From NCBI RefSeq assembly GCF_002940685.1, contig NZ_PNFP01000008.1:62001-126000 (forward strand): 64,000 nt of DNA, read 5' to 3'. Below, one piece after another: positions 1-64,000 of this stretch. The position numbers and the translations under genes were made by a program. The stretch is from Ensifer adhaerens (GTDB taxonomy: Bacteria; Pseudomonadota; Alphaproteobacteria; Rhizobiales; Rhizobiaceae). Position 1 is the first letter of the stretch; every line of letters starts with the position of its first letter. The notes under the pieces are model-generated. The model did no database searches. It worked only from the letters and a program-made list of their open reading frames with translations, and was not told where the DNA came from.

Positions 1-766
1 CCTTGCCGCGGGCGGCGTCCTTGCCGGTGGCCTTGCCCATGGTCTCAGCGTCGGCGGTCAGGTCGAGCAGGTCGTCGGCGAGCTGGAAGGCGAGGCCGAT
101 CTTTTCGCCGAAGGCGCGAAGCTGCGCGCGATCGTCCTTTGAGGCGCCGGCGACGATGGCGCCGGCCTCGCAGGCGAAACGGATGAGCGCGCCCGTTTTC
201 ATCGCCTGCAGCGTGACGATCCCGGCCTCGTCGGGGGCCGACTTTTCCGCGGCCAGATCGAGCGCCTGTCCGCCGGCCATGCCGCCGTGACCGGCAGCGC
301 GTCCAAGGGCCAGAACCAGCTCCACCTTCTGCGCATCCGAAAGCGATGTCTCGGGAGCAGCGATAATGTCGAAAGCGAAGGTCAGCAGGCTGTCGCCGGC
401 GAGGATCGCCGTCGCCTCGTCGAAGGCCTTGTGCACGGTCGGCTGGCCGCGGCGCATATCGTCGTCGTCCATGGCCGGAAGGTCGTCATGGACGAGCGAA
501 TAGCAATGCACGCATTCGAGTGCTGCGCCGACGCGCAAGGCGGCATCGCCGTCGCCGCCGAGCAGATCGGCGCATTCGATCACCAGGAAGGGCCGCAAGC
601 GCTTGCCGCCGTTCAGCACGCCGTGCCGCATGGCGGCGAGCAGGTTTGCCGGCCGGGCGATCTCGCCCTCTTCCATCGTCGAGCCGAGCAGACGCTCGAG
701 CAGAGCTCCGACGGCGCGGGTATTGCTGGCGAGGCGGCGGGTAAAGGGCGATGGTTCCTGGCTCAT
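1..766 (-). CDS. ispA: Farnesyl/polyprenyl diphosphate synthase (partial, 3' end outside window)
   Basis: Cytosolic trans-prenyltransferase that condenses IPP with allylic diphosphates to make farnesyl-type diphosphates for quinones and carriers. 255 codons are visible, read leftward from an ATG at 766 (MSQEPSPFTRRLA). The first aspartate-rich motif DDLPAMDDDD is at about residues 94-103, followed by the RRGQPT element. The second motif DDLLD is at about 231-235. GGKRLRP near the N-terminus is also typical. The C-terminal roughly 45 residues lie outside the window. Divergent from mtgA across 145 bp. The family is certain; the exact chain length of the product is inferred. Confidence 0.93.
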   Translation of the reverse strand, partial: MSQEPSPFTRRLASNTRAVGALLERLLGSTMEEGEIARPANLLAAMRHGVLNGGKRLRPFLVIECADLLGGDGDAALRVGAALECVHCYSLVHDDLPAMDDDDMRRGQPTVHKAFDEATAILAGDSLLTFAFDIIAAPETSLSDAQKVELVLALGRAAGHGGMAGGQALDLAAEKSAPDEAGIVTLQAMKTGALIRFACEAGAIVAGASKDDRAQLRAFGEKIGLAFQLADDLLDLTADAETMGKATGKDAARGK

Positions 767-911
767 GCGCGCTCTTTGGCATGGGCGAAGAGGGCTTTCA
801 ACGGGGATTCGTGTCGCAGCCGCGCGCTTTCCCTGGGACAGCCTGCTGCGCGCCTTGCCTTTTGCCATAAAGCCCGTTCAACTCTGCCTGCGCATGCACT
901 AAGAGAAGCGG

Positions 912-1685
912 ATGGACAGCGAGGTGAACAGTCAGGCCGCGAACGTCGTTCCGGAAGCGTGCGAGGAGGGCGAAGTGCCTTCCAGTCGCTGGTCTTCGCT
1001 TCGCCGGACATTGCGCACGCGACGTCGCCAGATCGTCCTGGCCCTCCTGGGTCTCATCGCCCTGCCCTATGTCCTCATCGTTCTCTATCTCGTCGAGTTC
1101 ATCCACCCCGTCTCGACGCTGATGCTGCGCGACCTCGTGCTTCTGCGCGGCTATGACCGGCAATGGGTGGAATTCGAGAACATCGCCCCGGTCCTGGTGC
1201 AGTCGGTGATGATGTCGGAGGATGGCCAGTTCTGCGCCCATGACGGCGTCGACTGGGGGCAGATGCGCGGTGTCGTCGAGGATGCGCTCGAAGGGGAATC
1301 GACCCGCGGCGCCAGCACCATTCCGATGCAGACGGTCAAGAACCTCTACCTCTGGAACGGCCGTTCGTTCCTGCGCAAGGGCATGGAACTGCCTCTGGCG
1401 GTGGCCGCCGATTTCGTCTGGAGCAAGCGTCGGATGATGGAGATCTACCTGAACGTCGCCGAATGGGGCGACGGGATCTACGGTATCGAGGCCGCCGCCC
1501 GCCATCATTTCGGCGTTTCCGCGGCCAAGCTGTCGCGGCGTCAGGCAGCCTTGCTTGCGGTGTCCCTGCCCAATCCGAAGGAACGCAACGCCGGCAAACC
1601 CGGCCGTGGGCTCAAGCGTCTTGCAAACCTGATCGAACGCCGCGCCAGCCGCTCCGGCGGTTACATCACCTGCCTTTATAACTAG
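912..1685 (+). CDS. mtgA: Monofunctional biosynthetic peptidoglycan transglycosylase
   Basis: Inner-membrane GT51 enzyme that polymerises lipid II into glycan strands. 257 residues: a basic cytoplasmic N-terminus, one membrane segment at about 41-62, then the GT51 domain. The catalytic motif [13 protein letters not shown] starts at residue 102, making E103 the likely catalytic glutamate. [17 protein letters not shown] and the [15 protein letters not shown] block follow. There is no transpeptidase domain, so it is the monofunctional type. The length is normal for alphaproteobacterial MtgA. It stands alone, divergent from ispA. Confidence 0.95.
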
Positions 1686-1788
1686 GATCAGACCTTTTCA
1701 TTGGATGCGCTCGCCGGGCGATGTCATGCTCGCGTAGTAGAGTTCTGCCATCTGGGCCTCTCTCAACCTGGAAGGCCCGATTGCTCCC

Positions 1789-2523
1789 ATGACCCTGGTA
1801 TCCCCTTCGCTTCTCGCCTTTGGCCGCAGCGCCAACGATGCTCCGCCGCGACATCTCCGAACGCGCTACAACACCGATGGCCGCTTCCTGCCGGAACCGG
1901 GCAACACGGTCGTGTCTCACGTTACCGCCGGAACGCCGTCCGAGGTGGCTGTCCTTGCGGTGCGCGAACGATTGATGGCGATGCCCGAGGCGGGGCAATT
2001 CGCCTTTACCGCGCCCTCCAGCCTGCACATGACGATCTTCCAGGGTATCATCGAATATCGCCGCAAACTCCCGTACTGGCCAGCTGACATGCCGCTCGAC
2101 ACATCGATCGACGCGATGACCGAGCATTACCGCGAACGGCTGAAGCATTTTGCACCGCTGCAGCCGTTCCTGGCGCGGGTGACCGAGATCACCCCGACCG
2201 GCCTCGCGCTCGAAGGCGACGGTGCGGCCGATCGCGCGTGCCTCAGGGCGTGGCGCGATGCTTTCGCCGACGCCTTCGGCTATCGCCACCCGGACCATGA
2301 AAACTACGCATTCCACATCACCTATGCTTACCCCGTCGACTGGCTCGCCGACGCGGCGCTGCCGCGCTGGCAGAGGATGCTGGACGAACAGCTTGCCTAC
2401 CTCACGGAGCGGGCGCCGGTGATCGAACTCGATCCGCCGGCCTTCTGTTCCTTCGAGGACATGAACCATTTCGAGGAACTGATCGTTTTCTCGGAGAAAT
2501 CAGCCATCAAGGAACAGAAATGA
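1789..2523 (+). CDS. DUF1868 / 2H-phosphoesterase-like protein
   Basis: 244 residues. Two HxT-type motifs (LHMTIF near residue 80 and FHITYAY near 180) mark the two-histidine phosphoesterase fold found in DUF1868 proteins. Members of that superfamily act on cyclic phosphodiesters or RNA ends, but the substrate of this branch is not known to me. No signal peptide or membrane segment is seen, so it is probably cytosolic. The stop codon overlaps the ATG of the following glutathione transferase gene by four bases, so the two are probably cotranscribed and translationally coupled. Confidence 0.75.
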   Translation: MTLVSPSLLAFGRSANDAPPRHLRTRYNTDGRFLPEPGNTVVSHVTAGTPSEVAVLAVRERLMAMPEAGQFAFTAPSSLHMTIFQGIIEYRRKLPYWPADMPLDTSIDAMTEHYRERLKHFAPLQPFLARVTEITPTGLALEGDGAADRACLRAWRDAFADAFGYRHPDHENYAFHITYAYPVDWLADAALPRWQRMLDEQLAYLTERAPVIELDPPAFCSFEDMNHFEELIVFSEKSAIKEQK

Positions 2524-3167
2524 CCGGACTTACCCTTTACGTCGGCAACAAGAACTATTCGTCCTGGTCGATGCGGCCGTGGATGGCGATGACGGCCGCC
2601 GGCATCGATTTTACGGACGTGGTCATTCCGTTCGATTTCGCCGCCGGCAACCCGGAGATTCGGGCGATCTCGCCGACCGGGAAGGTGCCGCTGCTGCGCC
2701 ATGGCGACCTGCTCGTGTGGGAGTCGCTTGCGATCATCGAATACGTCTCCGAGCTCTTTCCCGATGCCGGTCTGTGGCCGGCGGACCGTCAGGCCCGCGC
2801 CCGGGCGCGCAGCTATTCGATGGAAATGCTCTCGGGCTTTCGGGCGCTGCGTGGCGCCTGCCCGATGAACATTCGCCGTCCGAAAAAGGCACTCGACGTG
2901 ACTGCGGACGTTCGCGCCGACGTCGCCCGTATCGAAGAGATCTGGAAGGAGGCGCTCGCCCGATCCGGCGGCCCGCTCCTCTTCGGCGCCTTCAGCGCGG
3001 CCGATGCGATGTACGCTCCTGTGGTCAACCGCTTCGACGCCTATGATCTCGTTGCGGATCCAGAAACGCTCGGTTACATGAAGCGCATGAAGGCACATCC
3101 GGCTTTCCTCAAATGGGAAGAGGCCGCCCGCGCCGAGCCCTGGGTCGTTGCTGAAGACGAGGTCTGA
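2520..3167 (+). CDS. Glutathione S-transferase family protein
   Basis: 215 residues with an N-terminal thioredoxin-like GST domain (LTLYVGNKNYSSWSMRPW) and an all-helical C-terminal domain. The SSWSMRPW stretch places the catalytic serine/tyrosine near residues 13-16. ISPTGKVPLL and WESLAIIEYV correspond to the conserved cis-proline and glutathione-binding segments. It resembles the family often annotated as maleylacetoacetate isomerase-like or YfcF-like, but the substrate cannot be assigned. ATGA overlap with the upstream 2H-phosphoesterase-like gene. Confidence 0.88.
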   Translation: MTGLTLYVGNKNYSSWSMRPWMAMTAAGIDFTDVVIPFDFAAGNPEIRAISPTGKVPLLRHGDLLVWESLAIIEYVSELFPDAGLWPADRQARARARSYSMEMLSGFRALRGACPMNIRRPKKALDVTADVRADVARIEEIWKEALARSGGPLLFGAFSAADAMYAPVVNRFDAYDLVADPETLGYMKRMKAHPAFLKWEEAARAEPWVVAEDEV

Positions 3168-3312
3168 AAAGGTCGAGTCGAAAAATTGGCCGTGGGGACT
3201 GGTCAAACAGCAGTTGGCCATGTATAAGCGCGCCAAATTTCCGTGATTGACATCTGTTTGACACGGCCATTTCGGCTGCTGAACAGTGTTTGCCCGATAA
3301 GTGGAGAATGAA

Positions 3313-3498
3313 ATGGCTGTACCTAAAAGAAAAACGAGCCCGTCCAAGCGTGGCATGCGCCGTTCGGCTGACGCTCTGAAGACCCCGACCTACGTCGAAG
3401 ACAAGAACTCCGGCGAACTGCGTCGCCCGCACCACATCGACCTGAAGACCGGCATGTATCGCGGCCGTCAGGTTCTGACCCCGAAGGAAAACGCATAA
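3313..3498 (+). CDS. rpmF: 50S ribosomal protein L32
   Basis: 61 residues beginning [17 protein letters not shown], the diagnostic L32 N-terminus. The reading frame extends 12 bases upstream to a GTG, but the ATG at 3313 gives the conserved start and is preferred. It has no cysteines, so this is the zinc-free form of L32. A strong hairpin terminator follows within 30 bases, and the gene appears monocistronic. Confidence 0.97.
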
Positions 3499-3523
3499 GC
3501 GTTTCCATTCGTGGACGATTTAC

Positions 3524-3554
3524 AAAGGGCTGGCTCTGCCGGCCCTTTTGTTTT
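3524..3554 (+). terminator. Intrinsic terminator of rpmF
   Basis: AAAGGGC and GGC pair with GCC and GCCCTTT around a short loop, followed by TTTTGTTTT. It lies 26 bases after the rpmF stop. Confidence 0.8.
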
Positions 3555-3638
3555 GCATCTGACATGATCTTGCTGGGGCGCCATGCTATCGCTGGAACCT
3601 CATGCGAAGACACGGCATGACGTGGTCAAGGAGTTCCG

Positions 3639-4040
3639 ATGCTTGCTGCCATACCGCTGCTGATCCTGCCTTTTGCCATCTACAATCTCGCGATGATCGG
3701 AATGTTTGGCGGCCTCGCCGGCCTGAACGCCGATATGGTGTCGCTCTCCATGCTGTCAGGCGCCACATGGACGATGCGCTTCGGCGACCTTCTGATCGTC
3801 GGCGCCCTGCTGCTGCTCTTCGTCGAACTGTTGAAGGCGACGCGCACGAGCAGCCGCGCGCTGATGGACCATCTGCTGTCGATGATCCTGTTCATCGTCT
3901 TCCTGATCGAGTTCCTGCTTTTGGCGCCGGCGGCAACCCAGCTCTTCTTCATCCTGATGACCATCAGCTTCATCGACGTCATCGCCGGCTTTGCCGTGTC
4001 GATGCGCTCGGCCGGCCGGGACGTGTCTATCGGCCTCTAG
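3639..4040 (+). CDS. Small integral membrane protein, unknown function
   Basis: 133 residues, almost entirely hydrophobic, with about four predicted membrane helices (near residues 3-25, 45-66, 78-96 and 98-118). An AAGGAG ribosome binding site sits just upstream of the ATG. No family-specific motif is recognised. It stands alone between rpmF and phaR, which reads convergently. Similar short four-helix proteins are common in rhizobial genomes, but I can assign no function. Confidence 0.72.
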   Translation: MLAAIPLLILPFAIYNLAMIGMFGGLAGLNADMVSLSMLSGATWTMRFGDLLIVGALLLLFVELLKATRTSSRALMDHLLSMILFIVFLIEFLLLAPAATQLFFILMTISFIDVIAGFAVSMRSAGRDVSIGL

Positions 4041-4136
4041 GGGCAGACGGTTCGGGGCGCGTCGCCCCGATTTCCGCGATCGCTGTTTCAGGTGAGGTGA
4101 AGGCAGGAAGCCATTCTCCCTGCCTGGTGGCCCTGC

Positions 4137-4715
4137 TCAGCCGAGATTGTCGAGCTTGGTCTGGAGCGCGCGCAGCTGCTCCTTCAGTTCGTCGATATCC
4201 TTCGCCTCGGCCTTCTTGGTTTCCTTCACCGGCGGGGCGGTGATGAAGGGCGAAAACATCTGCATCGCCTGATGGAACATCTCGGTGTTGCGGCGTACCT
4301 GCTCTTCGACAAGTTGCAGCGGAACCTGCAGATTCTTGCCGAGCGGCGTGTCGCCGAAGGCCTTGTTGATCTGTTCGCGCATCTGCGATTGCTGCTCGGT
4401 GAAAGCCTGCATCGAGTGCTCGAGATAGCTCGGCACGACCATCTGCATCTGGTCGCCATAGAAGGAGATCAGCTGGCGCAGGAAGGAGATCGGCAGCAGC
4501 GTGTTGCCGGTCTTGGATTCCTGCTCGAAGATGATCTGCGTCAGCACGGAATGGGTGATGTCCTCGCCGGATTTCGCATCCTGAACGACGAAGTCTTCGC
4601 CCTTCTTCACCATCACGGCCAGGTCGTCGAGCGTGACATAGGTGCTGGTCCCGGTGTTGTAGAGCCGCCGGTTCGCATATTTCTTGATAACGATCTGGCC
4701 TTCGTGCTTCGCCAT
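4137..4715 (-). CDS. phaR: Polyhydroxyalkanoate synthesis repressor PhaR (AniA)
   Basis: 192 residues. The N-terminal PHB/PHA accumulation regulator DNA-binding domain ([26 protein letters not shown], residues 8-33) is followed by the second PHB-accumulation domain and a hydrophilic coiled tail ([20 protein letters not shown]). Family members bind PHB granules and repress phasin and PHB genes until polymer titrates them away. In Sinorhizobium the homologue AniA affects carbon flow and exopolysaccharide. Divergent from phbA across 223 bp that contains several TTGCG repeats. Confidence 0.95.
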
Positions 4716-4801
4716 CAGGGTCTCCTCTCCCCCATCATCCCGTCTTTATTGCGTTTTTCAGAGTATCCGCAAAAGAGCGCCGCTGACAATGTCTTTGTGC
4801 G

Positions 4802-4883
4802 TTGCGGCGACGCAAGTGCGAAATCTTGCGGTTGCGTCTCAGGTGACGCTTTTGTGGCACTGCATCAAGGCGTTTGACTTGCG
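4802..4883. promoter_or_regulatory. Cluster of TTGCG/CGCAA repeats between phaR and phbA
   Basis: TTGCG occurs at 4802, 4826, 4832 and 4879, and CGCAA at 4811 forms an inverted pair with the first copy (TTGCG-GCGA-CGCAA). The block lies in the divergent phaR-phbA promoter region. PhaR family operators described elsewhere are TGC-rich inverted sequences, so this is a plausible autoregulatory operator. That is inferred from position and symmetry only. Confidence 0.4.
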
Positions 4884-4938
4884 TCGCGCGCTTTGCCAGT
4901 CTGCCTGCATTAGGCACGAAAAACTGAGGAAACGTCCC

Positions 4939-6120
4939 ATGAGCAATCCCTCCATCGTGATCGCCAGCGCCGGCCGCACCGCGGTCGGATCCTTCAACGG
5001 TGCCTTTGGCAACACGCCGGCGCACGAACTGGGCGCCGCCGTCATCAAGGGCGTGCTCGAGCGCGCAGGCGTCGAAGCAGGCGAGGTCGACGAGGTTATC
5101 CTCGGCCAGGTGCTGCAGGCCGGCGAAGGCCAGAACCCGGCGCGCCAGGCGGCCATGAAAGCCGGCGTTCCTCAGGAAAAGACCGCCTGGGGCATGAACC
5201 AGCTCTGCGGCTCGGGTCTTCGTGCCGTCGCGCTCGGCATGCAGCAGATTGCAACCGGTGATGCTGAAATCATCGTCGCCGGCGGCATGGAATCCATGTC
5301 GATGGCGCCGCATTGCTCGCATCTTCGCGGCGGCGTGAAGATGGGCGACTTCAAGATGATCGACACGATGATCAAGGACGGCCTGACCGACGCCTTCTAC
5401 GGCTATCACATGGGCATCACCGCCGAAAATGTCGCCCGCCAGTGGCAGCTCAGCCGCGAGGAGCAGGATGCGTTTGCGCTTGCCTCGCAGAACAAGGCCG
5501 AGGCAGCACAGAAGGCCGGGCGCTTCGTCGACGAGATCATTCCCTTCATCGTCAAGGGCCGCAAGGGCGACGTCACCGTCGACCAGGACGAATATATCCG
5601 CCACGGTGCAACGCTCGACCAGATGACCAAGCTGCGTCCCGCCTTCGACAAGGAAGGCACGGTCACCGCCGGCAACGCCTCCGGCCTCAATGACGGCGCC
5701 GCCGCAACGCTGCTGATGACCGAGGCACAGGCCTCCAAGCGCGGCATCCAGCCGCTCGCCCGCATCGTGTCCTGGGCAACCGCCGGCGTCGATCCGCAGG
5801 TCATGGGCACTGGCCCGATCCCGGCATCGCGAAAGGCGCTGGCAAGAGCCGGCTGGGCGATCGGCGACGTCGAACTGGTGGAAGCCAACGAGGCCTTCGC
5901 CGCCCAGGCCTGCGCCGTCAACAAGGATCTCGGCTGGGATCCGTCGATCGTCAACGTCAACGGCGGCGCGATCGCCATCGGCCACCCGATCGGCGCCTCC
6001 GGCGCCCGCGTGCTCAACACGCTGCTCTTCGAGATGAAGCGCCGGGGCGTTTCCAAGGGGCTCGCAACGCTTTGCATCGGCGGCGGCATGGGCGTCGCCA
6101 TGTGCGTCGAACGGCTCTGA
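4939..6120 (+). CDS. phbA: Acetyl-CoA C-acetyltransferase (beta-ketothiolase)
   Basis: 393 residues, the normal length of PhbA thiolases. It condenses two acetyl-CoA to acetoacetyl-CoA, the first step of polyhydroxybutyrate synthesis. The nucleophile is C90 in [10 protein letters not shown]. The second cysteine, C379, is in TLCIGGGMG, and [17 protein letters not shown] carries the active-site histidine. The open frame runs further upstream, but the ATG at 4939 gives the family start ([14 protein letters not shown]). First gene of a three-gene run with a small exported protein and phbB. Confidence 0.96.
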
Positions 6121-6133
6121 TCGGTCTGGCGGC

Positions 6134-6493
6134 ATGAACAGCGCCAGATGGGTTCCGTTTTCCCTGCTTCTGGCCGGTTCGCCGATCGTTTCCGCGCATG
6201 CCAATCCCGCACCTCTCGACGAGGTGCGGCTGGCTCAGTGCATGCTGGAAAATACGACTTCCGACGAGGAGAGCGTTTTCAAGGACGTGATGGTCGCGGC
6301 CTTGAGAGATGACAACGACGCGCTGAAGGTGTCGCTGGACCAACTCTCCACAGTGATGATGGATCTCGCTCTGACGAAGTGCGAGGTGGCTCTGTCCGCG
6401 CTTGCGACGCCGCAGTTTCAAACGGCCGCCGGGCTCTACGGACAACAGGTCGGCGAAAAGCTGATGAAGAAGGCATTCGAAAAACTGAACTGA
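6134..6493 (+). CDS. Small exported protein of unknown function between phbA and phbB
   Basis: 119 residues. It has a probable signal peptide (MNSARWVPFSLLLAGSPIVSAHA), then a helical, acidic mature part with two cysteines (QCMLEN and TKCEVAL) that could form a disulfide in the periplasm. It starts 13 bases after the phbA stop and ends 17 bases before the phbB ATG, so it lies inside the PHB operon. I recognise no domain. A periplasmic protein is odd in a cytosolic polymer pathway; its role is unknown. Confidence 0.68.
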   Translation: MNSARWVPFSLLLAGSPIVSAHANPAPLDEVRLAQCMLENTTSDEESVFKDVMVAALRDDNDALKVSLDQLSTVMMDLALTKCEVALSALATPQFQTAAGLYGQQVGEKLMKKAFEKLN

Positions 6494-6510
6494 TCAAGTG
6501 GGAGGCGCAT

Positions 6511-7236
6511 ATGAGCAGGGTAGCATTGGTCACGGGTGGGTCGCGCGGCATTGGTGCTGCAATTTCCATCGCACTCAAGAATGCCGGCTACAGGGTGGCT
6601 GCCAACTATGCCGGCAATGACGAGAAGGCGCAGGCCTTCAAGCAGGAAACCGGCATCCCGGTCTACAAGTGGGACGTCTCCAGCTACCAGGCCTGTGCCG
6701 AAGGCATCGCCAAGGTCGAGGCGGATCTCGGACCGGTCGAGGTGCTCGTCAACAATGCCGGCATCACCCGCGACGCGATGTTTCACAAGATGACGCCGGA
6801 GCAGTGGGGCGAGGTGATCGGCACCAACCTGACCGGTCTCTTCAACATGACGCATCCGCTGTGGTCGGCCATGCGCGACCGCGGCTTCGGCCGCGTCATC
6901 AACATCTCGTCGATCAACGGCCAGAAGGGCCAGATGGGCCAGGCCAACTATTCGGCGGCCAAGGCCGGCGATCTCGGCTTCACCAAGGCGCTTGCCCAGG
7001 AAGGGGCCGCCAAGGGCATCACGGTCAACGCCATCTGCCCGGGTTACATCGGCACGGAGATGGTGCGGGCGGTGCCGGAGAAGGTGCTCAACGAGCGCAT
7101 CATCCCGCAGATCCCGGTCGGCCGGCTCGGCGAGCCGGAGGAAATCGCGCGTTGCGTGGTGTTCCTCGCGTCCGACGACGCCGGCTTCATCACCGGTTCC
7201 ACGATTTCGGCCAATGGCGGACAGTTTTTCGTCTGA
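6511..7236 (+). CDS. phbB: Acetoacetyl-CoA reductase (NADPH)
   Basis: 241 residues, the usual PhbB length. Short-chain dehydrogenase/reductase that reduces acetoacetyl-CoA to (R)-3-hydroxybutyryl-CoA for PHB. The Rossmann motif TGGSRGIG is at residues 8-15, NNAG at 81-84, catalytic serine in NISS about 131-134, and YxxxK as Y147 and K151. The ATG at 6511 is chosen because it gives the conserved MSRVALVTGG start and has GGGAGG seven bases upstream. The PHA synthase gene is not in this window. Confidence 0.96.
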   Translation: MSRVALVTGGSRGIGAAISIALKNAGYRVAANYAGNDEKAQAFKQETGIPVYKWDVSSYQACAEGIAKVEADLGPVEVLVNNAGITRDAMFHKMTPEQWGEVIGTNLTGLFNMTHPLWSAMRDRGFGRVINISSINGQKGQMGQANYSAAKAGDLGFTKALAQEGAAKGITVNAICPGYIGTEMVRAVPEKVLNERIIPQIPVGRLGEPEEIARCVVFLASDDAGFITGSTISANGGQFFV

Positions 7237-7262
7237 GCATCAGGTGCGCAAAACGCTTGCGG

Positions 7263-7288
7263 ACGGCGCCTTTCGAGGCGCCGTTTTC
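7263..7288 (+). terminator. Intrinsic terminator after phbB
   Basis: A perfect 8-bp stem, ACGGCGCC/GGCGCCGT, with loop TTTCGA is followed by TTTC. It lies 26 bases after the phbB stop. Confidence 0.75.
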
Positions 7289-7393
7289 ATGTGTGGAGCG
7301 GCGCGCGGCTCCTGCACGAAATCCTGAAGTTGCGCTGGCGCCTCCGTTTCCGGATTGCGGCGTAGACACTATATCTTGTGGAGAACAAAGCTG

Positions 7394-7728
7394 GAATCAC
7401 GCTCGGCCTGCGAGTCGCCGCCGCATGTTCCCGCATTGGTCGCGGCGCCGGAGTGCGATTCTCATTCTCTTCATCAGGTGAATCCCTGACGAAAATCGTT
7501 AAAAATTTTCCAGGCTTTCCAGAGTCTTGGATTCCGAATCCTTGGGGTTATCCGCCGACAAAACCGTCGCTGTTGATGCGGCTTCCGGGGCGCTCTGTGC
7601 GGATTCACCACCGGATTCAGCATGTGGTGCCACCTTCGGTGTTGAAATCTATATGTAGTCGTGAACATACAGTGAATCGCAGCGAGTCTTCGATTCGTCG
7701 CCGATTCGTTCCACGGCTGTTCCGAATC
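7394..7728. other. Dense cluster of 14 GANTC (CcrM-type methylation) sites in non-coding DNA
   Basis: GANTC begins at 7394, 7412, 7457, 7480, 7522, 7530, 7536, 7602, 7614, 7674, 7684, 7692, 7703 and 7724. At this base composition about one site per 290 bp is expected. The stretch also contains an AT-rich inverted repeat, GAAAAT-8-ATTTTC at 7491-7510, and two sequences near the DnaA box: TGTGGAGAA at 7377 (one mismatch to TGTGGATAA) and TTATCCGCC at 7548 (two mismatches). The whole gap from the phbB terminator to 7871 holds no convincing gene. The function is not known. Alphaproteobacteria methylate GANTC with CcrM in a cell-cycle-dependent way. Confidence 0.75.
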
Positions 7729-7871
7729 CCGATCGTGCCAACCACAACAGGTGGTGCAAGGGATTGAGAGCGCCGCCGAGAAGTTTTAGTTGTCTGCGCC
7801 CCTTGCGTTTGGCTCGGTGCGTGGGCATGTGTTTGCCGCCAGCGTTCAAATGACGCTGCCGTAATTTCTGA

Positions 7872-10800
7872 ATGCCCGGGATCGATGACGTGTCCGTTCA
7901 CCCCATGATCCTGAGCGGCCGCGGCGTAACTGCGGTGCTCGGGCCCACCAATACCGGCAAGACGCACTACGCGATCGAGCGCATGATCGCGCACGACAGT
8001 GGCGTCATCGGCCTGCCGCTGCGGCTGCTCGCGCGCGAGGTCTACACGCGCCTTGTCGAAAAGGTCGGCCATCACAACGTCGCGCTGATCACCGGCGAGG
8101 AGAAGATCACCCCGCATCGCGCCCGCTACTCGGTCTGCACCGTCGAGGCGATGCCGCGCGAGACGACGGCGTCCTTCGTCGCGATCGACGAGGTGCAGCT
8201 TGCCGGCGACCTCGAGCGCGGGCACATCTTCACCGACCGGATCCTGCATCTGCGCGGTCGCGGCGAGACGCTGCTGCTCGGTGCCGGGACGATGCGGCCG
8301 ATCCTTGAGCAGCTGTTGCCCGGCATCACCGTTGTCGAGCGGCCGCGCATGTCGCAACTGCTCTATGCCGGCTCGAAGAAGATCACCCGCCTGCCGCATC
8401 GCTCGGCAATCGTCGCCTTCTCGGCCGACGAGGTCTATGCGATCGCCGAACTGATCCGCCGCCAGCGCGGCGGTGCGGCCGTCGTCCTCGGCGCCCTTTC
8501 GCCGCGCACGCGCAATGCGCAGGTGGCGCTCTACCAGGAAGGCGACGTCGAATACCTGGTCGCGACCGATGCGATCGGCATGGGCCTCAACCTCGATGTC
8601 GACCATGTCGCCTTCGCGCAGGACCGCAAGTTCGACGGCTACCAGTTCCGCAACCTCAACCCGGCCGAACTGGCGCAGATTGCCGGCCGTGCCGGCCGCC
8701 ATCTGCGCGACGGCACCTTTGGCGTGACGGGGCGTGTCGACCCCTTCGACAACGAGCTCGTCCACCGCATCGAGGCGCACGAGTTCGATCCGGTAAGGGT
8801 TCTGCAGTGGCGCTCGAAGGCGTTCGATTATTCCTCGATTGCGGCGCTGAAGAAGAGTCTCGATGCGGGGCCGACGGTTCCGGGCCTTGCCCGGGCGCTA
8901 CCTGCGGTAGACCAGCAGGCGTTCGAACATTTGACCCGCTACCCGGAGGTCGTCGACATCACCACCAATTCCGAGCGGGTGGAAAAACTGTGGGAAGCCT
9001 GCGCGCTGCCGGACTATCGGCGCATTACACCGGCTCAACATGCCGACCTGATCTCGACGATCTACGCGGATCTCGTCCGCCGTGGCACCGTAAACGAGGA
9101 CTTCATGGCCGAACAGGTTCGGCGCGCCGATCATACGGATGGCGAGATCGACACACTTTCGGCGCGAATCGCGCAGATCAGGACATGGACTTATGTGTCG
9201 AACCGGCCGGGATGGCTGGCCGATCCGACACACTGGCAAGAAAAGACGCGGGAAATTGAAGATCGATTATCCGACGCACTACATGAACGGTTGACGAAAC
9301 GCTTTGTTGATCGCAGGACATCTGTGCTCATGAAGCGCCTGAGAGAGAATGCTATGCTGGAAGCTGAAATCAGTGTGAATGGTGATGTCTTCGTCGAAGG
9401 ACACCACGTGGGACAACTAACCGGTTTCCGGTTTACGCTGGCGACCGGCGGCGACGGCCCGGATGCCAAGGCCGTGCAGGGTGCTGCCCAGAAGGCGCTG
9501 GCGCTCGAGTTCGAGGCGCGGGCCGCACGGCTGCATGCTTCCGGCAACAACGACCTGGCGCTTTCGTCGGACGGTCTCGTGCGTTGGCTCGGCGATCCCG
9601 TGGCGCGGCTTTCGGCCAGCGATCACGTCATGCGCCCGCGTGTCATCCTGCTTGCCGACGACCAATTGCAGGCGAACGCCCGCGAGCACGTGGTCGCGCG
9701 CATCGAGCGTTTCGTGAACCATCACATCGGTACGGTTCTGAAGCCGCTCGACGATATCTCGCGCGCCGAGGACCTCGAAGGCTTGGCCAAGGGCCTCGCC
9801 TTCCAGCTCGTCGAGAACCTCGGCGTGCTCTTCCGTCGCGATGTCGCCGACGACGTCAAGTCGCTCGACCAGGACGGTCGCGCCTCGATCCGCAAATACG
9901 GCGTTCGCTTCGGCGCCTATCACATCTTCCTGCCGGCGCTCCTGAAGCCGGCTCCGGCCGAACTCATCACGCTTCTCTGGGCGCTGAAGAATGACGGTCT
10001 CGACAAGCCCGGTTATGGCGACCTCATTCCGATGCTCGCCGCCGGCCGCACCTCTGTTGTCACCGATCCATCCTTCGAGCGGACCTTCTACAAGCTCGCC
10101 GGCTTCCGTTTCCTCGGAAAGCGTGCGGTGCGCATCGATATCCTCGAGCGCCTCGCCGACCTTATCCGGCCGCTGTTGCAGTGGAAGCCCGGCGCGCAGC
10201 CGCGCCCGGAAGGCGCCTATGACGGTCGCCGCTTCACCGCGACGACATCGATGCTGTCGATCCTCGGTGCGACCCCCGACGATATGGAAGAGATCCTGAA
10301 GGGCCTCGGCTACCGGGCTGACAGCGTCAAGGCCGAGGAGGCCCAGGCCTTCCTCGCCGGCCAGGATGGTGCCGCAGCCGTTGCCGCCGCCGCTTCCGAG
10401 CCGGTGGCCTCCATTGATGATGCCGATGCCGGTGACAGCGCGGCGGAAGCCGAGACTGCAACCGTCGAGGCGCCTGCTGCCGAGGTCGAGCAGGCCGAAG
10501 GCGAAGCCGCCGTCGCAGGCGATGCGCAGCCCGCCGAAGCGCAGGTGACCGAGACTGGCGAGCCGGTCGAAGCCAAGCCGGTTCTGCTGTGGCGTCCGGG
10601 CACCCGCCAGGACAATCAGCGCCAGGGTGGCGGTCGCCATCAGGGCGACCAGCGTCGCGGCGGCCAGCGCCATGGGCAAGGTCAGGGACAGGGTCGTGAC
10701 GAAGGTCGCGATACCGGTCGCAAGGGCGGTCAGCAGGCCCGCGGCAAACGCCATGACGGCGGCAAGCCGGAAGGCGGGCCGCGCCAGGATCGCGGTGATC

Positions 10801-10937
10801 GTCACGATCGTCACGACCGCGGCGGCAAGCCCGGCCAGGGCAAGTTCGAGGCGCGTCCGCCGCGCCGCGAAAAGCCGGTGGATCCGGATTCGCCCTTCGC
10901 CAAGCTCGCTGCGCTCAAGGAGCAGATGAAGAAGTAA
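7872..10937 (+). CDS. SUV3-like DEAD/DEAH-type RNA helicase with disordered C-terminus
   Basis: 1021 residues. Superfamily 2 helicase core: motif I GPTNTGKT at about 24-31, motif II DEVQ at about 106-109, helicase C-terminal domain with QIAGRAGRH near 275. A SUV3-like C-terminal region follows. From about residue 815 it becomes Ala/Glu-rich, then Gly/Arg/Gln/His-rich (many RGG- and HDR-like turns), ending near EQMKK; such tails bind RNA non-specifically. Mitochondrial SUV3 unwinds RNA with the degradosome, and a related RNA-turnover role is inferred here. An alternative ATG is at 7905. The gene is 8 bases upstream of the S4-domain gene and follows the GANTC-rich region. Confidence 0.9.
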   Translation: MPGIDDVSVHPMILSGRGVTAVLGPTNTGKTHYAIERMIAHDSGVIGLPLRLLAREVYTRLVEKVGHHNVALITGEEKITPHRARYSVCTVEAMPRETTASFVAIDEVQLAGDLERGHIFTDRILHLRGRGETLLLGAGTMRPILEQLLPGITVVERPRMSQLLYAGSKKITRLPHRSAIVAFSADEVYAIAELIRRQRGGAAVVLGALSPRTRNAQVALYQEGDVEYLVATDAIGMGLNLDVDHVAFAQDRKFDGYQFRNLNPAELAQIAGRAGRHLRDGTFGVTGRVDPFDNELVHRIEAHEFDPVRVLQWRSKAFDYSSIAALKKSLDAGPTVPGLARALPAVDQQAFEHLTRYPEVVDITTNSERVEKLWEACALPDYRRITPAQHADLISTIYADLVRRGTVNEDFMAEQVRRADHTDGEIDTLSARIAQIRTWTYVSNRPGWLADPTHWQEKTREIEDRLSDALHERLTKRFVDRRTSVLMKRLRENAMLEAEISVNGDVFVEGHHVGQLTGFRFTLATGGDGPDAKAVQGAAQKALALEFEARAARLHASGNNDLALSSDGLVRWLGDPVARLSASDHVMRPRVILLADDQLQANAREHVVARIERFVNHHIGTVLKPLDDISRAEDLEGLAKGLAFQLVENLGVLFRRDVADDVKSLDQDGRASIRKYGVRFGAYHIFLPALLKPAPAELITLLWALKNDGLDKPGYGDLIPMLAAGRTSVVTDPSFERTFYKLAGFRFLGKRAVRIDILERLADLIRPLLQWKPGAQPRPEGAYDGRRFTATTSMLSILGATPDDMEEILKGLGYRADSVKAEEAQAFLAGQDGAAAVAAAASEPVASIDDADAGDSAAEAETATVEAPAAEVEQAEGEAAVAGDAQPAEAQVTETGEPVEAKPVLLWRPGTRQDNQRQGGGRHQGDQRRGGQRHGQGQGQGRDEGRDTGRKGGQQARGKRHDGGKPEGGPRQDRGDRHDRHDRGGKPGQGKFEARPPRREKPVDPDSPFAKLAALKEQMKK

Positions 10938-10945
10938 GGCAGGTC

Positions 10946-11359
10946 ATGGAAAAACAGCCAGCGTCCAACCCGGCATCGCGCCAGCGTCTCGACAAGTGGC
11001 TGTTTTTCACGCGGCTGATCAAATCCCGATCGCTTGCGCAAAAGGCGATCGAGGATGGTCGCGTCGCGGTCAACGACCAGCGCGTGACGCAGTCTTCGTT
11101 TCAGGTGAAGGCGGGCGACGTTCTGGCGCTTTCATTGGACCGGCGCGACCTGATCGTGCGGGTCCTTGGACCGGGCGACCGGCGTGGTCCCTACGAGGAA
11201 GCGCGGCTGCTTTACGACGATCTCACGCCGGAGCAGCCGAAAGAGAGATTGTCGGCCTACGATCTCGCCACGCGCGACCGCGGGGCTGGACGGCCGACGA
11301 AGAAGGAGCGCCGGGAGACCGATCGGCTAAAACCCGATTTCGATCGGCGCGAGGACTGA
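10946..11359 (+). CDS. hslR: S4-domain RNA-binding protein, Hsp15-like
   Basis: 137 residues with an N-terminal S4 RNA-binding domain (RQRLDKWLFFTRLIKSRSLAQKAIEDGRV, about 12-40) and a basic, charged C-terminus (KKERRETDRLKPDFDRRED). Hsp15 homologues bind stalled 50S subunits carrying nascent chains. A GGCAGG site lies upstream of the ATG, and the gap to the helicase gene is 8 bases, so one operon is likely. The pairing with a SUV3-like helicase points to RNA or ribosome quality control. Confidence 0.85.
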   Translation: MEKQPASNPASRQRLDKWLFFTRLIKSRSLAQKAIEDGRVAVNDQRVTQSSFQVKAGDVLALSLDRRDLIVRVLGPGDRRGPYEEARLLYDDLTPEQPKERLSAYDLATRDRGAGRPTKKERRETDRLKPDFDRRED

Positions 11360-11667
11360 AGCGCGCCGCGATCTTTCAGATCCGCTCTTTGTGCCTGAGG
11401 CGTTTGTTTTTTCGCTGGGCTTACCCGCAAAACCGCTCTCCACTTTTGTGCGCCATGCTTTAGAAAACTCTGCCTTTGCTGCGCCTTTTCGCGCATTGAA
11501 TATTCTTGCAAAGGGTCCATAAAGCCTTTACCTGACAGACCCACGTTGGGTGCATCGGGGTTGCTTCGGCAGCTATGCGCGCCGGACATTCCTAGCATGC
11601 GGCAGACGACGAGCATCACCATTGATTGCCGTTTGCCATCAAACGTGAGCATTGGCTGGAGTACCTC
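11360..11667. other. 308-bp gene-free region upstream of fdxA with a dispersed repeat motif
   Basis: No supported gene. Bases 11426-11463 resemble 41023-41060 (28 of 38 identical, sharing CACTTTTGTGCG), suggesting a dispersed rhizobial intergenic element. Small palindromes occur at 11520-11530 (TAAAG-C-CTTTA) and 11539-11551 (ACCCA-CGT-TGGGT) and may be control sites for fdxA. That role is inferred. Confidence 0.5.
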
Positions 11668-12006
11668 ATGACGTATGTCGTGACCGACAATTGCATTCGC
11701 TGCAAGTATACCGACTGTGTCGAAGTCTGCCCCGTGGACTGCTTCTACGAAGGCGAAAATTTCCTCGTCATCCATCCCGACGAGTGCATCGACTGTGGCG
11801 TTTGCGAGCCGGAATGTCCTGCCGAGGCGATCAAGCCGGATACCGAGCCGGGCCTTGATATGTGGCTGAAACTGAACGCTGATTTCGCCTCCAAGTGGCC
11901 GAACATCACGGTCAAGCGCGACCCGATGCCGGAAGCCAAGGAGATGGATGGCGTCGAAGGCAAGTACGAGAAGTTCTTCTCGACGGAACCCGGTCAGGGC
12001 GACTGA
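11668..12006 (+). CDS. fdxA: Seven-iron ferredoxin FdxA
   Basis: 112 residues. Low-potential cytosolic electron carrier with one [3Fe-4S] and one [4Fe-4S] cluster. Cysteines C9, C12, C17, C21 and C25 are in [17 protein letters not shown], and C40, C43, C46 and C50 in [12 protein letters not shown]. The C-terminal extension ([20 protein letters not shown]) is typical of the FdxA family. The frame is open upstream to 11626, but the ATG at 11668 gives the conserved [14 protein letters not shown] start. Followed by a hairpin at 12007-12031 and then carD. Confidence 0.96.
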
Positions 12007-12031
12007 GGCGGAACGGCTCCGACCGTTCGCC
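12007..12031 (+). terminator. Possible terminator hairpin after fdxA
   Basis: GGCG-AACGG pairs with CCGTT-CGCC around CTCCGA, with one bulged G, starting at the base after the fdxA stop. No clear T-tract follows, so it may be a weak terminator or a 3'-end stabiliser. Confidence 0.35.
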
Positions 12032-12417
12032 GGCGCTGACGCAGCGAAAGCGACCCCGAGCGCCAAACTTGGGGAAAACACGCACTGCGCTCGCAGTTGC
12101 GAGAATGGTGGCTTGATGGCTGCCATGCAGCAAATTATTGATTTCGGCAGTTTTTTGTGATAGGTTCCTTCTACTGATCCACAGAGGGTGTTTTTGCGCG
12201 CCCGAAAACCATCACGAAAGCAAACGATCTCCAAAACGCGGTTTCTTCCTAGTACGCAACATGGCGTTGCTCTGTTGTGACCGCATTTCATGAGGCTGTT
12301 TGCATTCCTTGGACGGACCAGGATGTACCCACCCGGCGGTATCCCCGTCTATCCCGGGCCTCACTGACCCGGCCCCGGCCAGAATGGCCGGCGCGAAACA
12401 GGGAGTTTTTGAAACGA
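12032..12417 (+). promoter_or_regulatory. Leader/promoter region of carD (gene-free)
   Basis: About 390 bp without a supported gene between fdxA and carD. It includes AT-rich runs near 12130-12170 that could hold a promoter, and a GC-rich tract (12330-12400) just before carD. GGGAG at 12401 is the likely ribosome binding site. I cannot define the promoter elements. Confidence 0.4.
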
Positions 12418-12987
12418 ATGACGACCCAGCAGAAAAAATCTTCGACACGCCAGGGCTTCAAGACCGGTGAATCGATCGTCTATCCGGCCCACGGCGTTGG
12501 CCAGATCGTGGCGATCGAAGAGCAGGAAGTCGCCGGCATGAAGCTTGAGCTTTTTGTCATCGATTTCGAGAAGGACAAGATGCGCCTGAAAGTGCCGGTG
12601 GCCAAGGCCGTCAGCATCGGCATGCGCAAGCTCTCCGAAACCGATTTCGTCGACCGCGCGTTGAAGGTTGTGCAGGGCAAGGCTCGCGTGAAGCGCACCA
12701 TGTGGTCGCGCCGCGCCCAGGAATACGATGCCAAGATCAATTCCGGCGACCTGATTTCCATCGCGGAAGTCGTGCGCGATCTCTACCGCGCCGAAAACCA
12801 GCCGGAACAGTCCTATTCCGAACGCCAGCTCTATGAAGCTGCCCTCGACCGCATGGCGCGCGAGATCGCTGCCGTCAACAAAATGTCGGAAACCGAAGCT
12901 GTTCGCCTCGTCGAGACCAATCTCAGCAAGGGTCCGAAGCGCGGCAAGGCAATCGACGAAGACGACGCTCAGGACGAAGCCGCATAA
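12418..12987 (+). CDS. carD: CarD family transcription regulator
   Basis: 189 residues. The N-terminal CarD/TRCF RNA-polymerase-interaction (Tudor-like) domain, GFKTGESIVYPAHGVGQIVAIEEQEVAG, is followed by the helical CarD C-terminal DNA-contacting domain, with WSRRAQEYDAKINSGD characteristic. In other bacteria CarD binds the RNA polymerase beta subunit and stabilises open complexes. The acidic tail (DEDDAQDEAA) is common in alphaproteobacterial versions. The ATG at 12418 follows an upstream open frame. Strong terminator downstream. Confidence 0.93.
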   Translation: MTTQQKKSSTRQGFKTGESIVYPAHGVGQIVAIEEQEVAGMKLELFVIDFEKDKMRLKVPVAKAVSIGMRKLSETDFVDRALKVVQGKARVKRTMWSRRAQEYDAKINSGDLISIAEVVRDLYRAENQPEQSYSERQLYEAALDRMAREIAAVNKMSETEAVRLVETNLSKGPKRGKAIDEDDAQDEAA

Positions 12988-13012
12988 GCTGTCCGATTGT
13001 ACTGAGACTACC

Positions 13013-13044
13013 AAAAAGCCCGGCCATCGCGCCGGGCTTTTTCT
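13013..13044 (+). terminator. Intrinsic terminator of carD
   Basis: AAAAAGCCCGG pairs with CCGGGCTTTTT, and the T-tract is followed by CTTT. It lies 26 bases after the carD stop. Confidence 0.88.
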
Positions 13045-13054
13045 TTGATCGCAT

Positions 13055-13085
13055 GGAACTTTTGCCGTTCGGGCGCATTTCTATT
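13055..13085 (+). promoter_or_regulatory. Candidate RpoE2-type (extracytoplasmic stress sigma) promoter for rpoH2
   Basis: GGAAC at 13055-13059, then 19 bases, then TT at 13079-13080. This matches the GGAAC-N18/19-TT pattern described for RpoE2 in Sinorhizobium, where rpoH2 is a known RpoE2 target. It lies 212 bases ahead of the rpoH2 ATG, so the leader would be long. Not proven here. Confidence 0.45.
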
Positions 13086-13296
13086 AGCCGGCAGAAATGC
13101 GCCGCTTTCGCGCCGGGCGATCTTGGTTCTGTGATCCGTCACCGTTCAGGTTCGTGACTTCGAAGTTAGGGCGCCGCGTCGTTTCTTCAAGTTTCGATGT
13201 CGCGGCGCGAGACGCCCCTGCTGCCGGACCCCTCATCCGTCCGGCCATTTGGACTTCACGCGCAATGGCGCCCGGGCGCCAGTCACGGAGTGATCG

Positions 13297-14163
13297 ATGA
13301 AGACTCTCACTGCAGACCGGCGGATGATCAAGATCGCCATGGAGGCGCCCTATCTCGAGCGCGACGAGGAGCATAAGCTGGCCCAGGCCTGGCGAAACGA
13401 CAACGATCAGGAAGCCCGCAACAAGATCGCCATGTCGCACATGCGCCTGGTGATTTCGATGGCGGCAAAGTTTCGCAACTTCGGACTGCCGATGGGCGAT
13501 CTCGTGCAGGAAGGCCATATCGGCCTTCTGGAGGCGGCTGCCCGTTTCGAGCCGAGCCGCGAGGTTCGCTTCTCGACCTACGCCACCTGGTGGATCCGGG
13601 CGTCGATGCAGGACTATGTCCTGCGCAACTGGTCGATCGTTCGCGGCGGCACGAGTTCGGCGCAAAAGGCCCTGTTCTTCAACCTCCGGCGCCTTCGCGC
13701 CCGGCTCGCCCAGGGGGACAGGCAGCTTACATCGCAGGCTATGCATGAGGAGATCGCCGCCGCCCTCGGCGTCAGCATCGCCGATGTGCAAACGATGGAT
13801 GCACGGCTTTCCGGAAGCGATACCTCGCTGCAGGCGCCGGTCGGCGGCAGCGATTCCGACGGCGGCGAAAGGCTGGATTTCCTCGCCAGCGATGCGCCAT
13901 TGCCAGACGAGCAGGTAAGCGACATGATCGATGGCGAACGGGCCCGCGTGTGGCTCCGCGATGCGCTGGGTGCACTGACGGAGCGCGAGATGCGCATCAT
14001 CCGCGCCCGGCGGCTTACCGAAGAGGGGGCCACGCTCGAAGAGCTCGGCCTCGATCTCGGTATTTCCAAGGAGCGCGTCCGGCAGATCGAGACCCGGGCG
14101 CTGGAAAAGCTCCGGGCGGCGCTCGCGACGAGAGCGCCGGCGCTGACCGCGGGCATTCATTGA
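13297..14163 (+). CDS. rpoH2: RNA polymerase sigma-32-type factor RpoH2
   Basis: 288 residues. Sigma-70 family with region 2 (LVQEGHIGLLEAAARFEPSR, RFSTYATWWIRASMQDYVLRNWS) and region 4 with a helix-turn-helix (TLEELGLDLGISKERVRQIE). QKALFFNLRRLR around residue 125 is the RpoH box region. The divergence from canonical RpoH1 and the position after carD match the Sinorhizobium RpoH2 paralogue, a general-stress heat-shock sigma. The subtype is by recall of family character; that it is RpoH-type is certain. Likely transcribed from its own stress promoter after the carD terminator. Confidence 0.92.
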   Translation: MKTLTADRRMIKIAMEAPYLERDEEHKLAQAWRNDNDQEARNKIAMSHMRLVISMAAKFRNFGLPMGDLVQEGHIGLLEAAARFEPSREVRFSTYATWWIRASMQDYVLRNWSIVRGGTSSAQKALFFNLRRLRARLAQGDRQLTSQAMHEEIAAALGVSIADVQTMDARLSGSDTSLQAPVGGSDSDGGERLDFLASDAPLPDEQVSDMIDGERARVWLRDALGALTEREMRIIRARRLTEEGATLEELGLDLGISKERVRQIETRALEKLRAALATRAPALTAGIH

Positions 14164-14286
14164 TCCTTTGCGCCTCGCGTGGTTCGTGCGCAGGATTGCG
14201 GTCTGCGCCGCGCAAAGCCTGTACCGTCGTCGCTGTGGCGATCGGATGCCGGGTGCCTCCATCGGTGAGGGCACAGGCATTCGGAG

Positions 14287-14317
14287 ACGCGCCTGCCCGG
14301 CGTAGGCGCGGGCCTTT
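14287..14317 (+). terminator. Possible terminator of rpoH2
   Basis: CGCGCCT and AGGCGCG form a 7-bp stem around a 9-base loop, followed by GGCCTTTTC. It lies between the convergent rpoH2 and M48 protease genes. Confidence 0.4.
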
Positions 14318-14361
14318 TCGCCTGCGCGATCGACTGCTCGCAAACGGCCTTTGCCGCCAGC

Positions 14362-15873
14362 CTATTCGGAAACGATTTTCACCTTGTCGCCCGGCTTCAC
14401 CGTCGAGCTGACCTGCATCGCGTTGATGACCCGGAAGAGGTCGAGCTTGCGGTCCGTTCCCATCATGCGGGCCGACAATGTGGCGATCGTGTCGCCGGAC
14501 CTGACCGTCACCACCCGGATCCGCAGCGGCTTCAGCGATTGCGTTTCCGCAGGCGTCATGCGGCGGAACGAGCTGCGGAGCTGATTTGCGGTCGGCTCAA
14601 GCGCGTTCGAGCCCTTGGGTACGGCGGTGAGGAAGCGGTAGATCCGCGTGTCGATGCGGATGACGGTCACGTCGAAATCCCAGCGGTCGGCCGAGGCGCG
14701 CGCGGTTGCGGCCTCCAGGCCGTTGACGCTGATCGGCCTGATCGTGTCCGGCTTCAGGCCGGTGACCCAGCCACTGGCGATATAGTCCGTCAGGCTTCGG
14801 CCGCCCGTGTCGGCGACGCCGTCGAAGCGCACGGCAATGTCGCCGGCGCCGGTCGCCAGAACCGCTTCCGCTTTGTTGTCGATCTGGAAGCCGGCGGGTA
14901 CGTCGAAGCGGATGCCGAGTTGGCCGTGCAGGAAGGTCTGGCCGCGCACATAGCCTTCCTGCGGGCTGTCGCCGTAGAGCAGGCCATCGATGCCGGCGAG
15001 ATAGTAGTCGCGGCCGCGATCGCCGCTGGTGCCTTCCGGACCGAAGGCGCGGGCGTGCCGGCGCGCGAGGTCGACGCGCTGCGGCGCGTTCGGATGGCTC
15101 GACAGGAAGTCGAGGCTCTGGTCGGATTCGGGGTCGACGGCCGTAAAGCGGCTATAGGCGGCCATCGAATCGAGGAAGCGCGCCGCGGCATAGGGGTCGT
15201 AGCCGGCTTCGCCTAGCATGCGCACGCCGATCACGTCGGCCTGGAGCTCCTGGTTGCGGGAGAAGGCCGCGAGCCTCAGCTTGCCGCGGGCGAGCGCCTG
15301 CTTGCCGGCGATGTCGGAGGACAGGACCTCGGAGACAACCCGGCTGGCGATCACTTCCGCTTCCTCGCGCTGCTGGCGCTCAATGCCGTGGTTGGCGGTG
15401 ACGTGGGCCATCTCGTGCGAGAGCACCGCAGCCACCTCGGAGGCATCGTTGGCAAGGGCCAGCAGGCCGCGGGTGACATAGAGATAGCCACCGGGCAGCG
15501 CGAAGGCGTTGATCGCTGGCGAGTTCAGGATGGTGATGCGGTAGGACTGCTGCGGGTTCTCGGAGACCGCCGTCAGCGCGCCGGTGATGCGCGCGACCAG
15601 GCGTTCGGTCTTGGCGTCCTTGTACTCTCCCCCGTAGCTTGCGACGATACGCGGATGCTCGCGGGCGCCGAGCTGCGCCCGGGGGTCGTTCTTCTGGACT
15701 TCCTCGACGATCTGCGGATTGGACGAGGGCGAGACGGTCGGCTCGTAGGTCTGTTCGATCACGGATTGGCATGCGGAGAGAAGCGTGGTCGCAAGCAGCG
15801 CAACCACGGCGCGTCCACGCAGCCGTCCGCCCTTCGGCGGGAACCGGTCGTGTGTGACTGTATGCGTCTCCAT
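14362..15873 (-). CDS. M48 family zinc metalloprotease lipoprotein with C-terminal LysM-like domain
   Basis: 503 residues. The N-terminal lipoprotein signal has lipobox LLSAC with C35, so it is probably membrane-anchored in the periplasm. The peptidase M48 domain carries HEMAH at residues 153-157 and the downstream glutamate region ELQADVIGVRMLGEAGYDP. A roughly 55-residue C-terminus (RVVTVRSGDTIATLSARMM...VKPGDKVKIV) resembles LysM and may bind peptidoglycan. BepA/YfgC-type relatives handle outer-membrane protein quality control; that role is inferred. Convergent with rpoH2. Confidence 0.9.
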   Translation of the reverse strand: METHTVTHDRFPPKGGRLRGRAVVALLATTLLSACQSVIEQTYEPTVSPSSNPQIVEEVQKNDPRAQLGAREHPRIVASYGGEYKDAKTERLVARITGALTAVSENPQQSYRITILNSPAINAFALPGGYLYVTRGLLALANDASEVAAVLSHEMAHVTANHGIERQQREEAEVIASRVVSEVLSSDIAGKQALARGKLRLAAFSRNQELQADVIGVRMLGEAGYDPYAAARFLDSMAAYSRFTAVDPESDQSLDFLSSHPNAPQRVDLARRHARAFGPEGTSGDRGRDYYLAGIDGLLYGDSPQEGYVRGQTFLHGQLGIRFDVPAGFQIDNKAEAVLATGAGDIAVRFDGVADTGGRSLTDYIASGWVTGLKPDTIRPISVNGLEAATARASADRWDFDVTVIRIDTRIYRFLTAVPKGSNALEPTANQLRSSFRRMTPAETQSLKPLRIRVVTVRSGDTIATLSARMMGTDRKLDLFRVINAMQVSSTVKPGDKVKIVSE

Positions 15874-16175
15874 GCCTCAGCCCGTTTCCCGTCCGCCGCC
15901 CCGCCCGCATGTTGCGGGAAAATGGAGCGACAGCGTTGAAAGTCCTACTTTTTTAGCGCGGCAGCGTTGCCCTACCGCGACCTCTCGGTCCTGGTCTTGC
16001 TGTATCTGATTTCAGCGCCACCTGCCTAGTTTGTCGAGGTAGAAATAGTTGCCCCGTGGTATCACGGCAACGGATGCGCGAATATTCGCGCCCTGCCGGA
16101 TATTTCGCGCGTCGCATGGCGCCGCGGTCAAATTGTGGCAATCGGCCGAAGGCGCCGAGAATCCGGCCCGTAGCC
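15874..16175. other. 302-bp gene-free region between thiQ end and M48 protease start, with a 16-bp palindrome
   Basis: No supported gene. A perfect 16-bp palindrome, GCGCGAATATTCGCGC, lies at 16076-16091. A related half, CCGGATATTTCGCGCG, follows immediately. The region is upstream of the M48 protease gene and downstream of thiQ, so it should hold the protease promoter. Confidence 0.5.
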
Positions 16176-16895
16176 TCAAGCATTACCGAGAAAGCGGTCG
16201 ATCGCCGCATTGTCCCGCCGCTCCAGAAAGCGGTCGAGGGCGTCGTTGGCAATGATACGCCCCCGGTCGAGAAAAAGCACGCTATCGGCCAGTGCCTTCA
16301 CGTCTTCGGGATGGTGCGTGATCATCAGGATCGTGTTGCCCTCCTCTTCGTGCAGCTCGCGCAGGAGCGTGCGCATGCCGGCGCGCATGCCGGGATCAAG
16401 CGCTGCGAAGGGCTCGTCGAGCAAGAGCAGCGGTCGGTTTCGCACGAGCGCGCGGGCGAGCGCAACGCGCTGGCGCTCGCCGCCGGAAAGGGTCGGCGGC
16501 AGCCGTTTTCCGAAGCCTTCAAGCCCGACGCGACGGAGTGCGTCTTCGATCCTCTGGCGGTCGATTGCGCTCAGCCGAAGCGCCGGGTCGATGCCGAGGC
16601 CGATATTGGTCGCGACGTCGAGATGCGCAAAGAGATTGTTGTCCTGGAAGATCATCGAGACCGGTCGCTCCGACGGTGCCCGGTCGGCGACGTTCTCGCC
16701 GAGAATGCGGATCTCGCCGCGATCGGGATCCTCAAATCCGGCAATGAGGTGGAGCAGCGTCGATTTGCCGGACCCGGAGGCGCCGGCGACGGCGACGATG
16801 CCGCCGGCGGCGATGGTGCAGTCGAAGTTGAGCGTGGCCGTTTCGAAACGGACCTCGACACCGCGCAACTCGATTGCAGGGACAGGATGGCTCAT
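16176..16895 (-). CDS. thiQ: Thiamine ABC transporter ATP-binding protein
   Basis: 239 residues. Walker [10 protein letters not shown] at about 38-46, Q-loop in IFQDNN, ABC signature [15 protein letters not shown], Walker [13 protein letters not shown], switch histidine in ITHHPED. Powers thiamine/TPP import with ThiP and ThiB. Its ATG overlaps the thiP stop by four bases. Last gene of the riboswitch-controlled thiBPQ operon. Confidence 0.93.
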
Positions 16896-18520
16896 GCTTT
16901 GCGTCCTTCCCGCCGGCGGTCGTTTTCCGCCGTGCCGAGGATGGTAAAGATCAGGCAGAGAAGCCCGAGGAAAAGGGCGAGGCCGGCGGCATCGGCGGTG
17001 CGGTAGCTGCCCATGCGGCTATAGAGCAGCCAGGGTAGTGTCACCATGTCTTGGCTGCCGAAGAGTGCGACGGCGCCGAGGTCGCCGAGCGACAGCGCCA
17101 TGGCAAAGGAAAGCGCCATCAGCAGGGGCTTGCGCAGCGCCGGAACGTCGATCCATCGCAGGCGATGAACGCCGCGGATGCCAAGGCTCGCCGTCAGTCG
17201 TTCGGTCCGTGCCGCGTGGGTCGCCATCGCCGGCGCGAGGATGCGATGGACGAAGGGCAGCGCCATCAGGGCGTTGATCGCAACGACGATGGCAGGCGCA
17301 AAGCGCGCGACATCGCCGAGCGGACGCAGAAGCAGGAACCAACCCGCGCCAAGCACCACCGGCGGCACCAGCAGGATCAGCGAGGTGCTGGCGGCGATGG
17401 CGCCGGCAAAGCCGCGGGCGAGCGACGTGGCTCGGCGTGGCGCGGCGACCGTCGCTGCCGCCCGGATCATCACGGCTGCCATGGTGACGGAGGCGAGCGC
17501 CGAGGCAAGCGCGATCGCCGCACTCGTCAGCAGCGCCCGGTGCACTGCCGGATCGCGGGCGAGCTTCAGCAGATCGGCCTCGAGGCCGGAGAAGGCGACG
17601 GCGAGGAGCGGCGCGACGAGGAACAGAAAAGCAAGGGTGATCCAGGCGCCATCACCGAGGCGCGCGATGCTTGACGCGCCGTCGAAGCGGCGCACGGTGC
17701 GACCACCGGTCATGCCCTCTTCCGGCTCGGTCGCCAGGTGACGCAGCAGGAGCAGCAGCAGGCCGGTCATGGCGATCTGCAGGGCCGACAGCGCGATGGC
17801 GCGCGGCGGATCGAAATCGAAGCGCAGCGCCTGGTAGATCGCCACCTCGATGGTGCTGGCCGCAGGTCCGCCGCCAAGCGTCAGCACCAGGGTGAAGCTG
17901 GTGGCGCAGAGCATGAAGACGAGGCCTGCCGCGCCGGGCAGGAGGCCGCGCAGGACCGGCCATTCGATGAAGCGGAAGAGCGCGTGGGACGGCATGCCGA
18001 GATTGGCGGCGCTTCGCCAGTATTCGGCGGGAATACGCTCGAGCCCGGCCAGAAACAGGCGTGTGGCTAGCGGCATGTTGAAGAAGACATGGGCGATGAG
18101 GATGCCGAACAGGCCGTAGATGCTGACGGGTTGCTCAAGACCGAGCCAGCGCAGGCCGGAATTGAGGAAGCCCTGGCGCCCCCAGATCTCGATCAGCCCG
18201 AGCGCGCCGACCAGCACGGGCAGGCCGAGCGGCAGCGCCATCAACCGCAACAGCCAGATGCGGCCCTGGAATTGCGGCCGTCGCGCCAGCGACCGGGCGA
18301 CGGGGATGGCAAAGAGCACCGACAGTAGCGTCGAGAGGGTCGCCTGCAGCAGCGTGAAGCGGGTGACGCGCCAGATATAGGCGTCGAACAGCGCATCGTC
18401 GCTCGCGCCGCCCGTCTGGCTCAAGAGAGCAACGATCGCAAGGCCGACGAAAAGCACGAAGGTGCCGAGGCAGACTGCCCCGGCGACCACTGTCATGCGG
18501 TTTTCGCGCAGTGCGAACAA
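16892..18520 (-). CDS. thiP: Thiamine/thiamine pyrophosphate ABC transporter permease
   Basis: 542 residues with about twelve membrane segments arranged as two fused permease halves, each with an EAA-like loop ([20 protein letters not shown] and [18 protein letters not shown]). This fused organisation is typical of ThiP. It starts 7 bases after thiB and overlaps thiQ by four bases. Imports thiamine through the inner membrane. Confidence 0.93.
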
Positions 18521-18527
18521 TCCGGCC

Positions 18528-19556
18528 TCAGTTCTTGCTCATGGCGGCGAGCCATTCGTCGATCCAGGCCTTGCGGTTCTTCGCGACCTCTTCCGACGGC
18601 AGCAGGAAGGTGTTTTCCGGCTTGACCAGCCTGTTGAAGGCGTCCGGCAGCGGCTCCTTGGTCGCTGCGACCGGCATCATCCAGTTGGTCGTCGGGATGA
18701 TCGACTGGAAGTCCGGACCGGTCATGAAGGCGAGGAACTGCTTTGCCAGTTCCGGTTCCCCGGCATTCCTGGTCATGCCGGCGACTTCGATCTGGATGTA
18801 ATGCCCTTCGGAAAAGGCGGCCGCCTGATAGCGCTCGCTGTTCTCGGCGACCATGTGGTAGGCGGGCGACGTGGTGTAGGAAAGCACCATCGGCGCCTCG
18901 CCCTTGGTGAAGAGGCCGTAGGCTTCCGACCAGCCGGGGGTGACCGTCAGCACGCGGTCCTTCAGTTTCGCCCAGGCAGCGCCCGCCTCGTCGCCATAGA
19001 CCGCCTTGACCCAGAGCAGGAGGCCGAGGCCCGGCGTCGAAGTGCGCGGATCCTCGATGACGATCTTCTGCGATGCGTCGCCTTCGACCAGTTCCTTCAG
19101 GCTCTTCGGCGGCGTCTTCAGCGTCTCGGTGTCATAGACGACGGCGAAATGGCCGTAGTCATAGGGCAGGAAGGTGTCGTCGGAAAAGTTGCCGGGCACC
19201 GTCAGGCCGGTTGCTTCGATGCCGTGCCGCGCGAAGAAACCCGTGGCCTTGGCTTCGGCGACAAGGTTGGTGTCGAGACCGAGCACGATATCGGCCTTCG
19301 AGGCCTCGCCTTCGAGCTTCAGGCGGGTCAAGAGCTCGACGCCATCGGCGACGCCGACATAGTTGACCTTGCATTCGCAGGTCTTCTCGAAGGCTTCCGC
19401 GACCTTGGCGCCGGGTCCCCATTCGGTGATGAAGCTCTCATAGGTGTAGACGGTCAGCGTCTTGTCGGCCGCCACGGCGTGGTGGGCGAAAACAAGGCCT
19501 GCGGCGGCAGCCAGAGCTAGCCGGCTAAACAATTTGAGTTGCGATGAATTGGACAT
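18528..19556 (-). CDS. thiB: Thiamine-binding periplasmic protein
   Basis: 342 residues (also called TbpA). The signal peptide [29 protein letters not shown] is followed by a type 2 periplasmic-binding fold beginning [19 protein letters not shown]. The open frame extends 39 codons further upstream, but that stretch runs into the TPP riboswitch, so the ATG at 19556 is chosen; GGAGAGAGG precedes it. Delivers thiamine or its phosphates to ThiPQ. Confidence 0.95.
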
Positions 19557-19619
19557 GGCGAGCACCTCTCTCCCAAAGTTCGTTGTTGCATGGGAAAAGG
19601 GCGTATCGATCCGATCGCG

Positions 19620-19721
19620 TCTAATCCCTCCGCCGGTATGAGCCGGATCAGGTTCCGCGGGTTGGCGTTTCACGCCTCTCAGCCTCCGGCCGTCATGCGG
19701 TCGGGAGGCACCCCGTTAGAG
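19620..19721 (-). promoter_or_regulatory. TPP riboswitch (THI element) controlling thiBPQ
   Basis: Read on the minus strand it has the conserved elements in order: GGGGTGCC, GGCTGAGAGG, AACCCGCGGAACCTGATC and TACCGGCGGAGGGA, flanked by closing CTCTAAC/ATTAGA arms. It ends 63 bases ahead of the thiB ATG. TPP binding is expected to turn off expression of the uptake operon, probably by blocking translation, since I see no obvious terminator. Confidence 0.96.
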
Positions 19722-19853
19722 CGGCAAGAGATTTACCGCCGCGTTGGTTCCATGGCAAGCAATGTTTGCGGAGGCGACACAGCGCGCGTCGGGCGTTCCC
19801 GCTCATCGGCAATTGCGTTATGACGTCATGCAAGCAACCGTGAGGAGGCCGCC

Positions 19854-20339
19854 ATGCCCGATATGCTCGTTCGACTGTATGCCCTGCCGGCCGAGCCGCA
19901 GTCGCGGCTCGGTGCCGGCATCAGCATTCGCCGCGCCATGGCGCCGGAACGCCGCCTGGTCGTCTCCTGGATCGAAGAGACCTTTGGTGCCGGCTGGGCG
20001 GGCGAGGCGGAAGCCGCCTTTTCCTCCACCCCGACGCGCATGCATATCGCGGTTGAGGACGACAGGATCGTCGGCTTTGCCTGCCACGATGTGACGGCGC
20101 TCGGTTTCTTCGGCCCGACTGGCGTCGACGAAAGCATGCGCGGGCAGGGGATCGGCGAGGCGTTGCTGCTTGCGAGTCTCAAGGCCATGCGCGAGGCCGG
20201 CTACGGTTACGCCGTCATCGGCGGCGTCGGGCCGGCGAAGTTCTACGAGCGGGTCGCCGGCGCCATCGAGATTCCGGATTCGACCCCCGGCATTTATGCC
20301 GGCATGCTTTTCCCCGATCCGGTGCCGGAAGGTCACTGA
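19854..20339 (+). CDS. GNAT family N-acetyltransferase
   Basis: 161 residues with a GNAT domain. VDESMRGQGIGEALLLASLKAMRE (about 93-116) contains the acetyl-CoA pyrophosphate loop R/Q-x-x-G-x-G/A. GPAKFYERVAG near the C-terminus matches the last GNAT helix. Good GAGGAGG ribosome binding site. The substrate is unknown. Divergent from the thi operon; the next gene is thiN. Confidence 0.85.
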   Translation: MPDMLVRLYALPAEPQSRLGAGISIRRAMAPERRLVVSWIEETFGAGWAGEAEAAFSSTPTRMHIAVEDDRIVGFACHDVTALGFFGPTGVDESMRGQGIGEALLLASLKAMREAGYGYAVIGGVGPAKFYERVAGAIEIPDSTPGIYAGMLFPDPVPEGH

Positions 20340-20423
20340 CGGTTTCCGCAAAATCTGCAGAACCGGTCGTCCGACGGTTTTCTTCGTTTTCCTTCGGCGG
20401 TCCTTTGCGCTATGGGCTTTGCC

Positions 20424-21074
20424 ATGGCTCGATCGACCTTCACCATACTGCTTGGCGGCGCCCTTTCGCCGACCGACCGGCTGGCTCACCAGCTGGCCGC
20501 AAGTCGCTTCATTGCAGCTGACGGCGGCATGCGCCATGCCCGATTGCTCGGCATCGTGCCCGATGTCTGGGTCGGCGATTTCGACTCGACCGAAGAGGCC
20601 CTTCTTGCGGACTACGCTTCCGTCCCGCGCGAGCCCTATCCGGCGGCAAAGGCCGCGACGGACGGCGAGATCGCGGTCGAGGCCGCCCTGTCGCGCGGCG
20701 CCGATCGCCTGATTTTCGCAGGAGCCCTTGGCGGCACCCGCAGCGATCATGCCTTCATGCACCTGCTGCACGCCGTCGCCCTTGCCGAACGCGGCCTTTC
20801 CGTGTTGATGACCTCGGGCGAGGAAGAGGCCTATCCGCTGCTGGCCGGTTCGCTTGAACTCGACCTGCCCAAGGGTTGCCTCTTCTCGGTGCTGGGCTTG
20901 ACTGAGCTTACCGGCCTTTCGATCGTCAATGCACGCTATCCGCTCGACGATTTCACCTTGCCGTTCGGTTCGTCCCGAACCGTCTCCAACGTTGCGGAGG
21001 GTCCCCTTCGCTTTTCTCTCAAAAGCGGCCGCGCCATCGTGCTCGCCCGCCCCTATGATCTTTCCGGAGCCTGA
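20424..21074 (+). CDS. thiN: Thiamine pyrophosphokinase
   Basis: 216 residues. Converts thiamine plus ATP to TPP. The catalytic domain has AADGGMRHA, VGDFDS and the ATDGEIAVEAAL segment, and GGTRSDHAFMHLL, all diagnostic of the family. The C-terminal thiamine-binding domain carries SLFS-like and TVSNVAEGPLRFS elements. An in-frame ATG four codons earlier (20412) is also possible. It lies close to the thiBPQ operon, so uptake and activation genes are neighbours. Followed after 3 bases by the ABC-F gene. Confidence 0.93.
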   Translation: MARSTFTILLGGALSPTDRLAHQLAASRFIAADGGMRHARLLGIVPDVWVGDFDSTEEALLADYASVPREPYPAAKAATDGEIAVEAALSRGADRLIFAGALGGTRSDHAFMHLLHAVALAERGLSVLMTSGEEEAYPLLAGSLELDLPKGCLFSVLGLTELTGLSIVNARYPLDDFTLPFGSSRTVSNVAEGPLRFSLKSGRAIVLARPYDLSGA

Positions 21075-21077
21075 GCC

Positions 21078-22904
21078 TTGGCGCCTCCCATTCTGAAACT
21101 CGACGACATCTTCCTCACCTTCGGCGGCACGCCGCTTCTGGCTGGCGCCAACCTGCAGGTGGAGCCGGGCGACCGCATCTGCCTGGTCGGCCGCAACGGC
21201 TCGGGCAAGTCGACGCTGATGAAGATCGCCGCGGGGCTTGCCGAGGCACAGTCGGGCGAGGTGTTCCGCCATCCCTCGGCGACCATCCGCTATCTGCACC
21301 AGGCGCCGGATTTCGACGGCTACGACACGGTGCAGGCCTATGCCGAGGCGGGCCTTGGCCCGAGCGACGATCCCTATCGCGTCGCCTATCTGCTGCAGCA
21401 TCTGGGTCTGACCGGCGAGGAAGATCCGAAGCGGCTTTCGGGTGGCGAAGCCCGACGCGCGGCACTCGCCCGCGTCATGGCGCCGGAGCCGGACATCCTG
21501 TTGCTCGACGAACCGACCAACCATCTCGACCTGCCGACGATCGAGTGGCTCGAAGACGAACTCATTCGCAGCCGCTCGGCCCTGGTGCTGATCTCGCACG
21601 ACCGACGCTTCCTGGAGAAGGTGTCGACCGCGACCGTCTGGCTCGATCGCGGCCAGTCGCGCCGGCTCGACCGCGGCTTTGCCCATTTCGAGGCATGGCG
21701 CGACGAGGTTCTGGAGGCGGAAGAACTGGAGCAGCACAAGCTCGGCAAGGCGATCGAGCGCGAAGAGCACTGGCTGCGCTACGGCGTGACGGCGCGGCGC
21801 AAGCGCAACATGCGTCGTCTCGGCGAGCTGCAGACCATGCGGGCGACCTATCGTGGCCACAAGGGGCCGCAGGGGACCGTACAGGCGACGGCCGCCGATG
21901 CCAGGGAATCCGGCAAGCTGGTGATCGAGGCCGAGAAGATCACCAAGGCCTATGGCGACCGGACCATCGTCGCGCCCTTCTCGATCCGCGTGCATCGTGG
22001 CGACCGCATCGGTCTCGTCGGCCCGAACGGCGCCGGCAAGACGACGCTCCTGAAGATCCTGACCGGGCAGATCGAACCGGATACGGGCACGGTGAAGCTC
22101 GGCACCAATCTGGAAATCGCGACGCTCGACCAGAAGCGCGAGGACCTCAATCTCGACGACACGCTGGCGCACTACCTGACGGACGGGCGCGGCGACAACC
22201 TGCTGGTCAATGGCGAGCAGCGCCACGTCACCGGCTACATGAAGGATTTCCTGTTCCAACCGGAGCAGGCGCGCACCCCGATCCGCGAGCTTTCGGGCGG
22301 TGAGCGCGCGCGGCTGATGCTGGCGCGCATCCTTTCGCGGGCAACCAACCTTCTGATCCTCGACGAGCCGACCAACGACCTCGACATCGAGACGCTCGAC
22401 TTGCTTCAGGAGATTGTCGCCGGCTTTGCCGGAACGGTCATCCTCGTCAGCCACGACCGTGACTTCCTCGATCGCACCGTCACCTCGACGATCGCGCCGG
22501 CGAACCCGGATGCGCCGGATGGACGCTGGATCGAGTATGCCGGCGGCTATACCGACATGATGGCGCAGCGCAAGGGCGCGATCGAGGAGAAGCGCAAGGC
22601 GGAGAAGGCGGAAAAGGCCAAGGCCGATGCGGCCGCGCCTGCCGCCGAAGCGCCGAAGGCGGCCAAGGGCAAGCTCTCCTACAAACAGAAATTCGCACTT
22701 GAAAACCTGCCGAAGGAGATCGCCAAGGCGGAGGCGGAAGCCGCCAAGCGCGAAGAAAAGATGGCGGATCCCAACCTCTTCACAAAAGATCCAAATGCTT
22801 TTGCGAAACTCGCCAAGGAACTGGAGAAGCTGCGCGCCGACCTCGCTCGCATGGAAGAGGAATGGCTGGAGCTCGAGATGTTGCGCGAGGAGCTTGAGGG
22901 CTGA
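21078..22904 (+). CDS. ABC-F family ATPase (Uup-like)
   Basis: 608 residues with two ATP-binding domains and no membrane part. Walker A GRNGSGKST at about 38-46 and GPNGAGKTT at about 314-322, signatures LSGGEARR and LSGGERAR, Walker B LLLDEPTNHLD and LILDEPTNDLD. The C-terminal Lys/Ala/Glu-rich coiled-coil (KAEKAEKAKADAAAPAAEA onward) is typical of Uup. ABC-F proteins act on ribosomes or branched DNA rather than in transport. TTG start at 21078, 3 bases after thiN. Confidence 0.9.
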   Translation: MAPPILKLDDIFLTFGGTPLLAGANLQVEPGDRICLVGRNGSGKSTLMKIAAGLAEAQSGEVFRHPSATIRYLHQAPDFDGYDTVQAYAEAGLGPSDDPYRVAYLLQHLGLTGEEDPKRLSGGEARRAALARVMAPEPDILLLDEPTNHLDLPTIEWLEDELIRSRSALVLISHDRRFLEKVSTATVWLDRGQSRRLDRGFAHFEAWRDEVLEAEELEQHKLGKAIEREEHWLRYGVTARRKRNMRRLGELQTMRATYRGHKGPQGTVQATAADARESGKLVIEAEKITKAYGDRTIVAPFSIRVHRGDRIGLVGPNGAGKTTLLKILTGQIEPDTGTVKLGTNLEIATLDQKREDLNLDDTLAHYLTDGRGDNLLVNGEQRHVTGYMKDFLFQPEQARTPIRELSGGERARLMLARILSRATNLLILDEPTNDLDIETLDLLQEIVAGFAGTVILVSHDRDFLDRTVTSTIAPANPDAPDGRWIEYAGGYTDMMAQRKGAIEEKRKAEKAEKAKADAAAPAAEAPKAAKGKLSYKQKFALENLPKEIAKAEAEAAKREEKMADPNLFTKDPNAFAKLAKELEKLRADLARMEEEWLELEMLREELEG

Positions 22905-22963
22905 AGCGCAACCACGACGGTTCCGCGCGTGGTGGGCAGGTAATACGTTGAATCCTTGCAGGT

Positions 22964-22983
22964 TTTACCGTTAAACTGGTAAA
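22964..22983. promoter_or_regulatory. Inverted repeat upstream of the marR-mfs pair
   Basis: TTTACC-8-GGTAAA, a perfect 6-bp inverted repeat 79 bases ahead of the MarR gene. Possible regulator site; inferred from symmetry and position. Confidence 0.35.
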
Positions 22984-23024
22984 GGAACGACGGTGTCGCG
23001 CGTTGAACGTTCTCACAGGGTATG

Positions 23025-23039
23025 ATAAGTAAAGCTTAT
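23025..23039. promoter_or_regulatory. Candidate MarR operator
   Basis: ATAAG-TAAAG-CTTAT, a perfect 5-bp inverted repeat in an AT-rich patch 23 bases ahead of the MarR-family gene. MarR proteins usually bind such short palindromes to repress themselves and the adjacent pump. Confidence 0.45.
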
Positions 23040-23061
23040 TATGTCATTGTGAACGATCCCG

Positions 23062-23568
23062 ATGCCCTTCAAGCTTGAATCCGAAACCATTGGAATGCTT
23101 CTGACCGATGTCTCGCGCCTCCTGCGCGGGGCCTTCGACCGCAAGGTCAATGCCATGGATCTGGGCATCACGCCCGGCGAGGCGCGCACGCTGATCCAGG
23201 TGGCGCTCACCGAAGGCATCAAGCAGGCCGAAATCGCCACGCGCATGGGCATCGAGCCGATGACGCTGTCGGCCTATCTCGACCGGCTGGAGGCGACCGG
23301 GCTCGTCGCCCGTGTTCAGGATCCGGCCGATCGCCGCGCCAAGAACGTCGTCATTACCGAAAAGGCCGGTCCACTGCTTCACGCGCTGATGACCGGGCTT
23401 CGCGACATGATGAACGCCTATACCGAAGGGCTCGATGCGGAAGCGCGCGCGCTTCTCTGCTCCAACCTGCGCATCCTGCGCGACAACCTGCGTCAGCTCG
23501 ATCCGTGCCTTGCCGGCAAGGAAACAACAGGGGAGAAGGCCGAAGTCCGGGTCGGAGCCGCGCAATGA
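23062..23568 (+). CDS. MarR family transcriptional regulator
   Basis: 168 residues. The winged helix-turn-helix region is QAEIATRMGIEPMTLSAYLDRLEATGLVARVQDPADRRAKNVVITEKA (about 54-102), with the wing basic motif DRRAKNV. Likely cytosolic dimeric repressor. Its stop overlaps the ATG of the MFS gene by four bases, indicating a regulator-pump operon. The ligand is unknown. Confidence 0.9.
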   Translation: MPFKLESETIGMLLTDVSRLLRGAFDRKVNAMDLGITPGEARTLIQVALTEGIKQAEIATRMGIEPMTLSAYLDRLEATGLVARVQDPADRRAKNVVITEKAGPLLHALMTGLRDMMNAYTEGLDAEARALLCSNLRILRDNLRQLDPCLAGKETTGEKAEVRVGAAQ

Positions 23569-24797
23569 CGCGTCGCATGAGCGAGCGGCGCACGAGCATC
23601 ATCGGTGCCTTCCTGGTGGCGCTCGGCCCCGTTTCCATGGCGCTCTATACGCCGGCGATGCCCGAACTGGTGCGGGCCTTCTCTTCCAGCGAAGCGGCGA
23701 TCAAGATGACGCTGTCGCTCTATTTCGCCGGCTTCGCCTTTGCCCAGCTTGTCTCAGGCACGCTTTCCGACGTCATCGGCCGCCGCCGGGCGACGCTGAT
23801 CTTCATGGCGATCTACCTCGTCGGCAGCCTGATGGCGGCCTTTGCGCCTTCGGTTGCGGTGCTGCTCGCCGGCCGCCTGGTCCAGGGCATCGGCGCCTCC
23901 GTCGGGATGACGGTTGCGCGGGCGATCGTGCGCGACCAGTTCACCGGGACTGAAGCCGCACGCATCATGAACATGATCGGCATGATGCTGGCCCTCGGAC
24001 CCGCCGTGTCACCGACGCTTGGTGGCCTGGCGCTCGGGCTTTTCGGCTGGCAGTCGATCTTCTTCCTGATGGTCGGTTTTGCCGCCATGGCCTGTTTCAC
24101 CGTGCAGTTCTTCATGGCCGAGACCGCGACCCCGGATCCGGCCAAGGGCCACCTGAAGCCGATCCTTGCGGCCTATCGGCGGTTGGTGAGCGACAGCCGC
24201 TTCGTTTCCTCGACACTCGTGATCGGCGGGGCGGTCGGCGCACTTTATGCATGGGCGACCATGCTGCCCTTCGTGCTGATCAATGCGGTGGGGCTGACAC
24301 CGACCGAGTTCGGTGTCGGCATGCTGATGCAGTCGGGCCTTTTCTTTTCGGGAACCGTGGTGGTGCGGCTGCTGATGCGGCGTTTCACGCCGCAGGCGCT
24401 GGTGCCGGCCGGCCTCGTCTTCATCGGTGCGGCCAGCCTCGCGCTTGCCTACACCATGCACATGCTGCCGCCGAGCTTCCTCTCGGTCATGCTGCCGATC
24501 GGGATTTATGCCTTCGGCATCGCCTTCGTCATGCCCTATATGATGACGGCGGCGATGGCGCCGTTTCCGGACATCGCTGGCACGGCGTCGGCAGTGATGG
24601 GTTTCGTCCAGATGGGCTCGGGGCTGCTTGGTGGCGCGATCGCCGCTGCGGTCGGCGCTCCGGTGCTGGCGCTCGGCACGATCATCCCGTGCTTCGGCCT
24701 TGTCTGTATCGCGAGCTATGTCTGGTATCGCCGCACCGTTCGCTCGCAGCTGCTCGCCGTGCCGGTCAAGGATCCGCTTTCGGGAGCGGCGGAGTAG
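23565..24797 (+). CDS. MFS multidrug transporter, Bcr/CflA family
   Basis: 410 residues with about 12 membrane helices. The DHA1-type motif A is LVSGTLSDVIGRRRATL, and motif C-like GPAVSPTLGGLA is typical of Bcr/CflA drug:proton antiporters. A longer upstream frame exists, but the ATG at 23565, overlapping the marR stop, is the natural start. Probably exports a drug or small metabolite and is controlled by the MarR protein. Confidence 0.9.
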   Translation: MTRRMSERRTSIIGAFLVALGPVSMALYTPAMPELVRAFSSSEAAIKMTLSLYFAGFAFAQLVSGTLSDVIGRRRATLIFMAIYLVGSLMAAFAPSVAVLLAGRLVQGIGASVGMTVARAIVRDQFTGTEAARIMNMIGMMLALGPAVSPTLGGLALGLFGWQSIFFLMVGFAAMACFTVQFFMAETATPDPAKGHLKPILAAYRRLVSDSRFVSSTLVIGGAVGALYAWATMLPFVLINAVGLTPTEFGVGMLMQSGLFFSGTVVVRLLMRRFTPQALVPAGLVFIGAASLALAYTMHMLPPSFLSVMLPIGIYAFGIAFVMPYMMTAAMAPFPDIAGTASAVMGFVQMGSGLLGGAIAAAVGAPVLALGTIIPCFGLVCIASYVWYRRTVRSQLLAVPVKDPLSGAAE

Positions 24798-24835
24798 AAC
24801 GCCGCGCGGAAAAGGGATGGATTCGGCCTGCATAC

Positions 24836-24875
24836 AAAAAAGCCTCCGCGAGCGGGTCGCGGAGGCTTTCTTTTT
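24836..24875. terminator. Bidirectional terminator between mfs and argG
   Basis: AAAAAAGCCTCCGCG pairs with CGCGGAGGCTTTCTTTTT around AGCGGGT. A-tract on one side and T-tract on the other allow it to serve both convergent genes. Confidence 0.9.
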
Positions 24876-24889
24876 GAGCTGTCGTCGCC

Positions 24890-26107
24890 TTAGCGGTTGC
24901 GCGCGGCCAGCGTGCGCAGGCGCAGCGCGTTGAGCTTGATGAAGCCGGCGGCGTCCTTCTGGTCGTAGGCGCCCTGGTCGTCCTCGAAGGTGACGAGCTT
25001 GTCGGAATAGAGCGACTTGTCGCTTTCGCGGCCGATGGTCATGACATTGCCCTTGTAGAGCTTCAGCGTCACTTCGCCCTCGACATGTTCCTGGCTCTTG
25101 TCGATCGCCGCCTGCAGCATCTCGCGTTCCGGCGAGAACCAGAAGCCGTAGTAGATCAGCTCGGCGTAACGCGGCATCAGCTCGTCCTTGAGGTGGGCTG
25201 CACCCCGGTCGAGCGTGATCGATTCGATCGCGCGATGAGCGGCAAGCAGGATGGTGCCGCCGGGGGTCTCGTAGACGCCGCGCGACTTCATGCCGACGAA
25301 GCGGTTCTCGACGAGATCGAGGCGGCCGATGCCGTTGTCGCGACCGTAATCGTTGAGCTTTGCAAGCAGGGTGGCCGGGGACAAGCGCACACCGTTGATC
25401 GAGACGGCGTCACCACGCTCGAAGCCGATCTTGATGACGGTGGCCTGATCCGGAGCTGCTTCCGGCGAGATCGTGCGCATGTGCACGTATTCAGGGGCTT
25501 CCTGGGCCGGATCTTCGAGAACCTTGCCTTCGGACGAGGAGTGCAGGAGGTTGGCGTCGACGGAGAACGGCGCTTCGCCCTTCTTGTCCTTGGCGACCGG
25601 GATCTGGTGCTTCTCGGCGAATTCGAGCAGGTCGGTGCGGCTCTTGAACGACCAGTCGCGCCACGGAGCGATGATCTTGATGTCGGGGTTCAGTGCATAG
25701 GCCGAAAGCTCGAAGCGGACCTGGTCGTTGCCCTTGCCGGTGGCGCCATGGGCGATCGCGTCGGCGCCGGTCTTCTTGGCGATGTCGATCAGGTGCTTGG
25801 AGATCAGCGGGCGGGCGATCGAGGTGCCGAGCAGGTAGACGCCTTCATAGACGGCGTTGGCGCGGAACATCGGGAAGACGAAATCCTTCACGAATTCCTC
25901 GCGGACGTCCTCGATGTAGATCTCCTTGATGCCGAGCATTTCGGCCTTCTTGCGGGCCGGCTCGAGCTCTTCGCCCTGGCCGAGGTCGGCGGTGAAGGTG
26001 ACGACTTCCGCGCCGAGTTCGGTCTGCAGCCACTTCAGGATGATCGAGGTGTCGAGACCGCCCGAATAGGCGAGAACGACCTTTTTCACGTCTTTATGCG
26101 ATGCCAT
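24890..26107 (-). CDS. argG: Argininosuccinate synthase
   Basis: 405 residues. ATP-dependent ligation of citrulline and aspartate in arginine synthesis. The PP-loop AYSGGLDTS is at residues 13-21, with [13 protein letters not shown] and the conserved [10 protein letters not shown] block. The frame is open upstream, but the ATG at 26107 gives the standard [17 protein letters not shown] start. Monocistronic, with a shared terminator downstream. Confidence 0.97.
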
Positions 26108-26277
26108 GGTTTCCGTCCGTCTGGTCTTGGGGAGGGCGGCGATGCCGCGTGTAAATCTGCGGCACTTTAGCCAGAACCTGCTGGGATACAAGCATTAGAA
26201 CGCCGGATGTCGCGAATCCGTTGGCAAAAGCGCGGGCGCGGGATTAGGGGAGATGAACCTATGCCGAGGAAACGACG

Positions 26278-26919
26278 ATGGACTTCATCCCCAGCCTTCC
26301 AACCCTCCTGACCTTTGCGGCTGCGACGCTGCTTCTGGCGGCCACACCCGGCCCGGACATGACGCTGTCGATCAGCCGCGCGCTCGCCCAGGGCAAGAAG
26401 GCCGCGCTCTTCGTCGTGCTCGGCACCAGCTTCGGCATCGTTGTCCATACGCTGCTCGCCGCGTTCGGCATCTCTGCGCTGATCACCGCCTCGCCAACCG
26501 CATTCACCATCCTGAAGACCGGTGGTGCCGCCTATCTGCTCTGGCTCGCAGTGCAGGCGATCCGCTTCGGCTCCAGCATTTCCGTCCAGAAGGTCGAGGC
26601 GACGGAAGGCAAGGCGCTTGCCAATATCTCGGCTGGCTTCTGGGTGAACCTGTTGAACCCCAAGGTCATCATCTTCTTCATGACCTTCCTGCCGCAGTTC
26701 GTCAGCGCCGATGATCCCTCGGTCACCGGCAAGCTTCTGTTCCTCGGCCTGTTCTTCATCACCATCGGCATGCCGGTGAACATGCTGGTCGTCTGCACGG
26801 CCGACTGGCTTGCCTCCTGGCTGCAGCGCAACAGGGGCGTGATGCGGGCACTCGACTTCAGCTTTGCCGGCGTCTTTTCGGTGTTCGCGGTGAAGATTTT
26901 TATGACGACGGCGCGGTAA
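26278..26919 (+). CDS. LysE/RhtB family amino acid exporter
   Basis: 213 residues with about six membrane helices. The diagnostic N-terminal ATPGPDMTLSISRALAQGKKAAL block and the central SAGFWVNLLNPKVIIFFMTFLPQF block identify the LysE/RhtB family. The substrate is probably an amino acid or homoserine lactone-like compound and cannot be read from sequence. Divergent from argG. Confidence 0.9.
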   Translation: MDFIPSLPTLLTFAAATLLLAATPGPDMTLSISRALAQGKKAALFVVLGTSFGIVVHTLLAAFGISALITASPTAFTILKTGGAAYLLWLAVQAIRFGSSISVQKVEATEGKALANISAGFWVNLLNPKVIIFFMTFLPQFVSADDPSVTGKLLFLGLFFITIGMPVNMLVVCTADWLASWLQRNRGVMRALDFSFAGVFSVFAVKIFMTTAR

Positions 26920-26920
26920 A

Positions 26921-26951
26921 CAAAAAGCCCGGACATCGTGGATGTCCGGGC
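26921..26951 (-). terminator. Terminator of the minus-strand ABC transporter operon
   Basis: CCCGGACATC-GTG-GATGTCCGGG stem; on the minus strand the stem is followed by CTTTTTG. It also overlaps the end of lysE, with which the operon converges. Confidence 0.82.
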
Positions 26952-26976
26952 CCTGTCATGAAGTAGTCTTCTGTAC

Positions 26977-27771
26977 TCAGCCGATCAGCAACGCGTCGTC
27001 GTCGAGCGTCTGGCCGCGGATGCGGCGGAACATGGCGATCAGGTCCTCGACCTGCAATTCCTTGCGGCTGTCGCCGGCGACGTCGAGCACGATCTCGCCG
27101 CCGTGCAGCATGATGGTGCGGTGGCCGTAATCGAGTGCCTGGCGCATCGAGTGGGTCACCATCATAGTCGTCAGCTTGCGCTCCGAGACGATCTTCTGGG
27201 TGAGGTTCATCACGAACTCGGCCATGCCCGGATCGAGGGCTGCCGTATGTTCATCGAGCAGCAGGACTTCGGAGCCGGCGAGCGTTGCCATCACCAGTGA
27301 GACCGCCTGACGCTGGCCGCCCGAAAGCAGATCCATGCGGTCGCCCATGCGGTTTTCAAGCCCGAGATTGAGCTCGCCGATACGCTCGCGGAAATGCTCG
27401 CGCCGTTTCGGCCCGAGGGCAGAGGCCAGGCCGCGTGCCTCGCCGCGCCTGGCGGCGAGCGCCAGGTTTTCCTCGATCGACAGCGCGCCGCAGCTTCCCG
27501 TCAGCGGATCCTGGAAGACGCGGGCGACGAGGCCGGCGCGGGCAGCCGTGCCCTTGCGGGTCACGTCGGTCTTGCCGATCGTCACCTGTCCGGCACTCGG
27601 CAGCACGTCGCCGGCAAGAACGCCGAGCAGCGTCGACTTGCCGGCGCCGTTGGAGCCGATGACGGTGACGAAGGAGCCCTGCTCGATCGTCAGGCTGACG
27701 CCGTTCAGCGCCTGCTTCTGCAGCGGCGTGCCCTTGCCGAAGATGACTTCGATGTTGTTGACGCTGATCAT
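26977..27771 (-). CDS. ABC transporter ATP-binding protein (TrpZ-like)
   Basis: 264 residues. Walker A GSNGAGKSTLL about 37-47, signature LSGGQRQAVSLVMATL, Walker B VLLLDEHTAALDP, in which His replaces the more usual Pro after Glu, as in this transporter subfamily. Switch histidine in VTHSMRQAL. Works with the adjacent permease and binding protein. The ATG overlaps the permease stop by four bases. Confidence 0.9.
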   Translation of the reverse strand: MISVNNIEVIFGKGTPLQKQALNGVSLTIEQGSFVTVIGSNGAGKSTLLGVLAGDVLPSAGQVTIGKTDVTRKGTAARAGLVARVFQDPLTGSCGALSIEENLALAARRGEARGLASALGPKRREHFRERIGELNLGLENRMGDRMDLLSGGQRQAVSLVMATLAGSEVLLLDEHTAALDPGMAEFVMNLTQKIVSERKLTTMMVTHSMRQALDYGHRTIMLHGGEIVLDVAGDSRKELQVEDLIAMFRRIRGQTLDDDALLIG

Positions 27772-28646
27772 GCCGCACCTCCACGACGCAGGCGGGGAAG
27801 GACGAGGGCGAAGGTGACGAGCGCCGCGGTCACGAAGTTGAGATCGGAAGCCTGCAGGCCGAGCATATCGGTCGACAGCGCCAGCTGAATGGCGATGCGG
27901 TAGAGGATCGAGCCGAGCACGCAGCCGATCAGCGCGATCAGGATGCCGCGGGCGCCAAGCAGCGTCTCGCCGATGATGACGGCGGCGAGACCGACGACGA
28001 TGGTGCCGACGCCCGAAGTCACGTCGGCGAAACCGTTTGTCTGGGCAAAGAGCGCGCCGCCGAAGGCGACCAGCGCGTTGGAGATCGCCATGCCCAGATA
28101 GATCTGGCGGTTGGTGTCGACCCCTTGAGCGCGGGCCATGCGGGCATTGGCGCCGGTGGCGCGCATCGCAAGGCCGGCATCGCTTTCAAGGAAGCGCCAG
28201 ACGACGATGACGGCGATGACGACGAGCACGCCGATGAACAGCGGCCGGACGTAGAAATCGCGCAGGCCAAGACCATAGAAGGGCGACAGCATTGTGTCGG
28301 CATTGATCAGCGCGACGTTGGGCTTGCCCATGACGCGCAGGTTGACCGAGAACAGCGCGATCATCGTCAGGATCGATGCAAGCAGATTGAGGATCTTGAA
28401 GCGTACGTTGAGCATCGCCGTGACGATGCCGGCCGCGGCACCCGCGACCATCGCCACGCAAGCGGCAAGCCACGGATTGACGCCGGCGATGATCAGCACG
28501 GCAGTGACGGCGGCGCCCAGCGGAAACGACCCGTCGACCGTGAGGTCAGGGAAGTCGAGAACCCGGAATGCAAGAAAGACGCCGACGGCGACGAAGGCGT
28601 AGACCAGCCCCAGCTCCACGGCTCCCCAGAAAGCGATAAGACTCAA
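27768..28646 (-). CDS. ABC transporter permease (TrpY-like)
   Basis: 292 residues with about eight to nine membrane helices, of the branched-chain amino acid permease-like superfamily (FRVLDFPDLTVDGSFPLGAAV, GATGANARMARAQGVDTN). With the ABC_sub_bind-type binding protein upstream it forms a system like the TrpXYZ transporters. The ligand is not known here; such systems carry aromatic amino acids or related solutes. Confidence 0.88.
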   Translation of the reverse strand: MSLIAFWGAVELGLVYAFVAVGVFLAFRVLDFPDLTVDGSFPLGAAVTAVLIIAGVNPWLAACVAMVAGAAAGIVTAMLNVRFKILNLLASILTMIALFSVNLRVMGKPNVALINADTMLSPFYGLGLRDFYVRPLFIGVLVVIAVIVVWRFLESDAGLAMRATGANARMARAQGVDTNRQIYLGMAISNALVAFGGALFAQTNGFADVTSGVGTIVVGLAAVIIGETLLGARGILIALIGCVLGSILYRIAIQLALSTDMLGLQASDLNFVTAALVTFALVLPRLRRGGAA

Positions 28647-28795
28647 GCCCAGACCCTCTTTTCTACCTGTCGCGCGTGGTTGTCGTTATGGGCGCGACGC
28701 TCCCGCTTGGCGCATTGCGCGATCCGTGACGGCGCACATGCGGCTCAAAACTCTGGAAGGCCGGTATCGCAAGGATCCCGGGCCCTCATAGCGAA

Positions 28796-28820
28796 CCGCC
28801 CCCGTATGGAACGGAGGCGG
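28796..28820 (-). other. Intercistronic hairpin between binding protein and permease genes
   Basis: CCGCCCCCGT and ACGGAGGCGG pair (one mismatch) around five bases, 41 bases after the binding-protein stop. There is no T-tract. Such hairpins often stabilise the binding-protein mRNA so that it is made in excess over the membrane parts. Confidence 0.45.
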
Positions 28821-28860
28821 GCAAAACGCAACAAACTTGAACCTGAAAAGGCCGAAAGCC

Positions 28861-29814
28861 TTACTCAACGACGCGGGTTGCGCGCTTTACGACACTTTCC
28901 GGAAGGGTGACGCCCATCTTCTCGGCGGCCTTCTTGTTGATCACCAGGTCGGAACCGGCGGCGACCTTCACGGCGATGTCGCCGGGGTTTTCGCCCTTGA
29001 GGATGCGAACGACCACGTCGCCGGTCTGCTTGCCGACGTCATAGTAGTTGAAGCCGAGGGCTGCGAGCGAGCCGCGGGCAACGGAATCCGTGTCGGCGGT
29101 GAAGAGCGGCAGCTTGGCTTCTTCGGCAACGGCGACGGCGCCTTCGAGCGCGGAGATGATCGTGTTGTCGGTCGGCACGTAGATCGCATCGGCGCGACCG
29201 ACGAGCGCGCGGGCGGCACCCTGAACTTCAGCCGACTTGGTGGCGGCGGATTCGACGACGGTCAGGCCGGCCTTTTCGGCTTCGGTCTTGAGCACGGCGA
29301 GCAGCGAGACGGAGTTGGCTTCGCCGGAGTTGTAGAGGTAGCCGATCGACTTGGCGTTCGGCAGGATTTCCTTGATCAGCGCTACGTGTTCGGCAACCGG
29401 CGACATGTCGGAGAGGCCGGTGACGTTGCCGCCGGGCTTGTCCATGTCCTTGACGAGCTGGGCACCGAGCGGGTCGGAAACGGCGGTGAAGACAACCGGA
29501 ATGTCGCGGGTCGAGGAAACGACGGCCTGGGCCGACGGCGTCGAGATCGGAACGATCACGTTCGGGCCTTCGCCTGCGAACTGGCGGGCGATCTGGGCGG
29601 CGGTTGCCGGGTTGCCCTGGGCCGACTCGTAGATGAACTTGAGGTTCTCGCCTTCCTTGTAGCCGGCGGCTGCCAGCGCGTCCTTGACGCCGTCGCGTGC
29701 CGCGTCGAGTGCCGGATGCTCGACGATCGCGGTTACGGCGACGGTCACCTCATCGGCACGGGCGGGCAGGGTGAATGCCACCGTGGCGGCAAGGGCGATG
29801 AGAAGTGAGCGCAT
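28861..29814 (-). CDS. ABC transporter substrate-binding protein (TrpX-like)
   Basis: 317 residues. Signal peptide MRSLLIALAATVAFTLPARA, then an ABC_sub_bind family fold (VTVAVTAIVEHPALDAARDGVKDALAAAGY; ALGFNYYDVGKQTGDVVVRILKGENPGDI). Periplasmic receptor of the transporter encoded downstream, separated from the permease gene by 214 bp with a hairpin. The substrate is unknown. Confidence 0.9.
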   Translation of the reverse strand: MRSLLIALAATVAFTLPARADEVTVAVTAIVEHPALDAARDGVKDALAAAGYKEGENLKFIYESAQGNPATAAQIARQFAGEGPNVIVPISTPSAQAVVSSTRDIPVVFTAVSDPLGAQLVKDMDKPGGNVTGLSDMSPVAEHVALIKEILPNAKSIGYLYNSGEANSVSLLAVLKTEAEKAGLTVVESAATKSAEVQGAARALVGRADAIYVPTDNTIISALEGAVAVAEEAKLPLFTADTDSVARGSLAALGFNYYDVGKQTGDVVVRILKGENPGDIAVKVAAGSDLVINKKAAEKMGVTLPESVVKRATRVVE

Positions 29815-29883
29815 GGGTTGTCCTCCAATTGATGTCCCGCTTTCTTAGGAAACCGGTGACATGAAATCAATCGATAGGAACTG

Positions 29884-29918
29884 CATCACCCATCAAAGTT
29901 CTTCATCGATGGGTGATG
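29884..29918. promoter_or_regulatory. 11-bp perfect inverted repeat upstream of the ABC transporter operon
   Basis: CATCACCCATC at 29884-29894 and GATGGGTGATG at 29908-29918, separated by 13 bases, between the rlmN stop and the binding-protein start. With no T-tract on either strand it is more like an operator or leader element than a standard terminator. Confidence 0.5.
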
Positions 29919-29952
29919 GCGAGGAACGAAGGACCCGAGCGGACGCTTCGTC

Positions 29953-31194
29953 TCAATCCTCGCCGTGATTGGCGATCATCATCGCCTCGAAGGCGAGGCG
30001 ATCGACCTTGCGCATGCGCTCGGATTCCGATTTCAGCTGGCCGCAGGCGGCGAGGATGTCGCGACCGCGCGGGGTGCGGATCGGCGAGGCGTAGCCGGCC
30101 TGGTTGATGAAGTCGGCGAACTTCTCGATGTGCTCCCAGTCGGAACACTGGTAGTTGGTGCCGGGCCAGGGGTTGAAGGGGATGAGGTTGATCTTCGCGG
30201 GCACGCCCTTCAGGAGCTTTACCAATTGCTTGGCGTCCTCGAGGCTGTCGTTGACGTCCTTCAGCATCACGTATTCGAAGGTGATGCGGCGGGCGTTCGA
30301 CAGGCCAGGATAGGCGCGGCAGGCGTCCATCAGCTCCTTCAGCGGGTACTTCTTGTTGATCGGCACGAGCATGTCGCGCAGGTCGTCGCGCACCGCATGC
30401 AGCGAGATCGCCAGCATGACGCCGATCTCCTCGCCGGTGCGGTAGATTTCCGGCACGATGCCGGAGGTCGACAGCGTGATGCGGCGCTTGGAGAGCGACA
30501 GGCCCTCGCCGTCAGACGCGATCAAAAGCGCGGTCTTCACGTGCTCGAAGTTGTAGAGCGGCTCGCCCATGCCCATCATGACGATGTTGGTGATCTTGCG
30601 GCCTTCGGCGGGCACGATCGCGCCCTGCGGCGTGTCGCGCTCCGGGAAGTCGCCGAGCCGGTCGCGGGCAAGCAAGAGCTGCGCCAGGATTTCCTCGGCC
30701 GTCAGGTTGCGCACCAGCTTCTGCGTTCCGGTGTGACAGAAGGAGCAGGTGAGCGTGCAGCCGACCTGGCTCGAGATACAGAGCGTGCCGCGGCCTTCCT
30801 CGGGAATGTAGACGGTTTCGATCTCGACCGGTCGGCCGGCGCCGCGCGCCGGGAAACGCAGCAGCCACTTGCGGGTGCCGTCGCCGGAAATCTGCTCCTC
30901 GACGATTTCGGGCCGGGCAATGGTGAAATGCTGCTTCAGCATCTCGCGCATGTCTTTCGACACGTTTGTCATGTGATCGAAGTCGGAGACGCCGCGCACG
31001 TAGAGCCAGTGCCAGAGCTGGCTGACGCGCATCTTGACCTGGCGTTCCGGCACGCCCTTTTCGACCAGTGCCTTGGCCATGTCCTCGCGCAGAAGGCCGA
31101 TCAGCGACGGCTTTTCCGCCTCTACGGCTGCGCGTACCTGCGGCGCCTTGGCGATTTCCACCCGGTTCAGAATTTCAGTGGCTGCCATGCTCAT
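29953..31194 (-). CDS. rlmN: 23S rRNA/tRNA adenine-C2 methyltransferase RlmN
   Basis: 413 residues. Radical SAM enzyme that methylates A2503 of 23S rRNA and A37 of some tRNAs. The iron-sulfur motif CxxxCxxC is in [32 protein letters not shown] and [22 protein letters not shown] are conserved family blocks, and C-terminal [20 protein letters not shown] contains the acceptor cysteine. Monocistronic. Confidence 0.96.
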
Positions 31195-31368
31195 GATGTC
31201 CTGTCATACGGCGTGAGGCCGTCCGGAGAGCGGGTCCGGAAATCGTCCTGATGCGCGAATTGAAATCGGTCGAGCCATCGAAAGCGGCCAATCGGGGCGC
31301 GGAGGCTCTCAAGTTGGCCGGGCTTTAGCATTGTTTTGGCCCGGAGTCACGAGGCAGCCCCCTCGAAC

Positions 31369-31400
31369 GCAAAAGGCCGGCTTTGCAGCCGGCCTTTTGC
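31369..31400 (-). terminator. Terminator of the IalB gene
   Basis: GCAAAAGGCCGGC and GCCGGCCTTTTGC form a 13-bp perfect stem around TTTGCA, with T-runs on both sides. It lies 22 bases beyond the stop of the minus-strand gene. Confidence 0.82.
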
Positions 31401-31421
31401 GCGTGACGTGTCGTCCCGTGA

Positions 31422-31925
31422 TTACTTGCAGGCCTCGATCTGCTTCAGCGCGGCCGAGATGCCCGAGAGCGAGTAGGAGTAGGAGGTTGCCGTGCCCTTG
31501 CGCGACTTGGCGTTGACCGACATGGCCTTGCCGTTCTTCATCGCGGCGACGAGTGCCGGCTCTTCAGCAGCGTTTTCCACCCAGGCGGAGTTGCCCTTGG
31601 TGAACATCACGAAGGTGCGGCCGTCGATGACGACGTTGACCTTGGAGTTTTCCTGCAGAGCATAGCCCATCATCGCCTGCGGCTCATAGCTGATGTTCTG
31701 GCCGGGGCGCTGGGAGACGAGGAAGAAGATGTCGCCGTGGTCGACGCCGGCCGGGCTCTTTTCCTTCGGAACGGAGAGGACGTAGCAGACCTTGCCGCCG
31801 CCGGCATTGTAGGAATAGGCGCCCCAGGCGTTGAACTGCTGGATGCGTGTCGGAGACTGGGCGGCAGCCATGCTGGCGGTCGCCAGAACGAGTGCGATTG
31901 CCGTTGCGATCTTTCTTACAAACAT
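31422..31925 (-). CDS. Invasion-associated locus B (IalB) family protein
   Basis: 167 residues with signal peptide MFVRKIATAIALVLATASMAAA and one IalB domain (FNAWGAYSYNAGGGKVCYVLSVPKEKSP..., SYEPQAMMGYALQ). Two cysteines (KVCYVL and EACK) may be paired. Periplasmic or envelope protein; the family name comes from Bartonella, and its role in rhizobia is not established. The open frame extends 22 codons upstream, but the ATG at 31925 gives a normal signal peptide. Confidence 0.88.
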   Translation of the reverse strand: MFVRKIATAIALVLATASMAAAQSPTRIQQFNAWGAYSYNAGGGKVCYVLSVPKEKSPAGVDHGDIFFLVSQRPGQNISYEPQAMMGYALQENSKVNVVIDGRTFVMFTKGNSAWVENAAEEPALVAAMKNGKAMSVNAKSRKGTATSYSYSLSGISAALKQIEACK

Positions 31926-32322
31926 GAGGTCCTGCCGCTTTTCTTGCTTTTCGATCACCCGAAACAGGTCAGACGGGCGACGCGTAGTCATGATTTGAAT
32001 TTGTTTTGACTTAATTCAGGTTACCAAACCGTCAACGATGGCCGAAAACCGCGGTTTTAGCCCCGAAACGGAGCAGTTTGCCCCAGTGCACAGTGCCTTT
32101 CGACCGCCGATTCGCGCCTTCGCCGAACCGCGGTCGATGCCGGATGCGCGTTGCCTCGGAATGCCCGTTCCAGAAGGTTTCCTGCCCCAAGCCATTGCAT
32201 GGCGTCAGTCGCGCCAAATCGCGCGACCAGCGTCACTTGCAGATCTATGCCACAAAGAATTGGGCAAGAGTTTGACTTTCGGGCGGGAATGCGGCGCCAC
32301 AACCGAACGGCTGCCTCCAGCG
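31926..32322. other. 397-bp gene-free region
   Basis: Between the divergently transcribed IalB gene start and the DUF1232 gene end. The first 110 bases are AT-richer and should hold the IalB promoter. The remainder has only unconvincing short open frames on both strands, and I see no structured element. Confidence 0.4.
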
Positions 32323-32700
32323 TCAGCTCTCTGGCGTATCGGCCAGCGTCTCGTCGGCCTTGCTATAGTGCGTTTCCTTGATCTGCCCGCTGATGGCGGC
32401 AAAGGCCGCGGTCAAGACGGCGACGTCGTCCGAGAAGCCGACGACCGCCAGCACATCGGGGATGATGTCGATCGGCAGCACGAAATAGGCAAGTGCTGCG
32501 AGCAGGATGCCGCGGGTCCGCGTCGGCGTCTTCGGATCGATCGCGCAATAATAGGCCGCCACCAGATCGCGGCTGAAGGGGATCTGGCGCGCTGCCCGGC
32601 GAAAGGTCGGCCAGAAGCGGCGCTTGACGCGCTTTTCCCGGCGCTCCTGCTCGGATTCTTCGCCAGGCAAGAGAATTTCACCAATCTTGATGTCGTCCAT
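32323..32700 (-). CDS. DUF1232 (YkvA-like) membrane protein
   Basis: 125 residues. The basic N-terminus is followed by the DUF1232 core, AYYCAIDPKTPTRTRGILLAALAYFVLPIDIIPDVLAVVGFSDDVAVLTAA (about 48-98), with the conserved YFVLPIDIIPD helix. Probably a small inner-membrane protein with two hydrophobic segments. The function is unknown. Confidence 0.85.
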   Translation of the reverse strand: MDDIKIGEILLPGEESEQERREKRVKRRFWPTFRRAARQIPFSRDLVAAYYCAIDPKTPTRTRGILLAALAYFVLPIDIIPDVLAVVGFSDDVAVLTAAFAAISGQIKETHYSKADETLADTPES

Positions 32701-32748
32701 CGTCCCGCTTCCGCTGTTGCAGCGCTTTCAATATGGGGATTGGCAGGT

Positions 32749-33066
32749 CTATTTCAAATGGTCGGGCATGCGGCCGGCGGCTGCCTTGTCCATGCGCGCC
32801 GCCAGCTTGAAGTCGAGTTCCGTCAATCCGCCGGCGTCATGGGTCGTCAGCGTCACGTCGACGCGATTGTAGACGTTGAACCATTCCGGATGGTGGTTGA
32901 GTTTTTCGGCGACGATCGCACATTCGGTCATGAAGCCGAAGGCTTCGACGAAGTTCTTGAAGCGGAACGCCTTCCAGATCGAGTTTCCGTCTTCGCCCCT
33001 GACCCAGCCTTCCATCTTGTGCAGATTGTCGGCAATCGTCGCTTCGTCCAGTTTCTCCGCTGCCAT
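32749..33066 (-). CDS. phhB: Pterin-4a-carbinolamine dehydratase
   Basis: 105 residues, the normal length. Dehydrates 4a-hydroxytetrahydropterin to recycle pterin cofactor. The active-site pattern is EKLNHHPEWFNVYNRVDVTLTTHDAGGLTELD (histidines at about 58-59 and 76). A long upstream frame exists, but ATG at 33066 gives MAAEKLDEATI. Divergent from the phosphatase gene. No phenylalanine hydroxylase gene is in the window. Confidence 0.93.
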   Translation of the reverse strand: MAAEKLDEATIADNLHKMEGWVRGEDGNSIWKAFRFKNFVEAFGFMTECAIVAEKLNHHPEWFNVYNRVDVTLTTHDAGGLTELDFKLAARMDKAAAGRMPDHLK

Positions 33067-33153
33067 CGTCTCTCTCCCTCGCATCCGCCTGTTCTCAGAC
33101 CGAGCTGTCGCGTATAAGCGTCTGCAATCTCCAGCCTTTCGAAACTGAATAGC

Positions 33154-33630
33154 ATGAAACCGGTCAGAGTTCTTTTCGTTTGTCTCGGCAACATATGCCG
33201 GTCGCCGCTGGCCGAGGGGGTGCTGCGGGAACTGGCAGGCCGCAAGGGTCTGAGCCCGGTGCTTACGGTGGATTCGGCCGGCACCGGCGCCTGGCATGTC
33301 GGCGATCCGCCCGACCGGCGGTCGATAGAGGCGGCGCGGCGGCACGGCATCGATATTTCGGAGCTGCGCGGGCGCCGCGTGGCGGCGGCAGATTTCAGCG
33401 ACTTCGACCTTATCCTCGGCATGGACGAGAACAATGTCGGCACCCTGAAAAGGCTGGCGCCGGAAGGCACGGCAGCGAAGGTGCACCTCTTTCTGGATTA
33501 TGCGTCCGGTGACGGCCAGGACGTGCCGGACCCCTATTACGAAGGGCCGGAAGCCTTCGAGGCGCTTTACCAGATGCTGGAGGCCGGATGCTCGTCGTTG
33601 CTCGAAAGGCTCGGCGAACGCGCCTCGTGA
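33154..33630 (+). CDS. Low-molecular-weight protein-tyrosine phosphatase
   Basis: 158 residues. P-loop CLGNICRS with catalytic C10 and R16, and the general-acid loop DPYYEG near the C-terminus (about 128). Cytosolic; relatives dephosphorylate tyrosine kinases of polysaccharide export or small phosphate esters such as arsenate (as reductase). The last 64 bases overlap the 3' end of the convergent thpR gene. Confidence 0.93.
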   Translation: MKPVRVLFVCLGNICRSPLAEGVLRELAGRKGLSPVLTVDSAGTGAWHVGDPPDRRSIEAARRHGIDISELRGRRVAAADFSDFDLILGMDENNVGTLKRLAPEGTAAKVHLFLDYASGDGQDVPDPYYEGPEAFEALYQMLEAGCSSLLERLGERAS

Positions 33631-34157
33631 AGCGGGAAGACCTCTTCGGTCAGGTACGGTCCGCCGCCGACCGAATCGCGCGAGGAGAGCAGCACGAAGC
33701 GGGAGACCGCAAAGAGCGAGGTCATGAAATTGCCGCGCCCCGAAAGGTACTCGACCACATCCTCGACGCGGCTGGAGCGCAATCGCGCAAGCGTCACGTG
33801 CGGGGTGAACTTGCGCGGGTCCGGCCCCAGTCCGAGCCTCTGGCAGATGCGCTCGATTTCGGCCTGCAGCGCATACATTTCCGGATGGTTGCTGACGCCG
33901 GCCCAGACCGAGTGCGGCTTCTTCGAGCCGAAGGCCCCGGTGCCGGTCAATTGCAACTGAAACTCGGGACGTTCGATGCGATCGAGCTTGTCGATGATCT
34001 CGTCGGCGGTGCGCCAGTCGACGTCACCGATGAAGCGCAGGGTGATGTGGTAGTTCTCCACATCGATCCAGCGAGCTCCGGGAAGACCTCCGCGCAGCAA
34101 TGAAAGACTCATTGCAGCATTGCGCGGAATTTCGAGGGCGGTGAATAGTCTCGGCAT
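33567..34157 (-). CDS. thpR: RNA 2',3'-cyclic phosphodiesterase (2'-5' RNA ligase family)
   Basis: 196 residues of the 2H phosphoesterase family. First motif YHITLRFIG (about 41-49) and second HVTLARL (about 124-130). The N-terminus MPRLFTALEIP is typical. Acts on RNA 2',3'-cyclic phosphate ends in characterised members. The C-terminal 20 or so residues beyond the core (EARSPSLSSNDEHPASSIW) are encoded in the region overlapping the phosphatase gene and may be an extension acquired by read-out into that gene. Confidence 0.9.
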   Translation of the reverse strand: MPRLFTALEIPRNAAMSLSLLRGGLPGARWIDVENYHITLRFIGDVDWRTADEIIDKLDRIERPEFQLQLTGTGAFGSKKPHSVWAGVSNHPEMYALQAEIERICQRLGLGPDPRKFTPHVTLARLRSSRVEDVVEYLSGRGNFMTSLFAVSRFVLLSSRDSVGGGPYLTEEVFPLHEARSPSLSSNDEHPASSIW

Positions 34158-34271
34158 GGCGAGCTCCCCGAATCTCTTGCAGATGTCTTAGCGAATCACG
34201 CATCGCACCTGCACGCAACTGGTATTTGACACTTCAGAATATTAACGTTCTCTTAACTGTGGACGATGCCA

Positions 34272-34913
34272 TCACTCCGTCTTGTTCAGCGTTGCCAGGA
34301 ACCGCTCGACGACGGGCAGCGCTCTTTCGACCATGACGCCGACGCCGTCGCCATTGGGATGCATGCCGTCTTCCAGCTTGAGTTTCGCCTCCGTCACCAC
34401 GCCGTCGAGAAAGAACGGATAGAGCTCCAGCCCGTGTTTTTCGGCGAGCTCCGGATAGATCGGGTTGAAGCGGGCGGCGTAGTCGGCGCCCATGTTCGGC
34501 GGCGCCATCATGCCGGCGAGAAGCACCGCAATGCCACGATCCTTGAGACGTGCGATCATCGCCTCGATGTTCTTGCGGGTCTCTTCAGGCGGAATGCCGC
34601 GCAACGCGTCATTGGCGCCGAGTTCGAGGATCACGCCCTTGGTACCGTCCGGCACCGACCAGTCGATGCGGGCAAGACCGCCGGAACTCGTGTCGCCGGA
34701 AACGCCGGCGTTCGCGATCGTCACGTCGAAGCCCTTTTCCTTCAGCGCCTTTTCCAGTCGGGCCGGGAAGGCGTCCTGCGGCGGGAGCTGATAACCGGCC
34801 ATCAGGCTGTCGCCGAACCCGATGAGGCTGATCGTCTCGGCACGTGCCGTCCATGATAACGCAAATGTCATCATCAGTGCCAAGAAAACCCGTTGAAATC
34901 CTTTTAATGCCAT
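34272..34913 (-). CDS. tesA: Periplasmic SGNH esterase / lysophospholipase TesA
   Basis: 213 residues. Signal peptide about 1-25 (MALKGFQRVFLALMMTFALSWTARA). Block I GFGDSLMAG with nucleophile S36, block III GANDALRG, block V DGMHPNGDG with the catalytic Asp/His. Hydrolyses thioesters and lysophospholipids in the periplasm in the Escherichia coli homologue. Divergent from an ABC exporter pair, the same arrangement as tesA-ybbA-ybbP in enterobacteria. The open frame runs upstream into that gene; the ATG at 34913 fits the signal peptide. Confidence 0.93.
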   Translation of the reverse strand: MALKGFQRVFLALMMTFALSWTARAETISLIGFGDSLMAGYQLPPQDAFPARLEKALKEKGFDVTIANAGVSGDTSSGGLARIDWSVPDGTKGVILELGANDALRGIPPEETRKNIEAMIARLKDRGIAVLLAGMMAPPNMGADYAARFNPIYPELAEKHGLELYPFFLDGVVTEAKLKLEDGMHPNGDGVGVMVERALPVVERFLATLNKTE

Positions 34914-34979
34914 GGGCCTGTTCCTAAATCCCGAATGCCGTTTCTGTTCCCCACTTCGTTTCATATAGGGTTGTTTCGC

Positions 34980-35701
<722 letters not shown>

Positions 35702-35705
<4 letters not shown>

Positions 35706-38254
35706 CCGGCGCGTCACCGGTTCGGCTGCGGCCGCTGCTTGCCCTGCGGCTGGCGCTGCGCGAGATGCGCGGCGGGCTCAAGGGCTTCTACATCTTCCTT
35801 GCCTGCATCGCGCTCGGGACGGCGGCGATCGCCGGCGTCAACTCGCTGTCGCAATCGATCACGGCGACGATCGCCTCGCAAGGGCAGGAGCTGCTCGCCG
35901 GCGACATCCGCTTCGAACTCAACAATCGCGTCGCGACGACCGAAGAGCGCGCCTATCTCGACGGTCTTGGAACGGTTGCGGTTTCTGCCGGCCTCAGGTC
36001 GATGGCGCGGCTGCCCGACGGCTCCAACCAGGCGCTGGTGGAACTGAAGGCGGTCGATGCCCTCTATCCGCTCTATGGCAGGCTGGAAAGCGAACCCGGC
36101 AGGCCGCTGCACGACCTCATCGCCCGCGACGGCGACGTCTTCGGCGCCGTCGTCGCGCCTCTGCTGCTCGACCGCCTGAACGTCAAAGTGGGAGACGAAA
36201 TCCTTCTCGGCAACGCCCGTGTCCGGATCACCGGCACGATCACGCGCGAGCCGGACGCGCTTTCCGACGGATTCGGCTTCGCGCCGCGCCTGATGGTCTC
36301 GGAAGAAGCCTTGGCGGCGACGGGACTGGTGCAGACCGGAAGCCTTGTCGAACACACCTACAAGCTAAAGCTCGCCGACCCGCCACGGGTCGCGACCGTT
36401 CGCGCGGAGGCGGAGAAGCGTTATCCGGCCGCCGGCTGGTCGATCCGCACCAGCGGTAACGCAGCACCGGCGCTGACGGCCAACATTACGCGCTTCTCGC
36501 AGTTCCTGACGCTTGTTGGCCTGACGGCGCTGATCGTCGGCGGCGTCGGCGTCGCCAATGCGGTGCGGGCCTATCTCGATGCCAAGCGCAGCGTGATCGC
36601 GACCTTCAAATGCCTGGGTGCGCCGGCCGCGCTGGTGGCGATGATCTATCTCGCGCAGATCCTGATGATCGCCCTGATCGGCATCGTCATCGGGCTCGCG
36701 ATCGGCGCGCTGATCCCCTTCGTCGCGGCGCAGTTCCTGGCCGAGCTGCTGCCGATTTCGACCGCCTTCCATCTCTATCCGGGCGCGCTTGGGCTTGCCG
36801 CCCTCTTCGGCGTGCTGACGGCCTTGACCTTCGCCATCCTGCCGCTCGGTCGGGCGCGCGCCATTCCGGCGACCGCGCTCTTCCGTCAGCAGGGTTTCGA
36901 TCCCTCGGGCTTTCCGGCCTGGCCCTATCTGCTTGGCGCCGTCGCGTGTCTTGCCGCGCTCGCGGGCCTCGCGATCTGGACGGCTTACGACCGCTATATT
37001 TCGCTTGTCTTCCTCGGTGCGATCGCCTTCGCCTTCATCGTGCTCCGACTGGTGGCGCTCGCGATCGCCTGGCTTGCGCGCCGCAGTCCGCGGGTCAATT
37101 CGCCGGCACTCAGACTGGCGATCGGCAACATCCATCGGCCCGGTGCGCTGACGTCCTCGGTCGTTCTGTCGCTCGGCCTCGGGCTCGCGCTCCTGGTGAC
37201 GCTCGCGCTGATCGACGGCAACCTGCGCCGCGAACTCACCGGCAACATGGCCGAGCGGGCGCCGAACTTCTTCTTCGTCGATATCCAGAGCAACGAGATC
37301 GAAGGCTTCCGCGGGGTCCTCAACCAGACGATACCCAAGGGCAAGGTCATCGAGGTACCGATGCTGCGCGGTCGCATCATCGCCTTCAACGGCGAGGACG
37401 TGAACAGCCGCAACGTGCCGCCCGCCGGCCAATGGGTGCTGCGCGGCGACCGCGGCATCACCTATGCCAAGAACAAGCCGGAGAACTCGACGCTGTCGGA
37501 GGGCGCCTGGTGGCCGGCCGACTACAGCGGAGAGCCTCTCGTCTCGTTCTCGGCGGAGGAGGCCGGAGAACTCGGCCTGAAGATCGGCGACACGGTGACC
37601 GTCAACGTGCTCGGTCGCAACATCACCGCCAAGATTGCCAACTTCCGCAATGTCGAGTGGGAATCGCTGTCGATCAACTTCGTCATGGTGTTCTCGCCGA
37701 ACACCTTTGCCGGCGCGCCGCATGCCTGGCTGGCGACCGTGATCGATCCCTCGGCGACGCCGGAAGAGGAAGCGGCGGTTCTGAAGGCCGTCACCAATGC
37801 CTATCCGACGATCACCAGCGTGCGGGTGAAGGACGCTCTCGACATTGTGAACGGGCTGCTCGGACAGCTGGCAACGGCGATCCGGGCGGCTGCGGCAGTG
37901 GCCCTCGTCGCCTCCGTGCTGGTGCTTGCCGGCGCGCTTGCTGCCGGCAACCGGGCGCGCGTCCATGACGCCGTCGTCCTGAAGACGCTGGGCGCGACGC
38001 GGGCGACGCTGATCAAGGCGTTCAGCTACGAATATGCCATCCTTGGTCTTGCAACCGCAGTTTTTGCGCTGTTTGCCGGCGGTATCGCCGCCTGGTTCGT
38101 CGTCAACCGCATCATGACGCTGCCGTCGAGCTTCCTGCCCGACGTGGCGATCGTGACGGTTCTGGCGGCGCTGGTCATGACGGTGGGTATTGGCCTGGCC
38201 GGCACATGGCGCATTCTCGGGCAGAAGGCGGCGCCGGTCCTGCGCGAGCTTTGA
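35702..38254 (+). CDS. ABC transporter permease with FtsX domains, YbbP-like
   Basis: 850 residues with about ten membrane segments: an N-terminal helix, a large periplasmic domain (about 50-255), an FtsX unit (about 258-380), further helices near 400-455, a second periplasmic domain (about 500-710) and a C-terminal FtsX unit (about 715-850). ATG overlaps the ATPase stop. Such permeases extract lipids or lipoproteins rather than import solutes. The tesA neighbourhood supports a lipid-related envelope role, which is inferred. Confidence 0.9.
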
Positions 38255-38278
38255 CGGGCCGAGTTAACCGTAAACCCT

Positions 38279-38316
38279 GTCGCACCGGGCGCGATTCGGT
38301 CCGGTGCGACCGAATC
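38279..38316 (+). promoter_or_regulatory. Two overlapping, mutually exclusive hairpins ahead of the Bax-inhibitor-1 gene
   Basis: Hairpin A: GTCGCACCGG (38279-38288) pairs with CCGGTGCGAC (38301-38310). Hairpin B: GATTCGGT (38293-38300) pairs with ACCGAATC (38309-38316). Both stems are perfect. B uses the loop of A and shares two bases with its 3' arm. The element lies 25 bases after the YbbP-like stop and 159 bases before the next ATG. No T-tract follows. It may be a switchable leader, a weak terminator or a protein site. Confidence 0.55.
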
Positions 38317-38474
38317 CAAAGCGGCCGGGTCTTGTGTACAGCGGGTTTCGGCATCATATTTGTCCACAGGCATGCTGGAGCTCCGCAGCGGCGCCTGGGC
38401 GTGGAAGCAAGTCTTCCAGGGCGAACCTCGCCGCCCGACACCGTAACATCCACCGGAGCTTGAATGAGGAAACA

Positions 38475-39221
38475 ATGGCTGATCTGAGAAATTACCAAAC
38501 CCGAATGTCGCCCGCCGGCGCTCAGGCGGGTGCCGTGATCGACGAAGGCCTTCGCGCATACATGCTGAAGGTCTACAACCTGATGGCGCTCGGTCTGGCG
38601 ATCACTGGCGTCGCCGCCTATCTGGCGTTCCAGATGGCGTTTTCGGATGGCCAGCTGACCGCCTTCGGTGCTGCGATCTATACGAGCCCGCTGAAGTGGG
38701 TGGTGATGCTGGCGCCGCTGGCGCTCGTGTTCTTCATGAGCTTCCGCATCAATAGCATGAGCGTTTCTGCCGCGCAGACGACGTTCTGGATCTATGCGGC
38801 CCTGATGGGCCTGTCGCTGTCGTCGATCTTCGTGATCTACACCGGCCAGAGCATCGTTCAGACGTTCTTCGTGACCGCAGCTTCGTTCGGCGCCCTGTCG
38901 CTCTACGGCTACACCACGAAAAAGAGCCTGTCAGGCATGGGCTCGTTCCTGATCATGGGTCTGTTCGGCGTCATCATCGCGTCGATCGTCAACATCTTCC
39001 TGGCGTCTTCGGCGCTCGCCTTTGCGATCAACGTGATCGGCGTGCTGATCTTCGCAGGCCTTACCGCCTACGACACGCAGAAGATCAAGGAAATGTACTA
39101 CGAAGCCGATGACAGCACCGTTGCCGGCCGCAAGGCGATCATGGGCGCGCTGACGCTCTACCTCGACTTCATCAACCTGTTCATGTTCCTGCTCCAGTTC
39201 ATGGGCAACCGGAACAACTAA
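38475..39221 (+). CDS. Bax inhibitor-1 / YccA family membrane protein
   Basis: 248 residues with seven predicted membrane helices and the family signature near the C-terminus (IFAGLTAYDTQKIKEMYYE, about 195-213). Bacterial members (YccA, YetJ) modulate FtsH proteolysis or act as pH-sensitive calcium leaks. The ATG at 38475 gives MADLRNYQTRMSPAGAQAGAVIDEGLRAYM, the usual rhizobial start; the frame is open upstream. Monocistronic, with a strong terminator. Confidence 0.93.
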   Translation: MADLRNYQTRMSPAGAQAGAVIDEGLRAYMLKVYNLMALGLAITGVAAYLAFQMAFSDGQLTAFGAAIYTSPLKWVVMLAPLALVFFMSFRINSMSVSAAQTTFWIYAALMGLSLSSIFVIYTGQSIVQTFFVTAASFGALSLYGYTTKKSLSGMGSFLIMGLFGVIIASIVNIFLASSALAFAINVIGVLIFAGLTAYDTQKIKEMYYEADDSTVAGRKAIMGALTLYLDFINLFMFLLQFMGNRNN

Positions 39222-39238
39222 GTCTGAACAGCAGACGG

Positions 39239-39266
39239 AAAAGGCGGCTTCGGCCGCCTTTTTTGT
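39239..39266 (+). terminator. Terminator of the Bax-inhibitor-1 gene
   Basis: AAAAGGCGGC-TTCG-GCCGCCTTTTTT: perfect stem with UUCG tetraloop and T6 tract, 18 bases after the stop. Confidence 0.92.
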
Positions 39267-39343
39267 TTCCTGAAGCGGCTTGAAAGCGTCCGGGCTCCGT
39301 GGGAGTGAAAGGACGACGAAACCTTGGGATCCAGTCTTCCGCC

Positions 39344-39901
39344 ATGTCCTTGACCCTGCGCGACGCCACGCTGGCCGATCTTCCCGTCATCACCGAGATC
39401 TATCGCGAATCCGTATTGAACGGTGTGGCGACCTACGAGATCAACCCGCCATCCGAAAAGGAGATGCGGAGCCGGTTCGAGACGATCATCGGCAATGGCT
39501 ACCCCTATATGGTCGCGGTGGACGGCGACCGGACGATCATCGGTTATGCCTACGCATCCGGCTTCCGCACGCGTGCGGCTTATCGCTTCCTGGTCGAGGA
39601 TTCCATCTACCTGGCGCCGGAGGCGCGCGGCAAGGGGGCCGGCAAGGCGCTGCTGGTCGAACTCGTCCGTCGCTGCACTGAGCTCGGCTTCCGCCAGATG
39701 GTTGCGGTCATCGGTGGCGCCCATCCGGCCTCGATCGCCGTGCACCGCTCAGTCGGTTTCGAGCACCAGGGAACAATGAAGGCGACCGGTTTCAAGCACG
39801 GCCGCTGGCTCGACACGGCGATCATGCAGCTTGCGCTCGGCGAGGGCCAATCGAGCGATCCACCGGAGGATGTTTATCCGGATACACTGTACGGAGTCTG
39901 A
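39344..39901 (+). CDS. GNAT N-acetyltransferase, phosphinothricin acetyltransferase-like
   Basis: 185 residues. The N-terminal LTLRDATLADLPVITEIYRESVLNGVATYEINPPS block is characteristic of the Pat/Bar (MnaT, YncA) family. The acetyl-CoA loop is ARGKGAGKALLVELV, and HRSVGFEHQGTMKATGFKHGRWLDT is typical of the family C-terminus. Probable substrates are methionine sulfone/sulfoximine or phosphinothricin-like compounds; not proven. Start at 39344 after an upstream open frame. Confidence 0.9.
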   Translation: MSLTLRDATLADLPVITEIYRESVLNGVATYEINPPSEKEMRSRFETIIGNGYPYMVAVDGDRTIIGYAYASGFRTRAAYRFLVEDSIYLAPEARGKGAGKALLVELVRRCTELGFRQMVAVIGGAHPASIAVHRSVGFEHQGTMKATGFKHGRWLDTAIMQLALGEGQSSDPPEDVYPDTLYGV

Positions 39902-39940
39902 TTGCAGTCGGCTCTTTTGAATTGCAGGCCGGCAAGAAGC

Positions 39941-40948
39941 TTACGGCCGTCCAGGCGGTGAGCCGTTGTTGCGACAAGGCGTTTGCACGGCCGTCGTCGA
40001 AGGGGCGGGAAGCCGCATGTTCTCTCGCCACCAGGCGACGGTTCGCGCGATGCCGTGGTCCAACGTGATGCGTGCCTTCCAGCCAACCACTTCCTCTGCC
40101 AAAGCTGGAGACGGGCATAGATCGATGTCACCGGATGTGACGGTCCGAAGAAACTCGACCAGTGCCGGGTCCGCGCCGCTTGCTGCAATGATCAGCGTCG
40201 CGACCTCCCGCATGGTCGGAGCATGGCCTGAGGCGATGTTGACGATTGATGCCCCCTGTGCGTGCACCATGGACAGACGGTACAGCGCCTCCACAGCATC
40301 ATCCACGAACAACAGGTCCCGTCGCTCGTTCGGTCGGCGGACGATCGAGTGCTCTCCAACAAGGCAACACCGGATCAATGACGGGATGAGGAACTCGTCT
40401 GACTGGTTCGGCCCGAAAACAAGGGAAAGCCGGGCAGTCACGATCGGGAACGGCAATCGCTGCTGCAACGCCTCGACATAGTGGGCGCCTGCAACGAGGG
40501 CGGCGGCATAGGTTGTTTTCGGCACTTCCCGCTGTGTTTCCACATGCGGCATGGGAGTTCCACCATAGGCGGCCAAAGTTCCAGCGCGCACGAAAGCGAT
40601 CGGGGGTACACGCGCCTCGGCGGCTACCGCTATCGTAGACAGGAGGCCGAGCAGATCCTCCTGGACGCTTCCAAAGGCATCGCCGAGCCCGGGTTCCGGC
40701 TTACGTCTCGTTGCGGCGGCAAGGTAGAAGACGTAGTGGGGCATGGCCGTCTCAAAGCAGCGCTGAAGTGCCTTGCGGTCGTCCAGGTGCAAAATGTGCA
40801 GCTGAATGTCAGCACGTACCTGCTCCAGACGGTGCAAGTTGGTTTCGGGCCGAGCCAGCACGTGGACGGTGTGCTTCTCCTCCAGAAAGCGCGCCACCAG
40901 GTGCGAGCCGATAAATCCGGCGCCGCCAATGATCAATACGTTCGCCAT
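39941..40948 (-). CDS. NAD-dependent epimerase/dehydratase family protein lacking the YxxxK lysine
   Basis: 335 residues of extended SDR fold. NAD-binding GGAGFIG at 8-14, LHLDD about 54-58, and a downstream RRDLLFVDDAVEAL block typical of sugar nucleotide epimerases. In the catalytic position the sequence is TTYAAALVAGAHYVE: Y147 is present but L151 replaces the lysine of the usual YxxxK. It may be inactive, use other chemistry, or bind substrate only. The short Pro/Thr-rich C-terminal tail looks non-conserved. Isolated between GNAT and DUF2794 genes, flanked by intergenic repeats. Confidence 0.82.
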   Translation of the reverse strand: MANVLIIGGAGFIGSHLVARFLEEKHTVHVLARPETNLHRLEQVRADIQLHILHLDDRKALQRCFETAMPHYVFYLAAATRRKPEPGLGDAFGSVQEDLLGLLSTIAVAAEARVPPIAFVRAGTLAAYGGTPMPHVETQREVPKTTYAAALVAGAHYVEALQQRLPFPIVTARLSLVFGPNQSDEFLIPSLIRCCLVGEHSIVRRPNERRDLLFVDDAVEALYRLSMVHAQGASIVNIASGHAPTMREVATLIIAASGADPALVEFLRTVTSGDIDLCPSPALAEEVVGWKARITLDHGIARTVAWWRENMRLPAPSTTAVQTPCRNNGSPPGRP

Positions 40949-41022
40949 CGTCCTCTCCCAGGGAGGCTCTGAAACGCGCTGCGTTTAAACGGCCTCATGC
41001 AACGCGCTTTTACGCATGTCGT

Positions 41023-41060
41023 CGCATAGCCGCTGCGCACTTTTGTGCGAGATGTTCTGG
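41023..41060. repeat. Short dispersed palindromic element, copy 2
   Basis: Related to 11426-11463 (28 of 38 bases identical, CACTTTTGTGCG shared). Contains a CGCAC-TTTT-GTGCG hairpin. Similar small elements are frequent between rhizobial genes. Confidence 0.5.
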
Positions 41061-41107
41061 AGCGCCGCGGGTGCATATGAACGCACCAGGACGCTAGCAC
41101 TTTGATT

Positions 41108-41159
41108 CTAGATCATCTTTGTGCCTTAAGTGATTCCACTTGAGGGCAGGATGCTCTAG
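41108..41159. repeat. 52-base imperfect palindromic element overlapping the DUF2794 stop codon
   Basis: Outer arms CTAGATCATC (41108-41117) and GATGCTCTAG (41150-41159) match with one mismatch. Inner arms TGCCTTAAGTG and CACTTGAGGGCA pair around ATTC. The TAG stop codon of the minus-strand DUF2794 gene (41156-41158) lies in the outer arm. Resembles rhizobial dispersed palindromic repeats. Confidence 0.6.
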
Positions 41160-41566
41160 GTTTCCACCAGTCGCAGCACCTTGTCGAACACCTTCAGCAC
41201 CTGCGCGAGCTCGTGGCCGCGCTTGAGAATGGTGCCGTGGACGTTGAGCACGCTGAAAGCGCCCTGCTTTGCCGCCAGTTTCGGATTTTTTTCGATCCGA
41301 TAGAGCGGCATCTCGCCCGAACGCTTGAACACCGAAAAGACCGCGCGATCCTTCAGGTGGTCGATGGCGTAATCCCGCCACTCACCTTCGCCGACCATGC
41401 GACCATAGACCCAGAGGATTTGGTCCAGCTCACGGCGATGAAAGGTGACGGGGAGGGGGTCCTTGGCGTTCCTGTATTCGTGAAAATCGACAACCACATC
41501 CGAAGTGGTGTGGCGCTGAAGTCGCGCCTCGCCTTCCGGCAAGTCCGGCTCATCGGTCATCGGCAA
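41156..41566 (-). CDS. DUF2794 domain-containing protein
   Basis: 136 residues, soluble, with no signal peptide. The conserved core VVDFHEYRNAKDPLPVTFHRRELDQILWVYGRMVGEGEWRDYAIDHLKDRAVFSVFKRSGEMPLYRIEKNP (about 25-95) is characteristic of alphaproteobacterial DUF2794 proteins of unknown function. The stop codon is contributed by a palindromic repeat. Confidence 0.85.
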   Translation of the reverse strand: MPMTDEPDLPEGEARLQRHTTSDVVVDFHEYRNAKDPLPVTFHRRELDQILWVYGRMVGEGEWRDYAIDHLKDRAVFSVFKRSGEMPLYRIEKNPKLAAKQGAFSVLNVHGTILKRGHELAQVLKVFDKVLRLVET

Positions 41567-41874
41567 TCCGGCCTTCTGTTGTGACAGAACGATAACAGTG
41601 TGCCTGACACGAGCCGAAAAGCAAGCCAGAAGCCATGGGACGGTGACGTCATTTCTTGCCTCTGCCCCATTTCAGTCAAACCGGCGCCCCAATTCATCGC
41701 AAAACTCGCGAGCGCTGACGGACAGAGTCGTTGCCACCGTATGTCCGGTCAGGTCGTCATGCTGCGGGAGTTCACCGAACGCAGCCATGGCCGGTTCGGT
41801 CCGGTAACTTCGAACCCTCAGCCCCAGCCCCTCGATGCTGCCGGGCCGAACCAACCCCTTGCGCTTTGCCGCCC
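41567..41874. other. 308-bp gene-free region
   Basis: Lies between the start of the DUF2794 gene and the end of the DUF1223 gene, both on the minus strand. It should contain the DUF2794 promoter. Short open frames are present on both strands, but none has a convincing start or recognisable product. Confidence 0.4.
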
Positions 41875-42648
41875 TTACAATTTTCCCTGAGGGCCGGCGA
41901 GCACGGCCGCGGCGCCGATGATCGCGCCCGGCGTTTCCTTGTCTTTCATCGACTGCAGCAGGATCGCGCAACCGCTGTTGCCGGGGCGCTCTGTCAGCAC
42001 CGTTGCCGGCAGCGTGAACGTTGCGGGCTGGCCGTCCCACATCCCGATCGTCTGGATGTCGCGCACCGCATGCCAATAGGGGATTTCCTTGCCGGTGTTC
42101 TCGCCCTTCTCCATCTTGACGACTTTCGCGCGATCGAAATAGACGACGACGACATTGGCCTTGCCGATGCCGTTGCCGATCGTGATCTGGATTTCGTCGC
42201 CGAGGATCCTGGCGTCGACGGGAACGGCAAGTCCCTTGCCTTCCGCCTTCATCGTTTCCAGCCGTGCCTTGATGGCCTGCAGGTTGCCGCCGTTCAGGTG
42301 ATCGCGGCCGTTCAGGATCGCCTGCGGTGTGTAAACGCCGTTGCGCCCGAGCATGCGCGCATAGGCATATTGCCGCTCGGTGTTTTCCTTCGATGCCAGC
42401 GTGTCGGCCCAGCCGAGATAGTTCCAGTAATCGACGTGATAGGCGAGCGCCACCACATCGCCCTCGTCGACCAGCGTCTTCAGCGCCGCGTCCGCCGGCG
42501 GACAGGAAGAGCAGCCCTGGCTCGTGAACAGTTCGACAACGCCCTTGACCGCCTGTTTCTCCTGCGCCCCGGCAGGGGCACCGGCGGCTGCGAGCAGCCC
42601 GAAAGCCAGTGCAACAGGACGAATGAAAGAACGGTCTGCGGATGTCAT
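41875..42648 (-). CDS. DUF1223 exported thioredoxin-fold protein
   Basis: 257 residues. Signal peptide about 1-28 (ends GAPAGAQ), then a DUF1223 domain starting VVELFTSQGCSSCPPADAAL with a CxxC pair at about 46-49, followed by NYLGWADTLASKENTERQYAYARMLG. Probably periplasmic; the redox motif suggests thiol chemistry, but no function is known to me. Confidence 0.88.
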   Translation of the reverse strand: MTSADRSFIRPVALAFGLLAAAGAPAGAQEKQAVKGVVELFTSQGCSSCPPADAALKTLVDEGDVVALAYHVDYWNYLGWADTLASKENTERQYAYARMLGRNGVYTPQAILNGRDHLNGGNLQAIKARLETMKAEGKGLAVPVDARILGDEIQITIGNGIGKANVVVVYFDRAKVVKMEKGENTGKEIPYWHAVRDIQTIGMWDGQPATFTLPATVLTERPGNSGCAILLQSMKDKETPGAIIGAAAVLAGPQGKL

Positions 42649-42793
42649 GGCGTCACTTCGTTACCGGCCGTCGGCCTACTCCTTGTGGGGGAGTTCACTA
42701 CATACGACGGCGCTCCATCAACGGGAAGTCACGTTGGAGTGAGGTGGCAGGTGAGCGCGATCCAGTACCGGATCGCCTGCGGGTGCCCCTCAA

Positions 42794-42832
42794 GGAAAGA
42801 GCCGGGGCGCCTTTCGGCGTCCCGGCTCCAGA
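42794..42832 (-). terminator. Terminator of acnA
   Basis: GAGCCGGGACGCC pairs with GGCGCCCCGGCTC (one mismatch) around GAAA on the minus strand, then TTTCC. It lies 26 bases beyond the acnA stop. Confidence 0.75.
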
Positions 42833-42853
42833 GCCTTGAACGTGGTCGTGCGA

Positions 42854-45544
<2,691 letters not shown>

Positions 45545-45815
45545 TGGATAATACCCCGTTCCGTCTGATCGCCAAAAACTGACGTACGAACGCCCGAGCG
45601 CTTGTGAAGCGCGAATTGGGATGCGGGTGCGGCCATTTCCGCTGTCCGTACGTGGAAATTCATTCCATGTTCGGCGCTAGGATGAAATTCACGCCGACCG
45701 CTGGCGTGTTGGCCGCCTTATAGATAATTTCTCCAAAACGTGCCAGAGCAACGAAGGTCGAAACGGGACTTTTTTTTGCCCTGCGACAAAGAGAGTGAAG
45801 GGAAGCTGAAAATTC

Positions 45816-46466
45816 ATGCGCCTCATGGCTGAAGGGTTGAGCGCAAAGCGCGGTGAGGACCTGATTTTTAACGATATTTCCTTCGTTCTCGACGCCTCGG
45901 AGGCCCTTGTCGTGACGGGTCCGAACGGCTCCGGCAAGTCGACTTTGCTGCGGGTTCTGGCGGGGCTGTTGAGGCCCGAAAGCGGCCACCTGAAACTTGA
46001 GAATGGCCCCCCGGAAATAGCCCATCCATCCGAGCTCAGCCACTATCTCGGACACCGCAACGCGATGAAGCGCGAACTGACCGTCGCGGAAAATCTTTCC
46101 TTCTGGCGCGACTTCATGGGCGATTCGCCCGGAGGGCGCGGCGCCACGCTCGCCGAGGCTGTCGAAGCGGTCGGCCTCCCGGATATCGCCCATCTGCCCT
46201 TCGGGTATCTTTCGGCCGGCCAGCAGCGGCGCATGGCGATGGCCAAGCTCATCGTTGCCTATCGCCCGATCTGGATCCTCGACGAGCCGACCGCAGCGCT
46301 CGACGCCGGCGCCGACCGGCTGTTTGCCGATCTGGTGAAGGCGCATCTTGGCAAAGGCGGCATCGTCGTTGCGGCGACACACCAGCCGCTCGGGCTCGAC
46401 CGCATGAAGGAACTGCACATGACGGGGTTCGAGCATCTGGCAGGAGATCACTGGCATGATGCATAG
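45816..46466 (+). CDS. ccmA: Heme exporter ATP-binding protein CcmA
   Basis: 216 residues. Walker [12 protein letters not shown] about 38-48. The CcmA-type signature region is FGYLSAGQQRRMAMAKL (SAGQQRR in place of SGGQ), Walker B IWILDEPTAALD, and THQPLG switch. Energises release of heme-loaded CcmE with CcmB, CcmC and CcmD. First gene of ccmABCDG; divergent from acnA. Confidence 0.95.
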   Translation: MRLMAEGLSAKRGEDLIFNDISFVLDASEALVVTGPNGSGKSTLLRVLAGLLRPESGHLKLENGPPEIAHPSELSHYLGHRNAMKRELTVAENLSFWRDFMGDSPGGRGATLAEAVEAVGLPDIAHLPFGYLSAGQQRRMAMAKLIVAYRPIWILDEPTAALDAGADRLFADLVKAHLGKGGIVVAATHQPLGLDRMKELHMTGFEHLAGDHWHDA

Positions 46467-46514
46467 GGACGCAACGCCTGGAAGCCGCCCTGTGCCGTGC
46501 CGGAGAATGCCGGC

Positions 46515-47174
46515 ATGATGGCGCTGTTCTTCCGCGATCTCAAACTGTCGATCCGCGCCGGCGGCGGGGCGATGATCGGCGTGCTCTTCTTCATGACGGT
46601 GGTCGCGGTCATTCCCTTCGGTGTCGGCCCGGATCTCAACCTGCTGTCGCGGATCGGCCCGGCGATCCTGTGGATCGGCGCGCTGCTCGCCTCGCTGCTC
46701 GGTCTCGACCGGCTGTTCCAGGCCGAGCGCGACGACGGCTCGCTCGACCTGATGCTGATGCAGGAAACGCCGCTGCTCTTCACCGTCTTCGTCAAATGCG
46801 CCGCCCACTGGGCGGCAACCGGCCTGCCGCTGGTGATCGCTTCGCCTTTGCTCGGGCTCTTCATGAACATGAGCGAGATCGCGATCGGCGCCACGATGCT
46901 GACGCTTCTGATCGGCACGCCGGCGATCACCTTCATCGGTGCCGTTGGTGCGGCCGTCGCCGTGTCGCTGCCGCGCGGCGGGCTCCTGGTCTCCATCCTG
47001 GTGCTGCCGCTGGCGATCCCGGTGCTGATCTTCGGCGTCAGTGCCGTCTATGCGGTGATCGAGGACCCGGCGCCGTTCCTGCCGCCCCTGATGATCCTTG
47101 CGGCGATTACCCTGTTCTTCGCCGTTATCGGTCCGGTTGCCGCAGCCGCTGCCCTTCGCCACGCGTCCGATTGA
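46515..47174 (+). CDS. ccmB: Heme exporter permease CcmB
   Basis: 219 residues, standard CcmB length, six membrane helices. FFRDLKLSIRAGGGAMIGVLFF start and ERDDGSLDLMLMQETPLLFTVFVKCAAHW are typical CcmB blocks. An upstream GTG (46497) is possible, but the ATG at 46515 gives the conserved N-terminus. Works with CcmA in cytochrome c maturation. Confidence 0.94.
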   Translation: MMALFFRDLKLSIRAGGGAMIGVLFFMTVVAVIPFGVGPDLNLLSRIGPAILWIGALLASLLGLDRLFQAERDDGSLDLMLMQETPLLFTVFVKCAAHWAATGLPLVIASPLLGLFMNMSEIAIGATMLTLLIGTPAITFIGAVGAAVAVSLPRGGLLVSILVLPLAIPVLIFGVSAVYAVIEDPAPFLPPLMILAAITLFFAVIGPVAAAAALRHASD

Positions 47175-47338
47175 CGCAATCGGGGCAGATTTGGCGAAAC
47201 TGTTTGCGACGTTGCCAAGGATGTCGCGCTAAGCTGTTCAGATCGAACGCATTTGTGATCTCGGTCCCAACTCGATCGTGATCGTCCGATTGACGCGGAT
47301 CAATTGCAGGCGGGCGCCTTAAGCGCTAAAGAGCCAGC

Positions 47339-48109
47339 ATGAGCGAAAACAGCCTGGCTATCCGCAAATTCAGCGATCTCGCCAACCCGACGCGGTTCCT
47401 GGCGCTGGCCGACCGTCTGCTGCCGTGGCTTGCCGGCCTGACGGCGCTGTTCTTCGTCGTCGGCCTCTGGCTCTCCATCACGACGGAAGGCGACTACCAG
47501 CAGGGCGAGACGGTGCGCATCATGTATGTGCACGTGCCGGCCGCCTGGCTGTCGATGATGTGTTATTCGGTGATGGCACTGGCCGCCCTCGGTACGCTCG
47601 TCTGGCGGCACCCGCTCGCCGACGTGTCTTCGCGGGCGGCAGCGCCGATCGGCGCCTGTTTCACCTTCCTGGCGCTTGTTACCGGCTCGCTCTGGGGCAA
47701 GCCGATGTGGGGCACCTGGTGGGTCTGGGATGCGCGACTGACCTCGGTCTTCGTGCTGTTCCTGATGTATCTGGGGCTGATGGCGCTGAACCGGGCGATC
47801 GACGATCCGGCGCGCTCGTCCAAGGTTTCCGCCATCCTGGTGCTGGTCGGTTTCGTCAACATCCCGATCATCAAGTTCTCGGTCGAATGGTGGAACACGC
47901 TGCACCAGCCGGCGAGCGTCATGCGGCTCGACGGACCGACGATCGATCCGGAGTTCCTGTGGCCGCTGATCGTCATGGCGATCGCGTTCACGCTGCTGTT
48001 CTTCACGCTGCACGTCGCCGCCATGCGCAATGAAATCCTGCGCCGGCGCGTCACCGCGCTCAGGCGGCTTGCCGCCCGCGCTGCCGGACGGGGAGCCCGC
48101 ACGCAATGA
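47339..48109 (+). CDS. ccmC: Heme-handling protein CcmC
   Basis: 256 residues with six membrane helices. The tryptophan-rich periplasmic motif WGTWWVWDARLTS (about 122-134) and the two histidines in loops (VHVPAAW and EWWNTLHQPAS) coordinate heme for transfer to CcmE. It starts 164 bases after ccmB; ATGA overlap with ccmD. Confidence 0.96.
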   Translation: MSENSLAIRKFSDLANPTRFLALADRLLPWLAGLTALFFVVGLWLSITTEGDYQQGETVRIMYVHVPAAWLSMMCYSVMALAALGTLVWRHPLADVSSRAAAPIGACFTFLALVTGSLWGKPMWGTWWVWDARLTSVFVLFLMYLGLMALNRAIDDPARSSKVSAILVLVGFVNIPIIKFSVEWWNTLHQPASVMRLDGPTIDPEFLWPLIVMAIAFTLLFFTLHVAAMRNEILRRRVTALRRLAARAAGRGARTQ

Positions 48110-48282
48110 TGAGCCATGCCGCCTATGTTTTCACGAGCTATGGAATAGCGGCGCTGACGGTCCTTGGCCTGGTCGCTTGGGTCGTCTTGGATGGCCGCGC
48201 CCGTCGGCGAGAACTTGCCGAACTCGAGGCTTCCGGCATCCGCCGGCGCTCTGCGGCCAAAGCCCCGGGAGAAACGCCATGA
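48106..48282 (+). CDS. ccmD: Heme exporter small subunit CcmD
   Basis: 58 residues, MMSHAAYVFTSYGIAALTVLGLV then a basic tail (RARRRELAELEASGIRRR). One membrane helix (about 12-30) and the conserved SYGIAAL pattern match CcmD, which helps release holo-CcmE from CcmAB/CcmC. Its ATG overlaps the ccmC stop and its stop overlaps the ccmG ATG, so it sits exactly in the expected slot. Short enough to be missed by length-limited gene callers. Confidence 0.92.
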   Translation: MMSHAAYVFTSYGIAALTVLGLVAWVVLDGRARRRELAELEASGIRRRSAAKAPGETP

Positions 48283-48893
48283 GAAACATCCCCGCTCGGC
48301 GCGGTGAGGAGCGCAAGCCTGGGCCGATGCGCTTCGTGCTGGCTGCGTTGCCGCTTATCATATTCGCGGCGCTTGCCGCGATCTTCTGGAGCCAGCTCAA
48401 TTCCGGCAAGGACGTGAGTGAGATCCCGTCGGCGCTGATCGGCACCAAGGCGCCTAAACTCGACATGCCGGCGCTCGAAGGGGCTGTGCGCGACGGTCAG
48501 CCGATGCCGGCTTTGACCGATGCGGCGATCAAGGGCAAGCTGACGCTCGTCAATGTCTGGGCGTCCTGGTGTGTGCCCTGCCGTCAGGAGCATCCCTTCA
48601 TTCTGGAGCTGTCGAAGGATCCGCGGCTTACCGTCGTCGGCATCAACTACAAGGACCAGAACGAAAACGCGCTCAGGTTCCTCGGCGAGCTTGGCAATCC
48701 TTTCTCGGCGATTGGCGTCGATCCGCGCGGCAAGGCGGCGATCGACTGGGGTGTCTACGGTATCCCCGAATCCTATCTCGTCGGCGCCGACGGCACGATC
48801 CTCTACAAGCGTGTCGGTCCGTTTGATGCGGACAGCGTGAAGAACGGGCTGCTGCCGGCGATCGAGAAGGCTGCGCCGTCCCGCTCACTCTGA
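48279..48893 (+). CDS. ccmG: Cytochrome c biogenesis thiol:disulfide interchange protein CcmG (CycY/DsbE)
   Basis: 204 residues. Membrane anchor about 18-37, then a periplasmic thioredoxin fold with WCVPC, C98 and C101 in LTLVNVWASWCVPCRQEHP, and YGIPESYLVGADG with the cis-proline. Reduces the apocytochrome c CxxCH cysteines before heme attachment. Overlaps ccmD by four bases. A CCGCTC-5-GAGCGG hairpin includes the stop codon region. Confidence 0.94.
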   Translation: MRNIPARRGEERKPGPMRFVLAALPLIIFAALAAIFWSQLNSGKDVSEIPSALIGTKAPKLDMPALEGAVRDGQPMPALTDAAIKGKLTLVNVWASWCVPCRQEHPFILELSKDPRLTVVGINYKDQNENALRFLGELGNPFSAIGVDPRGKAAIDWGVYGIPESYLVGADGTILYKRVGPFDADSVKNGLLPAIEKAAPSRSL

Positions 48894-48909
48894 GCGGCTC
48901 GGCCGGTTC

Positions 48910-49296
48910 TTACCAGGAATTGACGCCGATCTTCTTCTTGCCGTTGTAGACGTCCACGTGGCCAGGTGATGTTAGCCGCCAAGTTTCGCAGACTTCCTTA
49001 CCGCCGTCCAAATCCTTCCATTTCCGGCAGAACCTGTCCCCCTTGATGTGCCAGGTGCCGTTGATCGGGATCACGGTTCCGTCGTCGGTCTTGGCGCTGC
49101 CGTCGCCTTTCCCATCGGCGGTGAGATCGATCGACCCGGTGTATCCCATGCCTTTGCCGCCCAACGCGAGCGTCTTGCCGCCGGCAAGAAGCTTGGTCAG
49201 GTCCGCTTCGCTCAGGACCTTGTCGGCCGCTCCTGCAGGAGCCTGCGTCATGGCAAGAGCGAAAAATACTGCGGGGATAGCCAAGGCGTTGCGCAT
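48910..49296 (-). CDS. Small exported protein, unknown function
   Basis: 128 residues from the ATG at 49296 (MRNALAIPAVFFALAMTQAPAGAA signal peptide); an ATG at 49308 would add four residues. The mature part is a beta-rich module with KVLSEADLTKLLAGGKTLALGG, GTWHIKGDRFCRKWKDLDGGKEVCETW and two cysteines that may pair. Similar to small periplasmic proteins seen in rhizobia, but no function is recognised. Convergent with ccmG, 16 bases away. Upstream DNA is unusually AT-rich (TATATATA near 49342). Confidence 0.72.
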   Translation of the reverse strand: MRNALAIPAVFFALAMTQAPAGAADKVLSEADLTKLLAGGKTLALGGKGMGYTGSIDLTADGKGDGSAKTDDGTVIPINGTWHIKGDRFCRKWKDLDGGKEVCETWRLTSPGHVDVYNGKKKIGVNSW

Positions 49297-49391
49297 AACT
49301 CCCTCCACTTGGTTACGCTCAAAGGTTTGAACGGTGCAAGTATATATAGCAATCGCTAAATTAGAAGATTTTAAAGTTTAGATCCGCGCCT

Positions 49392-49985
49392 CTAGATTGC
49401 GCCTTGCCAGTCCCTGATGGCATCAAGCGGCCAGACGAGCATCAGCACGTTGAGCGTGAGATTGTCGCGGATCAGCCAGCCGGTGAAAAGCTCGAAGACG
49501 ATGGCGATCGTCACCGTCAGCCAGACGGGCATGCGGGCGGCGAACAGGAAACCGGCCACCATGGCCAGCGTGTCCATGGTCGAGTTCAGGATGCTGTCGC
49601 CGAAATAGTCGAGCGAGATCGTCGCCGAGCGGTAGCGGTTGATGACCATCGGGGTGTTTTCGGCGATCTCCCAGGCGGATTCGATAATCATTGCCAGGAA
49701 GAGCTTTGCCGTCAGCGGCTTCCTGCGCAAAAGCAGGTGGCCGAGGCCGTAGAACAGGAAACCGTGGATGATGTGCGACGGCGTGTACCAGTCGGCGATG
49801 TGCTGCGAGTTGCCGCTGGATTTGACGACGGGCTCGAACAGTTTGACGTAGCCGCAGTCGCAGATCCAGATGCGGCCCATCAGGTGCTGGGTGACGATCT
49901 GAAGGGCGAGGACCGCCAGACAGGCGATCAGCCAGAGGAGCGCGTGACGGTTGCGGCTGTCATTCTCCTCAAGCGTCGTGCTCAC
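49392..49985 (-). CDS. DUF2585 integral membrane protein
   Basis: 197 residues with about four to five membrane helices. Conserved stretch [46 protein letters not shown] (about 34-80) and [18 protein letters not shown] are characteristic of UPF0314/DUF2585 proteins of rhizobia. The function is unknown. Last gene of the dapF-mtaB-ftsY-yciB run, overlapping yciB by four bases. Confidence 0.86.
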
Positions 49986-50614
49986 TCGGCGTTCTCCTGG
50001 TCAAGCGAGTGCTTCATGATCAAGGGCATCTGGGCGAGCGTGAAGAGGATAGTGATCGGCATCGTGCCCCAAACCTTGAACGCCACCCAGAAGTCGGTCG
50101 AAAACGACCGCCAGACCACTTCGTTGAGGACCGCGAGCACCAGGAAGAACAGGCCCCAGCGCAGCGTCAGCTTGCGCCAGCCTGCTTCGTCGAGCTTGAA
50201 GGCGGAGTGGAAGACGTAGCCGAGCAGCGACTTACCGAAGAGAAGGCCGCCGAGCAGGATCGCGCCGAACAGCGTGTTGACGATCGTCGGCTTCATCTTG
50301 ATGAAGGTGTCGTTCTGCAGCCAGAGCGTCAGCGCGCCGAAGACGAAGACGACGATGCCCGAGATCAGCGGCATCATCGGCAGCGTCCGGGTGAGCATCC
50401 AGGAGACGGCAAGCGCGATCGCGGTCGCGGCCATGAACAGGCCGGTGGCGATGAAGATCGGGCCGCCGAGTTCGGCGAGCGCGGGAAAATGCCCGGCCAG
50501 CCATTCGCCGCGCGAATTGGCAAAGAAGAAGACCATCAGTGGCCCAAGCTCCAGCACCATCTTGAGCAAGGGGCTGACTTCCTTCTGCGGCTTGGCAGCC
50601 TCGATCGACGACAT
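49982..50614 (-). CDS. yciB: Inner membrane-spanning protein YciB / septation protein A
   Basis: 210 residues from the ATG at 50614; in-frame starts at 50635 and 50650 are also possible. Five or six membrane helices with the conserved [18 protein letters not shown] start and [27 protein letters not shown] block. The family (IspZ/YciB) is linked to septation and envelope integrity. Lies 108 bases after ftsY and overlaps the DUF2585 gene. Confidence 0.9.
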
Positions 50615-50722
50615 CTGGGGGTCCTGTTTCTGCATGTACCTGCTGCTCATAACACCAGCTTTGCGGCAAAACCATATCAAGGCAACGGGCCCGCGCAAAC
50701 GCGCGGGCTCCAAACTGCCACG

Positions 50723-52423
50723 TCAGGCGGCGACGCCGGCGATCGCCTCGGCAAAATCCTTCGCCTCGAACGGTTCGAGATCGTCGATGCCTTCGCCGAC
50801 GCCAATGAAATAGACCGGCAGCTTGTGCTTGGCAGAAATGGCGACAAGGATGCCGCCGCGCGCCGTGCCGTCGAGCTTGGTCATGATCAGACCACTGACG
50901 CCGGCGACATTGCGGAAGATTTCCACCTGCTGCAGCGCGTTCTGGCCGGTGGTCGCGTCGAGCGTCTGCAGCACGGTGTGCGGCGCGTCGGGATCGAGCT
51001 TGCCGAGCACGCGCACGATCTTTTCAAGTTCCGCCATCAGCTCTGCCTTGTTCTGCAGGCGGCCGGCGGTGTCGATGATCAGCACGTCGGACTTCTTCTC
51101 GCGCGCCTGCTGGAAGGCTTCATAGGCAAGGCCTGCCGCATCGGCGCCGAGCTTGGAGGAGACGATGTCGGACTTGGTGCGCTCGGCCCAGATCTTCAGC
51201 TGCTCGATCGCCGCGGCACGGAAGGTGTCGCCGGCGGCAAGCATCACTTTCAGGCCCGCGCCCGAAAGCTTGGCGGCAAGCTTGCCGATCGTCGTCGTCT
51301 TGCCGGTGCCGTTGACGCCGACGACGAGGATCACATGCGGCTTGTGGCTGAGATCGAGCTCCAGCGGCTTGGCGACGGGCGAAAGCACCTTGGTGATCTC
51401 GCCGGCCATGATGCGTGAAACGTCCTCGCCCGTGACATCCTTGCCGTAGCGCTCGGAGGCGAGCGTGTCGGTGATGCGCATCGCGGTCTCGACGCCGAGG
51501 TCGGCCTGGATCAGGAGATCTTCGAGATCCTGCAACGTCGCCTCATCGAGCTTGCGCTTGGTAAAGAGGCTGGCGATCTGGCCGGTCAGCTGCGACGAGG
51601 TGCGGGCAAGGCCGCGGCGCAGGCGCTGGTACCAGGAGAGCTTTTCCTTCGGCGCCGCAACGGGCTCTTCCTTGGGTCTGCTGTCGGTGGCTGCAAAGCC
51701 CTTCGGGAGGGCCGCGGTTGCAGCGGGAGCTTCGGCGACGGGCTCGACGGGTGCTTCGAGGGCGGACTGTTCGGTGACTGGCGTCTCTACGGTCGGGGCT
51801 TCAGAAACCGGCGCCTCAGAAGCCGACGCCTCAGAAACCGGCGTCTCGGCAACCACGTCGCTCTTGGCGACGATCTCTTCCGCACGCTCCTCGTCTGTGG
51901 CAGCCACGTGGCTTGCTTCGTCGTCGATCGCTTGAGTTTCAGCGTCGGCGATTTCTTCCTGCTCGGCCAGATCCTCGGGCTCTACGGGCGGTTCTTCAGG
52001 TGCTGTTTCCTGAAGGTCGCCGTAAGCGTCCAGCGCCTCCTGCTCTGCCGGCGACAGTTCATGCCGGTCGGTGGCGGAGTCCATCGATGCAATGGCCTCA
52101 CCGCCGGCCACCTCGTCCGACGCCGGGCCGCCTGCCGTCTCGATCTCGGCCTCAAGCACCGGATCGTCGTCGGACAAGGGCAAGGTCTCGATATCGACAG
52201 GCGGTTCGAAGTTGGCTTCGGGGCTCTCTTCGACGATCTCTTCGACGATCTCTGCCTCGACAACGGCGGCAGGCGGTTCGACCGTCTCGGCACGCGGCTC
52301 CGGTTGCGCCTCGACTTCAGGCGAAGATACCACGGCCTCCTCGGGCACACCCTCGGGCGGCTTCGTTTCCTCCACCGCGCCCTTGCCGAAGGTGAAGATC
52401 CTCTTGATGAAACCCATTGCCAT
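50723..52423 (-). CDS. ftsY: Signal recognition particle receptor FtsY
   Basis: 566 residues. A long acidic, low-complexity N-terminal A region (about 15-260; VEPP, EAP and SEAP repeats) precedes the conserved NG GTPase domain (about 265-566). GTP-binding blocks are [59 protein letters not shown] and [12 protein letters not shown]. Receives ribosome-nascent chain-Ffh complexes at the inner membrane. Lies 18 bases after mtaB. Part of its A region is encoded by tandem 15-base repeats. Confidence 0.96.
51801..51845. repeat. Three tandem 15-base repeats inside ftsY
   Basis: Units TCAGAAACCGGCGCC, TCAGAAGCCGACGCC and TCAGAAACCGGCGTC lie head to tail at 51801, 51816 and 51831. They encode part of the acidic V/A-SEA-P/S repeats and could change copy number by slippage. 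Confidence 0.75.
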
Positions 52424-52441
52424 TCAGGAAATCCGCATAAA

Positions 52442-53716
52442 TCAGGCCGCAGCCATCTGTTTTACCTGCATCGTCAGATGCTTGCCATTGTGGCCGGTGA
52501 TTGAGACCGGGACAAGCGCACGGGGCGTCAGGCCAGCCGCGTCGACGAGCGTGAAGTTCTGTGTGTGGGCAAGCCCGTTGTTCTCGACCAGGATCGTCTG
52601 CGCGCTGCCGACCATGCCTTCGAGGTGGCGGGCGTAGAGCGTCGCGCCGACGGCACGAAGCCGCGCGGCACGATCCTTGACGAGCGCCCGGTCGAGCTGC
52701 GGCATGCGTGCCGCCGGCGTGCCGGGACGGGGGCTATAGGGAAAGACGTGGAGATGCGCGATGCCGCAATCCTCGGCGAGCCTTGCGGCATTCTCGAACA
52801 TCTCTTCGGTCTCGGTCGGAAAGCCGGCGATCATGTCGGCACCGAGGCTGATATCGGGGCGCAAGCGCCGGACCTGGTCCGCAAAGGCGCGGGCATCGGC
52901 GCTCGAATGGCGGCGCTTCATGCGCTTCAGGATCATGTCGTCGCCATGCTGCAGCGACAGGTGCAGATGCGGCATGAAGCGCGCCTCGTCGGCGATCAGG
53001 TCGAAGAGGTGCTCGTCGGCCTCGATGCCGTCGATCGAGGAAAGGCGCAGGCGGCGAATTTCCGGCACCTGCTTCAGAAGCGTCTTGGCGAGCAGCCCGA
53101 GGGTCGGCGCGCCCGGCAGATCGGCGCCGTAGCTGGTGGCGTCGACGCCGGTCAAGACGATCTCGCAGTAGCCGGTTTCGACGAGCCTGCGGGCCTGGTC
53201 GACGACGGCGCCCATCGGCACGGAGCGTGAATTGCCGCGGCCATAGGGGATGATGCAGAAGGTGCAGCGATGGTCGCAGCCGTTCTGCACCTGGATGAAG
53301 GCGCGCACGTGGCCATCGATATGCTTGACCAGCTGCGGAGCGGTGGCGCGCACGCTCATGATGTCGTTGACGCGCAGCTTTTCTTCCGCCGAGACCCCGA
53401 AATCGGGCAGGGAACGGTAGGAGGCGCTCTTCAGCTTTTCCTCGTTGCCGAGCACGGCGTCGACCTCGACCATCTCGGCAAAGGTCTGCTTCTCCGTCTG
53501 CGCGGCGCAGCCGGTGACGATGATGCGGGCACTCGGATTGTCGCGGCGGGCGCGGCGGATCGCCTGGCGTGCCTGACGTACGGCCTCGCCGGTGACGGCG
53601 CAGGTGTTGACGAGGATGGCGTTGTTCAGCCCCGCCTTTTCGGCTTCCGCCCGCATCACTTCGGATTCGTAGGTATTGAGACGGCAGCCGAAGGTTATGA
53701 CCTCGACGCCGCTCAA
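52442..53716 (-). CDS. mtaB: tRNA (N6-threonylcarbamoyladenosine-37-C2)-methylthiotransferase MtaB
   Basis: 424 residues. N-terminal UPF0004 domain starting [18 protein letters not shown] with [12 protein letters not shown], radical SAM motif [15 protein letters not shown] (C-x3-C-x2-C), and a C-terminal TRAM-like domain. Converts t6A to ms2t6A in tRNAs. The TTG at 53716 overlaps the dapF stop (TTGA) and gives the conserved start; the longer upstream frame is rejected for that reason. Confidence 0.92.
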
Positions 53717-54624
53717 AGCGCCCGGACCCCGCCGGTCTCGGCCTCGTCGCGCTGCCAGGTTCCGGTCGCAGGGTTCAGCGTGCCGGACCATTCCCATTCG
53801 GCAGGTCCGGTCATCACGACATGATCGTTACTGTCCAGCCATTCGATGGTCAGCTTCGCCGGGGCAGGGGCGGACGAGACGTCGATCGTCACCTTGCGGC
53901 CGGTGCGCCCGGTGCGCGCGGCGCTGACGGCAGCCGCGCAAGCCGCCGAGCCACAGGCAAGCGTCAGACCGGCGCCGCGTTCCCAGGTGCGGGTGCGCAG
54001 CGACGAAGGCGAAAGCACCTGCGCCAGTGTGATGTTGGCGCGCTCGGGGAACATCGGATGGTTTTCGAGCAGCGGGCCGAAACGGTCGAGATCGAAGGAC
54101 ATCGGGTCCTTGTCGACCCAGAAGATCGCGTGCGGATTGCCCATCGACATGGCCGAGGGCGAATGTAGCACGGGATTGTCGATCGGCCCGATCTGCAACT
54201 CGATGCGGCTGGTATCGGCAAATTCTTCGGCAAGCGGGATCCTGTCCCAGGCGAAGACCGGCTTGCCCATGTCGACCGAGATCGTACCGTCCTCATGCTC
54301 CGTCGCATTGAGGATGCCGGCGATGGTCTGGAAGGTGAAGGCCTTCTTGCCGGTTTCGGCGGCGAGCGCCTGGACGACGCAGCGCGTGCCGTTGCCGCAG
54401 GCCTGGGCCATCGTGCCGTCGCAATTGACGATGTCGATCCAGGCGTCGGTGCCGTCGGCCTTCGGGTCGTGGATCGCCATGATCTGGTCGAAGGCGGTCG
54501 CCGGGTCGGCATTGAGCGCAATCGCAGCCGCCGGCGTTACCCGATCCTTCCGACCGCGCATGTCGACGACGAGGATCTTGTTTCCAAGCCCGTTCATCCT
54601 GGCAAATTGCACGTTGTCGGTCAT
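53713..54624 (-). CDS. dapF: Diaminopimelate epimerase
   Basis: 303 residues. Epimerises LL- to meso-diaminopimelate for lysine and peptidoglycan. The two active-site cysteines are C76 in [11 protein letters not shown] and the one in [14 protein letters not shown] (about 231). [18 protein letters not shown] is the family N-terminus, so the ATG at 54624 is chosen over the upstream open frame. First gene of the dapF-mtaB-ftsY-yciB-DUF2585 run. Confidence 0.96.
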
Positions 54625-54734
54625 GTGGCGATTGTCCAAACCGGCCCGCCTCAGGCGCGCCATCCTTCATTCGGGCTGTATATGGCGGAAAAGCCCGGAA
54701 AATACCAGTGCCGCCTTCATTTGCCGGCCGCGGC

Positions 54735-55730
54735 TTACGCCGGAACGTCGAAGATTTCGCCGGGGTGCAGTGGCCGGAAGCGGCTGCGGGGGATGCCGGC
54801 CGCATCGAGCGCCCGTTCCAGCGCCTGTCGCGGCTCCTCGACCCCCTCGTCGGTCAGGCGGAACGTGCCCCAGTGGTGGCCGGCGACGTGGCTTGCTGCA
54901 CAGTCGATCATGCCGCGCACGGCTTCCTCCGGGTTCTGATGCTGGTCCTGCATGAACCAGCGCGGCTCGTAGGCGCCGAACGGCAGGTTGGCGAGACGGA
55001 AGGGGCCGTGCTTTTCGCGGGCGGCGCGATAGTTGATGCCGTCATGAAACCCCGTATCGCCGACATGGTAGATCCTGCCAGCCGGCGTCTCGATGACAAA
55101 AGCCGCCCAGAGCGCCATGCGCCGGTCGCGCGAGCCGCGGGCCGACCAGTGGTGGCAGGGCTCCGCGTGAAGAACGATGTCGTCGCCGCAATCAACACGA
55201 TCGTTCCAGTCGACCACGTCGATTTCGGCATCGGGAACGGCGCGGCGGATGATCGTGTCGTTGCCAAGCGGCGTGACGATCCTTGGCGCATGTTCCTCGT
55301 GAAGGGCTGCCAGCGTCTCCACGTCGAGGTGGTCGTAGTGATTGTGGGTGACGAGCACGATGTCGATCGGCGGCAGGTCGTCGAGCTCGATGCCGGGGGC
55401 GTTGCGGCGCTGCGGGCCAGCAAAGGCGAAGGGGCTGGCGCGGCGCGACCAGACGGGGTCCGTCAGGATGTTGACGCCGTGCACCTGGATGAGCAGCGTC
55501 GCATGGCCGACCATCGTCACGCGCAGGCGATCGCCTTCGACGCTGAGTTCGGGCTTCACCGGCGCGAACGGGCTCGGATTGTGCTGGGGCCAGCGCACCT
55601 TGCCGCCGCCGAACTGCCAGCGCAGCAGATCTGCCGTCCCCTTGGGCGGCTTGCCGCCGGGATTGAAGAAACGGGCACCGTCGAAATGATCGGAGACGGG
55701 CCCCTGGTAATAGGGATTGCGTGTCTTCAT
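54735..55730 (-). CDS. Metallo-beta-lactamase-fold hydrolase, NAPE-PLD/UlaG-like
   Basis: 331 residues. HxHxDH motif THNHYDHLD (about 128-136), further metal ligands in AEPCHHWSARG (about 190) and GDTGFHDG, and a late histidine in GHHWGTFRLTDEG. MVGHATLLIQVHGVNILTDPVWSRRASP is typical of the N-acyl phosphatidylethanolamine phospholipase-like/UlaG group. Cytosolic or peripheral. The substrate may be a phospholipid or phosphodiester, not proven. Divergent from a MarR-type regulator across 77 bp. Confidence 0.88.
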   Translation of the reverse strand: MKTRNPYYQGPVSDHFDGARFFNPGGKPPKGTADLLRWQFGGGKVRWPQHNPSPFAPVKPELSVEGDRLRVTMVGHATLLIQVHGVNILTDPVWSRRASPFAFAGPQRRNAPGIELDDLPPIDIVLVTHNHYDHLDVETLAALHEEHAPRIVTPLGNDTIIRRAVPDAEIDVVDWNDRVDCGDDIVLHAEPCHHWSARGSRDRRMALWAAFVIETPAGRIYHVGDTGFHDGINYRAAREKHGPFRLANLPFGAYEPRWFMQDQHQNPEEAVRGMIDCAASHVAGHHWGTFRLTDEGVEEPRQALERALDAAGIPRSRFRPLHPGEIFDVPA

Positions 55731-55755
55731 TCCGCTGTTCGCCCTGGTTGAAAGG

Positions 55756-55796
55756 TCAAGGTTTAATAAATTCTTGAAGACAGCAACTGGATTGCT
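55756..55796. promoter_or_regulatory. Two inverted repeats between the MBL-fold and MarR genes
   Basis: TCAAG-12-CTTGA (55756-55777) and AGCAA-5-TTGCT (55782-55796), in the AT-rich divergent promoter, the second 12 bases before the regulator ATG. Candidate operators for the MarR protein. Confidence 0.42.
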
Positions 55797-55807
55797 ATCG
55801 TGTTTGC

Positions 55808-56290
55808 ATGCTCGTTCGATTCGATCCGCAGGAACGTCTCTACAAGACCCTCAGGCTGGTGCGCTCCATCCATCTCAACATGCAGCGTTCCACTGAACAT
55901 ATGCTCGATGGTGCCGGCATATCAGTGGCGGAGCGGGCGGTTCTCGAACTTTTTTGCGAAACGCCGCTGACCGTCCCGGAGGCGGCGCGGCGCCTGTCGA
56001 TGAAACGGCAGTTCGTTCTCAGGGTCGTCAACGGGCTGACGGACAAGAGCCTGCTTGAAAGGCAGCCGAACCCGGAACACCGCCGCGCCTATCTTTGCGC
56101 GCCGACGGTGGCCGGGTGCGATCTGTTCGAGGAAATCCATCGCCGCGAGGTGGCGTTGCTGCATGCCCTGCTCGGCGATATCAACCAGACCGAAGTGGTG
56201 GCGGCGCTCAGGGTAATGACGCGGGTGTCGGCGGCCTTCGAGCAGCTGGCCGGCGAACTGGACGAGGCCGACGCGGGCGAGGCGCCCTGA
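55808..56290 (+). CDS. MarR-like winged helix transcriptional regulator
   Basis: 160 residues. Winged helix DNA-binding part TVPEAARRLSMKRQFVLRVVNGLTDKSLLERQPNPEHRRAYLCAPTVAG (about 54-102), with a basic wing (NPEHRRAY). Helical N- and C-terminal dimerisation parts. Probably represses itself and/or the divergent MBL-fold hydrolase gene. The ligand is unknown. Confidence 0.85.
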   Translation: MLVRFDPQERLYKTLRLVRSIHLNMQRSTEHMLDGAGISVAERAVLELFCETPLTVPEAARRLSMKRQFVLRVVNGLTDKSLLERQPNPEHRRAYLCAPTVAGCDLFEEIHRREVALLHALLGDINQTEVVAALRVMTRVSAAFEQLAGELDEADAGEAP

Positions 56291-56388
56291 ACCGAAAGCG
56301 TCTCATTGTCCTGCCGTCCTTGACTTTTGCCGCGCTTTCCTGTTTATCCGCCCCAATTCCTTCGCAAGCTCAAGTCTTCGAAGCCACC

Positions 56389-56427
56389 GACCGGGTCCCC
56401 TAGAGGTATAAAGAGAACCCGGAGGTC
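56389..56427 (+). promoter_or_regulatory. Inverted repeat in the ffh leader
   Basis: GACCGGGT at 56389-56396 pairs with ACCCGGAGGTC at 56417-56427 (one bulged A), 119 bases ahead of the ffh ATG. Possible leader hairpin; it does not carry the conserved SRP RNA tip sequence. Confidence 0.35.
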
Positions 56428-56545
56428 AACATCCGACAGCGCGTTGCGCCCTCGGGTGGTTTTTGGCTTTGCGCCTTGTTTTCCTGGCGAAGGAACCCAC
56501 GTTTCCGGCGAGTTGATCGCCACCGGAAACCAGAAGGAAGTGAGA

Positions 56546-58111
56546 ATGTTCGAGAGCCTCCAGGACCGCCTTGGTTCCATATTGAATGGACTGACCGGCC
56601 GCGGCGCATTGTCGGAAGCCGATGTTTCCGCTGCGCTCCGCGAGGTTCGCCGTGCGCTGCTCGAAGCCGACGTCGCGCTCGACGTCGTGCGCTCCTTTAC
56701 CGAAAAGGTTCGTGAAAAGGCCGTCGGCGCCGAGATCCTGAAGTCGATCAAGCCGGGCCAGATGGTCGTCAAGATCGTCCATGACCAGCTCGTCGAGATG
56801 CTCGGCTCCGAGGGCGTCACCATCGACCTCAACGCGCCGGCGCCGGTCGTCATCATGATGGTCGGTCTGCAGGGCTCGGGTAAGACGACGACCACCGGCA
56901 AGATCGCCAGCCGGATGAAGACCAGGGACAAGAAGAAGGTCCTGATGGCTTCGCTCGACACGCGTCGCCCGGCAGCCCAGGAACAGCTTCGCCAGCTCGG
57001 CGTGCAGACCGGTGTCGACACGCTGCCTGTTATCGCCGGTCAGTCGCCGACCGATATCGCTTCGCGCGCCGTCCAGGCTGCCAAGCTCGGCGGCCATGAC
57101 GTCGTCATCCTCGACACCGCCGGCCGCACCCATATCGACGAGCCGCTGATGATCGAGATGGCGGAGATCAAGCGGAAGTCCAATCCGCATGAAATCCTGC
57201 TCGTGGCCGATGCGCTGACCGGTCAGGACGCCGTCAATCTCGCCCGCAACTTCGACGAACGCGTCGGCATCACCGGCCTGGTGCTTACCCGCATGGACGG
57301 TGACGGCCGTGGCGGTGCTGCCCTTTCGATGCGCGCGGTCACCGGCAAGCCGATCAAGCTCATCGGTGTCGGCGAAAAGATGGGCGAGCTCGAAGAGTTC
57401 CATCCCCGTCGCGTCGCCGACCGCATCCTCGGCATGGGCGACATCGTCTCGCTCGTCGAAAAGGCGGCCGAAAACATCGACGCCGAGAAGGCGGCCGCCA
57501 TGGCCGCCAAGATGGCCAAGGGCAAGTTCGATCTGAACGACCTTGCCGACCAGCTTGGCCAGATGCAGAAGATGGGCGGCATGGGCGGCATTATGGGCCT
57601 GATGCCCGGCATGGCCGGCATGAAGGACAAGATGGCTGCCGCCGGCCTCGACGACAGCCTGTTCAAGCGCCAGCTCGCCATCATCTCGTCGATGACCAAG
57701 GCAGAGCGCGCCAACCCGGACCTCTTGAAGCATTCGCGCAAGAAGCGTATCGCCGCCGGTTCCGGCACCGATGCCGCCGACATCAACAAGCTTCTGAAGA
57801 TGCACCGCCAGATGGCGGACATGATGAAGATGATCGGCGGCAAGGGCAAAGGCGGCATGATGAAGCAGATGATGGGCGGCCTTGCCAACAAGATGGGGCT
57901 TGGCGGCCTCGGTGGCGGCGGCATGCCCGATCTGTCGAAGCTCGACCCGAAGCAGCTCGAAGCCCTGCAGAAGCAGGCCGAAGCTGCCGGTCTGAAGCCG
58001 GGCGGCATGCCTGGCCTCGGCGGTGGTGGGCTTCCGGGTCTCGGCGGCGCCAAGCTTCCGGGCCTCGGGGGCGGTTTCCCCGGCCTTCCCGGCCTGCCGA
58101 AGAAGAAGTGA
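56546..58111 (+). CDS. ffh: Signal recognition particle protein Ffh
   Basis: 521 residues. N domain (FESLQDRLGSILNGLTGRGALSEADV...), GTPase G domain (GLQGSGKTTTTGKIASRM, DTRRPAAQEQL, DTAGRTHIDEPLM, TRMDGDGRGG) and a methionine-rich M domain (LGQMQKMGGMGGIMGLMPGMAGMKDKMAAAG) that binds SRP RNA and signal sequences. A Gly/Pro/Leu repeat tail (PGLGGGGLPGLGGAKLPGLGGG) extends it beyond the roughly 450 residues usual in Escherichia coli. ATG at 56546 preferred over the upstream open frame. Confidence 0.96.
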   Translation: MFESLQDRLGSILNGLTGRGALSEADVSAALREVRRALLEADVALDVVRSFTEKVREKAVGAEILKSIKPGQMVVKIVHDQLVEMLGSEGVTIDLNAPAPVVIMMVGLQGSGKTTTTGKIASRMKTRDKKKVLMASLDTRRPAAQEQLRQLGVQTGVDTLPVIAGQSPTDIASRAVQAAKLGGHDVVILDTAGRTHIDEPLMIEMAEIKRKSNPHEILLVADALTGQDAVNLARNFDERVGITGLVLTRMDGDGRGGAALSMRAVTGKPIKLIGVGEKMGELEEFHPRRVADRILGMGDIVSLVEKAAENIDAEKAAAMAAKMAKGKFDLNDLADQLGQMQKMGGMGGIMGLMPGMAGMKDKMAAAGLDDSLFKRQLAIISSMTKAERANPDLLKHSRKKRIAAGSGTDAADINKLLKMHRQMADMMKMIGGKGKGGMMKQMMGGLANKMGLGGLGGGGMPDLSKLDPKQLEALQKQAEAAGLKPGGMPGLGGGGLPGLGGAKLPGLGGGFPGLPGLPKKK

Positions 58112-58125
58112 GGATCGTTTGAGAG

Positions 58126-58461
58126 ATGATTGATCCCGAAATCAAACAGGAATTGGCGGGTTACCGGCAGTCGATCGACAACATCGATGCCGCACTCGTC
58201 CACATGCTGGCCGAACGCTTCCGCTGCACCCAGGCAGTCGGCGTTCTCAAGGCCAAGCACGAACTGCCGCCGGCCGACCCGGCGCGCGAAGAATACCAGA
58301 TCGAACGCCTGCGCCGCCTGGCCAAGGATGCCAATCTGGATCCGGATTTCGCCGAGAAGTTCCTGAACTTCATCATCAAGGAAGTCATCCGGCATCATGA
58401 AGCCATCGCCGCCGATCGCTCGCATTCCGCGAGCGCCGCCGGCACAAACCATTCCGCTTGA
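58126..58461 (+). CDS. Chorismate mutase, AroQ type
   Basis: 111 residues, all-helical AroQ fold ([50 protein letters not shown]). Converts chorismate to prephenate for Phe and Tyr. Conserved Arg, Lys and Glu positions of the active site appear in [15 protein letters not shown] and [10 protein letters not shown]. Lies 14 bases after ffh and 37 bases before rpsP; stand-alone rather than fused to prephenate dehydratase. Confidence 0.9.
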
Positions 58462-58498
58462 ACGAAGCGGTCAAGAAAGCCTGCAAGGAGTTACTCAA

Positions 58499-58861
58499 AT
58501 GGCACTGAAAATTCGTCTCGCCCGTGGCGGTTCCAAGAAGCGTCCGTACTACCAGATCGTCGTTGCCGACGCCCGCAGCCCGCGTGACGGCCGCTTCCTC
58601 GAGAAGATCGGCTCCTGGAACCCGATGCTCGGCAAGGACGACGAAAAGCGCGTCGAGCTCGACGCCGAGCGCGTCAACCACTGGATCGCCCAGGGCGCCC
58701 AGCCGACCGACCGCGTTCTGCGCTTCCTCGACCAGGCTGGCCTCGCAAAGCGTCCGGCTCGCAGCAACCCGACGAAGGCTGTTCCGGGCAAGAAGGCTCA
58801 GGAGCGCGCTGCTGAAGCCAAGCAGAAGGCTGAAGACGCCGCTGCTGCCGCTGCTGAATAA
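58499..58861 (+). CDS. rpsP: 30S ribosomal protein S16
   Basis: 120 residues beginning [33 protein letters not shown], diagnostic of S16. The C-terminal Lys/Ala/Glu-rich extension ([22 protein letters not shown]) is common in alphaproteobacteria. ATG at 58499; the frame is open upstream. Confidence 0.97.
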
Positions 58862-58876
58862 TAGCCGGCGAACGGT

Positions 58877-58918
58877 CCGGAGAGCGATCGGCGGTCTTCT
58901 GCCGACGCACCTCTCCGG
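58877..58918 (+). terminator. Hairpin after rpsP
   Basis: CCGGAGAG and CTCTCCGG enclose an inner TCGGC/GCCGA stem, 16 bases after the rpsP stop. It has no T-tract and is probably a 3'-end or processing structure next to the terminator at 58934. Confidence 0.45.
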
Positions 58919-58933
58919 CTGGCCGTGACTTAA

Positions 58934-58966
58934 GGAAACGGGTGGCATTTCCATGCCGCCCGTTTT
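58934..58966 (+). terminator. Terminator-like hairpin between rpsP and rimM
   Basis: GGAAACGGG-T-GGCAT pairs with ATGCC-G-CCCGTTTTCC around TTCC, with TTTTCC at the end. It suggests rimM-trmD can be transcribed separately from rpsP. Confidence 0.65.
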
Positions 58967-59006
58967 CCGTTATGTGCACCGAGATATACCGAAACGGACG
59001 CGCACG

Positions 59007-59570
59007 ATGAGCAAACTCGAAAACCCGGTTCTGATGGCGACGATCGGCGCGGCGCAAGGCCTGCGCGGCGAGGTCAGGGTCAAGTCCTTTACCGACGATC
59101 CGACCGCGCTCGGCGACTACGGCAACCTGCACAGCGCCGACGGCCGAGTGTTCGAGGTGCTGGAAATCCGAGAGGCGAAGAATGTCGTCATCGTGCGTTT
59201 TCGTGGCGTCAACGACCGCAACGCGGCCGAGGCGCTCAACGGTCTCGACCTGTTCATCGAACGGGACAACCTGCCCGACGAGGATCTGGATGAAGACGAG
59301 TTCTTCTACGCCGATCTCGAGGGCCTCGAAGCGATCGACGGCAATGGCACCAGCTATGGCAAGGTCAGCGGCGTCTTCGACTTTGGCGCCGGCGATCTGC
59401 TGGAGCTGAAGGGCCCGGGCCGGCGCCCGGTGCTGATCCCCTTTACCGAATGGTCGGTGCTGGAGATCGACCTGGAAGCGGGCAGGCTGCTCGTCGATCC
59501 GGTGGCCGCAGGTCTTTCCGAAGACAAGGACCAGGATCCGGGCAATCCGTTTTCCGCAAAGCGCAAATGA
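59007..59570 (+). CDS. rimM: Ribosome maturation factor RimM
   Basis: 187 residues. N-terminal RimM beta-barrel ([24 protein letters not shown]) and C-terminal PRC-barrel domain ([12 protein letters not shown]...[18 protein letters not shown]...[23 protein letters not shown]). Assists 30S head assembly through S19. ATG at 59007 gives the family start; the 18 codons upstream run out of the terminator. Confidence 0.95.
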
Positions 59571-59580
59571 GCGTGTGGCG

Positions 59581-60273
59581 ATGACCTTTCGCGCGACCGT
59601 TCTGACGCTTTATCCCGAAATGTTTCCGGGCCATCTCGGCGTTTCGCTGTCCGGCAAGGCGCTGGAGCGTGGCCAATGGGCGATCGAGGCGGTGCAGATC
59701 CGCGATTTCGCCGAGGACAAGCACCGCACCGTCGACGACACGCCGGCCGGTGGCGGCGCCGGCATGGTGCTGAAGCCGGATGTGCTCGCCCGGGCGATCG
59801 ACCAAGTTTCCGCGGATGACGATCGTCCGCGTCTGCTGATGAGCCCGCGCGGCCGCCCCCTGACGCAAGCGCGCGTGCGCGAGCTCGCCGATGGCCCCGG
59901 CGTCGTCATCGTCTGCGGACGGTTCGAAGGCGTCGACCAGCGGGTGATCGACGCCCGCGGCCTCGAAGAGGTTTCGATCGGCGACTATATTCTTTCGGGG
60001 GGCGAGCCGGCTGCCCTGACGCTGCTCGATGCCGTGGTGCGCATCCTGCCGGGCGTTATGGGCAACGCGCTTTCGGGCGTGCATGAAAGCTTTGAAGGCG
60101 GGCTGCTCGAGCATCCGCACTATACGCGGCCACAGGTCTTCGAGGGGCGCGAGATCCCGGCGGTGCTGACCTCCGGCAACCACGGTGCCATCGCCAAGTG
60201 GCGCGAAGGAGAGGCGCGGCGGCTGACCGCCGAGCGCCGGCCGGACCTGCTCGATCACCCCGTGAAGAAATAA
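59581..60273 (+). CDS. trmD: tRNA (guanine-N1-)-methyltransferase
   Basis: 230 residues. Methylates G37 of tRNAs carrying G36. SPOUT trefoil-knot motifs are [31 protein letters not shown] and [27 protein letters not shown]-like [19 protein letters not shown] at 59581 chosen over a GTG six bases upstream. Convergent with the TSUP gene, with a 19-base overlap of the 3' ends. Confidence 0.96.
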
Positions 60274-61001
60274 TAGGCGGCGAGCAAAAGGCCGACGGCG
60301 ACGACCAGCGCACGGATGACCGCCTGCGGCACGCGCCTGGCCGCCCAGACGCCGGAATAGCCGCCAAGGGCGGCACCCGGCACCATGATCGCCGCATGCA
60401 GCCAGGAGACGACGCCGCCGGCGGCAAAGACGACGATGGCGATTGCGGCAATGACGACCGAGATGAAGTTCTTGAGCGCGTTCAGCCGGTGGTAGCCGCC
60501 GCCCGTCGCCAGCCCCAGCACTGCCAGCATCATGATGCCCATGCCGGCGCCGAAGAAGCCGCCATAGATGGAGGTGACGAACTGGGCGCCGATGCCGGCC
60601 GGGTTGATCGCATGCTCGTCGACGCGCGCCCTGGGTTTCAGGAGCGGCCCAGCGGCGAAGATCGCGGTCGCCGCCAGAAGCAGCCAGGGGACCAGCGCCC
60701 GGAAGGAGGCGTTGGAGAGCGAGATCAGGAGCAGCGCGCCGGCCAGACCGCCGAGGGCCGAGATCACGCCGAGCAGGATCGCATAGCGCTTGTCGGCGCG
60801 GATCTCCTTGCCATAGGCGAGCGCCGAGGTGATGTAGCCCGGGAACTGGATGATCGACGAGGTCGCATTGGCGACGATCGGCGAGAGACCGCCAAGCGTC
60901 ATTGCCCCGAAGGTCAGGAAGGTTCCGCCGCCGGCGATGGCGTTGACGACGCCGGACAGGAAGCCGGCTGCAAACAGCATGAGTATTTCGAAGATATGCA
61001 T
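60255..61001 (-). CDS. TSUP/TauE/SafE family transporter
   Basis: 248 residues with about seven to eight membrane helices. Conserved [28 protein letters not shown] (about 24-51) and [19 protein letters not shown] blocks define the TauE/SafE (formerly DUF81) family, which moves sulfite, sulfoacetate or similar organic anions. ATG at 61001 chosen; the open frame upstream lacks homology. Convergent with trmD. Confidence 0.88.
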
Positions 61002-61327
61002 GGTCTCCCCCGACCCCTCATGCTCGGGATAGCCGGTGGTTGTGCCGGCCGCAAGCCCGTTGCATCGGACAATCATCACGCCCGTGTTTGCGCATTTTCT
61101 GATAAAATCGGCTTTCCAGGCGCGGATGCCCTAGAAATTATGGCGTTCGGGGATGACAAGGCGAAGCGATTGGTGTATGTGCCGCCCCGGTTCGGGTTCC
61201 ATGCCCGTCGACCAAAACAAAGAATGGCGAATCCGCTCCTGCCGGTACCGGCAAGACCTGAAGGCTGGCCCGACAGGTTCATCGAGAGCGCTCTGGCTGT
61301 TTCAGAAGAACTTGAAAGGTTAGACCG

Positions 61328-61846
61328 ATGAACATCATCCAGCAGCTGGAAGCCGAACAGGCCGCCAAGATCGCCGCCAAGCGCACCCTTCCGGAATTCT
61401 CCGCAGGCGACACTCTGCGCGTCAACGTCCGCGTTGTCGAAGGCAACCGTACCCGCGTCCAGGCCTACGAAGGCGTCTGCATCGCTCGTTCGGGCGGCGG
61501 CATCAACGAGAGCTTCACCGTTCGCAAGATCTCCTACGGCGAAGGCGTCGAGCGCGTATTCCCGGTTTACTCTCCGCTCGTCGAGAGCGTCGAAGTGGTT
61601 CGCCGCGGTAAGGTCCGTCGCGCCAAGCTCTACTACCTGCGCGATCGTCGCGGCAAGTCGGCTCGTATCGTCGAGAACACCGGCACGCGCGCCCGCAAGC
61701 TGAACGAAGCCGAGCGCCAGGCGATTGCCGAGGAAAAGGCACGCATCGAGGCTGAAAAGGTTGCAGCAGCTCAGGCGCTCGCCGCCGAGAAGGCAGCAGC
61801 CGAAGCTGCCGAAGCAAAGGCAGCAGCGGAAGCCGCAGCAGAATAA
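61328..61846 (+). CDS. rplS: 50S ribosomal protein L19
   Basis: 172 residues. [58 protein letters not shown] is diagnostic of L19. The C-terminal 50 residues are Ala/Glu-rich coiled-coil ([32 protein letters not shown]), longer than the Escherichia coli protein and common in rhizobia. Strong terminator downstream. Confidence 0.97.
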
Positions 61847-61871
61847 GTTTTCATTCCTCCTGGAATGTTGG

Positions 61872-61900
61872 AAAGGCGGCCTCGGCCGCCTTTCTTTTTT
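61872..61900 (+). terminator. Terminator of rplS
   Basis: AAAGGCGGC-CTC-GGCCGCCTTT with TTTCTTTTTT, 26 bases after the stop. Confidence 0.9.
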
Positions 61901-61971
61901 GGTACTATCCGCTTGTCTTTCCGTCTGAATTTGTGACATTTTCCGCTGCCACAATTTTCGGGAGCCCTCCA

Positions 61972-62781
61972 ATGACAATCCGTCGCCACGTGCTTGCGGG
62001 CATCGCAGCTGCACTTGCCGTTCCATTCGCATTTTCTGCACCGGCCGTTGCCAGCGACCTGCCGGATCTCGGCGGCAAGACGGTCGTCGTCGTCACGGAG
62101 AACGCCTACCCGCCGCTGCAGTTCGTCGACCCGAAGACCGGCGAGGCCAAGGGCTGGGAATACGACGCCATGAACGAGATCGCCAAGCGATTGAATTTCA
62201 AGGTCGAATACCAGAACACCAGCTGGGACGCGATGATCCAGGCGGTGCATGACGGCCAGTACCAGATCGGCATGACCGGCATCACCATCAAGGACGATCG
62301 CAAGGAAAAGGTCGACTTCTCGGATCCCTACATGCGTTCGCAGCAGTTCATGCTCGTGCGCAGCGACGAGACCCGCTTCAACGACGGCAAGAGCTTCGGC
62401 GCCTTCGCAGACGGCCTCGTCGGCGCGCAGCCGGGCACCTCGCCGTTCTACACCGCCGTCTATGAAATGCTCGACGGCAACGAGCAGAACCCGCGCATCA
62501 AGCTGTTCGAGACGTTCGGTGCGACCGTTCAGGCGTTGAAGGCCGGCGACGTCGACGTGGTGCTGACCGATAGCGTTGCCGCCAAGGGTTACGTCGATTC
62601 CTCCGAAGGCAAGCTCAAGGTCGTCGGCGGACCGCTCGGCACCGAGGATTTCGGCTTCATCTTCCCGAAGGGGTCCGATCTCGTGGCTCCGATCAACGCC
62701 GCGATCAAGGCGCTGAAGGAAGACGGCACCTTCGACGCGCTCGATAAGAAGTGGTTCCTCGAATACAAGATGGGCGGCTGA
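61972..62781 (+). CDS. Amino acid ABC transporter substrate-binding protein
   Basis: 269 residues. Signal peptide [27 protein letters not shown], then the SBP_bac_3 domain ([64 protein letters not shown]). Periplasmic receptor for a polar amino acid or related compound. Starts after its own leader; the permease gene follows 9 bases downstream. Confidence 0.92.
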
Positions 62782-62790
62782 TCGTAGGCT

Positions 62791-63612
62791 ATGGCCGCTC
62801 CACAATCTTCAGACATGTCCGGCAAGGGCGACTATCCCTGGTGGTTGGTCGCCCTTCTTGTGATCGCCGTGGCGCTTGCCGCGGTGATCGTCAGCAATGA
62901 CATCTTTTCGGAAGTCTTCACCGTCGTCCTCAAGGGCCTTGGCGTCACTGTCTTCGTGACCCTCATGGGCTTCGTGCTGGCAACGACGCTCGGCCTCGGC
63001 GTCGCGCTGATGGCGCTCTCCGAGCATTCGGCGCTCAGGCAGATCGCCCGCTTCTATACCGAAGTGATCCGCGGGGTGCCGATCCTGGTGCTCTTGTTCT
63101 ACATCGCCTTTGTCGGTGCGCCGGCGATCGTGGTCGCCGCCAACTTCATCTTGGCGCCACTGATCAGCGCCGGCTGGATGGAGCCCGTCGTCGTACGCGA
63201 CATCTCGTTGATGTGGCGGGCGATCATTGCGTTGATGATCGGCTATTCGGCCTTCATCGCCGAAGTGTTCCGCGCCGGCATTCTCTCGGTCGACAAGGGG
63301 CAGGTCGAGGCCGCCAAGGCGCTCGGGCTTTCGCGCTACCAGCGCTTCCGCCTCGTCATCTTCCCGCAGGCGATCCGCGTGATCCTGCCGCCGCTTGGCA
63401 ACGACTTTATTGCCATGGTCAAGGACAGCTCACTCGTCTCGGTGCTCGGCGTCGCCGACATCACGCAGATGGGTAAGGTCTATGCCTCCGGGTCCTTTCG
63501 CTTCTTCGAGACCTATTCGATCGTCGCCTATGTCTATCTGGTGCTGACCATCGGTCTGTCGTTGGGACTGCGGGCGCTGGAGCGGCGGCTGAGGCGTGCC
63601 GAGCAGCGCTGA
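62791..63612 (+). CDS. Amino acid ABC transporter permease (HisM/GlnP family)
   Basis: 273 residues with about five to six membrane helices. EAA loop VEAAKALGLSRYQRFRLVIFPQAIRVILPPLGNDFIAMVKDSSLVSVLG and the IRGVPILVLLFYIAFVG segment identify the polar amino acid permease family. It partners the binding protein immediately upstream. No ATP-binding gene follows within the window; leuC comes next. Confidence 0.92.
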   Translation: MAAPQSSDMSGKGDYPWWLVALLVIAVALAAVIVSNDIFSEVFTVVLKGLGVTVFVTLMGFVLATTLGLGVALMALSEHSALRQIARFYTEVIRGVPILVLLFYIAFVGAPAIVVAANFILAPLISAGWMEPVVVRDISLMWRAIIALMIGYSAFIAEVFRAGILSVDKGQVEAAKALGLSRYQRFRLVIFPQAIRVILPPLGNDFIAMVKDSSLVSVLGVADITQMGKVYASGSFRFFETYSIVAYVYLVLTIGLSLGLRALERRLRRAEQR

Positions 63613-63854
63613 GCGCGATCACGCCAATTGCCGACCTGTCAAAAAATTGATATGTACGCGCTCATGGAATCCAAATTCGGATGTCGCGAACAGAAAATCG
63701 TCGTGCTGCAGGACCACAAGCGCCTGCCGGCACGCTTTTTTGCGCGCGTCCACGGGGCGCTTACAAGCCGCCTTTCCTGATCCCCCGATCAGTGCCTCCG
63801 GCCGCCTTGCCGCCGGCTTCCTGCCTCTTTTGAAAACTCGATGGATATACCGCC

Positions 63855-64000
63855 ATGAGCGCACCGCGTACCCTCTATGACAAGATCTGGGACGACCACC
63901 TGGTCAACGAACAGGAAGACGGCACCTGTCTTCTCTACATCGATCGTCACCTCGTTCACGAAGTGACGAGCCCGCAGGCCTTCGAGGGCCTGCGCATGGC
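63855..64000 (+). CDS. leuC: 3-isopropylmalate dehydratase large subunit (partial, 5' end only)
   Basis: The first 48 codons read [20 protein letters not shown] then [29 protein letters not shown], which is the LeuC N-terminus. Isomerises 2- to 3-isopropylmalate in leucine synthesis with LeuD, using a 4Fe-4S cluster whose ligands are outside the window. The 242-bp gap before it contains a pyrimidine-rich stretch but no clear leader peptide. Confidence 0.93.

Follow-up and report, generated by a model that had tools for sequence, protein, structure and literature searches.

The promoter of gcrA in A. tumefaciens contains six GANTC sites in 250 bp. The available part of the source calls this a strong over-representation and proposes that the promoter is activated when passage of the replication fork leaves it hemimethylated (PMC11514494). 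The extended motif of GcrA is given as YGAKTCK (available part of PMC7987155), and in B. abortus GcrA peaks, which include lexA and uvrA, are 4.4- and 4.7-fold richer in GANTC (PMC6813329). For Ensifer, methylome data list 111 candidate CcrM targets, and single GANTC sites are non-diagnostic (available part of PMC8725594). The LexA motif of alphaproteobacteria is GTTC-N7-GTTC (available parts of PMC3323433 and PMC7987155).

The locus described here shares features with these systems and differs from each of them. Like the gcrA promoter of A. tumefaciens, it has multiple CcrM sites ahead of a gene. Unlike that promoter, as far as the source covers it (PMC11514494), it has 14 sites in 335 bp, is built from dyad units, precedes a helicase gene, recurs in many families and is known from sequence. 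With the CcrM-dependent ftsZ and mipZ promoters of Caulobacter it shares upstream GANTC, and the YGATTCG in the middle of its unit conforms to the extended motif of GcrA. In contrast to these promoters, the array spans hundreds of bases and YGAKTCK is not above background (available parts of PMC3708114, PMC11514494 and PMC7987155). Half-sites and their 11-bp spacing are identical to those of alphaproteobacterial LexA boxes, and boxes in the recA and lexA promoters of the same genome are similar; however, two boxes face each other at a fixed distance around GATTC and one half-site is usually degenerate (compared with available parts of PMC3323433 and PMC7987155). Several close GANTC sites are also found in the Caulobacter origin (available part of PMC3973325) and in repABC/ori2 of A. 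tumefaciens (available part of PMC11514494). Unlike these origins, the array is away from hemE, lacks conserved DnaA boxes and is linked to a helicase gene.

The features of the locus are listed in Table 1. The window is the whole 64-kb stretch of Ensifer adhaerens DNA that was analysed. Upstream of the array lies a short-chain dehydrogenase gene, which we take to be phbB (acetoacetyl-CoA reductase); this position is annotated as beta-ketoacyl-ACP reductase in S. meliloti Ak57. The downstream gene encodes a Suv3-like helicase. Its S. meliloti ortholog is called mgpS (SMc03877) and is listed with helicase genes raised under acid stress (available part of PMC4941405).

Table 1. Features of the phbB-helicase region (positions in the window)
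Feature	Position	Strand	Evidence
Short-chain dehydrogenase (presumably phbB)	6511..7236	+	Pfam adh_short_C2 1.3e-59 (match given as 6508-7236)
Intergenic region, 635 bp, all 14 GANTC	7237..7871	.	best Rfam match E 0.92
Unit 1, distal, right arm degenerate	7366..7452	+	model R1 38.7 bits, E 2.2e-11
GANTC pair between units, 7457 (22/22) and 7480 (14/22)	7457..7484	.	22-sequence alignment
Block CCAGAGTCTTGGATTCCGAATCCTT, three GANTC, each in 22/22	7519..7543	.	Ensifer/Sinorhizobium alignment
GANTC pair, 7602 (8/22) and 7614 (22/22)	7602..7618	.	Ensifer/Sinorhizobium alignment
Unit 2, proximal, intact, five GANTC	7646..7737	+	model R1 69.3 bits, E 6.3e-21
Promoter-like pair CTTGCG-N18-CATGTG before helicase (putative)	7802..7831	+	conserved in 22 sequences
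Suv3-like DEXQ-box helicase	7872..10937	+	PF22527 4.1e-26, PF00271 1.1e-9

The promoter-like pair presumably resembles RpoH-type promoters. By eye, it is echoed in Rhizobium and Agrobacterium.

The original prediction claimed 14 GANTC pentamers with short gaps in non-coding DNA at 7394..7728. All 14 are present, starting at 7394, 7412, 7457, 7480, 7522, 7530, 7536, 7602, 7614, 7674, 7684, 7692, 7703 and 7724, and the smallest gaps are 6, 8, 8 and 10. A frame of 129 aa (7378-7767) was considered as a coding region. Seven of the 22 aligned Ensifer/Sinorhizobium sequences leave it uninterrupted, and internal stops break it in the other 15; thus, the region is non-coding, as had been stated. No Pfam match was found within the 7237..7871 gap.

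GANTC is scarce across the window (75 observed, mean of 353 in dinucleotide shuffles), and the densest other 335-bp stretch contains three sites. Sequences simulated with the composition of the 635-bp gap never reached 14 GANTC with models of order 0, 1 or 2 (0/5000 each). An order-3 model, which memorises the sites, reached this number in 685/5000. The top 335-bp windows of the own genome hold 14 sites (the locus upstream of the helicase gene), six and five, followed by ten windows with four. This ranking covers 823,205 bp of 7.5 Mb (11%) in hand-picked, non-random stretches with 891 GANTC in total (1.08 per kb). For the relative G010, 420,000 bp were sampled; this locus has 13 GANTC there, the next window five and four further windows four. 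In both genomes, the 20-kb stretch that surrounds hemE reaches at most four GANTC per 335 bp. Equal density in other intergenic regions, which would speak against a special role, was not found in the sampled parts of either genome. A chance cluster is rejected on the simulations and the density ranking, and within the sampled part of the genome no other GANTC cluster comes near this one in strength.

Loss of the cluster in close relatives had been named as a further counterargument, and every one of the 16 genomes of the genus, the own one included, retains it, with 12-16 GANTC in the gap between phbB and the helicase gene. Nine of the 14 sites are present in all 22 aligned Ensifer/Sinorhizobium sequences and one in 20; the remaining four are kept in 14, 8, 5 and 1 of them. 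Outside 7646-7728, the fixed GANTC letters match in 664/755 comparisons (0.88), the free N in 153/189 (0.81) and other columns in 2597/4547 (0.57). The outer letters of these sites are therefore conserved above other columns, as for CcrM sites under selection. Species differ in the middle base at 7412, 7480, 7522, 7602 and 7724 but retain GANTC, which is expected if the methylation target matters. The palindrome GGATTCCGAATCC (7529-7541), located in the CCAGAGTCTTGGATTCCGAATCCTT block between the two units, includes two GANTC sites; both are present in 22/22 sequences and their middle base varies. A conserved GATTCAGCAT begins at the GANTC at 7614.

The original prediction recognized the GANTC cluster and overlooked a repeated unit of ~90 bp with GAAC/GTTC boxes, which is more conserved than the cluster. 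Comparison of loci shows the architecture GAAC-N7-GAA, a central YGATTCG and then GTTC. The two half-sites of the left GAAC pair are 11 bp apart, and the same spacing is found in the right GTTC pair where both half-sites exist. Of 185 units, 174 have a distance of 45 bp between the left GAAC and the right GTTC, and the second left half-site is mostly GAAT or GAAA. In unit 1 the corresponding elements are GAAC 7383-7386, GAAT 7394-7397 and GTTC 7427-7430, with GANTC at 7394 and 7412. The left arm of unit 2 consists of GAAC 7663-7666, N7 and GAAT 7674-7677, followed by GAGTC 7684-7688. CGATTCG is present at 7691-7697 and 7702-7708, and the intact right arm has a second GTTC 11 bp further, so that GTTC 7708-7711 and GTTC 7719-7722 form an exact LexA-type box. 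The Rhizobiaceae consensus of the unit is ACnATATnTTGcgGTGAACAAAnnnnGAA...GTCnGCGATTCGTCgcCGATTCGTTCC...TTTGnTC.

Loci contain one to four units. Four are present in Rhizobium rhizogenes and three in R. johnstonii 3841; other Rhizobium have one or two. Among neighbouring pairs found by pattern, 72 of 87 are spaced 194-283 bp. The unit proximal to the helicase gene is marked by CTGAATC and GTTC-N7-GTTCC, the other units by GGGAAA and GTTCCGGCTTTGATC, with a mean of 3.7 GANTC in the proximal unit versus 2.2 in the others. The unit model was trained on 63 units picked by the pattern GA.TCGTTC plus GAAC, a choice that fixes these columns in advance. Model searches are a freer test than pattern picking, yet they are biased toward the same core.

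Conserved, repeated blocks ahead of a helicase whose family includes RNA helicases could also be explained by a non-coding or leader RNA transcribed from the units. RNAalifold of the 63 units in the given strand predicts five pairs with no compensatory changes, and the best Rfam match has an E-value of 0.92. An RNA is thus very unlikely.

The half-sites resemble those of LexA boxes. The recA promoter of the own genome carries GTGAACAAGAATCGAAC and that of lexA GAACACATATGGAAC, and both are similar to the unit arm GTGAACAAA-N3-GGAA. Upstream of lexA (L241, ~7035-7055), two GANTC within GATTCGTTCGAATC overlap with a GTTC, as in the right arm of the unit. The array might be mainly an SOS operator array, in which LexA dimers on the GAAC/GTTC boxes control the helicase gene or a nearby promoter. 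The GANTC letters would then be passengers, as GATTC and GTTC overlap inside LexA-type boxes. The fixed 45-bp geometry and the similar boxes of recA and lexA are in line with this, and LexA boxes readily overlap GANTC (available part of PMC7987155). However, seven GANTC outside the units are left unexplained; five of these are present in 22/22 sequences, one with a free N. The second half-sites are degenerate. Exact boxes of the form GAAC-N7-GAAC or GTTC-N7-GTTC occur often, with 25 in the sampled 823 kb (one per 33 kb). The distribution of LexA is divided. No LexA-domain match was obtained in five of 101 genomes. Two of these (G021 and G068, at least 99% complete) also lack the unit, in agreement with an SOS operator. 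The other three (G046, G062 and G066) are incomplete (92-96%) and do contain units, and a further 25 genomes have a LexA match and no unit. On balance, an array serving mainly the SOS response is unlikely.

A RAMA domain, which we take as the mark of CcrM, is encoded in the own genome (7.9e-18, in a single 387-aa frame), as is GcrA (7.5e-66). Each is found in 100 of 101 genomes. Since LexA and GcrA are near-universal, their presence is non-discriminating. Most units have YGATTCG as their central site; part of this core was used to pick the units. Over all sites, no enrichment of YGAKTCK is seen in the cluster GANTC (476/1167) relative to GANTC elsewhere in the same 111 loci (275/681, duplicates included).

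A search with the unit model gave a match at E<=0.01 in 74 of 101 genomes, including the own genome. Here, the two units (E 7e-19 and 3e-9) both belong to this locus and the next matches have E-values of 0.2 and 0.4. This speaks against an interspersed repeat. According to a by-eye comparison of the match tables for unit and helicase, 70 of the 74 genomes have a unit directly upstream of the helicase gene and on the same strand (16 of the same genus, 29 of the family and 25 of other families of the order). The order-level genomes and three others (G036, G043 and G049) were rechecked by tblastn (28 stretches from 26 genomes). The four exceptions are G020 and weak partial matches in G038, G056 and G067.

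Of the 105 helicase loci that were scanned, which come almost entirely from Rhizobiaceae, 100 have a unit; it is missing in L026, L041, L044, L054 and L055. Because 80 loci are the best 80 of 567 relatives, this count and that of 16/16 same-genus genomes lean toward close relatives. Duplicate or overlapping loci (L001, L032, L033, L034, L037 and L047) were removed before the scan of the 105 loci and before construction of the helicase tree; the counts of YGAKTCK, of neighbouring unit pairs and of GANTC per unit still include them. The tree comprises the 99 of 105 rows with usable proteins; the fifth locus without a unit is absent from it. The four no-unit rows require four changes, which equals the number for shuffled labels. 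Thus, the losses of the unit in Rhizobiaceae are scattered. In two loci the unit is remote from the helicase gene, ~1.8 kb upstream in L097 (1176-1267) and ~0.9 kb upstream in L109 (2117-2205). The unit of L097 still adjoins phbB, as if an insertion had separated it from the helicase gene.

No match was obtained in 27 of the 101 genomes; this search and the one at class level used strict filters, which weak units may escape. A full-sensitivity scan of the stretch upstream of the helicase gene (mostly ~1 kb) in 20 of these genomes found no unit in 19. The single exception (L274) has two weak partial matches. These 20 upstream stretches hold 0-3 GANTC.

At class level, 15 of 142 genomes have a match, including the own genome and one of the same order; 13 lie beyond the order. 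Loci were fetched from 11 of the 14 other matching genomes and the helicase gene adjoins the unit in 10 of the 11, one of these (L195) being of the same order. Outside the order, the unit is therefore present in a minority of the sampled genomes, yet again ahead of the same helicase gene. The array is old, tied to the helicase gene and missing in scattered lineages.

The dense cluster and the unit can be told apart in other families. The best 335-bp window of 19 such loci contains 2 to 15 GANTC, and in L153, L160-L162 and L168, where this number drops to 2-4, the unit is still there. GATTC at the centre and the boxes on either side persist in alignment rows that were anchored on GATTC and GTTC. 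As the unit persists while the number of GANTC varies, the dense cluster represents an enrichment that depends on the lineage and surrounds an older unit, which itself does not need it.

We use hemE as a marker of oriC. The claim that the locus is far from hemE agrees with relatives: the distance is 107-115 kb in 7/7 same-genus genomes with both on one contig. In the own draft genome the helicase locus and hemE are on different contigs, and the distance is read from these relatives. Two near-DnaA boxes had been reported. They are present, but at chance level (1.26 expected). The box at 7548 is matched equally well in 1 of 22 sequences; the one at 7377 is matched in 16 of 22 and is part of a unit. 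An AT-rich inverted repeat was also found as described (73% complementary), but it adds nothing to the case. A chromosomal replication origin is not supported, as the locus is not adjacent to hemE in these relatives and conserved DnaA boxes are absent. For the same reasons an auxiliary replication element, one of the three functions originally proposed, is disfavoured.

Alternatively, the array could be a chromosome-maintenance site for sequestration, initiator titration or segregation, with the helicase gene next to it by coincidence. Tandem dyads resemble a nucleoprotein array, the distance to hemE stays within 107-115 kb in the 7/7 same-genus genomes and is similar in G053 of the same family (116 kb), and in a few genomes units are located away from the helicase gene, one of them between two gene ends. 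However, in G048 the array is 0.5 and 0.8 Mb from its two URO-D matches, so that the distance differs. The orientation along the helicase strand in 70/74 genomes, the scattered absence of the unit and the joint presence of array and helicase gene on a 489-kb replicon of Rhizobium NLR16a also argue against a maintenance site, which is quite improbable.

The feature is very probably a working control region and not a product of chance. Given the sequence fits to the GcrA and LexA motifs, with the caveats given above, we prefer to read it as an array that controls the helicase gene. We see an even chance that it is an ancient upstream array read via CcrM methylation and overlapped by LexA-type boxes. 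The sequence data establish the unit with its geometry, where it lies and how well it is conserved, as well as the extreme density of GANTC; binding events, methylation and an effect on expression at the array are what we infer. In each ~90-bp repeat two GAAC half-sites, 11 bp apart, face GTTC half-sites across YGATTCG. CcrM would methylate GATTC and the other GANTC sites late in the cell cycle, and passage of the fork would leave the array hemimethylated early in replication, given the distance of ~110 kb from hemE in same-genus relatives. The methylation state may set the binding of GcrA, the probable reader, and RNA polymerase, or of another methylation-sensitive protein. Such methylation-dependent binding could time transcription of the helicase gene. 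Under DNA damage, LexA could act through the flanking GAAC/GTTC boxes to cover or free these sites.

Among the three functions originally proposed, an epigenetic promoter switch is the best fit. It agrees with the position upstream of the helicase gene in 70/74 genomes and also in other orders, with the conserved GANTC letters and with the encoded RAMA-domain protein and GcrA; switching itself is unproven. The known kind to which the array would belong is the CcrM-site-rich upstream control region. No account of a GANTC cluster or repeat ahead of this helicase gene was found in the open literature (supplementary tables and closed journals were outside the scope), and no description of the repeated unit was found there. 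A tentative possibility, which we consider doubtful, is an undescribed DNA element of alphaproteobacteria: tandem dyads that would assemble a dedicated nucleoprotein complex reading methylation and DNA damage at one locus, ancestrally tied to the helicase gene, in several orders and with up to four units and 16 GANTC per 335 bp in Rhizobiaceae. CcrM targets in rhizobia are largely undefined. As the strongest sampled GANTC cluster on an old unit, the locus offers a sharp, testable target and might connect a helicase with both the SOS response and cell-cycle methylation.

Units apart from the helicase gene occur in G086 (contig C3, three units), G094 (C1), G079 (C1, weak), G020 (C12, two units) and the class-level locus L194. 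By tblastn, no helicase is present beside the units in four such stretches. The second-locus units L159 4062-4705, L178 3780-3872 and L179 4897-5673 have neighbours without a Pfam match. They keep the central GATTC and have few other GANTC. On C12 of G020, a 2.0-Mb relative, one unit is flanked by coaBC and a nitroreductase gene, both with their 3' ends toward it. One unit of this contig lies between a Cas13e-like frame (NCBIfam NF049956, 2e-145) and the Abi_2 frame beside it (L177, 10950-13914).

The patchy absence of the unit and these few copies elsewhere are all that speaks for a chance or mobile repeat. The simulations, the density ranking, the single-locus matches and the presence in 74/101 genomes and 100/105 loci contradict it, and this explanation is hardly credible. 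Phage records gave no match to the unit. The only viral contig with the exact core was rejected, as the core occurs there by chance within a long frame resembling a tape-measure gene. In the plasmid collection, no plasmid was matched by a distal Rhizobium unit, and five records contain the unit. None of the five has an annotated feature under it in a gene table that omits RNA and regulatory features. Both records that were opened place the unit before the same helicase gene. One of them (L280, CP090106.1) is a 3.72-Mb record titled S. meliloti pSymB; the title may be that of a mislabelled chromosome. The other is plasmid p3 of Rhizobium sp. NLR16a (L281, NZ_CP072868.1), which has the order rpmF-phaR-thiolase-phbB-unit-helicase-S4-fdxA-carD. 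As the whole block is present on this 489-kb replicon, genes and array moved together.
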